From NCBI GenBank assembly GCA_015146655.1, contig VKHL01000005.1:248001-312000 (forward strand): DNA of 64,000 bases, given 5' to 3'. The notes beneath the pieces were generated by a model. It worked only from the letters and a program-made list of their open reading frames with translations. It ran no database searches and was not told where the DNA came from. This document shows, piece after piece, positions 1 to 64,000 of this stretch (positions are counted from its first letter, which is position 1; the number at the start of each line of letters is the position of its first letter). Source of the DNA: Ochromonas danica (Eukaryota > Sar > Chrysophyceae > Chromulinales > Chromulinaceae). The position numbers and the translations under genes were made by a program.

Positions 1-273
1 GATGGATGGCTGAACCGAATCAGCTGACCACCATGGACTTTGACGGTAGACTTGATCTCGAAGGAAGATGACATGGCAGTGACAAGATGAATCTCACACT
101 CAAAGGTTGGATCTCTTACAGATAAGAAGATGATGATGATGATGATGACAGAGAGAACACCCCAATCTCGACATTTGCAAAGCTGGCCTTTAGCAGGCCT
201 CCAAACTTCCAAAGTTTGGCCATTTGGCCCCGTGTTGCCAAGTGGGCTGGGTGATGCATGAGAGACGAAGAAG
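1..273. other. Upstream region of the E1 gene
   Basis: Non-coding leader. It holds a short GAT trinucleotide run near 130-149 and a perfect 8-bp inverted repeat with a 3-nt spacer at 201-219 (CCAAACTT, then AAGTTTGG), about 55 bp before the start codon of the E1 gene. No other gene is visible. Confidence 0.5.
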
Positions 274-3200
274 ATGAGGATGATGAAGAGGCTGTTTGCT
301 TGCCTACTCCTTCTACTTATTGCAGTAGTTGGGGCCAATATAGGGCCAGTATTTTTGAAAACGAGAAATCCACTATCATCGCACTCCAACTCTTTGTCAA
401 TACCTCCAACCACACCTTCCAATGAGAGCATCGATGAGTCCTTCTATTCGCGTCAATTGCTCGTCTATGGAAAGTCAGCACAAGCCAAACTAGCCAATGC
501 AAGAGCACTCTTGGTTGGTAGAGGGCCTCTTCTGGATGAAACTGTCAAGAATTTGGCTCTATCTGGAGTGGGCAGTCTGGTCTTGTTGGCCGAGAAGAAG
601 GCAGAAGTAGAAGCAGAAGCACTGCAACAGCTCTCCTCCTCCCCTCCAACAGCATCTTTGTGTGGCCAGGATGTTGATCTAGCCGAGTACGCCAAGTCTC
701 TCAATCCTCATATCAAGGTCAGTGGCGGTAGTGAGGTTATGACCTGTTCATTGCCTCTAACTGTGTCTGTCTATACTAACTAAACACGTGATAATAAGGT
801 TGAAGTAGTCCCTCTAGAAAGCTTCTCACAGGCTAGTTCTTTGTTGTCTGGAGGTCATTTTGATGTGGTCATTCTGTGTGACGAGGGCTTGGATTCCCTC
901 AAGGCATGGAATGCTCTCAGCCGACAACAAAATGTTAAAATGATCTCCTCTACTGTAGTGGGGGTTACAGGGATGATCTTCACAGACTTGTTGGATAGAT
1001 TTGTTGTGGAAGATATTGAAGGAGAGTCTCATAAAGAGGTAGACATCAATCGCGTTGTTCCTTCTTGTTTCCATTGGATGCTCAGATTGGCTTTCCGTCA
1101 ATGCACAGGTACCGCTTAGTAGCTCGTGGGAAGGATTGGATAGTCCAAGTGATGATGCTCTTCTGCTTTGTATTGAGAGCATTCCAGAGGAGAAGCTGGG
1201 CTATGGCTTGAGCGATGTCATCGAGCTGCGCTCCAGTACAGACAGTCAATTAGTAATTCCAGCGACTGTAGAGAAAGTCATCAACACTCATAAAGTCGTA
1301 GTCCGCATTGATGGTCATAGCAAGTATCAAGAGTTGGTTCATGCAATCGAGAATCAATCAGGCCTGGCACAAAAGGTAGAGTGACTGTATCTGAAGTTGA
1401 TATGATATGATATGATATGATATGATATGTTGTTATAATCTTTGGTTTCATATTCTCTCTGTTCTCTCTTAGTTGAAGGCACAAAAGATTGTGAAGCATG
1501 AAAGCCTTCTCCAACAACTGTTGAAGCCTTCATTCAATCCAGCCAATGGCTGTTTGTCGCCGAAGCAAGATCGAGCTCTCTCGCTCGTCTTACTTGCTGC
1601 CTTCAAAGCCCGAGAGACGCTCAATAAGAGACTGCCGAAAAGTCGGAAGTTAACAAAACTGATATTTATTTCATCTGTGTTGCATGAGCTAAAGCTTCTT
1701 GGTGTGTCGAATGCAATGCTACCTATCAAGAAAGGTGGATTAGTTGGCGCTGATTGGGTAAAGCTTGTGGTGGATGGGTTTTACTCGAGTCAGTGCTCTC
1801 AATGTCCTGCTACAATCTCGATTATGGGAGCGATCGCAGCCCAAGAAGCTATCAAGGCTATTACTCAAATGTATGAGCCAATTTCTCAATTCCTCATGTT
1901 TGAATCGATTGATGCTTTACCTTTGAAGCCGCCGGGTTTTGATGAAGAAGAGATAGAGACAAAAGAGAGAGTCAGCTGCTATGGTTCAGAATTAATGGAA
2001 GAGATAGCAGGATTACGAGTCTTTGTCATTGGTTCAGGAGCTATTGGCTCGGAACTGTTGAAGAACTTTGCTTTGCTTGGTGTGGGTGTAGGTAAGAAGA
2101 ACAACACTTTGACCAGCACTGTGGATGGCAATTATAGCGCCAGCCCAGCAACCTTGTGGGAGGAATTCGGCTTGGCTGAAGGAGGCATTCTCATCACAGA
2201 CATGGATAGCATTGAGCGCAGCAATCTCAATCGCCAACTACTCTTCAGGTTCATATATTTCCTTTTACTCGACCTTTCTCTATTAATGTTGCCTCACATT
2301 GTTGTTCTTGTGTGCTTACAGAGAAAGACATATTGGCCTTCCAAAGGCATTGGTTGCCGCTGAACAAGTGCGGGGCATTCGACCTGATCTGCGCATTCAT
2401 GGCCTCACTTTAAAAGTTAGCAGTGAAACGGAAGAGATCTTTAGTGCCGCCTTCTGGCAGTCAACAGATGTGGTCATCACTGCTTTGGACAATGTTGAAG
2501 CCAGGAAGTATGTTGACGAGCAATGCTTGAAATATAAATGTTTTATGTTGGATTCAGGCACTCTCGGCACGAAAGCAAATACGCAGGTAGATACACAGTT
2601 GCAAATATTGCGTTTCTCTCAGTTTTATCATTCATATCTGCATGAACTGTATTTTGTGGTCCGTCAGGTGGTTATACCTTATCTAACTGAAACCTACTCA
2701 TCTTCTGCTGATCCTCCGGAGGAAGCTGTCCCGTTGTGTACTATCAAGAGCTTTCCTTATCAAGTAAGGGCATCCATTATCAAGTTGCTAACTTTTGCAC
2801 TATTTTGAAACTAATTTTTTCATCGACATTTTAATCTACTCGTTAGCCTGAACATTGTGTGGCCTGGGCGAAAAATATGTTTAACCAGTATTTTCAACAG
2901 GACATTCAGAACTTGAACACTATCTGCTCCACACTCTCTTCCTCGTCTTTGCCATCGAAAGATATTCTACAATCATGGAGTGTCGAGCTTACCCATGAAG
3001 ATCAAATTTCGTTGATTCGTTCCTTGTCGTGTCAAGGTCAATCGTCTGCAGACATTCGATCTGCACTCACGTGGGCGAGAGAGACATTCATCACAATCTT
3101 TCGAAAAGAAGTCGAACAACTGATGCGAGATCACCCATTAGACTCTCTGGATGATGAAGGATTGCCTTTTTGGGGTGGATCCCGGAGAGTACCTAAACTT

Positions 3201-5540
3201 ATTCCATTTGATTTGAATGATCCTCTCGTTGCAGAATTCTTGGTATGGTCAACGTTTTTGTACTTGCGATCTTATGGTATGAAGCCGACTACATTCGAGA
3301 CTATAATTCAGGAGATGAAAAGTCAACAACCCATTGAAACAGTTGCATCCAATCCGCTGGGCGAACAATCCACTGCCCTTGAGCAACTGGCCGAAAAGTT
3401 CTATTCCCAAGACAATTTCAATAGATGGAAACATCTACAAAGCATGGAATTTGAGAAAGATGATCTTTCTTTGGGGCATGTTCAATGGGTGAGAGCTGCA
3501 GCCAATCTGCGTGCTCGACTCTATGGCATTCGCGAGCTGGAGACGTTGGAGGTACAAAAGCTTGCAGGTAATATTATCCCTGCATTGGCAACAACAACTT
3601 CAGTGGTTGGAGGGTTGATTACTCAAGAATTAGTCAAAGTTGCGACAGAGCGACTTGCTTTCAAACACTTCCAACAGTCTCGTCTATCGGCCCCATTGCC
3701 ACCTCTCCCACCAGCTATCAATAGTCAACCTGCTCGAAGAAGATCTTTGTCACGATGGTTTCGGTCCAAGTTACCATCATTAGCTTCATTCAATAAGAGT
3801 CCCTTCAAAGATGAAGATGAAAGAGAGGAAGAAGGAGAAACAGCAAAGAAGATGGTTCCTCTTCCTGGGAATGACCCTCGATTGGAAGCGTTCAAGCTCT
3901 TCATTCGCCAGAATAAAGACAGATTGCTAAAGAAGTTTCGCAACGCTTTTGTCAATCTTGCCAGACCGTTGGTGGCATTCACTCAACCCATGGAGGCTCC
4001 GCCGTCCACTTTCTTGCATTATGCCTACAATCTGTGGGATCAGATTGAAGTACCCATCGACCTGGAAGATTTGACTTTGCGAGGACTTGCAGATTATTTG
4101 GATCGCCAGTTTGACTTACAGATCGTCTCGGTGGCCATGGAAGATCAATTGCTCTTCGCTAACTTCTTGCCCGACAAAGAGCAGCTGCTGGACCTTCCTC
4201 TTATGGATGTATTGGATAAACTCTCACAGGAGATGGAGGAACCAACTAGCGAGAGGGAGGAAAGAACTTCTTCGGGTAATATCTACGAAGGTGGGGCCGT
4301 ACCAACTGCCAGGCCCACTCCCCTTCCTGCTTCCTCTGAATGGACCTCTCCTTCAGAGAATCTCAGTAGTGAAGAAGACAAACTATTGCCAATTAGCGAA
4401 GACAAAGAACAAATAGCACCTTCTGCCCAGGAAGAAGAGCCGAATGAGGAAGAAGAAGGGGAGAAAGATGGCGAGGGTGAGGATGAAGAGGAAGATGATG
4501 GTGATGATGATGATGATGAGGAGGAGGAGGATGAAATCAAGGAGAAGGCGGGAAAAACCGAGGAGGAGGGTGAAGACGAAGAGGATGATGAAGATGAAAA
4601 CGATAAAGAGGAAAGAAAAGACAGCTGCCAGCAAGCCCAGGTGGATATGATGAGCACCTCATATGATATATCGAGCGAAGCTTCGTCTGATTTCCGAACT
4701 TCAGCGAGCGAAGAAGTTGTGAGTGGGAATGATGCACTCGCTGAAGAAATTGAATCCATAGATGACATTGATGTCGAAGAGGAAGAGAGCAACGAGGAGA
4801 TCGACGAAGATGGGGACAATAAAGAGGGGAATGAGGAGGAAGACCATGAAGAGGAAGAGGAGGGCGGTGTTGAGGAGGAAAGAGAGAGAGTTGCGGCAGA
4901 TCCCGATCTCTCAAGTGAGAAGACGCCTTTGTCGTCTAGATCTCTGGATGGCGATGAAATTGATGAAAACACCAATAGCAATGAAGACAACGAAGAAGAT
5001 GAGAATGGTGAAGACAATGAAGAAGATGAGAATGGTGAAGACAACGAAGAAGACGAGAATGGTGAAGACAATGAAGAAGACGAGAGTGGTGAAGACAATG
5101 AAGAGGGCGACAGTGGGGATGATAAGCGCGGCCAAGATGTAGAAGCAAGGAAAGAAAGGGAAATGTCTCAGGAGGATGCAAGTGACCAGATCTTGCCTAC
5201 AGAGTCTCCTTCGTCACAGGAGAGAGATGATGATATAGCAGCCACTTCTTCCATCCCTTCTCTTCCCAGGTCGACAAAGCTACCTCTGCGTGCCGGCAGA
5301 AGTCGGCGCTTCCTAGAGGGCAAAAAGTTCATTGTCTTGGATGTGATTGCTGCTCTGCCTAGTGAAGGAGGTGATGAAGACGATGGCTTCGAGGTGCATA
5401 TGCCACCCATAATAGTGAAGATAGGAGAAAAGAAGTCGCCATCATGCTACTCGCCAAAGCAAGCTTCTTGGAGGAACAGATGGAGAGGGTGGTTGCAATC
5501 AGTGACGACGAAGATTCGACCCAAACGTGAAAAGCGATGA
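274..5540 (+). CDS. UBA1: Ubiquitin-activating enzyme E1 with N-terminal signal peptide
   Basis: E1 activates ubiquitin with ATP, carries it on a cysteine and passes it to E2 enzymes. Seven exons fit: 274-717, 799-1038, 1109-1375, 1473-2248, 2322-2586, 2668-2763, 2847-5540, giving 1593 residues against about 1050 usual. Residues 1-20 form a hydrophobic signal peptide, followed by about 30 Ser/Thr/Pro-rich residues before the normal E1 start (FYSRQLLVYG). The active adenylation domain begins near residue 500 (GSGAIGSELL), followed by TDMDSIERSNLNRQ and DSGTLGTK. The catalytic Cys is about residue 688 in PLCTIKSFP. The C-terminal ubiquitin-fold domain (from about 1090) is split by about 350 acidic residues and resumes near 1515. 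The signal peptide suggests a periplastid (SELMA) E1 rather than the cytosolic one; this is inference. The enzyme family is certain. Confidence 0.93.
1376..1472 (+). repeat. Intron 3 of the E1 gene with (TATGA)n microsatellite
   Basis: GT-AG intron of 97 bp. About six copies of the pentanucleotide TATGA lie at 1399-1429, followed by a pyrimidine-rich tract and the acceptor at 1471-1472. Confidence 0.8.
4978..5115 (+). repeat. 27-bp tandem repeat coding acidic units
   Basis: About four and a half copies of a 27-bp unit encode the nine-residue unit GEDNEEDEN inside the acidic insert of the E1. The copies differ mostly at silent positions (GAC/GAT, AAC/AAT), so they are recent but not identical. 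The frame is kept throughout. Confidence 0.85.
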
Positions 5541-5696
5541 AGTCCACCTAAAGTCTGAACAGTTTTTTGTGTAATTTACAATTAAATTTCGTGGATAACA
5601 ATAGTGTTAAGCTGTGGTCTTGTCTATCTGACAGGTTTTGCTCATTGAAGAATGGAATCTGGGAATGTGCTGGAGATTCAAAACCTCACACAAAAC

Positions 5697-5732
<36 letters not shown>

Positions 5733-5866
5733 TTGAAGGAGGGGAGGGTGATTGAAGAAGGCGGCCTGTGCCGCCAGGACTGAGGCAGCAGCACAGCACG
5801 CCACCAAGCCAAGAAGAACTGCCCAACATCATCAATTCTATTCTCATTCATCGAGTGTGATTTAAC
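5541..5866. other. Intergenic region, E1 to GCDH
   Basis: It contains a clean (CGAAAA)6 hexanucleotide run at 5697-5732 and about 110 bp of likely 5' leader for the downstream gene. No further gene is seen. Short open frames here are low complexity from the repeat. Confidence 0.6.
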
Positions 5867-7201
5867 ATGCTGGGAAGAGTCTTGAAGTTGGAAGGAACTG
5901 TTGTGCGATCTTCCTTAAATGGAAGTCATCGTGCTCTTGCGACAAAGCAGAAAATGCTTTGGGATGATGCCTTGTTGTGGAAACAGCAACTGTCCGATGA
6001 AGAGCAAATGATTATGGATAGTGCCAACGGTTACTGCCATACCAAATTGATGCCTCGTGCCTTAGAAGCCAATCGCAAGGAGATTTTCGACAGAAGCATC
6101 ATGGAAGAGATGGGTGAGTTGGGTTTCTTGGGACCCACTATCCAAGGATATGGCTGTGCTGGTGTCAACTACGTCTCCTATGGATTGATTGCCAACGCCA
6201 TCGAGAGAGTTGATAGTGGTTATCGTTCTGCGATGAGTGTTCAGTCTTCCTTGGTGATGTGGCCCATCTATTCCTATGGCTCAGATGCCCAGAAGGAAAA
6301 GTACTTGCCAGAATTGGCCTCGGGAAAGAAGATTGGTAAGTGAGCTCTTCCTCTTTTCTACTTATGCTCCTTAGTGGATCTAATACTAATGTTTGTATTG
6401 GCAGGTTGCTTCGGTTTGACGGAGCCTAACCATGGCAGTGACCCTGGCAGCATGGAATGCCGAGCAAGACAGCAGCCTGACGGTTCTTTCTTGCTTTCCG
6501 GAGCTAAGAACTGGATTACCAACTCTCCTATTGCCGATGTTTTTGTTGTGTGGGCAAAGGATGATCATGGCGATATCCGCGGCTTCATTCTGGAGAAGGG
6601 TTGGGCTGGTCTCAGCGCTCCTGCCATCGAGGGCAAGTTCAGCTTGAGAGCTTCTATTACTGGCATGATCTTCATGGACAACGTTCATGTTCCCAAGGAG
6701 AATATGCTCCCCAAGGCTAAAGGTCTTGGTGGTCCTTTCGGCTGTCTGAACAATGCTCGTTATGGCATTGCTTGGGGTTCTCTTGGTGCTGCCGAGTTCT
6801 GCTATGAAACTGCTCGCTCTTATGTGCTCAGCCGCAAGCAGTTTGGCTCTCCTCTTGCTGCCAATCAGTTAGTTCAGAAGAAGTTAGCTGACATGTACAC
6901 CGAAATTGCTCTGGGTTACCAATCCGTTCTCCGAGTGGGTCGTTTGATGGACGAAGGCAAGTACTGCCCTGAGATGATTTCTCTTGTGAAGCGCAACTCT
7001 TGTGGCAAGTCGTTAGATATTGCTCGTGTCGCAAGAGATATGCTTGGAGGAAATGGTATTTCTGACGAGTATCATATTATTCGCCATGTGATGAACTTGG
7101 AGGCTGTCAACACCTACGAGGGCACTCATGATATTCACGCCCTCATCCTTGGCAGAGCCATCACTGAGATTCCTGCCTTTGTACCTCTTAAGCAGGCTTA
7201 A
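5867..7201 (+). CDS. GCDH: Glutaryl-CoA dehydrogenase, mitochondrial
   Basis: FAD-dependent acyl-CoA dehydrogenase that oxidises and decarboxylates glutaryl-CoA to crotonyl-CoA in lysine and tryptophan breakdown. Two exons, 5867-6335 and 6405-7201, join in phase 1 to give 421 residues, close to the human length of 438. The N-terminus is basic and Ser/Leu-rich without acids, as in a mitochondrial presequence. Family landmarks are [21 protein letters not shown], the C-terminal [10 protein letters not shown] and [16 protein letters not shown]. The Glu in the last motif (about residue 395) matches the catalytic base of GCDH. The call is specific because this last motif separates GCDH from other acyl-CoA dehydrogenases. 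Confidence 0.95.
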
Positions 7202-7738
7202 GGCGAGTAGATGCACTTCACTACCTACCGTGTAGAAGACAGCCCCATGATGTGTATCTTTAACTGATAAGTTTAGGTCTTTGAGAAACAGAAATGGGTT
7301 TCGGATTTGACGGGTTGGCAGCTTGTGACCCAAATGGGCTTGGGCTTGGGCTTAGGTCTGTTGGCGACAAACATTTCGTTGCCCACCATTGTTAACGAGC
7401 ATGAATCAGAGCAGCTTTAACAGCCCAGGTCCCAGCTATCGGGGTGAGAGGGACCCCTTTAGTACCTCTCTCCTCCTTGGTGACAATCGATCCAGCGTAA
7501 GTGGAATAAAAGCTTTTTGACTTGACCTCTGTCTGATGAGATGTCATCATTGTTTTGCTCATCCTACCCACCAGGCACACAAGCAAAAAGCTGTTTCACC
7601 TCGTCAAAATGTGTCATTGCATGATATTCAGTCCAGGTATAAATCAACTATCCTCTGCTGTGATTCCATCTAATCGTTGTGGTCTCATTGCAACTGTCTG
7701 GTGGTGTGTGTGTTATTGTGTTTAGTGACAAACGAAGC
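7202..7738. other. Intergenic region, GCDH to Nup35
   Basis: No gene seen. A short TGGGCT triplication lies near 7334-7352. The rest is unremarkable 3' and 5' flanking DNA. Confidence 0.4.
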
Positions 7739-8598
7739 ATGATGGATGCCTCTACACCCATTAGTCCTACACTATTAGAGAAGAAGAAGCTAAGTGAGCA
7801 TCAGAGTTTGTCTAAGATTCAAGCTCATAAACCACCCAGTGCCCTGCCGCCCGTCACCTCGGCCATACTCGACGATGTGAGACTTCCCAGCAATACTGAA
7901 TCAGACCTTGCCTCTAGATTGCATGCAAAACAAAACGAATCTTTTCAAGCCTTTGAAACTCCTTTAAAAGGCAAGTGTTTCTTCTTTCATACTTATTGCC
8001 ATAATTGTTGTTGTAATTTGAATTCTTTGTTATTGTTGTTTTGAATGAAGTGGCTGATTTGCATGTTGGTCGGAGTCCTCTGAAAGACTTGCAAGTCAGC
8101 TTGCCTGTCAATCGCCAAGAAGTACTTTGGAGCTCTTGGATTATGGTCTTCGGCTTTGACACTACTCAATCACCTTCCAATATTCTGCAGCGCTTCCAAA
8201 CCTTTGGAGAGATTGTACAACACCGCTTAGGTGCTGGAAATTGGCTCTTTATTCGCTACTATTCACCTGTTCAAGCAGAGCGAGCAGCATGTCAACATAT
8301 GACCTACTTGTCCAGTACTTCCATGGCAGGTGTTCAGCAGATGAACAGCTCACTGGGTCGTCAGATGAATCTACGACTAACAGAGGATGGAGGCCTTGTG
8401 ACAGATGATGCTGCTCAGACTTACTGGAGCAATCCAGAAGAACTGCAGTTGCGCAGACGGCAACGTGGCCGAGTAGAGAGTGTAGCACAGCACAGCGAGG
8501 TCGATGCTGACAGTCAGGAAGATGATGGATTATACCTGCGTCCTCAACGTCGGAAGAGTGTTTGCGAGCAGTTACTTGACTACTTCTGGGCTTATTAA
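7739..8598 (+). CDS. NUP35: Nucleoporin Nup35/Nup53
   Basis: Nuclear pore subunit of the inner ring that links the pore scaffold to membrane and other Nups. Two exons, 7739-7970 and 8051-8598, give 259 residues. The join needs a GC donor (AG|GCAAGT) at 7971 and an AG acceptor at 8049-8050; it restores a Val codon and keeps the frame. Residues 1-80 are disordered and Ser/Pro-rich. From about 105 comes the MPPN/RRM fold of the family: WIMVFGFD, a loop, then GNWLFIRYYSPVQAERA. The C-terminus ends in an aromatic membrane-binding-like helix (LLDYFWAY), like the LFGW end of animal Nup35. Two in-frame ATGs at 7739 and 7742 could start it. Confidence 0.85.
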
Positions 8599-8696
8599 CA
8601 AAAACAAAAATAACAACTGTCTAAATTAAGATGGTCATCAATAAAGGAAGATAATAATACTGTAGATGATGTTGCTTTCTGTATTACTACTACCAC

Positions 8697-9593
8697 TCAG
8701 ACAAACTCTCTTTGCAGCATTGTTGCAGCTAACGTCGTTTTACTAACTTGGACACGTTGTTGCTGAAGAGCTCGCAAGCGAGACTTCTCAGCAGCTTTCT
8801 TCAGAGTGGCGACATAATCTTGAAGTTTTGGAGGCTCAGTCACTCTCTCACCAAAGGCTACAGCAGAAGATGATGACGACGATGAGCTAGGCTCATGATG
8901 ATCTAACGAGGAGTCGATGCGACGAGGAATGAAGTGTTCATCAGGAAGGGCATCATTGCGTCGCTGCTCCTCCTTGGCTCTCTTCTTCACTTTCTTCTCC
9001 TTCATCTTCTCCTTCCTTCGAATAGCTGACTTGCGCAATTTCGGTATCTCTTCCAAAAGAGCTTTGCGAGTCTCTTCTCGTACACGCTTTTGAAAAGCTT
9101 GTAAGGTCTCACCTTTGCGTTGAGATTCGATCGAAGGCGCGGCTTTGGAAGGCTTGGGCTGGAAGTGCAATCATCGAGTGAGTGAGTGAATGAGTGTGTG
9201 TGTTGAGAGTGTGAGGATGTAAAGAGAACATACCTTCTGACTCTCCAACTCCTTGAGTAACGCTTGTTCATCTAATTCAGTGGGGTCCATCTCTTCCATT
9301 CGTTTGATTCGCTTGGATAAGAGGCGCTGCTTCTTCCGCCCTGGACACAAACAATAGAGAATAATGAGATTGTGTGAGGGTGCCAGGCATTTATTGACTA
9401 ACGCTTTTTCTCGAAGAGTTCGGGAGGGTCGTCATGGCTGGTGTCGAATGTGTTTTTCGTCTTCTTCTTGGAGAAAGGATCGCAAGCTAGAATAGAGAGA
9501 AGAGAAAGAGAAGGACTTAGAGTAGTAAGAGGAAAGCACTATAGAGATAGAGTTATCACCTTTGATAGCCTTGTATCGCCTCACTCGTCCCAT
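8697..9593 (-). CDS. Basic coiled-coil protein, CCDC137-like
   Basis: Four exons on the minus strand (9593-9560, 9486-9403, 9340-9234, 9158-8697) give 228 residues. The start MGRVRRYKAIK followed by ACDPFSKKK, then the segment GETLQAFQKRVREETRKAL and long Lys/Arg/Glu helices, resemble the CCDC137 family of nuclear/nucleolar proteins; the exact role is not settled. A run of eight serines near residue 170 is low complexity. The gene is convergent with Nup35, with stops 98 bp apart. I am sure of the gene, less so of the family. Confidence 0.7.
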
Positions 9594-9887
9594 GGCAATA
9601 ACGTTACTGCTCTAGGCAATGAACGAATTGAATGGAATGGGCAAGCAGCAGGGTTAACTATTACTGCGATGCGTGGGGATGGTCCAAAGTAATCCCTTAA
9701 GTGTGTTTGCTTCACTAGACTAGGTCAGTGTGAAGACTAGGTCATACATCTAGTGGGTTGTTTCCATCACATCAACCACAAGACAAATAGATCCTCACAT
9801 ATGGCTAGAGAACTAAAGGTTTAACTCCACAACTACTGCAGACACAACTACTGAAAAGCAAGGGTACTTCGCTAGTCTCACAGCATC

Positions 9888-10949
9888 TTACGCTATCTCT
9901 TCTGATGTCTTCGCCTCCCCCTGTTTGGACTCGGACTCTTCTTCCTCAAATACAAAGGTACCCGTCTTCAACTGTAACTGAATCATATCAATCTCTTCAA
10001 TCGTCTTGGCAGCTTCAATAGCTCGTTTAATTTGTGCCTTTTGACTCTCTGTCAAGTTCTGTGTGGCAGATTTCGATGTGCCATTGCTACTCGAAGAGTG
10101 TTGCAGAGTGCCGCCTTCTGCCTTTATGGTGGCGAGGAATGCCTGCCCAGCAGGAGATTTGAACAATTTTTTGGCTTCTTCTCGTTCTTTCTTGCTAACT
10201 TTGCGATAATCTAAGACCTTCAAGGAAGGTAATGCATGGATGGAATAGAGGCGATAATGCTGCTTCAAGGCGACCGGATTGTCCAGAAGAGACAACACTT
10301 CCAACCGCCGCAAATTACTCAATTTGGCAATTTCTGATAGATGGGCGATGCGGTTGTTAGTGAGGATCAATCCGGTGAGAGACGTTAAGACCTCTCCAAG
10401 GGAGTTTCCTAGCTTGCTAATGTGGTTATTGTTGACCAAGAGGACAGACAGACGGCGCATGGCGGGGAAGCCGTCCAGCTTCTTCACCTCATTGTCAGAG
10501 AGGTCAATGGCATCATACTGGTCCTGAAGAAACCACCACCACCAGAAGAGAAGTTAGTGTCAAATAATTGCAAAGAAGTCCATAGGGTAATGGATGAAGA
10601 GTCTCACCTGTAGGATGGCCAGGTTCTCAATGGCCGGAACCTTCAATCCTAGTCCATCAACCAAACAAAAATAGCACACGCAGAGAGGACATTGAGAGAG
10701 AAGAGGAAAGGTTAGTGAGGCATGTGGTGCAGCATGTGGTGTAGAGGTCAGACAGGGGCAGGCAGGCAGCCAGTCAGGCAGTCACTGGGCAGTCAATCAA
10801 TCACCTCTCAGATTGATCTCTCGTTCTCGATAAGCATTCAAATAATTCTCCGCGCTCTAAGGATATGACGAAAGGTAAGTAAGGAGAATGAGAAAAGCAG
10901 GGTGGAAGGGGGTGGCTACCAAGAGAACATCTGCCGTCAGTCGCACCAT
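9888..10949 (-). CDS. SNRPA1: U2 snRNP protein A' (U2A')
   Basis: Leucine-rich-repeat subunit of the spliceosomal U2 snRNP; with U2B'' it binds stem-loop IV of U2 snRNA. Four minus-strand exons (10949-10920, 10856-10805, 10648-10608, 10523-9888) join in phases 0, 1, 0 to give 252 residues, close to human U2A' at 255. It begins MVRLTADVL and carries EREINLRG, DAIDLSDNEVKKLDGFP and LLVNNNHI. The LRR cap LEVLSLLDNP..KQHYRLY and LKVLDYRKVSKKEREEA are the family signature. The C-terminal 80 residues are charged and less conserved. The first coding exon is only ten codons. Confidence 0.94.
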
Positions 10950-11154
10950 TTTCGTTTTTCTCTTCGCGATCGATTCAATTGCCCAACTCCGCCACACAGC
11001 CTAAATCTGGGTGTTTGAGAATTTGGGTGTCTAGTGGACTGACTGCTGCACTATACTATACTCGCCTATACTGAAGAATAGTAATAGTTGTAGAAAACTG
11101 CTGTGTGTCTTGTTTACAACAATAATCAACATTATAAGATCATCCACTAGACCA

Positions 11155-12112
11155 TTAGAGCTCGATGGTTTCTTCACTTTCAACGTGAGGATTGGGATGA
11201 TGGCGAGAGTTCTTGTGATGCTTATTGTGATGACTGGCAGACTCGCGGTGAGTCTCATCTTTCTTCTCCTTCTTTTCCTTCTTCTTCTCTGGTTTCTTCT
11301 CAGCTTTCTTCTTCTCGCTCTTCTTGGTCTTCTCTCCCTCTTTGCCTTTTTCCTTCTTCTCTCCCTTGCGCGCCTTTTTGCCTTTCTTAACCTTTCCTCC
11401 GCCATTAATCTGAGTAACAAAACAGAGAGGCGGCATTAAAATGGATGCTGACATCATGGTCTCAACAATGGAGAGTGTCTAACCTTGTCGGCGATTTCCT
11501 CTGGGCTGAGACCTTCGAAGTCTCCTGGGCGGAACACTTTCGGGGCAGCACCATTCTTCATTTTCAGTTTGCTGATGATCTGACATCACATCACATCACA
11601 TCACATCCATCGACAGGCATCACCACCCAGTGCCAGAAAGGAGGAGAATAAAGGGAGCTGGTCTTACCTCGTCCAGCTCGTCACTGTTAGGGCCTTGGCT
11701 GGCATCGCTACCTTCAGCACCTGTGCCACTGTCTGCAGCTGGCTCTTCAGAGGGGGGTTCTGTAGAGGAGGAGGAGACCATCGTCTGCTCGGGCAGGTGC
11801 TGTGAGTCAAAAGCCAGCTGAACAAAGTCCGCTTTCTCACTGCAGCCTTTGCACTCCACCCCTCTTGCCTTTAGGAAAGCTCGGAGCTCCTTGGTCTAGC
11901 GAGGGAAATGAGATGGTGAAAACGAAGGTGAGTCAGCGTGAGTCTGTCAGTCAGTCAGTCAATCCCTCTGTCATCCTAACCTTCAAGGATTGGAAAGATG
12001 CGAGAGTCTTCTCCTCATTTGATGCGCTGCTTGCCAAGTCATCACTATAGACCACACTTATCAAGAGGAGGAAGAAAAGAAAACAAGCAAAGATACTGCT
12101 CATCACTCTCAT
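11155..12112 (-). CDS. Secretory protein with SAP/ARMET-like motif and Lys-rich tail
   Basis: Four minus-strand exons (12112-11981, 11895-11668, 11579-11484, 11409-11155), all phase 0, give 236 residues. Residues 1-22 are a signal peptide. Residues about 40-75 hold a small SAP-like helix pair with a CxxC (TKELRAFLKARG, then ECKGCSEKADFVQ), as found at the C-terminus of ARMET/MANF and in other ER proteins. A Ser/Glu-rich linker, a second conserved-looking block (APKVFRPGDFEGLSPEEIADK) and a very Lys-rich tail with a His patch follow. It probably enters the ER; the function is unknown. It is divergent from BBS9, with 221 bp between start codons. Confidence 0.7.
11582..11607 (-). repeat. Pentanucleotide microsatellite abutting a splice acceptor
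   Basis: A (CATCA)n run, read on the minus strand as (TGATG)n, lies directly beside the acceptor AG at 11581-11580 and takes the place of a normal pyrimidine tract in intron 2 of the secretory-protein gene. Confidence 0.75.
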
Positions 12113-12333
12113 GTTCTATTAGGCTGTCCAAAGTGATGATTGAGAGGGAAACCTCTAGGCCGCTAAATCGCTAGATTCGCCGCCTTATCTTTAACTTCCC
12201 GCCAGAAAGCCAGAAGGAGGCGGTTATCACAAAGTGGCCAGAGCCCAGCACTGCACTGATATTCCGTTCAATTTTAATATTAGCTATCAGAGTTTGATTG
12301 GATCATCAACTCCATAGGAATTTATTGATCTCC

Positions 12334-15276
12334 ATGAGTGTATTTCAACTCCAAGAATGGTGGGGATTGAAAGTTTCACAAGACAATGAAGAATTCGATT
12401 TCTCTTGCTTTGCTGTGGGAAATGTTGATAATGCCTCACCGCCAACTGACAAGATCGCCATCGCCTCCCAGCAAGGCATACTGCGTATCTATCACCCAAC
12501 GAAACCGCAATTCCGTATAGAAGATCTTATCTATGAAGGATCGCTGGGTGCACCCATCTTACAAGTATTGTTGGGAAGGTTCATTCCATCTAATGAGACC
12601 TTAGCTTTGGCCATTCTTCATCCACGCGAGTTAGTTGTCTATGAAGTATTACCACAAGGTGGCAAGGATGGACGAGTTAACTTCCATACCTTACAAAAGT
12701 TATACAAGCATGATTTAGGTGTTGGAGGAAAGCATTTTACGGCCTATAATATGTGTCACGGTCCTTTTGGTGGTTCACGTGGACGTGACATGATTCTCGT
12801 TCAGTCTCTTGATGGGAAATTACAGATATTCGAGCAGTCAGCTAATGCCTTTAGTAGACAGCTTGTAGAATGTCTCATTCCTGGACCCATAGCTTATCTA
12901 CCAAAGCTTGATGCATTCATCACTACCAACCATGCTTGCCAAGCTGAGTGTTATCGGTATCAAGTCCTAGCAAGCTCACAAGGAGATGTGGGAGTTAAAA
13001 GTAGCGATTTGAAAGAAGGAAAAAGTGAAAGCATCTCATCTTTGACCATGCAGAAAGTTCGTCCTGCCTTGGTTGAATGGTCAGTAAACCTTGGCGAGCC
13101 GTGTAGACAGATTCTCATTGGCAGCTTCTCTAGTACCACGACAGATTCCCAGTCTTCTTCTTTTAGCAGGAATGGCAATGGGAATGGATCGAACGCTGCC
13201 AACAGTGAGGTGTTGTTTATTTGTGAGAAGTCAATCTTCTTGGTGAAGGCGGAAAGTGGTGGAGTGATCCAACAACGCCGATTGGACCGCAGCGAAGCAT
13301 CTTGTGCCACTCTTGTCCCCTGTGAGGGTGGGCATCCAAACTCTTACAATTTCATACTAGCAGGACAAGATGGCACAGTGCAGGTTTATGCCAACTTCAA
13401 CTTAGTTTGGGCGGCTCGATTGGCAAGTGATGGTCCAATTGTTCATGCATCTGTGGGTACCTTCGGAGGAGTGCCCGGCCTCATAGTCACCTTGGATGAT
13501 GATGGACGACTCTCTATTAGCTATTTAGGCACCAAACCTCCTGTGACGGCCGTGCTCAGCCATGTCCGTGATTTAGACTATGAGAAAATCGACGAGGAAC
13601 ATCGTGCTTTGCTGAATGTCATTCGCGAGGCACAAACAGAAGGAAGAACAGAGCCCGTGGAGAAATTGCTGATTAAGTCGCAGCTGTCGCGAGGATTAGA
13701 AGTTGATGGAATGGTAGATCGCGAGGTGCCTCTAGGCAATCTAGTGCCACTCTTCCCACCTGGTTCAGCTCATCTGTCCAACATTGCCGAGCAAGTAGTC
13801 AAAACTACTGTAAGATTGTTCCTCTCCTCGTCCGGTGATCGGTCCGTCTCCAATGTTAGCATTACCGTAGCTGGGCCTTCGCATCTGCTCATCATCCCAC
13901 AACAAGTGCAATTGACAAAGGTTGGTGGATTGCGCACAACCCCCGAAGTTATCAAGGTGGTACTTTACGCCATTCGAGGCACCCTCCCCACCACTTCGGA
14001 CATTGTTGTGACAGCATCTTATACCTCAATTCGAGGAGAACCACGGGTCACAACACACACATTCATGGCACCTCTTTGCTGTGCCATACGACCCCGTCTC
14101 CCAAATAAAACCGCTTCCTGCAAAGTTGTATTAGACACGGACTATCCTGCGGTTGCCTTGACAGATCTCTTTTCCGATGTTTTACAGGCTTATAATGATG
14201 CAGGGCTTGATCTTGCTGAAGGATTAGGTGGCAATGCCACACAAGCACTGGGGTTTTCTCTTGTTACTGGACCATCCAGTGCGGCAAATAGCTTGTCTGC
14301 TTCTCTTACTTCTCCTGGAGCAAAGTCTGTGGGGGGTCTTGGGGTCAGTTTATCCTCCCCATCCAATACAAGCACTTCATCTGTAGTGTCAATCTTAGTA
14401 TCCAAGAATGCTGGGCGTTATCGCCTGCAGGCAGACAGCTATCCTCAACTTGTTTTGTTGTTAGCAGAAGTGGAAAAGCGTTTGAAAGTGCGACTGTCTA
14501 CCATGCCCAATGCCAACCTTTCTGTTATGAGTCCTTCCTCAACCGTTGCTGCCCCAGGTGCAACAAAAGAAGTTAGTGGAGAAGTTATGGTGCGATATCT
14601 TGACACTTTACCTTTAGAAGATTATTTTTCACTGATTGAACAACATCTGGTTGGTCGAATGAAACTTATGGAAATGGAGAACGAGTTGGAGTTAGCAGCG
14701 CAACGCTTTCGATTGGTACAAAAGCGTCTGTTGGTACGTTTTAAAGACCGTCATCCCTCTCCTCTGCACGGCTTGGATTTGGTATTACAAGAAGTATATG
14801 CTGACTTGCTTCGCCAAGGTGATTCTGTGGAGGCACAGCAGAAATATCTGCAATTGTTAGAAGTTGACTTGGCGGCTTTCTCGCGCCTGATCAGCCACTT
14901 AATTATCATGAAGAACAATCTCTCCTCAGCCGACCGTGTCGTCTTGCAAGCTCATCTTTGTCCTGAAGCGGCCAGTGGAAGTGCTGGACCTGCTGATCAG
15001 GGTTGGGAGGAGACCGTCACTGCCTCGTTGAATTACCTGTTGCGCACAACTTTGAGTAAATCGGGTGGAAGTACCAAAGAGTCCTCTAATTCTGCCGGGA
15101 TGGCTTCCTCTTCCAGTTCTTTAGAGATTCCAAAGAACACAGATGCCTTGCGCAAGGCTTTGCAGCAGGTGATGGATCGTCTCGAGAAAGGTCTCCGTTT
15201 AGCTCCCGCGGCACAAGCTAGCGGTGCTCAATCTCCTTCGCCTGTTCCAACTCCATCTACCTCTTCCAAAAAGTGA
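12334..15276 (+). CDS. BBS9: BBS9/PTHB1, BBSome subunit
   Basis: BBS9 is a core subunit of the BBSome, the coat complex that moves membrane proteins in cilia. A single exon of 980 residues (human about 887) starts MSVFQLQEWWGLKV. The start is chosen because it aligns with the family N-terminus; the in-frame ATG at 12298 adds only 12 residues. N-terminal propeller landmarks are NVDN, DKIAIASQQG.LRIYHP, GPFGGSRGRDMILVQSLDGKL and IPGPIAYLPKLDAF. GVPGLIVTLDDDGRLSISYLGT and DLDYEKIDEE follow, then the GAE/platform region and a C-terminal helical zone (about 750-900). It shows that the organism builds a cilium. It has no intron, unlike most genes here. Confidence 0.93.
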   Translation: MSVFQLQEWWGLKVSQDNEEFDFSCFAVGNVDNASPPTDKIAIASQQGILRIYHPTKPQFRIEDLIYEGSLGAPILQVLLGRFIPSNETLALAILHPRELVVYEVLPQGGKDGRVNFHTLQKLYKHDLGVGGKHFTAYNMCHGPFGGSRGRDMILVQSLDGKLQIFEQSANAFSRQLVECLIPGPIAYLPKLDAFITTNHACQAECYRYQVLASSQGDVGVKSSDLKEGKSESISSLTMQKVRPALVEWSVNLGEPCRQILIGSFSSTTTDSQSSSFSRNGNGNGSNAANSEVLFICEKSIFLVKAESGGVIQQRRLDRSEASCATLVPCEGGHPNSYNFILAGQDGTVQVYANFNLVWAARLASDGPIVHASVGTFGGVPGLIVTLDDDGRLSISYLGTKPPVTAVLSHVRDLDYEKIDEEHRALLNVIREAQTEGRTEPVEKLLIKSQLSRGLEVDGMVDREVPLGNLVPLFPPGSAHLSNIAEQVVKTTVRLFLSSSGDRSVSNVSITVAGPSHLLIIPQQVQLTKVGGLRTTPEVIKVVLYAIRGTLPTTSDIVVTASYTSIRGEPRVTTHTFMAPLCCAIRPRLPNKTASCKVVLDTDYPAVALTDLFSDVLQAYNDAGLDLAEGLGGNATQALGFSLVTGPSSAANSLSASLTSPGAKSVGGLGVSLSSPSNTSTSSVVSILVSKNAGRYRLQADSYPQLVLLLAEVEKRLKVRLSTMPNANLSVMSPSSTVAAPGATKEVSGEVMVRYLDTLPLEDYFSLIEQHLVGRMKLMEMENELELAAQRFRLVQKRLLVRFKDRHPSPLHGLDLVLQEVYADLLRQGDSVEAQQKYLQLLEVDLAAFSRLISHLIIMKNNLSSADRVVLQAHLCPEAASGSAGPADQGWEETVTASLNYLLRTTLSKSGGSTKESSNSAGMASSSSSLEIPKNTDALRKALQQVMDRLEKGLRLAPAAQASGAQSPSPVPTPSTSSKK

Positions 15277-15456
15277 ATTAAGTCAACCAACATCAACATG
15301 GTCTATTCTAGTTTTAAAACCTGTACACCATCTTCTTCTTCGTGTAATTCCAACCTTAGGTCATGCTACCACGCAAGACAACAATAATCATTATTTTTTC
15401 TCTTGCTGCTGGTGCTTGTTTGATGCCATTTTGGATACTAAAGAGTTACATGACTC

Positions 15457-16851
15457 ATGCAAAGCAGTGTGCGACCTTCTCATTCATCGAAGACTGGGTG
15501 GAGCTGTCGTCTCATCCTTTTACTAGTGGTGATTTTGATATTCTCCGGGTGGGTGTTGGTCATGCACAACTTCTCGCTGTCTCGACAGTTTGAAGGTGAA
15601 TCGTCCGCCTCCACTGTTTCCACCGTTAGTGACAGCAGTAGTGCCGTTCAGATGAAAAAGTTGCTCCATGAGGCTCAGCTTTTGATGAAAGAGATCACAC
15701 AGATGAATGTCTCTCACTCGACTCAGATGGTAAAGGACCTGCACAAGATCACAAGGATAGAGCAATCTGTGGACAAGAGAGCTGATTCCTTGTTTAAAGA
15801 TCTTCAAATGGCACAAAGTGCCTTGCAAGCTTGTCAAGGTCAGCTGGCTCGAGATAATATTCATCACACTCCTTCGCCTCCTTTGCCTCCTTTGCCTCAC
15901 GGCAGTTTGTCGAAAGTGCTTCCCACCCCACCTGCTGCAATCAAAAAGCGCTGGCTAGTGGTGGTCATACCTACTGTAGCTCGTCCACATAACGAAGATT
16001 ATCTGCTTCAAACTTTATCTTCATTTGCTCAACAGTTGCCTTCGGATCCTTCTGACCTGCTCTATCACCAACTTCTGTTGCATATCGTAAACTTTCAAGT
16101 CAACAATGCGGCAGAACGCAAGCATGAGGTTTTTGAGAAGGCTCGTTCTATATATGAATCAAAGGATCATCCTCTTCATGGTTATTTCCTCTTCACGACG
16201 TTGGAGGCATCAGAGGTGCTTCCCGACCCAGTCCCTCATGCCACTGCCAAGTCAGACCCTGGCACACCCAATCGACCAGGTTTTATAGTACGTAGGCAAA
16301 CTCGCAATATTGCTACAGCGGCATATAAGAGTCTTGGCTTGGCCGATCATTTTCTATTTCTGGAAGATGATATGCCGATCTGTCCTCTTGGGTTGCAAGC
16401 TGTTCAATACATGCTCAATAAAGCCTCTCGATATTTTCCTCGTTGGTTCGCTATAAGAGCATCATATGGAATGAATGGAATATTTATGCATGATGCTGAT
16501 CTTCCTGCTTTCATTGCCTACTTAATCGACGAGCAACGTCGCAGACCACCAGATCATCTGGTGGTGGAGTATTATGCTGGAGAGACTCCGCGAGCAAAAG
16601 CCTTGAAGCAAAATCGTGCCAATGTTGGATTTAAATATAACCTTTTCTCTCATTTGGGAGAAGTGTCAACACTCCGACCTCAGAAAATGGTAGGGTTTCC
16701 TCGTTGTTACGAGCTGCTTGTCGAACCCACGGTGTTCAAAGTTGAGGCCTATAGTCCTCGAGAGTGTCCACGAGATGATATCTGGCCTTGCAATGTAGCT
16801 CATCCCGACCATAAATTAATAGACTGGGCTCGCGCTGCTCATGAAACGTAA
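15457..16851 (+). CDS. GT54-like (MGAT4-type) glycosyltransferase, type II membrane protein
   Basis: 464 residues in one exon. A short cytosolic tail is followed by one membrane span (about 19-36), a stem with predicted helix (60-115), then a Pro-rich linker and a lumenal catalytic domain. The core has VVVIPTVARP, RQTRNIATAAYK, the acidic metal/nucleotide motif FLFLEDDMP and a downstream YNLFSHLGEVSTL block. This order matches the MGAT4 (N-acetylglucosaminyltransferase IV) family, where a conserved EDD and a FQHVG-like block occur. It probably acts in the Golgi; donor and acceptor cannot be told. A GT61-like gene follows on the same strand. An alternative ATG at 15363 in another frame is not used. 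Confidence 0.72.
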   Translation: MQSSVRPSHSSKTGWSCRLILLLVVILIFSGWVLVMHNFSLSRQFEGESSASTVSTVSDSSSAVQMKKLLHEAQLLMKEITQMNVSHSTQMVKDLHKITRIEQSVDKRADSLFKDLQMAQSALQACQGQLARDNIHHTPSPPLPPLPHGSLSKVLPTPPAAIKKRWLVVVIPTVARPHNEDYLLQTLSSFAQQLPSDPSDLLYHQLLLHIVNFQVNNAAERKHEVFEKARSIYESKDHPLHGYFLFTTLEASEVLPDPVPHATAKSDPGTPNRPGFIVRRQTRNIATAAYKSLGLADHFLFLEDDMPICPLGLQAVQYMLNKASRYFPRWFAIRASYGMNGIFMHDADLPAFIAYLIDEQRRRPPDHLVVEYYAGETPRAKALKQNRANVGFKYNLFSHLGEVSTLRPQKMVGFPRCYELLVEPTVFKVEAYSPRECPRDDIWPCNVAHPDHKLIDWARAAHET

Positions 16852-17300
16852 GGTCAACAGCATTGATGTTAGACTAGAAATATAGTTGGACACATCATCA
16901 TGAAGGAGGCAGTTGATCATCTTCATATCGCAAAGATGTTGATTTTGATATAATGTTCGCCACATCTATTTTACTCGTTATTGAGTGCATCTTTAATTGA
17001 CTATGTCCCTTGTGGACCAAGAGTTGAGAAGATATTTTGACGATGTTGACTGCAACCTGCAACCTCTGCATTTGCTGTGTGTTGTTTCCTCTGGTATGGT
17101 ATCAACCAATGCGACCCAAGCCCATTAGTTTCATCTCTTCGGTGTGCCATTTCAATGGGCAAGGAACTTTTCCTTCAAATTATGATTATGTACTGTAGTC
17201 TAGTATAGTAGAACAAGGGTGTAAACAATAATTCCAACCCAATCCACCGAATAATTCCATGGAAAATTCCTAATTAAACAGCCGAGGGGCAGTTAAATTT
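16852..17300. other. Intergenic region between two glycosyltransferase genes
   Basis: No gene or clear repeat seen. The last 60 bp before 17301 are AT-rich, as expected of a leader. Confidence 0.4.
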
Positions 17301-19485
17301 ATGTCCCACAAGGTCGTGCTGTTGTTCTATTTACTTTGCGTCAGTCAGCTCTTTCAAATCAATCGAGCTGTTGACGTCCTTCAGCATGTACTAGAGGAAA
17401 CATTGAAGGGCTATGGAGAAGGACCCCCTCCCTTCCTTAATCTGTCCCAGATAGGCCAGTCCTCTAACAGCATGATCTATCGTCGATGTACTGGCCATTT
17501 AGCTTGTGAGTATCATGTACCTGTCGTAGAAATGCGACGAGTGATCTTTGATAATGGTGCAGTTATTGTTCCCGGTCCCGCTAATCAGGTTCGTCGATTT
17601 CTCTTCATCATACTTGTAGTAGTGTCTAACTTCTAAATTGGATAATCCCCCTCCCCTCCCCTACTCATTTGATAATAGCAATTAGTTGATTCCTTGATGA
17701 CTCTTCATGGCGCGAAGAAAGGTCATCTGCCATCCTTCTTAGTACAAACAAACGCTAATGGTGGCGAATTTGTGGCAGGACCAGCTTTCACTTACTCACA
17801 GAAGAATCAGAATCAGAATCAGAAGCAAAATCTCTCTCTTGAAGTGTGTAAGAATCAGTGGAAGAATCATTCTGCTTTCTTTGTCTCTCCATGGGTTACT
17901 TATAATGCATTCCATGCCTTGAATGACAATGTCTTCGCCATGATCTCTTCTGTGGTGTTGCAATATTTGTCAACCCCAATAGCTATGCGATCGGAACTTT
18001 ATCCTCGAATTCTTTATCGCTTTAGTAAGTTGGTTTCAAGAAGTTCTTCTACAATTTATGAACTACTTGACGTCTTCTTCCCACAAAGTCTGTCGGCCAA
18101 GAAGTTGTTAGCAGGTGGTCCACATTGTTTGCAACATGGCGTCTGGGGAGCACATCTTAAGGTCTTCTATCGAGACTCTCTACTCATGCTTAGATATACT
18201 TTATATGAGGTCATGAAGCGATTGCTTGCAGCGTCTTGGTCATCAGTTCTCTCTCCTTATCCCGGTATTCAAGGAACAGGAAACAATCACAAAACTTTGA
18301 CGACCAAAAGGCGACCAAAAGTGCTCATCGTGACGAGAAATACTTACATCAATCCCTTTCGATCAGAAGCTGCTGAAGATTCTGCTTTATCAATCTCAGG
18401 GAATTTTCGTAAACTTGCACCAGATTCAGAGGCTCGGCTTGTTGAGACCTTTCGTGCTTTGGGAGCAGATGTAGCAATTTGCTGTGACTTTTCCAAAGGT
18501 TTGCAAGAAATTGTACGATCTTTTTGGCAGGTGGATATTTGTTTGGGTATTCATGGTGCGGGACTAACAAATTGTATTTTTGGAAGTCCTGGTCAGCTTT
18601 TAATAGAGCTGCAAGTCACGTTTAGTTTTGGGTCAGACCACTTCCCGAAAATGGCTCACATGGCCAGAGGTCATTATATGTTAGCAGATCTGCGCAAAGC
18701 TCCAAAAGATAGTCTTGGTTATTCGGAAATTGATGCCTCCTATATCGAGCATCTTGCTACGTTGGCAATCAAAATGTGGCAATATGGTCAATCGGTACAC
18801 AAACAAATCGATAACTATGTCCACCAAACTGCCTTTCGATCTCCGTCAGGTCCAACTTCAGCTTCCTTGCATAGTGCACCAACTCTAACAAAGGAGGATG
18901 TACTGAAGCGAATGTATAGCGATGAGATAATGATCAACATGGCGGAAAAGGTGGTATATCGGAACCCTTCAGCTTCGTGGAATGCAGTAGATGTTGTAGA
19001 AAAGGGTTTGGGATTAACAAACTTCCGTGTCGTTGATAGCTCTCCACCACATTTACGAACTCCTCGAGATAGTCTCAAGAGCGAATTTTTGATCCTTCCT
19101 CATCCAGCCCTCCGCTCTGCTCATACGGAGCAATCATTTGCAGAGGTTTTCGCCGATAGTGTTTGGGGGCCTCCGATAGGTGATTGGGGATATGCTCATT
19201 GCATTCAATTACCTTATTTCAAGGTATCTGTGTCCATAATGTCAACAATGTTCTAATTACACTCAACCTCTTCATTGAATGAATGTTACTTTATAGTTCC
19301 GATATCTTACCAAGGCACATACTGCCGTGCACTTAGAATGTGATCGTCCTCTTATTGTAGCGTAAGTGATTTCGTTGCCCCGCGCGACTGTTTGCACACA
19401 CTGTTGACCTAGTATTTTCGTGGTTGTTTATAGCAAGCGGTCTGGTCGAAGTGACAGTTTCTTGCTTACCACCCTCCTTCCCTAA
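17301..19485 (+). CDS. GT61-like (DUF563) glycosyltransferase
   Basis: Four exons (17301-17588, 17679-19223, 19297-19361, 19434-19485) give about 649 residues. The N-terminus is a signal peptide or anchor. The mid region has WVTYNAFHALNDN and GGPHCLQHG, and the C-terminal half has KVLIVTR, LVETFRALGADVAICC and the GT61 hallmark CLGIHGAGLTN with FGSPGQLLIELQ. GT61 enzymes transfer xylose or GlcNAc in the secretory pathway; the donor here is unknown. The last exon is inferred from a strong donor at 19362 (GTAAGT) and a good acceptor at 19431-19433. If that intron is kept, a TAA at 19363-19365 ends the protein 16 residues earlier. Confidence 0.78.
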
Positions 19486-19575
19486 AATTATGTGACGAGT
19501 GATAGAAGTCTAGAAGTGGTATAGTATAGTATTCAGAGTGGATCACAGCATATGTGGATGAGTTAGAGTTTACAG

Positions 19576-20799
19576 CTAGTACTGACCACGATTCTTCTTT
19601 TCCAGCTCCTTCTTAAGCTTCTTGATGGTCTCCTTCAATTGTTCCACGTCTTCTTCTTCGCCAGTAGCGCCACCCGTCTTACTGACAACTTTATGCAGAC
19701 CGCGTTCAACCTTATGCGAAAGATAGACTGCATCCTCCACTGTATTGGCAATCCTCTCCTCTGGATCACCTTCTTCCACAGGTCGGTGCTGTTTCTCTAG
19801 AGTATGCTCGCAGTCATCAAGAAGGGTGAGGCCACTATCGAGGTCTCCGTCCAAGGCGAAAGAGCGGAAGGCTTCTGCTCTTTGTGCTTCGGCTTCTTTC
19901 CGCCTAGAGCGTTCGTCCGCCATATCTTCAACACATTCACGTAGACCTTTCGCCATCTCAGAAAGCTTCTTTAGGAGCGAGAAGGAACCGCTACCAGAAG
20001 TCTCCGAGGCGAGATCTTCACTTCCTCGCGACGCCTTCTTTGCAGAAGCTTGTTGTACATTGGCTGCATATTCAGCTGCTGCTGGAGTACTTTGAACAAT
20101 CCCTTCATTGATGAGGCGACTAAAATCTTCCTCTCCTTTGCCTTTCATGCATGCTAACAGACGGACAGTGAGGTCGGCGGTGATAATGACAAAACCTCGT
20201 CCTTCCTGCCCCACCTCTTGATCTTCTACCAACAACTGATTTGCCATTCGAATATAATAACGCGCAAAAGAACTAATCCAAACACCTTTATTTGAATTAA
20301 CGCCCGCTGTACCACCTTCTGGTTCCTCATACCATTCCAATTCCCATTTAATCTTGATAATACCATCGCGAACGATCTTATTGAAGAGTGCAAGACTGTT
20401 TCCATCCACGCATTCTATCAAATGAACCGTGCGATGGTCAAGTTGGACATATCCGTCGAAAGTGGGATTTTCTTTGTCAGGCACCATGACATGGAGCATT
20501 TGTGTGTTGTCGTTGTAGTGGTAGGCCGTGGCATAGAACCAGCCATTCGACTCATCTGCTATGTCAATCACCCATTCTACGGGGATAGCGTCACGTGAAC
20601 AGTTTGACAATAATCTCTGGAAGGCTTGCTTCTGTTGCAAGGAGGTACGATATTGAGAAACCACACATTTCTCCGTTTCGACATTGTCGGCCACACTCTC
20701 AGAGGCTAGACTACGTCGACCCGGACTAACCAGTCCATCATTATGACTCGTATCAAGAGCTAAATCATCCAAGTTAAGCTGTACTTTGGGTACGGCCAT
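19576..20799 (-). CDS. Orphan protein with Tudor-like segment and C-terminal coiled coil
   Basis: 407 residues from MAVPKVQLNLDD; the upstream ATG in the same frame at 20874 is less likely because a splice-acceptor-like tract lies between. Residues about 70-170 contain a beta-rich block (WVIDIADESNGWFYATAYHY, then VQLDHRTVHLIEC and DGNSLALFNKIVR) that recalls Tudor/SH3-like folds. A second block near 200-260 (GVWISSFARYYIRMAN, ITADLTVRLLACMKG) is followed by a charged helical region and a coiled coil to the end. I do not recognise the family. Codon use and length support a real gene. Confidence 0.65.
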   Translation of the reverse strand: MAVPKVQLNLDDLALDTSHNDGLVSPGRRSLASESVADNVETEKCVVSQYRTSLQQKQAFQRLLSNCSRDAIPVEWVIDIADESNGWFYATAYHYNDNTQMLHVMVPDKENPTFDGYVQLDHRTVHLIECVDGNSLALFNKIVRDGIIKIKWELEWYEEPEGGTAGVNSNKGVWISSFARYYIRMANQLLVEDQEVGQEGRGFVIITADLTVRLLACMKGKGEEDFSRLINEGIVQSTPAAAEYAANVQQASAKKASRGSEDLASETSGSGSFSLLKKLSEMAKGLRECVEDMADERSRRKEAEAQRAEAFRSFALDGDLDSGLTLLDDCEHTLEKQHRPVEEGDPEERIANTVEDAVYLSHKVERGLHKVVSKTGGATGEEEDVEQLKETIKKLKKELEKKNRGQY

Positions 20800-21033
20800 G
20801 TCTTTTACAGAGTTGGGGATCCAGTGGGTCGTATCTATCTGACAGTAAATCAAACAAGACGACGGCAACAACAACGACTGTTTCGTGACAACTTAACACC
20901 AGACAACTTAAGGCTAACTTTACCCATATTTGGACATCTGGACCTATGCGTTGGGAAGTTAAGCGATTTACGGATGAATTGTATCAATCTGATTTGCCTG
21001 TGAAGTTGTAAGAAAATGACAAAATACTTTCAA

Positions 21034-22236
21034 TTAACTGACTTCACGCTCCCACAAGTGAATTATACAAGGTAGTCGGACGACTGTCCCAGCTAATTCA
21101 AAACTGCCATCACCCGCAACCATCTTAGCAAGTGTCCATTTCTGCTGACAAACCAACTCCTCGTAAGATGAAGGATTGTTTAAGATTCGGAAAGCACTCT
21201 CGATGAAGGAGGTCTTGGCGCATCGCACGGGCAACAGTAAGGCAATCTTCTCGGCTTGGAGCTGGTGGGCGCAGTGCTTCAGAAAGAGCATCGGATAGTC
21301 AGCGCATTCGTCGTCGATCCCCTCCAAATGATCTTCTCCGATGGTGTTCGTGGATACACATTGCGACAACTGACTGTTGCGGATTTTCTGCAATCTGCAG
21401 TTAGAGAAAGGCGGACTGCCCGCCACGAATACCCGGGTCGCGAACAAACCACTGCCACTACTACTACTGCTACTACTACTACCACTACTGTGGCAGCTGT
21501 GTGATGTAGTATTAGTGTGGCTGTACGCGGTGCTTAATGATTCTCTTGTTGTTGACAGGAAATCCTCCACTAGAATAGTTGCGTGACTGTTATTGTTCAT
21601 TATTGAAACAGTCTCAGCTAATGTTTTCGAAGCAATGTCTGCCACCACTGGATCAATGTCACAACCAAAAACATTGGTGGCTCCTTTCAACAACAAAGTT
21701 TTCAAGATTCGACCATCTCCACATGATGGATCAACGTATACAATTTCCGAAGAGTCAAGCGTTCCAGGTGCAACGATTGCACTTCCATAACCAAGCAAAT
21801 CAAGCAGAATGTCAATGTTGGCATCACTGGCAAAATATTGCTGCAATTGGCGAGGACGTGCTTCTCGTTGAAGTCTTTCATTCCGCAAGTCGCAAAGCTG
21901 ATTGTGTTGTGTATCATCACAAAACTCTAAAGCAATTGTGGTGTTCTTAATTAGCAATGAATTTAGCCAATTGTCCAACTTATTCACACTAGTACTATAG
22001 CACAATTTCCATCCCGTACCATGCTTTGTCCATGATCCATCACAAGTCAGGTTTTTGAAACATGTGGAAGGAAATCCATTTGTCAACAGAGATCCTTGAG
22101 ATGACAAGCTTTTGCTAATATCTCTTTTTAGCTTTAGTAGATGATTGTAATTTCGGGAAATACAATGAGAACCACAATCAATCGTCATCATTTCTGTTTT
22201 ATCATCATAGCACAAAATCTTGAATACAATAGCCAT
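21034..22236 (-). CDS. SAM-dependent methyltransferase-like protein with SPPF motif
   Basis: 400 residues in one exon from an ATG at 22236. Residues about 170-195 carry a class I methyltransferase motif I (VDPSCGDGRIL) and an acidic strand-2 end (VFGCDIDP). About 80 residues on comes AGSPPFS, in the place of the (N/D)PP(Y/F) catalytic motif of N6-adenine methylases, with Ser in place of Asn/Asp. A serine run (about 250-262) interrupts the fold before this motif. The N-terminal 130 residues are of unknown type. It may modify DNA, RNA or protein. Its start lies 217 bp from the divergent V-ATPase F gene. Confidence 0.65.
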   Translation of the reverse strand: MAIVFKILCYDDKTEMMTIDCGSHCISRNYNHLLKLKRDISKSLSSQGSLLTNGFPSTCFKNLTCDGSWTKHGTGWKLCYSTSVNKLDNWLNSLLIKNTTIALEFCDDTQHNQLCDLRNERLQREARPRQLQQYFASDANIDILLDLLGYGSAIVAPGTLDSSEIVYVDPSCGDGRILKTLLLKGATNVFGCDIDPVVADIASKTLAETVSIMNNNSHATILVEDFLSTTRESLSTAYSHTNTTSHSCHSSGSSSSSSSSGSGLFATRVFVAGSPPFSNCRLQKIRNSQLSQCVSTNTIGEDHLEGIDDECADYPMLFLKHCAHQLQAEKIALLLPVRCAKTSFIESAFRILNNPSSYEELVCQQKWTLAKMVAGDGSFELAGTVVRLPCIIHLWEREVS

Positions 22237-22452
22237 GGGAAATGGAAATGACCAGTCAGTCACAACTAAAAATCTGATGTATATATAATGGAAAATATTA
22301 CACCCTCAGGCTAGAACCAATGGGCACGATGAACGATGATGAATGTTCAAAGAACCACTCCCAAAACCAGCCGAGAGCCAGATCTGAAGATCTGAAGATC
22401 TGGGATCGAGACCCACCGAGCTGGGCTGGCAGTCAAAGAGATCTCCGCGACA

Positions 22453-22864
22453 ATGGACGAATCGGGCAAGCTGATAGCTGTTATCGGAGATGAGGTTTGT
22501 TATCATCCTCGCTTATTTCTAGACTAGTGAAAGACTGACAGTGCATGTGAAATAGGACACGGTGACGGGCTTCCTCCTCGCGGGCGTGGGTCATCGCAAC
22601 ACGGAGGGACAGAACTTCCTCGTGGTCAAGCCTGAGACAGAGGTTTCTGCTGTAGAGGAGTTCTTCAAGAAAACTGTCAACCGCTCTGATATTGGCATCG
22701 TCCTTATCAATCAACACGTTGCCAATGACATCCGCCATATTCTGCGCGATTACAACAAAGTCATCCCCACTCTACTTGAGATCCCTTCCAAGGATCAACA
22801 ATATGATCCCAGCCAAGACTATATCATGCAAAGAGTGAATATGGTGCTGGGCATCCAAGGTTAA
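22453..22864 (+). CDS. VMA7: V-type proton ATPase subunit F
   Basis: Subunit F sits in the central stalk of the V1 sector and couples ATP hydrolysis to rotor movement in acidic organelles. Two exons, 22453-22494 and 22556-22864, give 116 residues, as in the family (about 118). The short first exon gives MDESGKLIAVIGDE; the second starts DTVTGFLLAGVGH and carries NFLVVKPETEV, the helix EEFFKKTVNRSDIGIVLINQ and IPTLLEIPSKDQQYDPSQD. The leader has a triple 8-bp repeat AGATCTGA near 22380-22403. Confidence 0.96.
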
Positions 22865-23147
22865 CCTCTGTAAGATAACTGTTCTTCTATATGACAGACT
22901 AACTGGGAGTTGATGTTTTGGTCCAAAATGTGCACTAACAACATTAACACAATCAAGAACAGTGATAAGCACTATCGCTCTATCGCTAGGCACACTAACG
23001 AACAAGGGGTGAGGAGATGGGTGGGGTTGGTCATTACACACAACAGAGCATTCGACCGAATGGAAACCAGCAGCACATACACTTTATAATAGACATTGAC
23101 AACCAAGGAAAGGGGTCTCCTGCAGAAGACGACCATGGCTCGCGTCA

Positions 23148-23911
23148 TTAACCCAGCACGGTCTGATATTCACACTTAGTACCATAGTATCCATGGAAGC
23201 AGTTGCAAATGCCACTGGAATAGTCACAGAGACCACGGCCAGAACAATCACGGCCAGCCTCGCTACCAAATCCTTTCAACACATCAGGACCAGATGGGCA
23301 TTCAACTATAGGAATAGCGCCACAAATCAGAACTTCACTGGAAGAGTAATAAGGGGAGGGATGCGCTTACATAATGAGCAGTCAGGGCCTCTTCTTCCCA
23401 AGTCACAGACACAACCTACTTCTTTCTCAGCATCCCAAGGAGTGGCATATGTTCTGGCAGCATCTACGGCCAGCTGCTTTTGAGTGAAACAGACTCCGGC
23501 ATCACTGCACTTATTGGGGCAAATAGAGCGCTCGCAGGCAATTCCATCATAGTTAGCAAAGCATTTGCACTCGCCAGTCTTTCGATCACAAACACCCTTA
23601 TTAGAACATTCGACGACAGGATGGGCGTCGTTGGCATTCTGGACATCACCAACCCAGGCGGATGACCTGAAGACCATTTTTTCCACAACAAAATTAGCCA
23701 ACAGCAAAATTTGACATTTAGCCATAAGAACCTACTTAGGACAGGTTCTTCCCGAGCAGTCAGCGTAAGTCCACGCGGGCTCGCCGTCGATACGAGTATA
23801 ACAGGTACACTTGTCATTCGCACCACAAGATCCATGGCCGTTACAGCCATTAGGACAAGCCGCCTGAGCGACAGCCAGCAAGAAAGCAAGTAGTAAGATG
23901 TAACGCAGCAT
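23148..23911 (-). CDS. Secreted EGF-like (tenascin-type) protein
   Basis: Three minus-strand exons (23911-23736, 23666-23371, 23305-23148) give 209 residues. Residues 1-18 are a signal peptide ending AVAQA. The mature protein is a chain of Cys-rich EGF-like units: [15 protein letters not shown], then [32 protein letters not shown] and [19 protein letters not shown]. It should be extracellular or on the cell surface. Proteins of this build are common in stramenopile and dinoflagellate algae, but the role is unknown. The phase 2 and phase 1 joins keep all cysteines in register, which supports the exon model. Confidence 0.88.
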
Positions 23912-24272
23912 AGTGAAATCGACTCTTTCTTGACCAGCGAGAAGAAGAGACAAAGGGACAGTGACTAAGACTGCTGGGGTGCTTGCTGGGCAATTCGAAA
24001 GGCAAGCGAGAGAGCGAAACTGCCGTGCGCTGTTGCGATCTTCAGCAGCCACACAGCCCCCTTCCCCCTGCAGTCACCCGCATTGGTTTCTTCTCAAAAC
24101 AACGCGTTCTTTGTACCTAGAGACGGTAATTTGTTGGCAAGAGGAAGACTAGAAGACCAATTCTAATTCTAGTATATTCGGAAATAACGAAGCAAAGCAT
24201 CGCACAGTGCAATAACGGTTTCTTACTAAACAAATAACTATGTACATAAGACTTAACAAGGCAAAACAATTA
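23912..24272. other. Intergenic region, EGF-like gene to IQ/WW/ankyrin gene
   Basis: It holds the 5' leader of the EGF-like gene and the 3' tail of the gene to its right. No gene or repeat seen. Confidence 0.4.
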
Positions 24273-27200
24273 TTATAAAAGAGCCAGTTCACGCGCCCCC
24301 AAGCCTTCGTAGCAGGTGAGTCCATCCTTGTTACGGATCGAATCATCTGCTCCCTTGCTGACCAAATATTCTCCCGCCTCATTGTAACCATAGCCGAAGG
24401 CGAAGTGCAGAGCAGTCTGGCCAGTGAGGTTTTGCAAATTGAGCGAGGCTCCTCTGCGCAGGCAGAGTTTGATCAACCGCTTGCTGCCATTTTGAGAAGC
24501 GATGTGAAGAAGAGCGTTTCCTTGCTCATCTTGATAGTCGATGGGAACGGCCCAGTCAGGTTGATTGATAAGCTGTTCAGCATCCAGGAATTTGCCATGC
24601 CTGCAAAGGGAACATAATTTGCGGAAATCGTCGGCAAGAATCTGCGCTTTGGAAATATCCACTTTCTGCTGAATGAGACCCGCCTCGTCCACGATATTGG
24701 AGAAGGCATCGCCAAGGACGTTGGTGCGCATATTCTCCATACTCTCAGGCGCTTTGCTATCAGCACCCTTCAGTAAGCGGTCTGCTCTCTCCATGAGTGA
24801 AGGCACAAACTCGGTATTGAGAGGATTGCGACCAGCAGACCAAGGATCGAATGAGATCATGAGCCAATCTGCAGCTGCACTGCGAGGTTTGACACGTCCT
24901 ATCGTACGTAATGAAGGGAAGTTGGGCACCTGAGGCAAATAGTCCACAGCTTGCTTAGCTACATGCTTGGCTTCTATAGCAGCGAAGAAACCCACTGGCA
25001 GTGGCATTACAGCACGACGAAGGTGAGTAGCTCCAGGCACATGCAATTGGCTGTGTTCTTCTTCTTTTGAGACGAATCGAGACCCAAGACCGGCCGGTAG
25101 TTTGCGAGTAAATGTTGGTGGTGCACCTCCCGGCGGAATGGTAGAAAGTTCTGGATAGGCGACCAACGGCACAGTTTCTGTTTCCACTGCCGCTTGCTCT
25201 GCATTGGTTGGCAGTGCAGGAGCAGCAGCCTTCACAGGAACCATGTCTGGGGTGTCAGACGGCATAGGCTCAATAGAGAGATTCCTGGCTTTTTCCATCG
25301 TGTTAAGAGGAACCTGCAGTTGTTGTGCATGTTCTTGAAGCTGTCTAGTCTCTTCCTGATGATCCAACATCCGATCTGAGGACAACACTGCAGTTGGATG
25401 AACCCGGCCGATAGGTTCAGAATAAACACCTCCCATTGGAGCTCCACTTTGGGCAGTAACGGATGCAGGCCCATTGGGTTGGCTGTGATGGGAAGCCACA
25501 GATTGGCTTTGAGAAAACACTGAATGTTGACCATCCTCTGCGAATGATGGAATATTGATTGCATTGGCGGCACCATCATCCTTCTCTTCTGAGGACGTTG
25601 GTGCGAAGGAAGGAGGTGCCATGGCTTGGATTTGATTTTGTGCAACATTGCTTACCGCTCCCGATTGCATGAGTGCCATACCCATACCAAGACCAAGCTG
25701 AATCATTTCTTGTGGATTGGCACGGTCCATAGACATCATGTTGGAGAACATCTGTCCAATAGTCTGCGTTAGACTCGAGATTATTGCATTGTCAAAACCT
25801 GTTAGGACTGAAGGTTGCTGATTCTGTTGTCCACCCATCGCGAAAGGAAATGCGGCAGACATCATATTGTTCTGCATTTGGTTGCTTTGTGGCATCAACA
25901 GCTGTCCATTCGCTCCACCGCCTTCCATGGAAGGATAAGCGGGCTGGAAAGAACCAACTAAAGCACTTCCCTCATCAAGATTAGATCCTCTGACCATACC
26001 TGGGAGTTGCTGTGGTTGCCCTGGAGGAGCATAGTAGCGCATCAGCTCCTGCGAAGTAGTCCCTACCCCTTCCATTTGACCTTCGTCATGACTCAATTGT
26101 TGTTGTCTTTTCTGTGCTGGTGACTGTCCCTGAGGAAGCCCATCTTGATTAGTTGGGGAAACTTCAGAATAGAGATTTGGCAACAGAGAAGAAGGCTGTG
26201 CAGAGTCGATACGGGAGAGACCCAAGTCCTGCGAAATGGCAGCATGATTTACCACAGATTCCAGATCAACAATTGGAGGGATAATTCCACGCTCTCGAGC
26301 GTTCCGAACAGTCACTGAGGCGGCTTTTCGGCGTTGGACGGCTTCTTTCTTTGTCTCAATGTGATTCAGCATGGTACTCCGGAAATCCCCCTGAAGATAC
26401 CTCCTCGAAGCACCCTCCTGACCTTGATTCATCATCATTGGCTCTTCATCGTGCTCAGCATCAAAAATCACTCCACCTTGAAGAGGACTTGCTTCTTCCT
26501 CTTCATAGCGAGGCCGCTCCCAAAATGTTTGTCCCGTCTTGCGGTGATACCAATAGGAGATACCATCATCCGTGCGGAATTCTTGAATAGTGTCCTGCTG
26601 TCTGTAGGCCCATGAGCGATACACGCTGACGACTAAATGACCCAAAGGTTCATTGAGACGATAAGCCTTCTGGAAGAGACCAGGCTCTTGCACAGTTAGT
26701 GCCGTGAAGACTTGCGCCTTCGCCATAGAAACAACACTGAACAATAGAAGATGATAGAAATCCAATGTGGAATTGTCTCTTGTAGATGGCTCACAAAAAG
26801 GATAGGAGGCATCGGCATGGGTTGTGCAACAAAGGTTGGCCTTGGGAACATTGAGAGAGGCTACAGTCTGGCCAGGCACAAAGACTCGTGGATCTGTCTC
26901 CTCGAGGGTCTTTAATTGCGGCGACCATGCAGTTGTTCTAAATCCATGAGGATCTTGTTCTCCCGTTTGCTCCGGACGATTGCGCCCATAATAGTACTTG
27001 TCATCTTGTATAAGATTGGAATTGAGGCATACAGTTGGCGCTCGACGATGATTTAAGGCATGTTCCAGCGAACGCTCTATGTAGGGCTCGAGAGTTGGTG
27101 GCATCAAAAGCGACTTAAAGGCTATTGTCACCTCGTCACTGACTCCAGGACTTATCGAAGCTTTGTCCATAATCATAAAGTTGCCATATTGAGGAGGAAC

Positions 27201-29731
27201 AAAGGTGGAGATAAGTTGGTAAATAAGTAACTCCGCGGGCAATCCGCCAACCGCAAGGTTGCCAGGCGTAGCTTTCTGCCCAATAGTTGCAAACTTCATA
27301 GTGGAAGGAGCAGGACGCTTGGAGCGTGTTTGGAGATCCAGTGGGGTGACAGGAGTGAGAGCACGCACCTGTGCTATTGCCTGCTCCAATCCTTCTCGTG
27401 CTATAGAGTTGCTAATGCGCTCCATCCAGGCGCTTGGCTTAAGATCAGGAATGAAAGTGTTCGCTGGAAGCGTCGACATGCCATCTGCAACAAGTTTCTC
27501 AGAGGCACCGGCTCTGGGCAAGGGAAAGGTTTTCGGTAGTGAAACATGATATTCCTGTGGTTCATAAAGCTTCTTGGGTATAGGTAAAGGTGAAACTTCT
27601 ATAATATCCACTTCTTGGCCGCTTGCAGGATCTAGATGTTTGAAGAGATGTTGAATCTCACCAATTCTCTCTTGCCAGGAATAGCCTGTTATGGGAGCAA
27701 GAGGCAAGAGAGAGCGATGAGCAGCAGTGAAGCGTTCAATGCGCGACAGATGCATCAATCCGCGCTTGATTCGCATCAATTTGGCTTTATCAAACTTGTC
27801 TGCATCCACATTGCCCGAACGAAACTCCTCAGCCATAGAGTACAGCCAGAACTTCACTTTGCAAAAGAGAGACATGCGATTGTTAAGGTATTCCACCTGC
27901 TGCGAACACAATCTATAGATAGGATGACGCTGTTCCACAACAGTATAAAACTTCTTGTGCTTGACATCGAATCTGAGAGACGATTCCTGTTGAAGGAAGA
28001 TCTCTTGAATCTCCTCGGATCGATAGCGTCGTCGCATAACATCCAAATCCCAATTTCTACACAATAACATTGTTTGAGAAGGTTTCACCTTTTCTCCGTC
28101 CTCATGCATTGAGCACTTGCGATTGAATCCTGACGACCAACAGCCAAAGCAGATCTTTCTGTTTTGATTGTTGGCATCGGGTGCATCAAATCCAACATGA
28201 GCAATATCCTTGAAAGTTAGATCGGAAGGCTTTGCGATAGAATTATCTCCTGCGACCAAAGCAGTGTTCTCGCCCTCTTTGCCGGGTTCAACTTTGATGA
28301 TACCCGCCTTCAGCTGTTTACTGGACGGGTGAAGATTGACCACGGACACCATGGGTGCCTTGGAAGGGTCAACTCGCGACTCCACCATATGCTCCTTTAA
28401 CTTCTTCTTCGCAATTTTGTCCATTTGAACAAAAGGTTCGTCATTCTGATCGAACCAGCGCGTATCAGCAAGTACTGTGGAGACATTGTCAAAACGAGTA
28501 TCCAATAGAGCATCCAAGACGACAGTGCGGAGATGTGGTTTAAAAGTCCCGTCCGGGGCCAGCAAAGTATCTTTTGGGGCGATGCGATCCACCTTGAGCT
28601 CTTTGTTAACATCTTGTTGGGCCAGAACTTCTTTTTGCAGTTCCGCCTTTTCTGAGAGTGATTGCGCCAACACTTTTCTCGCATTTGGCTGTTTCACGGC
28701 TTTAAGCGTTGGAAGAGACATCGAGACTAAAAGCGTCTTGGTGCCAGCTTTGTCTGCTGTTTGACGATTGCTTCCATTAGTTGCCTCGACAGTTTTGGTG
28801 GTCTCGGCCAACTGAGTCTTCAAAGCTTCGGGTTTCTCCCACTGACTCTTGTTGGTGACTTTATTATAATACCAAATATCACCAGTTTCCTTATCGTCGA
28901 TTTGAACCCATTCCTGGGCACTGGAAGCCTCTTCAATATATCGCATTAAGCCTATTCGTCGTCGACCCAAATGCCCTCGATACACAGCCTGCAGAGTCAA
29001 TGCGGCACGCTCTTCCTTCAAAGTCCGACTGCGTTGCACCTTGTCCTCATCCATCTTTACCACTTTTTGGTGTGAGGAAGCCTCAATCGCGCGCAGTCGG
29101 ATCTGCTCTTGCTCAACATCGTTGAGAGAGAGCAGAGGCGATGGCACGAAGAGGTCCTTCTTGGCCTTCACACGATGAGCTTCATCGCCAAAGCTCATCG
29201 TGCGATAGGCACGCTCCAATTTTAGTAGCTGTGCCCGTTTTTCCTTCTCTCTCAGGAGAAGGTCGTCTTCTCCTCCTTGTCGAGGGCTGAGGTCTGGAGG
29301 AGCGTCATCCAAGACCTCCACGGTGTACTTGGAGGAAGAAAACAAGGGAACTGTTGCGGATTGTTGAAGAACTTTTTCCTTTTTGCCTTTTCCATCCTTG
29401 CTTTGGTTCGACCGTGACAGCTTCTGTGCCTTAGCATTGCCTGTCCAGTCAGTCAGTAACACATACCATATTGTTGATTGAATTGACGTCTAAGTCATAG
29501 GGTTAGTTTAGCAAAGGTAAAGCTAACTTTTCGTCTCGTTGTTATCTTTCTTCTTAGGCTTCTGATTTCTAACTTTTTCTAGCAACTGCCTGGTTTCTCT
29601 CTACAAGAGGTGGAGAAGATGAGATAAGACACACACACACACATAGCAGAGAGAGAAGTGATACCCACCTCCAGGGCTTCAATATCATTCCAAGAGTCAA
29701 CGCCAATGACCTTGGTTTTATCTAGTTCCAT
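24273..29731 (-). CDS. Giant IQ / WW / ankyrin scaffold protein
   Basis: Three minus-strand exons (29731-29669, 29600-29528, 29440-24273) give 1767 residues. The order is: an N-terminal basic segment; an IQ-like calmodulin-binding helix (about 191-213, LQAVYRGHLGRRR); WW domain 1 (about 221-251, ending SQWEKP); a conserved central zone with CFGCWSSGFNRKCSMH; a second WW domain (about 995-1030, ending TFWERPRY); a Gln/Met-rich disordered zone; and ankyrin repeats at the C-terminus (GNALLHIASQNGSKRLIKL, TGQTALHFA). WW domains bind Pro motifs, so this is probably a scaffold. I know no named family with this whole order. Exon 2 joins exon 3 in phase 1; other acceptors break the frame. Confidence 0.85.
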
Positions 29732-30584
29732 TTTGACCGAGTGGATGAAATGAAATTGATGATCTCATGCAATGATGAGAGCAAGGAACTCTGAAACGGC
29801 CGCTGCCAGCCAAAATCTACAAATCTGGAAGTTTGACCCCAACTTAAGTCGAGACTGCCTTGAGGTTGTTGTGGTTGTGCCTCCTCTCATTTATCACCTA
29901 TTTTTTCCCCTTCAGATTTCCATTTGACCTCGCTGTTTGTTTCCATTTCAGTGCGGAATTAATGCTTATTACTGTACTGATGAAATGAAAAAGAATTTCT
30001 TTACCACCACGGCACTTTTACGTTAAAGAGTTTCCATATATGCATACAAGAAATATGCAGTAGGGATCGGCTGAACAGAGGCGAATCTTTATCCAGCAAT
30101 AATCCCCACATTGCACAAGTAACAAAATAAACAGGTCAGGTAAGTAGCTAAAGAACAGTCACACCACACGTCAACATTCATAGCATATTCATTGTTTCGC
30201 ACCACATGATATCAAATTGCCACCACAACTGCTAGAACATCGACAGGCATTGTTCAAGGATCAGAGTTTCCCATTGAACAATCAGCGCAGATTATTAAGA
30301 ATCATAACAATCTTTCGCAATCTGTGAAATAAATACATCGCACAGAAAGAAAAGGGATGCATAGGAACTCGTAGGCTCCAACAATATAAACAAATGATAT
30401 AAACACAAAAGACAATCTTAACTACATAACAATAAAAACCATCGCAGACAAATCTCTTCCACCCATTATCGTCTAGAGATGATAAAATAATTTGATATAT
30501 ACTGGAAAAGCGGAATGTAATGACCGCATATAGTGAGTGTACTGGAGATAATGACCATGGGAAAAAGGATAACAAACTTGGTGA
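29732..30584. other. Intergenic region
   Basis: About 850 bp. The first 100 bp are the promoter side of the IQ/WW/ankyrin gene and contain AAATCTGG at 29821-29828. The rest is AT-rich, without a convincing gene. A 97-codon minus-strand frame at 30282-30575 has tract-like composition and is not supported. Confidence 0.4.
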
Positions 30585-31061
30585 TTAAACCAAGTTGGGA
30601 ACGGGGATCACAATCTCGTTCAAGGCGCTCTTTTGTCGACGCATGGAAAGCTGTCGTTGGTAGTCGCGATCGGTGGGGCTGACGGTTTTCATCATTTGAC
30701 GCATTTCCGCGACTCGGTTACGGCCAGATATTGGGCTCTCTCGAGGGATGATGACTTTCCATTGAGGATTGGTGTCGATTATCAAGGGGCGCAAGCTCTG
30801 AGCAGGAGACACGGGGACCAGAGGGGAGAGGAGCTTGTCGTTCAAAGTAGGAGAGCGAGACAGCTGATTGACACCTGAAGGAGAAACAGGTCCACAGGAA
30901 ATAGGGGGTAACTTGCTGTTCGCTCTGTTGAATTTGAAGAGGTCGATCTCTTGGCTGCCGCCAAGTTTAAGATCGGATGACTGGGGAGCAACCGACAAGG
31001 GCGAGAGGGATCTGCCCGCCTGGAGTGGAGGCAAAGGCAAAGGGGTAGCAGCTTGTGACAT
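30585..31061 (-). CDS. Small disordered Ser-Pro-rich protein
   Basis: 158 residues from MSQAATPLPLPP (a second ATG nine bases upstream is also in frame). It has many SP/TP dipeptides (SLSPLS, PVSPSG, SRSPTL, PVSPAQ), typical of proline-directed kinase targets. A more ordered C-terminal block runs from SPISGRNRVAEMRQMM to the end. No domain is recognised. The ordered end and codon use argue for a real gene; the low complexity argues for caution. Confidence 0.5.
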   Translation of the reverse strand: MSQAATPLPLPPLQAGRSLSPLSVAPQSSDLKLGGSQEIDLFKFNRANSKLPPISCGPVSPSGVNQLSRSPTLNDKLLSPLVPVSPAQSLRPLIIDTNPQWKVIIPRESPISGRNRVAEMRQMMKTVSPTDRDYQRQLSMRRQKSALNEIVIPVPNLV

Positions 31062-31070
31062 TAACAACAT

Positions 31071-32281
31071 GATTGTAATTCAAACGATTGAGAGGATCAG
31101 AAAGAAAAGTTGGAAGAACAAAGATGGTGGATTGAAATTCTGATTCTTCCGTATGTCACTCTTCAGGTTGGGACCACAGTTGACCCGAGGTAGTTGTGTT
31201 GAGAGAACCGAAGGAAGCATTTCACGCGCTTTTCAATAATAACTTACCACAGTTGATTCAAGGCAGTGGTGTTGAGGGACAACACGCAGCGCAATAATAG
31301 TGTTTCTCTCTTGATTTGCAATTGCATTTCTATTTCAAGTGGCCGACAGTGGTCTGTTTTGTTGATTGAAGTCACGCCACATACGTTAAAATTCATTGAG
31401 TGTATTTTTAATGTGATTCTTGCATGAACTAATTTGGCAATGAAAAGAGGGAGAGGAGAGTGCAGAGTTAGTGGTTCTTTTTCTGTCTTCGTTTTGAGGA
31501 CTGCAGGCTGCTGATCTTTTCTTCCTTCACTTTGCCTTCTGACCTGGAAGCCATGACTTATTTATTGTTTAAAATCACTGTGTAATATGAGGACTTCTAA
31601 ACTACTGAGGTTGTTGCGATGAATGTTCTATTGTCTTCTGTTGATTTGAGCCGGCACTGGGATTTTACCACGCCTACTGGTGGGATAGTCTCGACGGCTA
31701 TCCCCTGAGTTTATTTTGGAAATCCGTGGTAGTTTGGGATACTAGTTGGTTATTAGTTGGTTATTTGGGGATATTGATCGACCTTCTGGTATTGTCTGAA
31801 TTGTGTCTGCTTTTCCCTCTCGCACAGAAGTGTGCTGACTGGAGTGACGATCTTCAGTTTGGCTGCATGTCTTTATATACACGGTAGTGTATTGTTGGCT
31901 CGATAGTGCGATGTCTTCTTGTGACGTATCACCACAAAAACGCGCAAGTGTTGGGATTGGTGCAGGAGGTTAATTTTTATTGACAGGGTTATTGGATGCA
32001 GCTCACACTGAGATTATGAATCTTCAGTTGATTGCTTTATTTTCCATTTATTCTGATGTTATTTTGCTGAACAAGACGCTCGAATGCCCAGATTCAAGAT
32101 GATTGATGTTTGTCCCTTCCTGTTGAAGGTGAAGTTTAACCCCACGTCCAGGAGTTATTATTTCCCCGCGCAGTAAGTCAGGTCCGGCAGTCCACTTGTT
32201 CCTGGCCAAGAAAATCCACCAGAACAAGCCAAACAGCAGAGCTGTTCCGCCACTCCATTATTCTTCCGCGCCTTTTGAAAG
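31071..32281. other. Gene-free stretch before BCAT
   Basis: About 1.2 kb. It contains an imperfect 36-bp local duplication (31173-31208 and 31246-31280) and a perfect 7-bp hairpin with a 9-nt loop at 31682-31704. No coding exon is supported. Confidence 0.5.
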
Positions 32282-33649
32282 ATGAATGTGCTATCAGCTT
32301 CTCGTACAATGGCTTCTCATCTGGTATCCAATCGGCTGAACTCTCAATTGGGAGCCGGGCGTGTGATCAAAGCGAGCATTGCCACCTATCATGATCGTAT
32401 CGAGGTGAGAGAATTATTTCTCCCGTTCTCTTCTGTAGATTTGGACTGAGTGTGAGTTTATTAGGTTTCCAGATTGTCTGTAACCAAAACTCAAAAGCCC
32501 AAGGCTAAAACTCCTTACGAGGAGCTTCTGTTCGGTCACACATTCACGGACCACATGCTGGAGATTGATTGGGACATCAACAAAGGCTGGCATGCTCCTA
32601 AAATTACTCCCTACCAAAACTTAAGCCTTAGTCCTGCGTCAACTTGTCTGCAATATGGAATCGAGGTGAGTCGGGTTGATTAGCTGGTTCTGTGCTTGAC
32701 TGTCTTTAACAATTGTCTGCTGCTTGTGTTATTTTAGTGCTTTGAAGGGATGAAAGCATATTTGGATAAGGATGAGAATATTCGTCTTTTTCGTCCCGAC
32801 AGGAATATGGCTCGGTTAAACTTCTCTATGGTGCGCATGGGCATGCCCCGCATAGACATGGACGACGGCCTCCTGGACTGCATTAAAGAGATTCTTAAGA
32901 TTGACAAGAGTTGGATCCCTAATAAGGAGGGATATTCTCTGTATTTACGCCCAACAGCCATCGGTACTTCACCATTTCTCGGCGTTCAAGCAGCGGAACA
33001 TGTCAAGCTTTTCACAATCCTTTGTCCAGTGGGGCCTTACTATAGATCAGGTTTTAACCCTGTCAAACTCTATGCTGACACGGAGAACGTCCGTGCTTGG
33101 CCTGGTGGTGTAGGCAATGCTAAAGTGGGTGGAAACTATGCCCCCACAATCTTGCCTTCTCGTGAGGCTGCCAGAAAGCATGGGTGCTCGCAAATTTTGT
33201 GGCTCTTTGGCGAGAACCACGAAGCCACTGAAGTTGGTGCAATGAATATTTTCTTTGTGCTGAAGAAAGTTATCGATGGCAAGGAGGTGTTGGAGTTAGC
33301 GACTGCTCCTTTGACGAGAGGAGACATCCTGCCTGGTGTGACGCGTGCCAGTATTCTTGAGTTAGCTCGTGAACTGCCCGCTTCGGAGGCTAACAACTTG
33401 GTGGTATCGGAAAGGTTCGTTCCCATGGGCGAACTTGTTCAAGCCAGTAAAGAAGGTAGATTAGTAGAAATATTTGGTGCTGGAACTGCAGCAGTCATTA
33501 GTCCCGTGGGCAGCATCATTTATAAAGACAGCGAAGTCCTTCCATCCTATTCACTTGAAGCGGGTCCTCTTGCCTTGAAGTTTTACAAGAAGTTGCTTGA
33601 TATCCAGTATGGCCGCGTGGAACATCCCTGGTCTGTTGTGGTCAAGTAA
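32282..33649 (+). CDS. BCAT: Branched-chain amino acid aminotransferase
   Basis: PLP enzyme that interconverts Leu, Ile and Val with their 2-oxo acids. Three exons (32282-32404, 32465-32665, 32738-33649), all phase 0, give 411 residues. Residues 1-40 are basic, hydroxyl-rich and acid-poor, so a mitochondrial presequence is likely. Landmarks are GHTFTDHMLEIDW, the fold-type IV block YGIECFEGMKAY, LYLRPTAIGT, and GNAKVGGNYAP with the PLP lysine at about residue 237. APLTRGDILPGVTR and FGAGTAAVISPVG follow. Length and motifs match class IV eukaryotic BCATs. Confidence 0.95.
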
Positions 33650-33878
33650 ATTTGTTTGCGGCGTTGTTTTAGCTATTGAACCGTGTTCTGCTACTACAAC
33701 CTTCTGGCAGCTCTTGTAGATTTCAATATCTATCGGTATGTTTTCTGCGAAATGTTTAGCTATCAGAATTCCTTTAGTACAGTGTAAATGTAGAGATTCT
33801 TTCATCAAGAAACGTGTTTGTTGTTAGAAGTTGTTTCTTCAGTATGCTGTTGAGGGACTGGGTTATATAATTGAAATC

Positions 33879-34796
33879 ATGTCCTTCTTCACCGATCGTC
33901 CGCAAACACCTTCACGACTAAGGAGAGGTGGTAGTTCTGATGAGGACAGTGATGGAGGTGGAGGAAGAATCAACAGATCATCTCCTTTCTTGCCTCCCTG
34001 CGAGACCACTTCTTCGGACACCAACGAGGAGAGTGATCGCAGCTCCAGCGGCAGAGAGGAGTTGAGCAAAAGATGTGGAAGTGGTATGGACATCCGAAAC
34101 AGCAACATTTTAGATAACAATATCTTTATCTTATAACTTGTTGCTGTGTAGGACGATCCTCCACGCGATTCGCTGCAGGCAAGAACTTCACAACAACAAC
34201 CTTCTTCAAGGTGCCGGCTCAACGGACCACTAAAGAAGATGATGGCATGGCAAGTAGCGATTATCTTTCTTTTGCTACTTCACCACTCTCTCCCTCAAAA
34301 CCCGCTTTCCAACAGGTCATCTCAAGCACGGGCCACAGCTCCTCTAAGCCTTCACTCAGCAATCATACAAACTCTTCCAGTTATGCTCAGCCTTATGAGA
34401 AGGTGAACTAAAGCCCTAAATGCCTTCGTATTGGTCTGTTTGACTCTCAGCACATCAACAGCTACCTTTCAGGAGAAGCTCCACGGAACTTCTGGATAAC
34501 GCGGGAGTTACCGAAAGATGTTCGGATATAGACAACATAATATCCTTCTTACGTGATAAGCTGCGCAGCATCGAAGAGGAACTGCCTCTTCTGACGCAGC
34601 AGCTCGTGGAGAAAAGAGCTACTCTTGCTCGCCGTCTATGCAGGTAATGACAAGTGACCATTGAATATACTTCTTTGGTTTATTATATGTCATGCTCCAT
34701 GCTTCTATTCTTGACTTTAGTTTTAGTGAGACGTGCAATCGAATGCTTGAGGACATTGTCCAAGATATGAAGCTCAGGCTGGGTCATCCCCGCTAA
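33879..34796 (+). CDS. Orphan phospho-rich protein with C-terminal coiled coil
   Basis: Four exons (33879-34083, 34152-34402, 34462-34643, 34721-34796) give 237 residues. The first half is disordered and Ser/Thr-rich with an acidic patch (SSDEDSDGGGG). A basic-aromatic block (RFAAGKNFTTTTFFKVP) lies in the middle. Residues about 155-237 form helices with heptad character (DNIISFLRDKLRSIEEELPLL). The acceptor of exon 4 is doubled (TTTAG TTTTAG), so two forms differing by two residues may exist. No family is recognised. Confidence 0.62.
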
Positions 34797-35007
34797 CATG
34801 CTCTTCCACTTAGCATCACGCCACCCCAGTGCTCAATATCTATTAGGCACCCATTGCATGTGTTTGTTGTATGTAAACTCCGAAACTTGCTTGTATAGTC
34901 GAAGTCATAACTTAATTTACATGTCAGTCTGGGAAGAGTTGCTTTTAAAAGCAGCTTTTGTCAAAAACAGCTTTTCGCGAGTCAACAAGAACTAAATTGG
35001 GATTGGG

Positions 35008-38000
35008 ATGGAGCATCTGCGACAGATCGAAGAGGACTTGCGCAATATCTATATTGAGAGTCGGAAACGCTTTCCTGAAGTTGCTGATGCTGCGGAGCAA
35101 GCTGTAGACAGTCTCAAAGCAGTGCGCGAAGTCTACATCAATGACTTGCGCCGACAGGAGGCATCCTCTGACCTTCGCCTCCCGCAGGCTGCTGACCTTG
35201 TCTCACCCTATATCCTCGTGTGTAATCATGCCAATTGCCACCCCAAGCTGATTGGTATGGCGTTGAACAGTCTGTCTTCTCTGCTGAGCTATGAGGTAGT
35301 GCCAGTGCAAGAAGCGCAAAATATCCTTCGCGTCCTCCTCATTCAAGTCCCCACGGCCACCAAGAATGACTTTCAGCTCAAACTTATTCAACTCTGTCTG
35401 CAGTTGGCCACCCTTATGGCGCGTGATAAGGCATCTCTGTGCTTGGTCTCTGAGCAGGCGATGGTCTCCTTGCTCACTATCCTCTTCTCCTTCGCTGACC
35501 CACGGCAAACCATCTCAATCGCCTCTGCGGCCAGCGGGACGACTAGACAGATTGTTTCTCTCATGATGGACCGTGCTTGCATGGTCTTGGAGAGTTACCA
35601 TCGGGAGAAGAAAGAAGCCAATAATCGGTCACAAGAAGACGAGGAAGAAGATCTGCCTGCTTGCTGCCTTGCAAGCATATTCACTATGATAAGAGAGCTT
35701 GCATTTGCCTTGCAGGGGACGTCGTCCATCCTTCGCCTAAAAGATTTACCGGCAACGCAAGGTGGAAGTGCTATGAAGATACAAGTTGTGGAAGTGCTGC
35801 AAGAAGTTCTTGCTGGACGTGACATTTTCTTTGCTCCACCATCTAACCTTCTTTTCTTGCAATCGACTGTGCTACCTGCGGTGAAGACTTTGCTGAAGAA
35901 TTTGAAGTACGATTACATCTTCAGCTATGGCCGTGCGGGGCAAGCAGCTGCTTCTGTCGCCACGGCCAAAAGTCTACGCCTCACCATTTCCATCTTGAAA
36001 CACTTTGCACAATCACCTCCGTGGTTGGATGATTTCTCGGCTCTTCTAGCAGATGGAGTGCAGCCTGTTAGAGATTTCAATCACAAAGATATTGAATTGA
36101 AAACAGTCAGCCAAACCAAGTTAGCCCGATCTTCCTCTTCTTCCAGCTCTACATCCTCTGCCCCTCTTGAAATGAACGGCGTTGACGTACTTCGTAGTAA
36201 GCTCGAAGAGGCGTCTACTCTGCTCATTTCTGGAGGTGTGCTGTTGTCCAAGCTCGCGACTGGGGCACAGGCATCCGGCAGTAGTGCCAAAGCCTTGCCA
36301 AGTCACGACAAACAAGCTTTCGTGCTATTATCCAGCTCTAGTGGTGCTCGTAATGTTTCTCCTCTTGATAGACCTGTCTTCTTGAAGGCTTCGAGTCGCG
36401 GCGATGGTGTGATTGCAGTTTATCCAGCCGCCTGTAGTCTTGCAGGTCTGGTCACAATATCGTTCCAAACACTCTGTGCTGGAGAGACTAAGCCACTTGC
36501 TCATCTCTTTTCGAGCTGCAGTGACCTCATCCTCTGTTACCTTTCTTGTCCGCATGTTGACTTCAAGGAGTTAGAACAGGCGATACGTCACTCTGGTATT
36601 TCTGCGACTTTGCGACCTTTTATTGATGAAGGAGAACTCAAAGTGTTATTTAATTCCACAAATCAGGACGAAGCCTGGTTAGCGATGGCGAATAGCCCTA
36701 ATGTGCCCACCACGAACACAAAGGCCTTACATGGAGAGCAAAGTTGTCCTTCCTCCTTTGTAGATACTCTATGCGAGTATATCTATACTCATCAGACTGC
36801 TATAAACTCATCAGAGCTCTTTCTTATTGTCCTATATTGCCTGCAGGTAGGCATGCTAATCTCCATAACCCGTAATGTCATGACCATTCTCTTTCTCTTA
36901 TCTGATTAGTTCGCGATGAACATGACTCTACGTTTGGGCTTTTTCACACGCTATCACCAATCTGATACTTTCGATGGATCTCCCAATGGTCCTCATGATT
37001 TGTTTCTCGCTCCTTCGGCTCGCGAAGTGTGGCAACGTGTGGCGGCTCTGGCGCCAGATACCGTTTGTCATTTTCCCTCCAGACAAGCTTTAGCCGATCT
37101 CCTTATGCAAAGCTATGAAGGGGTGTTAGAGGCCTGCGCTGGATTGATTAAAGCTTGCGAGACGTTACCGCTTCTGCAATCTTGTTCTTCAGTTCTTTGT
37201 GAGGTAAGATACTGCAGCTTCTGTTCTTCCCTCGCCAGACATTTAACAATATCCACTTGGCTCTAGATGGTGGTGGCAGGTGCAACATTACAGCTATCTG
37301 ATCCGCGGCAACTTGCTTTATCTTTGCTTTGCAAGCATGTTGTAAGAGCTACAATCTCCATTCTATGATTGTCTTCTTGCGTACTCACAAGTTAATACCA
37401 ATCCGTGTGTTACTCCAGATTCCTCTGTGGCATGGCTCGGAGTTGCTGGAAGGCCAACAACCTCATTCTCTCCAGCGCCAATCTTCCACGGAAGGCAGCC
37501 AGAAAGATGAAAAGAATGGCTCCTCTCAGCAGGGAGAATCGTCAAACGCTACATCCTCCACAACAGCAGCATCGCCATATCTTTGGAAGCACAGCCACCT
37601 CCTTCGTCGCCTTCTCCTTCTTCTGCATCTTGTGGCAGATACAGTGACAGACTGGGATTGCATCGTAGATTGCCTCGAGCAGGTTTCTCTACTTGTAGCG
37701 CAGCAAAGTGAGGAAAATGGGCCACAGTTAATGTATCCTCGCAAGGTCCTCCAGGTAGCTTTACGCCGCTTTCTCGACTACAGTCTCTACCTCAGTCAAG
37801 ATAGTCTGTTGCGCCTCATGACTTCTTTTGTGGCTCTTTCCATGAATAACCTCACGCTCTTCTCCTCTTCTTCGTCCTTGAGAACCGTGCCTCTTTCTCC
37901 CGCCAATTCCAACACCGTTGGTGTCTCATCATCTTCTACTGGCGGTACCAATAGTCTAAGTAGCCCTTCTGTTCCGTACTCTATCGAAGCTGTTGTCACC

Positions 38001-41000
38001 ATAAGCAAGAGGAATGCATTCCGAATCACTACGTTGTGGCAGATGGTTTTGTCGCACTTGAAAATGATCTGTTCTTCAAAGGTGGGCATCTCCAAAGTTT
38101 GGCTTTTTCTTTTAGCGGCTGTTTTTAATAATCTTTTATATGGTGATTTAGACCTCACGGCAGCAAGAAGTTGGCGTGGAGGCAGCCTTCGAAGTGCTGG
38201 CTGCCTTTTTGAGTTCTAGTGCTTTGCCACAAGCTGCCCTATTGGACACCTTGTTGAAGACTGTCATGCTGACTGATGATGAAGGTCCTTTTGCCATCTA
38301 CCCAGACCTTTCTTCTGCAGCACATGTTCCTTCCTCCCCAAAACAACAGATTCGTGCTGAGGGAGAGATAAAGGCCGGGCATAAGGATAATGCAGTGTCA
38401 ACATCTTTGTTGCTTGACATTCCGCTCCTTGAAGCCTTGCTGCCTTCTTTGGATTCTGTTTTCTTCTCACGAGCATTCTATCGGTCAGTTTCTTTATAGT
38501 GACCTTCTTCTTATGCTTGTTTGACGCAAAACAAAAATGTAGGAATCAGGTTGAGAAGGTCCTGGAGGAAGTTGCTAGTGACCCCCAATTATCTCAGGCA
38601 GATTTATTGGGCTGTCTACCTTCTCTTTGCGCGCTGCGGAGTGGTGGAGGAAGTGGTGAGGAGGTGCGACTAGCGGTCTTGCGCGGATTGGCGAACTTTC
38701 TTCCGTCAGCAGGCCCTTTACTCTCTGCTGATCCACAGTTGGGAGGATGGTTGGTTGTTTTACGCTTACTGGCTACTGTCCCTTTAGCCTTTACAGGGCA
38801 AGTCGTGCGCTTGGAGTGGGCAACCCTCTATCCTTCCAACAGCGATGGGCTTGGTGGAGGAAATAATGGAGAAGCGCAAGAAGAAGAATGGCCAAGCTGG
38901 CCGCGCGAAGCGCTTTCCGAAGCATTTTCTAGCGTCTCGTTGATTGCGGCAGAGCTGCTTGATGGAATTTGCGAGCACTTCCTTGCATTGGAGGCTCTTC
39001 TCCACTTGCTTGCTCTCTTTGGTGCGCAGACTGCGGATACAAACATGGCTCTTGTGGCAGTTGAAACCTTGTGGAAGGTTGCTGATGCTGCTATTGCTAT
39101 GGTGGTCACCCCTTCTGCTCCTGTTACTCTTCCAAGCACACCTGCTGCTGTCACTTCCGCGCCTGTTTCTCCCAGGCGGCAACGGTGCGCACCTTTCACT
39201 GTTGATGCTGTGACTGGAGTCGTATTGGATCGATTGTGTGCATTGGCACTAGATGGAAGACCCGAAGTGCGCCATAGCGCAACCAACAGTCTCTTTTCTG
39301 CACTGTCGACGAATGCTGCGCGCCTTTCTTCGTCGCAATGGCAAAGGACTTTTGATGAAGTTCTACAACCTCTGTTTGAAAAGTCTACGGCTCGATGCTT
39401 GCTAGCAATCAAGTAATATTATCCTTTTGTTACTATTGTTTCATTCCTCTTTCATTTTTCTCTTATCTTTTGCGTTTGTTCCTTCCTTGTGATTTTGTAG
39501 GATTAATGAGCAAGCAGTAGCACCAGAAGTTAAGCGGGGAGTGCGCATGGCAGTCCATCATTCACGGGACAGTGCATATAAACAATGGACAGAGTCCCGT
39601 GCGCTGGGGCTCCGCGGCTTGGCACGCGCTTTACGTCCTGTTCTCACCCTTTTACCGCAACGTCCAGATTTGTTGAAGATTGTCTGTCATAGATCAGCTC
39701 GCATGGCTCGTGTGGCAGCGTTGGCACAATTGGAAGGAGGAGCAGAAGCTTCACTAGCTGCCCTCGAGCTTCTTCTGCTTCTGCTGCGTGGCTTGGCAGA
39801 CCTTTGCCCTCAGCTGACAATACTTCCAACAATTGATGAGCCGAATCCCGAAGAAGTGTACTTGACTTCTGAGCTATGGTGGAGTGGTAGCTGGAGAAGC
39901 AGGAAGTTTATGGATCGCGATGCTATAACCTATTGCAAGGTTGTCGATCCAGTTTGGCACGAGCTCTCTCTTTTTGCTCTGGCATCTTATCCTTCCCCGG
40001 ATATCCGAATCGATTTAGTTAACCGACTGGAGAGTCTCTACTTGCTAGCTCGGGGCAATCAGTGGTTAGATAGTTTGCTCAGTACCCTTTCTTTACTGTT
40101 TTACAGACAAGTCGTCAAGGACACTCCCCCAAGCAAAATGCAACTCAGTCTAGAAGAGAGTCTGAAGGGCTTGCTGCGCAAGATCAGTGAGGACTTGCTC
40201 ACATCTTCTACCTCCACCTCTTCATCCTGCTCGATGGTACTGTTTGTGCGTCACCTCACTTCAATGGTTTTCAGTGATTCACGCTGCATCGAGATATCGT
40301 CAGATCCTGTTGAGGTTGAAGTGGTTGAGGTGGTTGGCCCGTTGGCCGAAGAGGCCAGTGTTCATCTTGCCTCAGCGTTCCGCTCTTCTCTCTCCTCTTC
40401 CTGTACATGCTCCTTGGTCCTCCTCAAGCAGCTGTTTCGCATGAAGTTTAGGCCATTCTTTGCAAGTCATATAAGTGACAGGTCTGGCAGTGAGATCATC
40501 CAACGGGTCGACAGCTTTACATCCGAGCAAGAATTGGTGGGGAAAATGGTTCCTCGACTTTGCTACGATAGTAATACGAACGCCAATCAAACTCTTCTCT
40601 CTGCGCTGCGGATTGTAGTCGATCAACTGACCTTGGAGAAGTCTTCAGGTGAAATCACGCCAGTATCGCGAACAAAAGGCACCGAAGGTGAAGATAGAGT
40701 GAAATCTAGTAGTTGTGATCAAGCTCAGAACGATGGCATGGACGACGCGATTTCTCTAACTGTGGCTACTTTAGTCTCAATCTTATCATTGCTTTGCGAA
40801 GGAGGGTCTCAAGTTGAAGAGGGCAAGCATTTCCTGTTGCAGGAAGTTACTGCATTGCTCACTCGCCTTCTTCGTCCTTCTAGGTGAGTGGATTACTATG
40901 GTTAACAATGGTAGTATGCTTATCGGTATAATTTGGTGTGTGACGTGGCATCATGTAGTTTGGCTGTCAAGGAACGAGAAAGAGTGTTACACATGCTCTG

Positions 41001-41992
41001 GGTTGCGCTCTCCTTACGCTTGAACTCTCTGAATGTTGCACGTGAAGAATGGTGTTTGAGAAATTTCAAAACACTGGACTTTGTTCTTTCTACTGCTATG
41101 GACTTACTCGATGCTGCAAAGGAGGAAGAGAGTCTAATTGAGATGTGAGTTCGGATTGATTATTGAGATTTCTCAAACAAAACTTTGACAATGGCTGTTC
41201 TCCAGCGCTTCGTTTGCCAAACTCATGCTTGTAGATCAATTAATGGCTGTGGAGCTGCGGCGAGTGACTTCTCAAACGAGGACAGAGTGTTTGAATCAGC
41301 GTGATGCTTTTGAATGCCTCGCAGCTAGGTATGATATTCGCTTGACATTTCTCTTTTCCTTTTCCTAATCCACTATTAATTGTGCCTCAGATGCACGCAA
41401 TGCTTGGAGTCGCTATTGGCCAACCGATTGTTGTTACGGGGATTTTGGAAAGAGCAAGCTGCGGCCTTGCTCTCCTCTTCGTCTGTTCAACCTGAAGTTC
41501 TGGCTTCAATGTGGCAGTGTGTGCTGACCAATCAGCCTATTTTTCCTGTCCAGCTAGACACTGCAGTGGCGCCGTCAACAACAGATGGAATGGAAAGAGA
41601 GTGTTGGCCTTTGCCTGATGCCGTGGAGGAGAGGCTTGTTTCCTTTGTCCTCTACGAGCGCGCCTTGGAAATACTCGCTCGCAGTGGCTCCGAGGCTCTT
41701 CGTAGTATTGCATCTACTTTGATTCGGTTAGCTCCATGCATGCGCTTCCCCAGTGACAATAGCTTCATGATGTTGGTTCTCCTCTTTTTTGTCAATAGAA
41801 GCTGTGATTTGAAGGGAAGCGTATTTTCCCTCACCGCAGTAAATCGAAGACTACAAGCTCAGCTGGCCGAGGCGGCTAAAGAGGTTAGTTGACTGTTCTG
41901 TATTGGCTCGCTGCTTCTTCCTCACTGAATAGAGCTCCTTGTTTAATGAACAGATTCAAATGCTGAAAGCGGCCACAGCTCTTCCTTTCTGA
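35008..41992 (+). CDS. MON2: MON2 homologue, Arf-GEF-like trafficking scaffold
   Basis: MON2 is a large HEAT-type protein related to Arf GEFs of the BIG/GBF type but without the Sec7 domain. It acts at the trans-Golgi and endosomes with DOP1. Eleven exons fit: 35008-36846, 36910-37203, 37267-37341, 37419-38081, 38164-38483, 38543-39412, 39501-40883, 40959-41144, 41206-41328, 41391-41883, 41954-41992, giving 2094 residues (human about 1717). The N-terminus matches the DCB region: IEEDLRNIYIESRKRFPEV, AADLVSPYILVC, SLSSLLSYEVV, and SGTTRQIVSLMMDR. Ser-rich inserts explain part of the extra length. The last exon codes only 12 residues. The family call rests on the first 220 residues. Confidence 0.85.
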
Positions 41993-42213
41993 TTCTTGTC
42001 GTTGCCACTGGTGTAAATATCTAACAAGTTGATCTTCGCATGAAACTCCACCCATCGTCAGCCCACTAATTTCTCAAACACTTCAAATTCTATCAGAGCT
42101 TTAGACATTTCCAATGAAAACAAAAACTACAAAATAGCGGGTTAGCTTATCTCTTCCCGTATCTACACTACCTTCCACACCATAACAGGAATGACTATAA
42201 CAAAAGGATAAGC

Positions 42214-43747
42214 TTAGAATCGCTTTAAGCTTCGTTGTTGTCGTGTCCAGCCCTCCAAGTCGACAGGATGCGATACTTCCGTGGCTTCAGAGTTCTCTTT
42301 CCAGATCTTGATGCTCTTGTCTGCCTCACAAGTCACCAAACGGCTACCCGATAAATCAAAAGATGCAGCGTAGATGCCTGCCTCGGCATCTAATGACCCA
42401 GGCTGTACAATAGTTTGCGATTTCTGGAAGCAATAGCCCGAGGAGGAGTCCCAAAAGTAAAGACTGCCATCATCCCCTCCACTGACCAACACTCCATCTT
42501 CATTCAGCGCAAGCGCATTTAAAGATGTGTTTTGCCCTGACAGATTCTGAATAAATGTACCATCTCGACCACGCCACTTCTTGATGTTATCCGCCGCTCC
42601 AGAGAAGAATACGAACTCCTGCACCATGATATGTCAGTCAGAGATAGAAAGAGAGGGAGAAGGTTCTCAGTAAGAGCAATACTCACCCTCTTCGAAGCCA
42701 CAAGACTACGCACAGACTTTTTATGATGTGTCAAAGTGGAGATCGTTGTTCCTTTGGCAAGATCCCAAAGTTTGATGGTGGAGTCGTGAGAGCCCGTCAC
42801 AATTTGAGGATCGACACCGTTCGTCAGAATGCTCCCAACTGTGTTCTCATGGCCGCACAGAACTTGCACCTGATTTTTCGTGCGCATATCCCAGATCTAT
42901 ATTGACCCATTAACAGCACTTGATCAGAAAGGGCGAGAGAACAGGAAAGGAAGTGACTACCTACCCGTGCCACCGAGTCTCTGCCTCCTGTCACGAGCAA
43001 GTCTAACGTGGGATGTATCGCAAGAGCAAAGACACCCGAGAGATGTCCATGATAGTGCCTAATAACTTTGTTATACTCTAAATCCCAGCACTTGACCTGC
43101 TTGTCCTCCCCTGCGGAGAAGAGGTAAGGGTGTCGGTCACTGAAGGCCAAGCCTCGCACAGTGTGAATGTGACCCGTCAGAGTGAGCTTCAGTCCTCCTT
43201 CTGCACCCGCACAACATTTAGCAAGGTCCCATATCTTGATGGTGCGATCAGCAGAGCCAGTGGCAAAGAAGTCGTTGGAAGGATCGAATGCGATTGACCT
43301 CACCCAGCCCAAGTGACCCGAGATGACCGCGTCCAGCTCCCAAGGCGCATGCCATGTTGGTGTTACAACAGGCTTAGCCAGATTGACAAGACGCCTCTCA
43401 GCAGTTCCGCTCCCTGCCGCTGGTGTGCCATCATGGCTTCTCTTGGGGGTGAGCGCGGTTAGGGAGGAAGAAGAGGAAGAAGAGGAAGAGCCTTCCCCAT
43501 GAGCTGTGATGGCCAATGTAGAGGGAGATTGCTCATTCTCTTCCGACCTCGTCTTCTGGGTCGCTCTCGAGATCTCCAAGCCAGTCCTCGCACTCGCTCT
43601 CTTGGCTGGCCTGCACAACGTCCGTGATAATGTTTTAAAAAGTGTGAGGGAGGGGGAGGGGGAGTTGTCTGACCTAGAGGAGGGAGGAATTACTGAGTGC
43701 AGTCCTTGGAAAAGAAGGTTCGTTCGTTCTAGCGAGGCATCGATCAT
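42214..43747 (-). CDS. PLRG1: PRL1/PRP46, WD40 protein of the NineTeen spliceosome complex
   Basis: A WD40 protein that joins the activated spliceosome with Prp19/CDC5. Three minus-strand exons (43747-42965, 42896-42687, 42618-42214) give 465 residues. After a Ser-rich disordered lead (about 1-125) come [83 protein letters not shown] and the late blocks VNEDG-like [16 protein letters not shown] and [15 protein letters not shown]. This order is specific to PRL1 among WD proteins. The start is the first ATG in frame; an upstream GTG is ignored. It is convergent with MON2. Confidence 0.95.
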
Positions 43748-44408
43748 TCTCTCTTTTCCTTGTTTCACTCTCACTCCAGCAGCCGCGAAGGGCAGGAGCT
43801 ATTCTCCCAGATTTGGAAATTTGACTGTTCCTTGGGTTGAATGAAACAACACATTCTCACTACTAATTACAGAATGATCATTCAACTAATTTATGAATCG
43901 TTATGCAGATGATTTAAAGTTTTAAAGCATATTTTACACACACAAGGTCAAAGCGATGTAATATCTTATTAAAGCATACCATAATTTTCATTTTGATCTA
44001 TCGACATTAAGTACACTGTAATATTTTATTCGCTCTGTTGATAACTTTCATCATTGAAGCTTATCAGTCTAGTCCAGTCCATGTTATTGACCATGTTATC
44101 AACAATGATGATTGATGGTGGTGGATGCGCGGGGTGGTAACAATCGCGCAGCGCGAGCCGCCATCGTTGGCGAAAGCTTGCTTTGCTATCCTCAGCTTGC
44201 AACGAAGACTTCCTGGCGCTGTTCGCTGCCAAGTCCAGAGAATCATCATCTTCTTATCGTTTTATCCTTTAAAGTCGCATTTTGAAATTGGCCTCTAGGG
44301 TGACTAGTGCAACAGTGCTTGAGATCAGATGGCCAGAGCAGGCACGATGCCCATGCCACACTTTCAATCTCTGTGACTCATTTTCATCATTTTGCAATGC
44401 AATTGTAG
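43748..44408. other. Intergenic region with possible first exon of the Sds3-like gene
   Basis: AAATCTGG (as CCAGATTT) lies at 43807-43814, on the promoter side of PRL1. A possible first coding exon of the next gene lies at 44115-44136 (ATG plus seven codons, phase 1), but the implied 272-bp intron is long for this genome. Nothing else is seen. Confidence 0.35.
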
Positions 44409-45467
44409 GTGATAAAAGAGGAGGTGAAGATAGAAGCAACTTGATTATTGCCGAGGCTGAGACTGACCTGGTGGATCTCGATCTCGACGCTGAGATCGAT
44501 AAGGCCATTGCGAAAGTGAAGGATGGCTCCCATAGCGAACTCTTGCTTCGAGTTCAAGGCCTTGAAGTAGAGAAGGAGAAACAAATCGCTGCAGCCGATC
44601 GCCATCGCAAGCTGCAGATCAAGAACATCAATCAGCTGTACGACTACGAGGTGGAAGACGCCCAGGCACTTTACAATGTCAGCCTTGCCACCTTTTGCGT
44701 CTTCCGCCATAGTGCTCATTTGAGATAGTTTTTGCGTAATTTTTCATGTCGTTTCTTGCAGAAAGCGTACGCCGAGCTTCAGGAGCACTTGGTACAAGAG
44801 TTGGTGCAAGAGCGTGCACGGCTGAAGGCCTTGCAGAAGAACAACAGTAGCGGCAATGGCAAGGCTCCTTCAGGCGAGGGAAAAGACTCACTACAGGCTG
44901 GATCAAGTAGTCGAGCGTTGCGATCTCAAAATGGCCCCGTCGACTCTGCGGAGAGCAATGGCCGGGAGAAACGCCGCAAAGTCTCTGCCGCGAGCAAACC
45001 CGTCACTGGTCTTGACCAAGTATTGCCCGAAACCTCCATGAGGTCAGTTCTATCTTATCTTTATGCCTGTCTCATAATGAACGGATTTGTGATTTTGCTA
45101 CAGATCGGATTTTCTCGAAATAGTGCGCGATTTGCAATCGCAAGCTGAATCGTTTAATCGAACCAGACCAACCAGCGCTCATATGTCTGTCTCAGCCAGC
45201 ATAGATCGCTCGCAGTTAAATGTTGATGAAGAAGTTTATACGTTGGGAGAAAGCGTCACTGTCTTTTCAGTGTTATCTCAAGAGTCATTTCAGGGTAATT
45301 TGTGTGCCATATCAGAGAGCGATGTGGTTATCCGAACACTTGCAGGACCGCGTCTGGCTTTCACTTTGGCTCAATTGCAGAGTGGTCGTGTGCGGATAAG
45401 CAGAGAACAAGAGCCCCTTTCTTCCAATGCATTGACTACAGTGGTCTCCGCAGTTGAAAAAACTTGA
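44409..45467 (+). CDS. Sds3/BRMS1-like histone-deacetylase complex subunit (5' end uncertain)
   Basis: Sds3-type proteins hold together Sin3/HDAC complexes. Three exons are clear: 44409-44677, 44762-45042 and 45104-45467, about 304 residues plus a missing N-terminus. The core helix block DLDAEIDKAIAKVKDGSHSE, RHRKLQIKNINQLYDYEVEDA and YAELQEHLVQELVQERARLK fits the Sds3-like domain, where long helices with a G(T/S)HxE segment are typical. A nuclear basic patch (GREKRRKVSAASK) follows, and the C-terminus is a beta-rich block seen in Sds3/BRMS1 relatives. No ATG exists in frame upstream of 44409, so an extra first exon is needed. Confidence 0.7.
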
Positions 45468-45628
45468 TATGATAAGATCTGCGAGACATTCATTTCTGTA
45501 TATTTTGTGCCAAGACAACTAATAAAATTCACAATGCAAGTGAACGATGTTAATTAGCAAAGCACATTGATTCATACACTGCAACAAAATAGCGCAAGAA
45601 AGTGTGCGAGTAGGCAAAAAACAACTCC

Positions 45629-47088
45629 TTAGAGGCGCTTGAGGGACTCCACGGGGTTGTCGAAAGGAGCATCAGGCTTGGCGATTGCTTGCCCACGAAT
45701 CAAAGCGACTACTGTATCAAGTAAGAGCTTAATATCTTGGAAGGGGTTGTTGCCCTGTACCTTCTTGTACAGGTAACTGTTGAAAGTCACTCTCTGCACG
45801 TACTCGCTACGACACAACTCCACGAAAGCCTCTCTGGCAGCGTTGGAGCTAAAGAAGACACGCTGCAACACATCCAATACAGTATAAGTAGGACCATAAA
45901 GAGAGTCATATGGCTTGAGGTATTCTCTCTGCATTTGCTGCTCATCAGGGAGTTTTCCTGTTTGGGAGACTACTTTGGACACTGCCTGGCCAGCCATGCG
46001 GCCACTCTTGGCAGCGAAGTAGATGCCCTCACCAGAACACTTTGTCACGTAGCCAGCCGCATCGCCAACCAAAGCAGCACGGTCCACCACGCGGCGAGGT
46101 CTCATGTGCTCAGGGATAGGATGAGCCTCGACCTTGATGATCTTGCCGCCTTCAATCTTAGATGCTGCACGATCACGCATGGCCTTCTGGTATTGCTTGA
46201 TAGCAGGGCGGTTCACCACAGTTCCGGTGCCAACTCCGACATGATCATACTTGGGAAACACCCAACCATAGAAATCAGGGGAAACATCATCGCCCACATA
46301 CATCTCAGCCAGTTCCTCATAGAACTTCATCTTATCCTCAGGAATCTTGATACGCTCTTGGAAGGCGATAGCGTAGTTATACTCACCAGCACCCATGGCC
46401 TTGGCCACGCGGGAGTTGGCGCCATCGGCACCAATGATGTAGTCCACCTCCAGACTCTCTTGGGTGTTGCCCTCAACGTTGTTGTAGTTGATCTTGTACT
46501 TGCCGTCGCTATTGCTGGGAACTTCAATCTCAGTCACAAGAGCGTTGATAGCTTTGGCACCATAAGAAATCGCTCGGTCGCGCAGATAGGCATCCAACAC
46601 TTCTCTGCGAGTCATGCCAATGAACTCATTGGGAGCAAGGGTCTGACCAATATCGACCTCTCTGTTGGAAGGAGAGATGAGCTTCATCTTCCTTACCTAT
46701 TATTAACGAGAAAGGATCAGATCAATGCGTAATTGATTTGGAATTTTCTCCTCTTTATATTTCCCTCACCTTGCGGTCAATGATCTCAGAAGGAAGCCCG
46801 AATTCCTCGATCATGCACACAGGAATTGCACCACCGCATGGCTTGGCATTGTCCATTTTGCGCTCAAAAATAACACATTCGATATTTGGATTTTGTGCGA
46901 GGACTTCGGCAGCGCAGGAGCCAGAGGGACCGCCGCCGACAACCGCGACTCTGTACTTGGGTTGCACAGCTAAAGCATGCATCAACAATGAGCCCATTAA
47001 TTTTAACAAGACAAAAAAATCTCTTACCAAGTGAGGAGGCAAGAGGAGCCAGAACGGCCAGCAGGACAAAGGAGACAGCAACTTGCAT
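45629..47088 (-). CDS. CHLP: Geranylgeranyl diphosphate/chlorophyll reductase, plastid
   Basis: FAD-dependent enzyme that reduces the geranylgeranyl chain to phytyl for chlorophyll and tocopherol. Three minus-strand exons (47088-47028, 46969-46770, 46696-45629) give 442 residues. Residues 1-20 are a signal peptide (MQVAVSFVLLAVLAPLASSL), with almost no transit segment before the enzyme starts (YRVAVVGGGPSGSCAAEVL, the FAD-binding glycine motif). PCGGAIP, DRKVRKMKLISPSNREVD, DYIIGADGANSRVA and RVVDRAALVGDAAGYVTKCSGEGI are hallmark blocks of plant and cyanobacterial ChlP. It proves a photosynthetic host with a plastid reached via the ER. No Phe is seen at the presumed cleavage site; a Leu-Ala lies there. 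Confidence 0.95.
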
Positions 47089-47391
47089 CTTTTGCACGAA
47101 CCGCAATGGAAGGCCAAGGTTGCCCCAACTGCGCAGAGACAGCAACAGACAGGCAGAGTATCTTCCTTTCTCTTCAATGACGACTTTTAAACCTCTATTT
47201 ACGATTTCATTATGTGGAGGTTGGGGAGTGTGTCAGGGCATTGGTTTGGGATTTCCGCATTTTCGGGTTTTCGGAGGAGCATCCAGATTTCTGGATCCGG
47301 TTCAACCTTGAAAAACAACGTGAAAAAACAACAACCAAAATCAAAACAATGTTGGGTTTGAGCTTAACTAACAGAGCCTCCAAGAACAATG
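47089..47391. other. Intergenic region, ChlP promoter side
   Basis: About 300 bp. CCAGATTT at 47283-47290 lies inside the near-palindrome ATCCAGATTTCTGGAT. No gene is seen. Confidence 0.4.
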
Positions 47392-49112
47392 TTACTTGAA
47401 TTCACTGATATTGACACCATTATTGCCAGCCTTTGCAGCAGGTTGAATCTCTCCACCTTCTGGACGGGCACGAATCGTGTTTGATAAGCCTTCTATGTCC
47501 GTAGCATCCCATTCGGTGGTCATGCGCTTCTCGGGACTAAAGTATCTTTCAATGTCATCCAGAATTTTATAATCCTCGGGTGTTTCTAAAAAGCTAATGG
47601 CAGTGCCGCGTCGACCAAAGCGACCACATCGCCCGATACGATGCAGATAAGTTGCTTCATCAGCAACCAATTTGTTGCCCACACGGGTCACAGGCAAATC
47701 ATAATTCACAACAACTGCCACAGCAGGTACATCAACACCTCGAGCAAGGGCATTTGTGGTGATCAAAACCTTTGTTCGACCAGCACGGAAATCACTCATA
47801 ACTCGATCACGATCCTGTGGTTGCAGTTCGCCATGTAGTGTAGAAACCTCGAACCCAGATGTCTTCATCATGTTCGCCACAGCTTCAGCCTCAGCTTTTC
47901 TTTCAACAAATACGATCGATTGCTGAAGGGTCATGAAATCATAGATATCTTTCAACACTTGCAACTTTCCACCAGCACAGCGTCGCACATCCATGCGCAC
48001 CTGGAAGATGACATCCAAGACAAGTTCCTCTGTACTGCGAGGAGTGACCAAGTAAGCACGGGGAACGATCTTGCGCGCAAAATCAATAATTTCCGAAGTA
48101 TAAGTTGCTGAGAAGAGGAGCAGCTGGCAAGACTGAGCAAGTCTGTTGCGAATGGCTACTGTGTCAGCTCCAAGAGCTCTAAGCTCAACCATTTTATCAG
48201 CCTCGTCAAGGACAAAGATACGAATAGTTTCCGCTCGCAAGTATCCCTTAGAGATCCACTTCTTCACAGTACCCGGAGTCCCGACAACAAGATGAGAAGT
48301 GCAGATAGCGCCATCGGGGACTTCTCTGCCAGGAAGGGCATCCTCAAATCGTAAACTTGGGATACGAGTCGAGAGAGGTCGCACGGCATCAGAGAGGATT
48401 TGATTCGCAAGCTCTCTGGTAGGAGTTAGACAGAGAGCTTGAACATGATTAATGCGCACATCAATCTTCGAAAGCATGCCGATGACGAAGGCGATCGTCT
48501 TGCCCGCTCCACTCTGAGCCTGCGCAATCAAATTATGGCCACTTAGAATGATGGGCAAGGTGGACGCTTGGATCTCTGATGGCTTTTCAAAGCGCATTTC
48601 AAGAGTTAGTGACTCCAAGATAGGTGGCGGACTAAATAACTCACACAAACATTAGACTGGTATTTCATGGGATATCAATAAGAAACTAAACTCTCACATT
48701 CTCAAGGAAGGGTCGCTGAACAGAATCCCTGGCAACGAAAATCATTATCAACTGGGTAAAGCAAGAGGAGAAGGAGAGACTCATTGGAAGAGGAGGGCTC
48801 ACCGGCAGAGAGATGAGAGCGCTTGGCTTGGATGCGATGCAGCTCGTCCAGACTCTTGTTGCCGAAAATAGTCAGATGCTCAATACTTTCAGCAACAGCC
48901 TCCACACTTTTAGTTTCAGTAGGAAGTTCGGTGGGATCAGCGGGTTTCTCTCCAATTGCCTCTCCAATTGTCTCACTCACGAGAGCAGGTGGAGGAACAG
49001 TGGGGACAACTTCAGAAGGAACTTCGGGAACATTAGCTGTGGCATCCAGCGGCTTTTGAGGTTCAGACTCATTTGGGGAGGAAGAAGGGGCTTCCACTTC
49101 CTTGTTTTCCAT
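47392..49112 (-). CDS. DDX19: DEAD-box RNA helicase DDX19/Dbp5
   Basis: ATP-dependent helicase that strips export factors from mRNA at the cytoplasmic face of the nuclear pore. Three minus-strand exons (49112-48803, 48728-48698, 48631-47392) give 526 residues. The middle exon has only 31 bp; its two joins are fixed by frame, because other acceptors meet a stop. After an acidic disordered N-terminus come the Q-motif region (MRFEKPSEIQAST), Walker A AQSGAGKT (Ala for the usual Thr), PTREL, VGTPGT, DEAD, SAT, then ALARGVD and HRIGRCGR. The tail ends in SKIK-like residues. Neighbouring Nup35 in the window belongs to the same pore. Confidence 0.92.
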
Positions 49113-49334
49113 TTTCTATCACTGGCTAGATCGCACGGTTGATTTCTTCTGCATCGAGACTCGAGACCATTCAGCGAATAGCCAAACCGCCAAATCTGGA
49201 TCTGGGAAATACCAGATCGGGTCTACTGTATGGAGCAGCATTGTTTTCAAGGAAAGAGTTTGACTAATTATAATCAATTACTTATTAACATCTTACAACA
49301 CACTACATATCACCTTGTTTATACAAATGAGACA

Positions 49335-50254
49335 TTAGACAAGCAGAACGGCATTAATGCATCCATCCAACTCAGGATTGTTCGTCACTTGCGCATATTT
49401 GCCCCATACCACCTTTCCAGCTTGCGTGACTAATCCAAGCTCACTCACATTGACTTCAATAATGGTACCTTTGGTAATTACACCTAGGTTGGTGTAAAGA
49501 GAGGAGGAAGGATTCTTCTTTACACCCAAAATATCCAGACAAAATGTAGTCTTCAACTCTGGATGAGTGACATGTGCTTTCTTAAAACGAAGGCCAGTTG
49601 GTCGAATAAATCTCTCATATTTGGGGGCCTTTCTAGTAAACGAGTCACCCACGAAGGTGACCTTGGTGATCATACGCTTCCAATTCTTCTTTTGTCTCTT
49701 CCCCGAGGCGATCTGACGGAACATCTCGTCATCTGCAATAGGTTTCACTTTTGGAATAGGTACCGTCCATTTGCCAGCCTTCTCTTTCCTCTTCTGCTTC
49801 ACAGTGTTGGAAAGGATCTTGGCGCGAGAGACATTCTCACGATCCAACAGATAGGCAGGCACGGCGCCTGAGAACACAGACAAGGTCAGCATGAGACTCA
49901 ACACCCCAGAGAGGGCAAATACAATAGGCAATCCTCTTACCATCATTAGCATTTTCATCGGAGGCGTGCTTGTTAGATCCTTCCTGGTGCATGTTGATGG
50001 TCTTTCGCATAGCAGCTTTCTCCTTAAATCGCTTCTGGTTGAACAATTTGGCTCTTAAACCATGAGACTTCTGAGCGAATTCAGACAACTTGTGAACTCT
50101 TCTGGCTTCTCTTTTCCTGTCTCGCTCTTCTTTGTCCATGCGCACGCCGAAGCGCTTGCGGTGACGTTCCATGTGCTCATGTTGGGGCTGCAAATTAAAT
50201 TCGCTCGTCAATTTATATCAAAATGCAAAGTAATTCTCGTTGTATACTTACCAT
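49335..50254 (-). CDS. NSA2: Ribosome biogenesis protein NSA2 (TINP1)
   Basis: NSA2 is an essential factor of pre-60S ribosome maturation in the nucleolus, related to ribosomal protein eS8. Three minus-strand exons (50254-50252, 50187-49941, 49867-49335) give 260 residues, exactly the human length. The first coding exon is only the ATG, followed by a strong donor GTAAGT. The protein then reads [68 protein letters not shown] and GCINAVLLV at the end, nearly the same as in animals. Confidence 0.97.
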
Positions 50255-50472
50255 ATTGAATGATTTGTGATGACAAGAAAAGGGGAAGGAGGAGAAGAAG
50301 AATGGGAGAAGGAATGTCAACACTGTACTGTAGTCAATGAGACTGCTGGACGCGGCAATCTCCTCATCTCTTTCCCGCGCAAGACACTCCTACCACGCAA
50401 CACAATAATAATACCACCTCTCATCATGAGAAGGATTCTGGATTCTTACAGGAGAAACAACAAAGAAATACC

Positions 50473-52861
50473 ATGGCCACTACAGATCAAGCTAACGTCG
50501 GCGAGTTTGTGGATGGAGCAGTGCAGTTGAGCTTGTTAAAAGAAGAAGCAAAATCCGAGTTGCTGGATATCCTCAGCTGCTCCAGGGGCAGGAAGAGTCT
50601 GATATACGACTTGCAGATCGAGGGCCTCCTCTTTCAGATCATCCCTGAGGGATCCAAGTTCTTGAAGGAAAACGGAGTGGATTACTTCCGCCCCCTGAAA
50701 AGTGATTTGGACCAGTTCCTGGTGGAAGTGAGCAAGAACACTCCCGACCACTTCCTCTACCTCCTCCGCCCCTACGCTGAGAGCATCCAAATCATCGCCC
50801 AGCAAATCAACGCTCTCGTGAAGATTGGTGCGCGAAGTCAGTTCAAGATTTATTTCCTCCCCTCTCAGTCCACGCTCTGCATGCACTTGCTGGAGGAGCA
50901 GGTGGGCAAAGACGTCATGGAGAGAGTTACCTTCAAAGAGTATAAAATGGGACTCATCCCTTTTGATTCTGACCTGTTGACGTTAGAAGATGGCCACATC
51001 TTCCGCGAGGTTTGTCTTTCCTTCACCTTCCTTCCCTTCTACTCTTTGTTGACTTCTCTCTCTGTCAGTGTCATTCAACAGGAGACTTCTCTTCGCTGAA
51101 CACAATGGCCCAAGCACTTCAAAAGATTCAGCTGCTGTATGGAGTCATCCCAAATGTTAAATGCAAGGGATCTCTCAGCAGGAAAGTGGTGCAACAGCTC
51201 TTCCATCTGCGCAAAGAGGAAGAAGAGTTTCTGGAAAGAGATCACTCCTCTGCTCAATCATCAAATATTATGCGTCGCTCAGGCATCGACACGATGATTT
51301 TGTTGGATCGGGATATTGATCTTGTATCGCCTTTGGTAACCCCATTGACTTACGAAGGGCTCATCGATGATACCATTGGCATCGAGCATTGTCGTATCAA
51401 AGTCGAAGCTCAGTTGCTTGGTGCAGATGAACCTGAGCCCTCCTTGGTCTTCAATGCTGCTTCGAATAAGCTCGAAACCAAGCCTGCAGAGGCAAAGTCC
51501 GAGCGCCGGCTTGCTCCCGATGAAAAGGTCACCGTCGTGTTAAACTCCAGCGACAGCATCTATGCAGAAATTCGTAACCTTTCTATTGAAGGCATTGGGC
51601 CATACATGCAAGAGAAGGCAATACATATTCGAGAACGATATGCTGCCTTCAAGGAAAACAAAGATGCTTCTTTGGCAGAAATTCATGCCTTCGTTAAGAA
51701 GATCCCCAAATTGACCAAAGATTTCAAGTCACTCAATCAGCACATTCACATTGCTGAGCTTCTAAAGAATCATACTTCGACCCGTGAATTCCGCCGATTA
51801 TGGCAAGATGAACGAGGCATTTTGGAGGGAGAGAACTATTTAGATGAGCTGGAGGAGCTGGTTTATAGTGACTGCGTGGAGCGAAAGCAATTTTATCGTG
51901 TTCTTCGCCTTCTTAGCCTTCAATCTTTGTGTTCTGGAGGCATTAAAGCGAGCAAATATGACTCCCTGCGTAAAGCAATCATTCAAGTCTACGGAATCGA
52001 GCATCTACAACTCTTCCATCAGTTAGAGCGCGTGGGGCTCATCAAGAAGAAGGAGAGTCTAATGGTGGTTGATAACACCTCTTCTTGGCAGATTTTGCGG
52101 AAACAACTTCGGTAAGAGTGTATAATTAAGTGGTAGAACATGGTTAATCTTGATATTCGCATTTTTGTAGGCTGATCGATGATAAAGTCAATATGGTGCG
52201 ACCTCAAGATATTTCCTTTGTTGCTGCAGGTAATTGAACATTTCCTACTACTATTATAGAATTCTATTTAAAGAAGCGTTGATACTTCAGGATTCGCTCC
52301 TCTATCGGCAAGAATTGTGCAAATGCTTTCTCAAGCTGGAAGCAGGCAAACGGTGATAGACGCGATGCGTAGCTTTTTGCCAGGCGATTTCCTGGAAGTG
52401 ATTCAGCATGCACACAAGCCAGAAGAATTGAGCGACCTTCTCGCAAAGTGAGCATTTATTCGTTGAAAATTATTAAGCTCGAAAGTGATTGTACTTTTTT
52501 ACTTCTCAGAACGCCTGAAGCCACTGCCTCGAGTGGAGCCTTGTTGTCGGGTGGTCTCACTGCTTCTTTGTTCCAGCAGGTTCTAGGAAGCTCTTCATCA
52601 GCCAACAACGCCAATAGTGCTCTTTCTCTTGACGACGCGTTAGCTTTGTCTGCTTCGTCTGGCGTGATGGAGAATCAAAGCGCAAACAGTGCTGAAAATA
52701 AAAAGGTGATGTTAGTAGTTATCTTGGGTGGATTATCCTTTTTGGAACTGTCTGCCTTTCGATTCCTTAGTTCAGAGCCTCAATTCCCTTTCCGTATTGT
52801 CGTAGCAACCACAAAGCTTATCAATGGCTCCTCAATGTTGCGATCATTGCAACAAGGTTAA
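50473..52861 (+). CDS. VPS33: VPS33, Sec1/Munc18 subunit of HOPS/CORVET
   Basis: SM protein that binds SNAREs in the HOPS and CORVET tethers at endosome and vacuole. Five exons (50473-51009, 51069-52111, 52171-52229, 52291-52447, 52510-52861) give 715 residues (human VPS33A 596). Landmarks are KSLIYDLQIEGLL, FLLRP-like FLYLLRPYAES, MGLIPFDSDLLTLE, the SM core MILLDRDIDLVSPLVTPLTYEGLID, FVAAGFAPLSARIVQ and, late, VVILGGLSFLELSAFRFLS with IVVATTKLINGSS. An alanine/serine-rich insert (about 590-640) adds length. Its stop lies 47 bp from the stop of VPS18 on the other strand. Confidence 0.93.
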
Positions 52862-52908
52862 TGAAGTAATTTGAATTTTCGACTCTTATTTGGTATCATT
52901 TTACATTA

Positions 52909-54971
52909 CTACAGTCTCCACTGCAATGCATCTTTACTGTCCTGCTCAGAGAGCAGGGAACAACTCACAGAGTCGATCATGGCATTACCACACAACGGGC
53001 ATTCCGCAGCAACTAATCCATCCACTTCGGATTGCATCGACTCCAGAGCAGCTCTCGCCCGACTATCACTCTCACTAGCCCTGCTCGAAAGCGACTTCAT
53101 TGAGTCCAAGAGACCCGTCAGTACTTTCGATTGGGAAGAAGATAAATTCTTGGGTGCGTTTTCCACCATACAAGAAGAGTGGAAACCATGCGAGCACGGA
53201 AAAAGATAAAACTGTTCCTGATGGAGTAAATCAAGGCAGTACTCGCATCTCTGCAGGTTAGAAACAGTACTATAGGCACGATTTTTCATACCATGCAGTT
53301 CCTATATGGGAGGAATACCGTAAATAACAATGAGAAGATCACATCCGCAACAAAGAATTCTCACCTGTAAAGAACTTTCCACTGTGCTAGCTAATTCCTG
53401 CATTTCAGCCTTGACCTCTTGGATACGACTTCCATATGAATTAAGAGAGTTGCATATTTGCTCTTTAAACAGGTCAATCTCTGTGAAGTCCGGAAGCAAA
53501 GGTAACAAATCCTGTGAATCAACATCGCCATCAGCCACATGTGCAGTGAAGAACTTTTCAAAGCAACCACCTCACCTCAATAGACAGGATATTCTGACTC
53601 TCTTCGATCAAATCAGCCACAGATTTCATATTCGACGTGGTGGTAATGATCGACTGAGCGATCTTTAGCCATATTGCACGAGTTATATCAGGATCCTGCT
53701 CATTCATGGCGATATTCTTCGCCAATCGAACATCAATCAATAACGCCTCCTCTGCCGCTAGCAGAGGCTGATGTAGTAGCAATAATACATACACCGCACT
53801 TCTGCGTCTATGAAATATTCGGCATTGTCGCAGCAGACCTTCTATATCCAAGGGAACCACCTCTTCTAATGCCTGTGCTTGCTGCATAGCCACCAACTCT
53901 TGCATAAATCGACACACTTTAACTTCTTTAATGCTATTATCGTATTTTGCAAGCAACCAGCCGAGAGTGGGCAGCAAAATTGGGTCGGGACTGCTGTACT
54001 TCCAAAGATCATAATTGCGCAAGGCAGGATCAATTCGAAAGTCAGTCTCCGGGCTATCAATGGAAGTCAAGCCTAAACCTTTCAACAATTCTTCGAGATA
54101 AAAAATAGCAAAATTCTTTACATTGCCCGCATAGTCAACATCCAGACGTTGTTGTGATGGCGAAGAGAGGCGGAACTGATTGTCCAGGGCAGACGTGTAC
54201 CTCAACAGTGCAGGCAATAGAAGACTCAGCGAAAGTTGAGTCTTGGTCAAAAAGAGTTGAATAGTTGATTCTGGATCAGCCTCAATCAGGATGGGCGCCA
54301 CCTCGTAGATAAATGTGGCGACTTTCTCAAAGGGGGCATCAGACAGCACAGAAATAGCCTCGCCGTACCGCTTCTCTGCCAGAAAGATGCTCACCACACG
54401 ATGATAATCTCCTATGATCTTGGCAAAAAACAACATGAGTTGACGATTATCGCGACTAACGATGAGCTGCAAGATAGTGGCGGGATCCAAACTGATTCTG
54501 TCAGTATCCAAAACAACAGAAGAACAAGAAAACGTCAGAGCCATGTTGCTTGCTCTCAAGTAACCAGACGGCAAATTCTCACCTGTTGGAGCGGATAAAA
54601 TCAATGCACTCTTGTGTCCTAAGATCTTCGATGTCTTTCTCAACTTTCCCGTTCAAGGCACTGGAAGTGATTTGGTGGAGAAAGAGCTCCATGATCCAGA
54701 TGCTAACCATGGCTCGCTGGGACTTAGCTGTTGGCGGAAGAGCTTTAAGCACTTCCAACAAATAAATCCGTAGAGGGTTGAGGTCAGCTCCGCTGTTTCG
54801 AATGCTCACTTGGAATTCATAGATTGCGTCCAGCTTGGCGGCTTGATCGCTCACAGAATCGCCCATGAAGAGCCGAACAGCAGCTTCCTCAAAAGCAAGA
54901 CCTGATCGAGCATAGTTGATTGCCGTCTCTTCCAGAGATTTTAATGAGATAACTGAAGCAGATCGCGCCAT
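52909..54971 (-). CDS. VPS18: VPS18 (Pep3) without N-terminal beta-propeller
   Basis: VPS18 is a shared core subunit of HOPS and CORVET. Four minus-strand exons (54971-54583, 54497-53576, 53511-53365, 53301-52909) give 616 residues, against about 970 usual. The alpha-solenoid is clear: LSFEE-like LAFEEAAVRLF, QLMLFFAKIIGDYHRVVSIFL, YEVAPILIEADP, LLPALLRYTSAL, LIDVRLAKNIAM and AIWLKIAQ. The clathrin-like and coiled-coil part DLLPLLPDFTEIDLFKEQIC and the RING-type end (CEYCL..FPCSHGFHSSC..ECPLCG) follow. The N-terminal propeller (about 350 residues) is absent, and only 210 bp separate this ATG from the divergent LRR gene. The ATG fits the start of the solenoid. Confidence 0.9.
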
Positions 54972-55181
54972 GCACTGATGGAGTTTTGTTGCCTTTCCTC
55001 AGTTATCCTTGTGGGAGGCATAGATTTTCAGTGATTGTGTAAATACGTTCAAATCTAGTAAGTAATTTCGTTAATTGTGAGGGAACTGGCGGTTACTACC
55101 TCACCCCATCCTTGAGCAGTTCTGAATTGAAATCAGATTCCAATCAGTTGAAGAGAATCAGCTACTGCAACTACTATAAGA

Positions 55182-56930
55182 ATGGCGAAGAAAGGAAAGA
55201 AGAAGGGAAAAAAGAAGACGAAGATCGTGCCTGGTCCTATGCCGGTGACGACTATGCAAATCATTCAAGATCGCACGAAGATGCTTTGTCCACGCATGGG
55301 AGATGTCTACCAGCGGAATGAGGATGTGGATTTGATCTTAGAGGTGGGAGAAAAGTGAAAGTGAGATAATCAATGATGCTTTAATGTTTTTTCGGGTTTT
55401 GCTATAGGATGTGGCAGAACGCTGTCTCATCAAGGCGATCGAGCGACAGCTGTCTGAGGTCAACTTGAATTCTCTCCGTCTGAGGCGCTTGCCCAATCTA
55501 AATAACCTCGCACCAGAGCTTCTTACCTTAACCAGTATTAACTTGTCGAAGAACAATATCTTTGATGGAGACGAGTTCTTCCAAACCCTCAGCCAGTTGC
55601 CACAACTTCAAAAACTCAACCTGTCAGAGAACTTTCTCAATGGAATGTTGTCGGAGTTTGCTGGCCTGCTCACTAATTTAGAGATGCTCAATTTGGATGT
55701 GAACAATATCACGGCTTTATGCCCCGCCGTGCGACATTGGACAAAGATGCAGATCTTCACAATCTCTGACAATTCCTTGACCGGTTAGACGTCTGTATGC
55801 ATTACAATGCCCTCTCTCCCTCTCCTCTGATATTTTATTTCTTGAATAGGCCTGCCGATGGAAGCTGCTAACTGGGAAGACATTCAAGTGGTCAACTTGA
55901 AGAACAACAAAATTGCTGACATTGGCAGTCTTCCTCATTTTTGGCCCAAATTGGAAAGACTCTTCTTAGGTATAAATGTTGACACATCTTCTTTCTCGTA
56001 TCTATTAGCCTTCCTTACACTTTCTCATTTAGGAATGAATCTATTGGCTTCTATTCCATATGAAATTGGCTCTTGTACTCAATTGGTTGAACTGGACTTC
56101 TCCCAAAATCAAATCCAAACTCTCCCACTCAGCCTTGTACAATGCACCAACCTACAAAGGCTTCATTTAGGTATGTCCTACTCTTCGTGTTTATGCTTGC
56201 CAATCTTTTAATAATTAGTTTCCTTTCTTTGCTTGAGCAGGCTCGAACAAGATTGAATATCTTCCTTCCGAGATCTTCACTAATTTGACTCAGCTGCAAG
56301 AATTGTATGTTTACAAAAACAAGATTACTGCTATTCCGCCAGAAATATGCAATCTTCAAGGTAAGACTTACTTTGAAATATTCTTTTCAAGCGGTGTTAA
56401 TGCTATGTTGGCCATTCATTCCAGCGATAAAGCGGATCTCTTTAGCAAACAATGCCTTGAGGGGGTTACCTGACGAAATCGGTGCTTGCACAACATTGGA
56501 GGAGCTTTATTTGGGCAATAACCCAAAATTCTCCTACTTTCCTTCTTCTGCTGGACATCTCAGGTGAGGGCTATGCTGCGGCATCTATGAATGCTTCTTC
56601 TTCACTAGCTCACTTTGGTCGTGTGATCGACACAGGCGTCTTAAAGAGTTGTCTTTGAGCAGATGCCCTGCATTAAAGCAACTACCCAATACTGGTAAGG
56701 AGGCTTCCTTTGCTTTTGATGCTATTTCGCTTTTCTGATGAAACCCGCCCCTTGTATGCGCAGCCATGGAGATGACTGAACTAAAAGAACTGGATTTACG
56801 CGCTACAAAGAAGCAAGTCTGTAAAATTACGCCAGAGCTAGTCGATGCTTTGAAGCAACATTACTGCAAAATCCGTGGTGGGGTTGTCAAGAAGAGCAAG
56901 GGAGGCAAGAAGAAGGCCTCATCTGCATGA
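55182..56930 (+). CDS. Leucine-rich repeat protein, flagellar-associated type
   Basis: Eight exons (55182-55343, 55408-55783, 55850-55969, 56033-56170, 56241-56360, 56425-56563, 56636-56694, 56764-56930) give 426 residues. A Lys-rich start (MAKKGKKKGKKKTK) is followed by TTMQIIQDRTKMLCPRMGD, a lead-in I associate with LRR proteins of ciliated protists. About ten LRRs run from 75 to 370 (LTSINLSKNNI, LEMLNLDVNNI, LVELDFSQNQIQTLP, LQELYVYKNKITAIPPEI). The tail is basic again. Many introns fall at the same place in the repeat (after the L-x-L-G step), so exons track repeat units. The flagellar role is inference. Confidence 0.8.
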
Positions 56931-57192
56931 AGACTCCTGAGATCTGTGGAATCTGTTTAGAACTCGCTTAGTTTAGTTTAATTGTGTATATTCACCGATG
57001 GTAGAAATGTTAATGATGATCAATCAAATTGCCTTTGGATCAAGATGTTTCTTTGGAGGAGCTAGAAAGATAGGCCAGACAAAGTTCGTGTCCGTAGCTA
57101 TTAGGCAGGCAGAACTTGGAACTGGGCATTAACGTTAGATTGGTGAAGAAGGAAATTGTTTTGCGTGGGACAGCAGAGGAAGACATTTTTTG

Positions 57193-60100
57193 ATGAAACA
57201 CATGCAAGATGATGACAAAATGACAGAAGACGAAGATATCAACAGTCTGATTCAATCGCTGCATAATGCGGTAGAAAATAATTCACTAATCGAGTTCTCT
57301 CAACGTCGTAAGTGCTTTATAAGGTGCTTCTTCTCATGTGGCTAACCTAACTTTCTCTTCCGCAGAGGGATGGTTGTTTGCTTTGGTGGCTCATGCCAAG
57401 AAGCTTATCCTCAGACATTCTTCAGGTGAGCCTCAAATCCTTGCGTAAAAGCTCGACTAAGATCTTCCTCTCAGATTCTTTCAGTGCTGATCGTCCAAGA
57501 CTTCAAGACTTGGAGAGTATTCTAGCAGCTGTGGAGACGTTGCTTGACAACTCACCCAAGCAAAGCATACGAGAAGGAGAAGAAGTGAATGTGATCAATG
57601 CCTTGCATCAACTAGTATTTCTTCTGCACAACAAATGTCTCGATCCTATGCTATCTACTGGCGAGCCTGTTCGAAATGTTGGCCAACCCAAGGCCGTTTA
57701 TATTCCGCCAGCTCTACGACAAAATAAGAAGGCGGCCAATGGCGAGAAGCAATTTATCATTTCCATTCTGAGATTTTTTGAGAAGTGGGCGACAATCTAT
57801 GGTGGTAAGATAATGCTTGCCAGCACTTTGGCCGTGTGCTACATCTCCTTTTTTGGATTTATTGTGCTGTTGATGTAACCTTTACTTATGTAATAGGAGT
57901 TGCGATGTCGTCCTGGCCTTTGTTTTTTACGGATTCTTTTCGTCTCGAGAAGAACTTATCTGCTGTATTCAGCAGTTTAAGTCGTTCAATGCCCAGTCAC
58001 CTCGATGCTGAGTTGAAGTTCTCCTCTGTGCTGCTCTCTCTTTGCGTGCATGGTTTTATGGGAGATACTGAAGTAAAATGTCAAGGCATAAGAACTGTTA
58101 GTGCACTGATTATTAGTAAATCGGCAGAAAAGCATCTCTCCAAGATATTTCTTCAGTGGAAATCTTCTCCTTCCAAACAATGTGAAGTTGACAAACCCTT
58201 GAAGACCATTCTTAAAATTGTCAAAGTGCTTTTGCTGTCACTCTCTTCTAGCTCAGAGGAAACTATAGCAATGGAAGTGTTGTCAACGCTATATAAACTG
58301 GCTGTATTAAGTCCATTGATCACAGTTGAAGCATCAAGTGTCGACAGTGGTATTCAACCTTTGGAAGAGGTATTTCAGCGATGCTGGGATGTGCTCCTCT
58401 ATATTTTGCTATCTGATCATATGAATATGAGAAATGAGTATTGTACCTCTAAATCATTAGTTGTCTTGAAGTGGTTCACAAAGTTGCTGAAAGGTCATAC
58501 CAGCTGGCGATCCCTGGAAATCTCTCTGACGCAATTTCAAGTTCGCCTTCCAAGTTCACCTTCCTCGTGCATAAATTTGGCCTTACGTTACTTCATACAA
58601 GCAAATGCCAAAGAGGGTCGTTCGCAGTCGACTTTAGATCTGTTTGGGTCCTTTTTGCATGGTGTCGTTCAGCGGTATGTCTCAGTCTTTTCTCACAATC
58701 AGTTTTTATGGCAATACTGGGTTAGTTCTTTGTCCAGTGAATCCTCTACACATTGCCTCGAACTACTTGCTCATCTTTTATCATCCTATTTTTCTCATCG
58801 GCGCATCCATAATCTCAAATCAAGTCCTTCCAGTACAGTGTACTGTTGTGATCGAGGGTCTCCGCCCAATTTGCCTGGAGAGGTTGATGATAACCTATGG
58901 AGGATCTTAAATGACTTGATTAATCACGAAAACCACAAAGTAAAGCAATTGGCATTGGAGGCAGTTGGCAATCTTGAGCCAGGCTTGGTCCCTCGTCCTT
59001 CAGATCGCTCATTGGAGGAGACAGTTGCCTCTATTTTAATAGATTCAGCGAGTCACTCAATCAGCGGTGTCCGGGCGACTGCCTATCGCTCCTTGGGAGA
59101 ATGGTTGCAGGACCAAAGAATGGATCTTCGGTGTGGTATTTTGGCATCCCAAGGCTTAGATATGATGGTCAAAGGGTGCAAGGATAGCAATCTTGCCGTT
59201 CGAATCCAGGCAACATGGGCATTAACAAAATTGCTTCTCGCAGTTAAATCGGATGTTGACCTTAAGCTGTTGTGGAGATCGTCGGAACAATGGAGGGAGA
59301 TGTCAGATTTAATGTTACAGTTGTGCAAAGATAGTGAGAAAATTCAAGCTACTGCTATATTGGGCGTGACATGTCTTGTTAATGTGTTTAGACTCCATGC
59401 ATTGGCCAGAAATTACGGAATTGGTGATGATCTTCACTTAAATTCATCCACTGACTATCTCATTAGGATATTTGATTGCATCCACCAAACGTTTGTTAAC
59501 GTCGAGAGCTGTGAAGAAGCAATTGAAAGAAAGTTTAGCCAGAAGATCGTCACTGCAGCTGTTAATTGTCTGGGAGTCGTTTGCTGGACTTTGATTAGTT
59601 TTACCCGTGTGCTCGGTTTGACAAACTGCCTTGACGAGTATCTCCGGAGTCAACACGGCCAACTTGTCCAATCAGTAGTATTGAGATGCTACGGAATTCT
59701 TCTGCCGATGTTTCAAAACGGATTCTTGTCTCTGCAGATTGTAGCTGGAAGAATTCTCGGTAAACTCCTTGGCCTGATTTGGCCAAGTGGAAATGAAGAT
59801 GACAAAAACGTAATGATGACCAGTGATCATATCTTGAGGTACGAAAAGTGAAATTTTTGCGTACGATTGTTCTAAATATGATTTTGGTTGTTGTAGCTTG
59901 ATTGAAGTGCTGACAATGGTTGTGGAGAAAATATGCGAAGCTCGATGTGGACATCATCCTGTCATTGCATCGACCAAGTTTCTCATTAGAAAATCCAGGG
60001 AATCTTCTTTGCACATGGTCGCATTGAGTCTTCTAAGTCGCTGTTTATCCATAATTTGCGAGCAAAACGTTTTCGATCTTAATCATCGAATGATGGAGGT

Positions 60101-60675
60101 AAGCTAATCGTTTTGCTTCTTTTTTTGACTCTCACTCAGCTTGTCCCAATATTTGTACAGATGCTTAACTATCGTGCTGAAGCATGTACTGCTTTTCTCG
60201 AGCAGTGTACAGACTTATTTTCTTCCCGCATGCTTGAGGCTAGCCCGCTCAGGGAAAAAGATTTCCTTGACCACTATTTGATTGAAGACGAGATAGTCGC
60301 CGCGAGTACATTAAAGGTAAAGTCGATTCGATTATTTAACTGAGTATTATTTTAATAAAGTCCAAACTTTTCGGTTTTGATTAGGCTTGTATTTTGAATT
60401 GCTCCTCCACAATTCTGAAACTTAGCGGAACTGATGATGCGGGGCCGTTGAATTCAATGGATTGTTCCTTCTTTTCGTCTTCTATTCTGTCGTTTCGACT
60501 AAGTGCATTGAGTCAACGTTTTCTAGAGGATGTCACTTGCTTAGATTCGCGAAGTGCTCATTACAATGCTTTCGACAGCTCTTATCCTGCCCAGGAGTAT
60601 CTGTTTATTCTCCCGTCAACAAATGACTCGACTCAGAAACCTGAAGGCCCCCTTCCTCAAGCTGATGAATTTTGA
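57193..60675 (+). CDS. HEATR6-like ARM/HEAT repeat protein
   Basis: Seven exons (57193-57307, 57366-57425, 57475-57804, 57897-59838, 59897-60098, 60140-60316, 60385-60675) give 1038 residues. It is all-helical, with HEAT-type repeats. A diagnostic short motif QPKAVYIPPALRQNKK in the first fifth matches the YxPPxLR peptide of HEATR6. Later repeats read VKQLALEAVGNLEPG, ISGVRATAYRSLGEWLQ, LAVRIQATWALTKLL and SEKIQATAILGVTCLVNVF. The role of HEATR6 is poorly known. The family call is moderate; the gene itself is well supported by phases and repeats. Confidence 0.75.
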
Positions 60676-61373
60676 TGCCTGTGTGAACGAAAAAAGCGTC
60701 AGCAGGCACAAACCCTTGTAAATAATGTGCAACACCAATGGCTTGGCTTGAAGATAGTTTTGGTATTGCCGCAAAGCAGTCGCACGGAATAACTGCGTGA
60801 TTGCACTTCAGGCGAAGAGCTGAAAGAGGCTGGCTACTCTAAGAATGATGACTCACCGATTATTTGACTTCTAATAGATTAATTCGTCCCGAAGTTCCCC
60901 GAGATAATCATCAGTCATTTCATTTCTCTAACAAATTTCATTTCTCTTCTCTATTTCATTTCAAAATAATCATTTCTTAGTATTCGATGCGCGGGCAATG
61001 GACCTCATTTGAGAACCCTTTTCACAGTTTTGTTGTCGTCTTGCTCCTACAACAACATAGCAACATATCAATCACGCGAGCGAGTGATATGGCTGGCATT
61101 ATTTGATGGGTTTTCGTTGAAAAAATACTGTAAGTCCAATTCCCTTTTAAGCTGTGAAGTTATGCTGCTATGTTAAAATCTCGGTATTACAGGTGAGGGT
61201 GTAATATCGGTCAGTGGCTGGTGGTGTAACACCTATGTTGTTCGTAGGTTTGGGAGTCTAGTTGTTCGGTGAACCAACGCCCTAATGCCTTCTATTGCAG
61301 AGCCAACCCAACCCCTGCAAAGTGGATGTCCCCCAAGCCAGCCCAGCCAGTTTCGTTTAACAGCAACTATGAG

Positions 61374-61520
61374 GTACAGGAAACTAACTAACATAAACTA
61401 ACTATTGATTTTCCCAGAATGATGCGAGGCAGGAGGAAGAAGGCGCGGACGAACTCCTGAGCTCCCCCTTCGAGAGCCTTTCATTTATAACCTCAGCAAT
61501 GTGGAAGTTACGAGTATTGA
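61374..61520 (+). pseudogene. Broken partial copy of the gene at 63569
   Basis: The end of an intron (AGGAAACTAACTAAC, then TTTTCCCAG) and the following exon start match 63835-63990. The shared exon reads GAGGCAGGA, GGAAGAAGGCGCG, GACGAACTCCT, CCCCCTTCGAG and GCAATGTGGA. The copy has lost the frame (a TGA follows GAACTCC) and the first exons. It retains intron sequence, so it arose by DNA duplication, not by reverse transcription. Confidence 0.8.
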
Positions 61521-62849
61521 GAAGAGTGTGGGTGGACATTTAGAGAGAAAATGTCATGTCGCAAGCGATTTCCCACCATCAACAAGGTGGTGGTGATCTT
61601 TCTTTCATTCACGGAACAAATTGGAAATCAGCTGGCACAACAGCACTCTGAGCCTAGCGCTCCACTGGAGAAACAGAGTTAGAAAATTTGTTCGCATAAG
61701 GGACGAGAGAATGGGTTGAGGCATGCATCGTTTCTAAAACTGACAGTCAAAATGAAGAAGATTCAGATGGGCGGCAGCAGTTGAGTCCAACTGAATCTGC
61801 GCTGCCTTTGAGGAAACTACTGATTTTGCTTGCTCGTTTGCTTGCTTTTTCATGCCATTTGTAAACAAAATGCACATACGGTTAGGGTATACAGATGGAT
61901 GGATCGATTGTCAAGTGTAATTGAGTTGAAACATTGTCTTAAATTTTCGAAATCGACCTTAAATTTTCCAAAACGGAATAGAGGGATACTGCTACTGAGA
62001 AGCCAAACAGCGGATTACTCTTTAAAAGAGAGGAGGTCTCTACTGGTCCGGAGGAATAACATCCTGTTAACACAAAGAAGCCGCAGCATTGATTATAGCC
62101 ACCATTAATTGTGGGCTCAAGGATAGATAGTCGCCAAGCAAATCAAAACGAATAAGATGGAGAAAGCCATCTGACTGAAATGTCAGCATATAGACTGTCA
62201 GAATACGACTGACACTGATGAGTATGATAGCAAGTCTCTTTGAGGGGTAGAGTTGTTTGCATTCAGTCGGGTCCAATACATTGTGTTCTTCCCTAAGTAA
62301 TCTTCTGTCTGCGTATACAATAATTAACAATCAGAGCCAACCCAACCCGCCAACCAGTCTCGCCGCCAGCACTCTTCAGTGCCCGTTGAGAATCATTTGA
62401 TCTGAAAAGTGGCGATGGCGATTAAACGTGCGCAAGTATAGTTAAGAATGTTAGGGACCGGTCCACCCATCCAAACGGCTAAAGGAAGCTCGACCGATGG
62501 CTTTGAAAGTCCCACACATATCTTCGTCAGAATGCTCCTTTGAGTATTTTATTCAGCTCATCATCATTGTTCACAGAAGTTCCAGTCATCTGTGCTACTC
62601 TGATCAAAGATCCATTTGTTGGCTATTAAAGAAATGACTGTTCTTGAGATTATTGACCTTATCCGAGGAGGACTAAAAGGGAGCAACAATAGCAACATAA
62701 AAACAAAACTCGGAACTTAAAACACATCCCATTGAATTTCCCAGGCTCTAAAATGCGCAAGGAGGCTTTGACCTGTTGCGGGACTGCAGCCCGGCGTGAA
62801 AATGAAACTGAGTCCGTGGCACCCGGCGAAAAGATTAAGGTTAAGTAGT

Positions 62850-63195
62850 AACAATCTTCATGACCTTGAACTTATGAACCATTAATGATTTTATTGATGA
62901 TGAATATGTGCAGTGTCGACGATTATGAAGTGTTTACTTAGCTTGACCCAGTCCAACCCTTCTTCTTTGGGAACAATAATAGTATTATAGGGAGTCCAAA
63001 TAGAAAAAATTGATCGAACCCTACATATAATATTCAAATGACGGATTCTCCCGAATAGATTCTGGGACAAGTTATGTAAATCAATGGCCATCATTCATCA
63101 TCAGAGATACTTCGCAATCCTCTGCGATACTCTTTATTCATCACCATTACTAATCATTAATGGTCTTCAAGTTCAAGGCCATGAAGATTCTTGTT
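62850..63195. mobile_element. Foldback/MITE-like element with long inverted arms
   Basis: Two arms of about 55-60 bp, at 62850-62905 and 63136-63195, are inverted copies with a few mismatches: AACAATCTTCATGACCTTGA on the left and its inverse near 63175-63195, continuing inward through CATTAATGATT and TTCATCATC. The 230-bp core has no open frame. Size, long arms and lack of coding fit a non-autonomous DNA element. No clear target-site duplication is seen. Confidence 0.72.
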
Positions 63196-63280
63196 AATGG
63201 AATTTTGACAATAGAGGTCTCATTCACGATGATGGCTTTCAAGCTTCAACTTTACAGTTCACTATACTTACTATTTGGAC

Positions 63281-63319
63281 TAAAATAGTGCAGGGTTCCA
63301 CCACCCCTGCACTATTTTA
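63281..63319. repeat. Perfect 15-bp hairpin
   Basis: Arm 63281-63295 (TAAAATAGTGCAGGG) pairs perfectly with 63305-63319 across a 9-nt loop. It lies 86 bp right of the foldback element. The right arm is not followed by a T run on either strand, so a simple Pol III terminator is not obvious. Confidence 0.85.
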
Positions 63320-63568
63320 CTTTAGGGATTTTTCTATTTGGTCTCCCTATACAATTTGGCGGTATCCGCTATTACGACTCAGGCCATGAATTATAGAAAA
63401 ACATAAGAGAAATTGCCTCTTAAATTATTTATACTGCTTGATACTGAATGAGATTATTCACGCGCTTCGTAATAATCAGCTAGACTTCCAAATCTGTCAT
63501 TCTGAACTGGACATAGACGTTTCAAAGTTGATTTGGTTTGGTTTCATGGTAATGCCTAACTCCCAAAG

Positions 63569-64000
63569 ATGAGTAAGTTGTTGGATTTCACCTCGTTGAA
63601 AGATCTTCTAGCCCGGGGAAATGGTAAAAAGAAGGTGAGAGATGTAATATGTGATATATGAAAGAAAGGTCTTAATCACTTACTTCCCTGCCTTTGCAGA
63701 GTGCTGCCGCCGAGGAACTGATAAGCAGCATTATTGAAGAGGAGACGTCAAAGGTTGGAAGAAGGTAGGTGGGTGGTGTCTCACTCTATTCGGTGTTGCT
63801 GCTATCTTGAAAATCTGAGATATAGGAAAGTAACTAACTAACCAACATCTTGGTTTTCTCAGAGTGAAGGTTGTTCTCAACAAACGAGGCAGGAAGAAGG
63901 CGCGTAAGAGGACGAACTCCTCTTCCCCCTTCGAGCGGCCTTTGTGTTACCACATAAGTAATGTGGAGGCAAAGTTACGGGTGCACAATAATGTCTATGA
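63569..64000 (+). CDS. Basic protein, 5' part (runs off the window)
   Basis: Three exons are visible: 63569-63634, 63700-63764 and 63863 to the window end, in phases 0 and 2. It begins MSKLLDFTSLKDLLARGNG, then an acidic helix (AAAEELISSIIEEETSK) and a basic block (RVKVVLNKRGRKKARKRTN) followed by SSSPFERPLCYHISNVEAK. The basic block looks like a nuclear signal. The family is not recognised. A broken copy lies at 61374-61520, which helps confirm the third exon. Confidence 0.6.

Follow-up and report, generated by a model that had tools for sequence, protein, structure and literature searches.

A leader-bearing ubiquitin E1 as the likely periplastid E1 of SELMA in an alga with a red-type complex plastid

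The window analyzed here is a stretch of 64,000 nucleotides (C5:248001-312000) from a genome assembly of 31.2 Mb in 337 contigs, and it carries a gene for a ubiquitin E1 in which the conserved core is preceded by an N-terminal leader. In the gene model, which was spliced by eye from open reading frames, seven exons (274-717, 799-1038, 1109-1375, 1473-2248, 2322-2586, 2668-2763 and 2847-5540) are separated by six introns of 70-97 nt, all with GT-AG ends, and the reading frame remains intact across the seven exons for 1593 codons. The original prediction had been drawn at 274-717; this interval is exon 1 of the E1, and the gene model runs on to 5540. Exon 1 translates as MRMMKRLFACLLLLLIAVVGANIGPVFLKTRNPLSSHSNSLSIPPTTPSNESIDESFYSRQ. 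The ATG at 274 lies just downstream of an in-frame stop (TGA, 259-261), and methionines occur at residues 1, 3 and 4, with the following one at residue 196. Since these three are the only methionines that it encodes, exon 1 offers no start at the E1 core; the downstream start that would have spoken against a leader was looked for in exon 1 and not found. The features of the gene, in window coordinates, are as follows.

274..5540, + strand: leader-bearing ubiquitin E1 gene model, 1593 aa (exons joined by eye, and translation)
274..336, + strand: signal peptide, residues 1-20/21 (hydropathy test; cleavage by eye)
337..426, + strand: transit-peptide-like stretch, residues 22-51 (composition; +1 residue not Phe, Tyr, Trp or Leu)
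427..717, + strand: conserved E1 start (SIDESFYSRQL...) with the initial portion of the first ThiF domain, that of inactive adenylation (Pfam and alignment)
2031..2048, + strand: GSGAIG nucleotide-binding motif in the second ThiF domain, residues 504-509 (alignment)
2092..2148, + strand: 57-nt in-frame stretch with GT...AG ends, within a 27-residue insertion (splice-end reading)
2737..2739, + strand: catalytic cysteine candidate C688 in VPLCTIKSFP (aligned with the PLCT cysteine of Uba1)
4011..4229, + strand: ubiquitin-fold domain (UFD), its initial two thirds (Pfam E1_UFD)
4230..5270, + strand: 347-residue insert with 43% Asp+Glu, residues 1158-1504 (same open exon)
5298..5438, + strand: possible last UFD strands, with a basic tail running on from there until the stop codon at 5540 (Pfam after rejoining; weak)

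Pfam searches of the exon frames returned ThiF pieces, UBA_E1_SCCH (E = 9.3e-41) and E1_UFD (E = 7.9e-08), with the first ThiF domain, at 27 bits (E = 2.9e-06), just missing its cut-off of 28.1 bits. Searched with phmmer, the segment 1-1157 of the 1593 residues matched 53 PDB sequences at E <=0.001, the best being a Uba1 (5tr4, 417 bits), with a UBA1 (9mc4) lower at 384 bits; we take the former to be the yeast and the latter the human protein. The alignment to solved Uba1 begins at residue 52, and GSGAIG, TDMDSIE, LDNVEAR and C688 all align with it, as they mostly do with the two paralogues (C58 and C92) described below. The catalytic role of C688 is presumed from that of the PLCT cysteine in Uba1. 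With two ThiF domains, SCCH, UFD and the catalytic residues, the predicted protein can be classed as a UBA1-type ubiquitin E1. The 27-residue insertion aligns with neither the solved Uba1 nor the paralogues, and the stretch at 2092-2148 within it may be read either as coding sequence or as a seventh intron. The UFD, the domain of E1 that recruits E2s, contains the acidic insert. When the two sides of the insert were rejoined in silico, the UFD score rose from 35.7 to 37.4 bits, and the match reached over positions 1-81 of the 93 in the profile where it had spanned 1-63 before; the side at 5298-5438 on its own gave zero Pfam matches. These values weakly suggest that the UFD picks up again beyond the insert. 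At a guess, the insert might be a flexible acidic segment that tethers basic partners, and it constitutes an oddity within the E2-recruiting UFD of a likely SELMA E1.

SELMA, a translocon of ERAD origin, sits in the second outermost membrane of the plastid, and the gene had originally been proposed to encode its E1 on the strength of the N-terminus. That proposal had read a hydrophobic signal peptide, a Ser/Thr-rich, acid-poor stretch ahead of the E1 start and the lack of Phe at the likely cleavage site, and all three features are borne out. On the Kyte-Doolittle scale (13-residue stretches), the best stretch of the leader scores 3.43, against a maximum of 2.20 among the 1078 30-mers of the core. 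This value was reached by one of 20,000 shuffled 30-mers and, among the 130 ATG-initiated open reading frames of at least 60 aa in the window, by the E1 leader only. Residues 21-50 contain no Asp or Glu and nine Ser/Thr, and the net charge over residues 22-50 is +2; the leader thus combines a signal peptide by hydropathy with a transit-like stretch by composition, as a SELMA E1 would. The -3,-1 rule, applied by eye, puts cleavage at VGA/N or VVG/A (slash, cut), which places Asn or Ala, and none of Phe, Tyr, Trp or Leu, at +1. PMC12136025 names the absence of an aromatic residue at +1 as the clearest sign of a periplastid leader; it also describes acidic residues as usual in periplastid leaders and rare in plastid ones, and gives periplastid prediction a precision of 79% and a recall of 25%, with a warning that such calls are uncertain. 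The first 15-25 transit positions, in which that text expects acidic residues, hold none in the E1. Since the same source ties an acid-free stretch to plastid leaders, this composition counts against a periplastid reading, and the acid-poor stretch, which the original prediction had taken as favoring the periplastid space, is weak support for it; acidic residues in the transit stretch are a tendency among periplastid leaders, not a defining rule.

The host is a photosynthetic alga, and its complex plastid is of the red type. The genome holds 47 matches to the Chloroa_b-bind (light-harvesting) profile, of which ten were sampled for their N-termini; one interrupted leader (L068) was left out, and the nine readable ones, several of them from near-identical paralogues, show Phe at +1 in eight cases and Leu in one (L069). 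A plastid-type GAPDH next to the C58 E1 has the leader STA/FAPTGR, and an Hsp70 on C54 has FHA/FLWTK, for which F leader it is termed plastidial. All 11 readable plastid leaders (nine light-harvesting, GAPDH and C54 Hsp70) therefore carry Phe (10) or Leu (1) at +1. Genes psaA and psaB were looked for in the genome and not found; our guess is that plastid contigs may be missing from the assembly. Three Hsp70 genes on the short contigs C311, C202 and C319 (L091-L093) are leaderless and have a bacterial or plastid DnaK look (VGIDLGTTNSVVA); they are perhaps plastid-encoded or from associated bacteria. Elsewhere in the window, at 12298-15270 (+), lies a gene for PTHB1/BBS9, a BBSome subunit, which suggests a flagellated alga and presumably counts against the host being a diatom.

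Further E1s were sought with a ThiF profile search of the genome, which returned 19 matches on 11 contigs. Using tblastn, the E1 core was compared with ten other ThiF loci; it matched two along the greater part of its length, C58 at 29.8% identity over 792 aa and C92 at 25.4% over 1049 aa, gave partial matches at five of the ten (L022, L023, L026, L028, L029) and no match at three (L024, L025, L027). A single scan of viral contigs found no E1 relatives. The E1 on C58 starts with MTTTSTTTTTTHTNEIDESLYSRQ, has a stop four codons upstream and scores 951 bits against UBA1 (9mc4); from its sequence, it is evidently the leaderless cytosolic UBA1. The UBA1-like E1 on C92 (525 bits against UBA1) starts with MSLSPPSKKARTSS, and its upstream frame, open for 64 codons, contains no Met; a leader was looked for there and none is in view. 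Both therefore look leaderless, barring an unseen upstream exon. Each was considered as the SELMA E1 in place of the window gene and set aside, C58 for the stop that immediately precedes its leaderless start and C92 for the 64 open upstream codons without Met. The separate leaderless cytosolic UBA1 expected beside a SELMA E1 is thus present as C58, with C92 likewise showing no visible leader; the search that the original prediction called for yielded two further UBA1-like E1s, and the genome with a single E1 that would have told against it was not found. At 30% and 29% identity to the C58 and C92 proteins, respectively, the window E1 is not a recent duplicate.

The search for SELMA partners covered DER1, CDC48_N, UFD1, UQ_con, ubiquitin, Hsp70 and NPL4, and leader-bearing forms were found of derlins, Cdc48, Ufd1, E2, ubiquitin and Hsp70. 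Two of the four DER1 matches have a leader and two do not, as is the case for one (C11) and the other (C121) of the two CDC48_N matches; one of three UFD1 matches has a leader (C1:592893), and the single genome match to NPL4 showed none. The 27 UQ_con matches correspond to 24 screened loci, the remaining three being second pieces of genes already screened. Hydrophobic starts were flagged in several of these loci and sorted by eye, a procedure that far-upstream leader exons would escape, and a leader was judged part of the domain gene only in C87, a UBE2W-like E2. Ten regions were looked at among 33 ubiquitin matches, with one leader-bearing ubiquitin on C21 (L078, C21:56540-56755, - strand), which has Asp for Lys at position 63 and keeps K48. 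Among 26 Hsp70 matches, 13 regions were looked at, C168 being left out of the leader sorting. The Hsp70 on C92 (L096 and L102, C92:79350-82750) combines a signal peptide and a non-Phe +1 residue with a C-terminal EEVD, the cytosol-type Hsp70 end; it is a cytosol-type chaperone routed into the secretory pathway. This combination is expected for the periplastid space, since that space is the former symbiont cytosol. The Hsp70 on C88, with a seemingly interrupted hydrophobic start, is taken as the ER form because it ends in DDEL. One of the leader-bearing derlins (L034, C5:124526-124891) is located on the same contig as the E1 gene, some 120 kb away, which does not amount to a cluster.

In five of the eight proteins (E1, C48 derlin, Ufd1, ubiquitin and Hsp70), the leader shares an open frame with the domain or with the beginning of the domain. 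A single short GT-AG intron joins leader and domain in the C11 Cdc48 (97 nt) and the C5 derlin (73 nt), other joins being possible, and many leader-domain joins are possible in the C87 E2. Read by eye, with alternative cuts such as G/L in the C48 derlin, the +1 residues are Asn in the E1, Asn and His in the derlins, Thr in Cdc48, Asn in Ufd1, Cys or Glu in the E2, His in ubiquitin and Asn in Hsp70. By these readings, Phe, Tyr, Trp or Leu occupies +1 in none of the eight SELMA-type leaders, compared with all 11 of the readable plastid ones.

A further element is shared by most of these leaders. The tail of ubiquitin itself, VLRLRGG, is copied in six of them with the pattern [VLC]L-x-[LI]RGG: VLALRGG/M in ubiquitin (L078, C21, - strand), LLSLRGG/A and LLSIRGG/A in the derlins (L033 and L034, - strand), VLLLRGG/A in Cdc48 (L036, - strand), LLTLRGG/K in the E2 (L044) and CLSLRGG/A in the C92 Hsp70 (L096), where the slash follows the motif; the last was found after Hsp70 had been set as a test of the motif. 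When the leaders were shuffled over 2000 rounds, no motif appeared in 1977 rounds, one in 22 and two in a single round, compared with the six of eight observed. Six-frame translation gave 16 distinct LxLRGG contexts (six leaders, four ubiquitin or ubiquitin-like tails and six others) in 670,482 residues, a background of loci chosen for these families in which overlapping loci are counted twice. On the basis of these 16 contexts and of the shuffled maximum of two in eight against six in eight, the notion that the motif is common background was rejected. The motif was not seen in the nine readable light-harvesting leaders, the GAPDH leader or the F leader of the C54 Hsp70, and those frames of the ER-type C88 Hsp70 that are visible do not show it either; its being a feature of every leader was accordingly also dismissed. 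Of the eight SELMA-type leaders, those of the E1 and Ufd1 lack it. Its absence from the E1, when six of the seven other leaders have it, counts against the E1 being part of SELMA.

The genome contains an E1 with catalytic residues and a leader, together with a leader-bearing partner set. We put the probability that the window gene codes for the E1 that serves SELMA in the periplastid space at about 0.92, and the original proposal to this effect is supported by the leader, by the leaderless UBA1 and by the partner set; the compartment, the partner pairs and a red-algal origin are what we infer. The signal peptide would bring the E1 into the ER or outermost membrane, and the transit-like stretch, which lacks an aromatic residue at +1, would, by the diatom rule, take it across the periplastid membrane and not the plastid envelope. 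There, the E1 would adenylate a dedicated periplastid ubiquitin, putatively the leader-bearing, K63-less ubiquitin of C21, and pass it via its catalytic cysteine to an E2, for which the leader-bearing UBE2W-like protein of C87 is the candidate. Ubiquitylated cargo would then be pulled in by the leader-bearing Cdc48-Ufd1 through the leader-bearing derlins.

Three other accounts of the gene have to be set against this one. We know of no ubiquitin cascade in the ER lumen or the cell exterior, and of no use for an E1 in the stroma. Were the leader simply a signal for secretion or for the ER, the site of action of the E1 would be the lumen or the cell exterior; from a signal peptide by itself, these destinations and the periplastid space cannot be told apart, and according to PMC12136025 they have been confused even experimentally, yet the occurrence of leader-bearing E1, E2, ubiquitin, Cdc48, Ufd1 and derlins in one genome makes this account very improbable. 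Delivery to the plastid stroma would agree with the acid-free, net positive stretch, a plastid-leader mark in that source, and is still less probable in view of the +1 position, where the E1 lacks the aromatic or Leu residue of all 11 readable plastid leaders. There is a similarly slight chance that the leader is an artefact of the gene model and the protein a cytosolic E1 paralogue: an upstream exon could splice into the 12 nt between the stop and the ATG, against which stand the in-frame stop itself, the three early methionines of exon 1, the contiguity of the leader with the E1 start and the presence of a cytosolic UBA1 on C58. A periplastid SELMA E1 remains the preferred reading.

Leader-bearing SELMA-type E1s are a class already known, of which the window E1 is one more likely case. 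With cytosolic UBA1 (the solved proteins, presumably human and yeast) it shares the domain order and the catalytic residues, and differs from it in the leader and the long acidic UFD insert, the UBA1 of C58 being 30% identical. Table 2 of PMC6610115, which lists sUba1 among SELMA versions, gives for Phaeodactylum a second UBA1 in addition to that of the host, as found here, and other SELMA parts likewise occur in the same genome as the window E1; relative to the sUba1 of red-derived-plastid algae, the window E1 comes from another alga. PMC7617431 reports that SELMA proteins of Kareniaceae carry signal and transit peptides, resembling the signal peptide and transit-like extension of the window E1, and that the SELMA versions of Uba1, Cdc48 and Der1 cluster inside the red-algal proteins or next to them. 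The apicoplast E1 of Plasmodium, which ubiquitylates in vitro together with its E2 and E3 (PMC3681736), is similarly the E1 of an ERAD-derived plastid import system; it differs in belonging to an apicomplexan with a non-photosynthetic plastid. Toxoplasma PUBL, a plastid ubiquitin-like protein, has an RGG just before its ubiquitin-like domain, described in PMC5487736 as a potential deubiquitinase site that proved dispensable; here, in contrast, LxLRGG is also found on derlins, Cdc48, E2 and Hsp70.

PMC5756292 postulates a leader peptidase in the periplastid space without giving it a name. One tentative idea, based on one genome and eight proteins and in our view possible but not probable, is that periplastid leaders may be cut at the ubiquitin-tail motif by a peptidase of the deubiquitinase type that acts in this space. 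Only in ubiquitin does the mature protein follow the motif immediately; the distance from the motif to the domain is about 20 residues in Hsp70 and some 20 to 120 in the derlins, Cdc48 and the E2, a less neat fit to a processing site. In the literature, most subscription papers aside, no description of LxLRGG on other periplastid proteins was found, the nearest cases being LRGGG in Omp85 (in a Phaeodactylum paper) and the RGG of PUBL. If the idea is true, the leader peptidase would be part of the very ubiquitin system fed by the window E1, and the leaders of the E1 and Ufd1, which have no motif, would be processed otherwise or kept. The leader motif is a more useful result than the E1 itself and the part worth following: as an element of six leaders of unrelated periplastid-type proteins, it provides a concrete, testable candidate for leader cutting.
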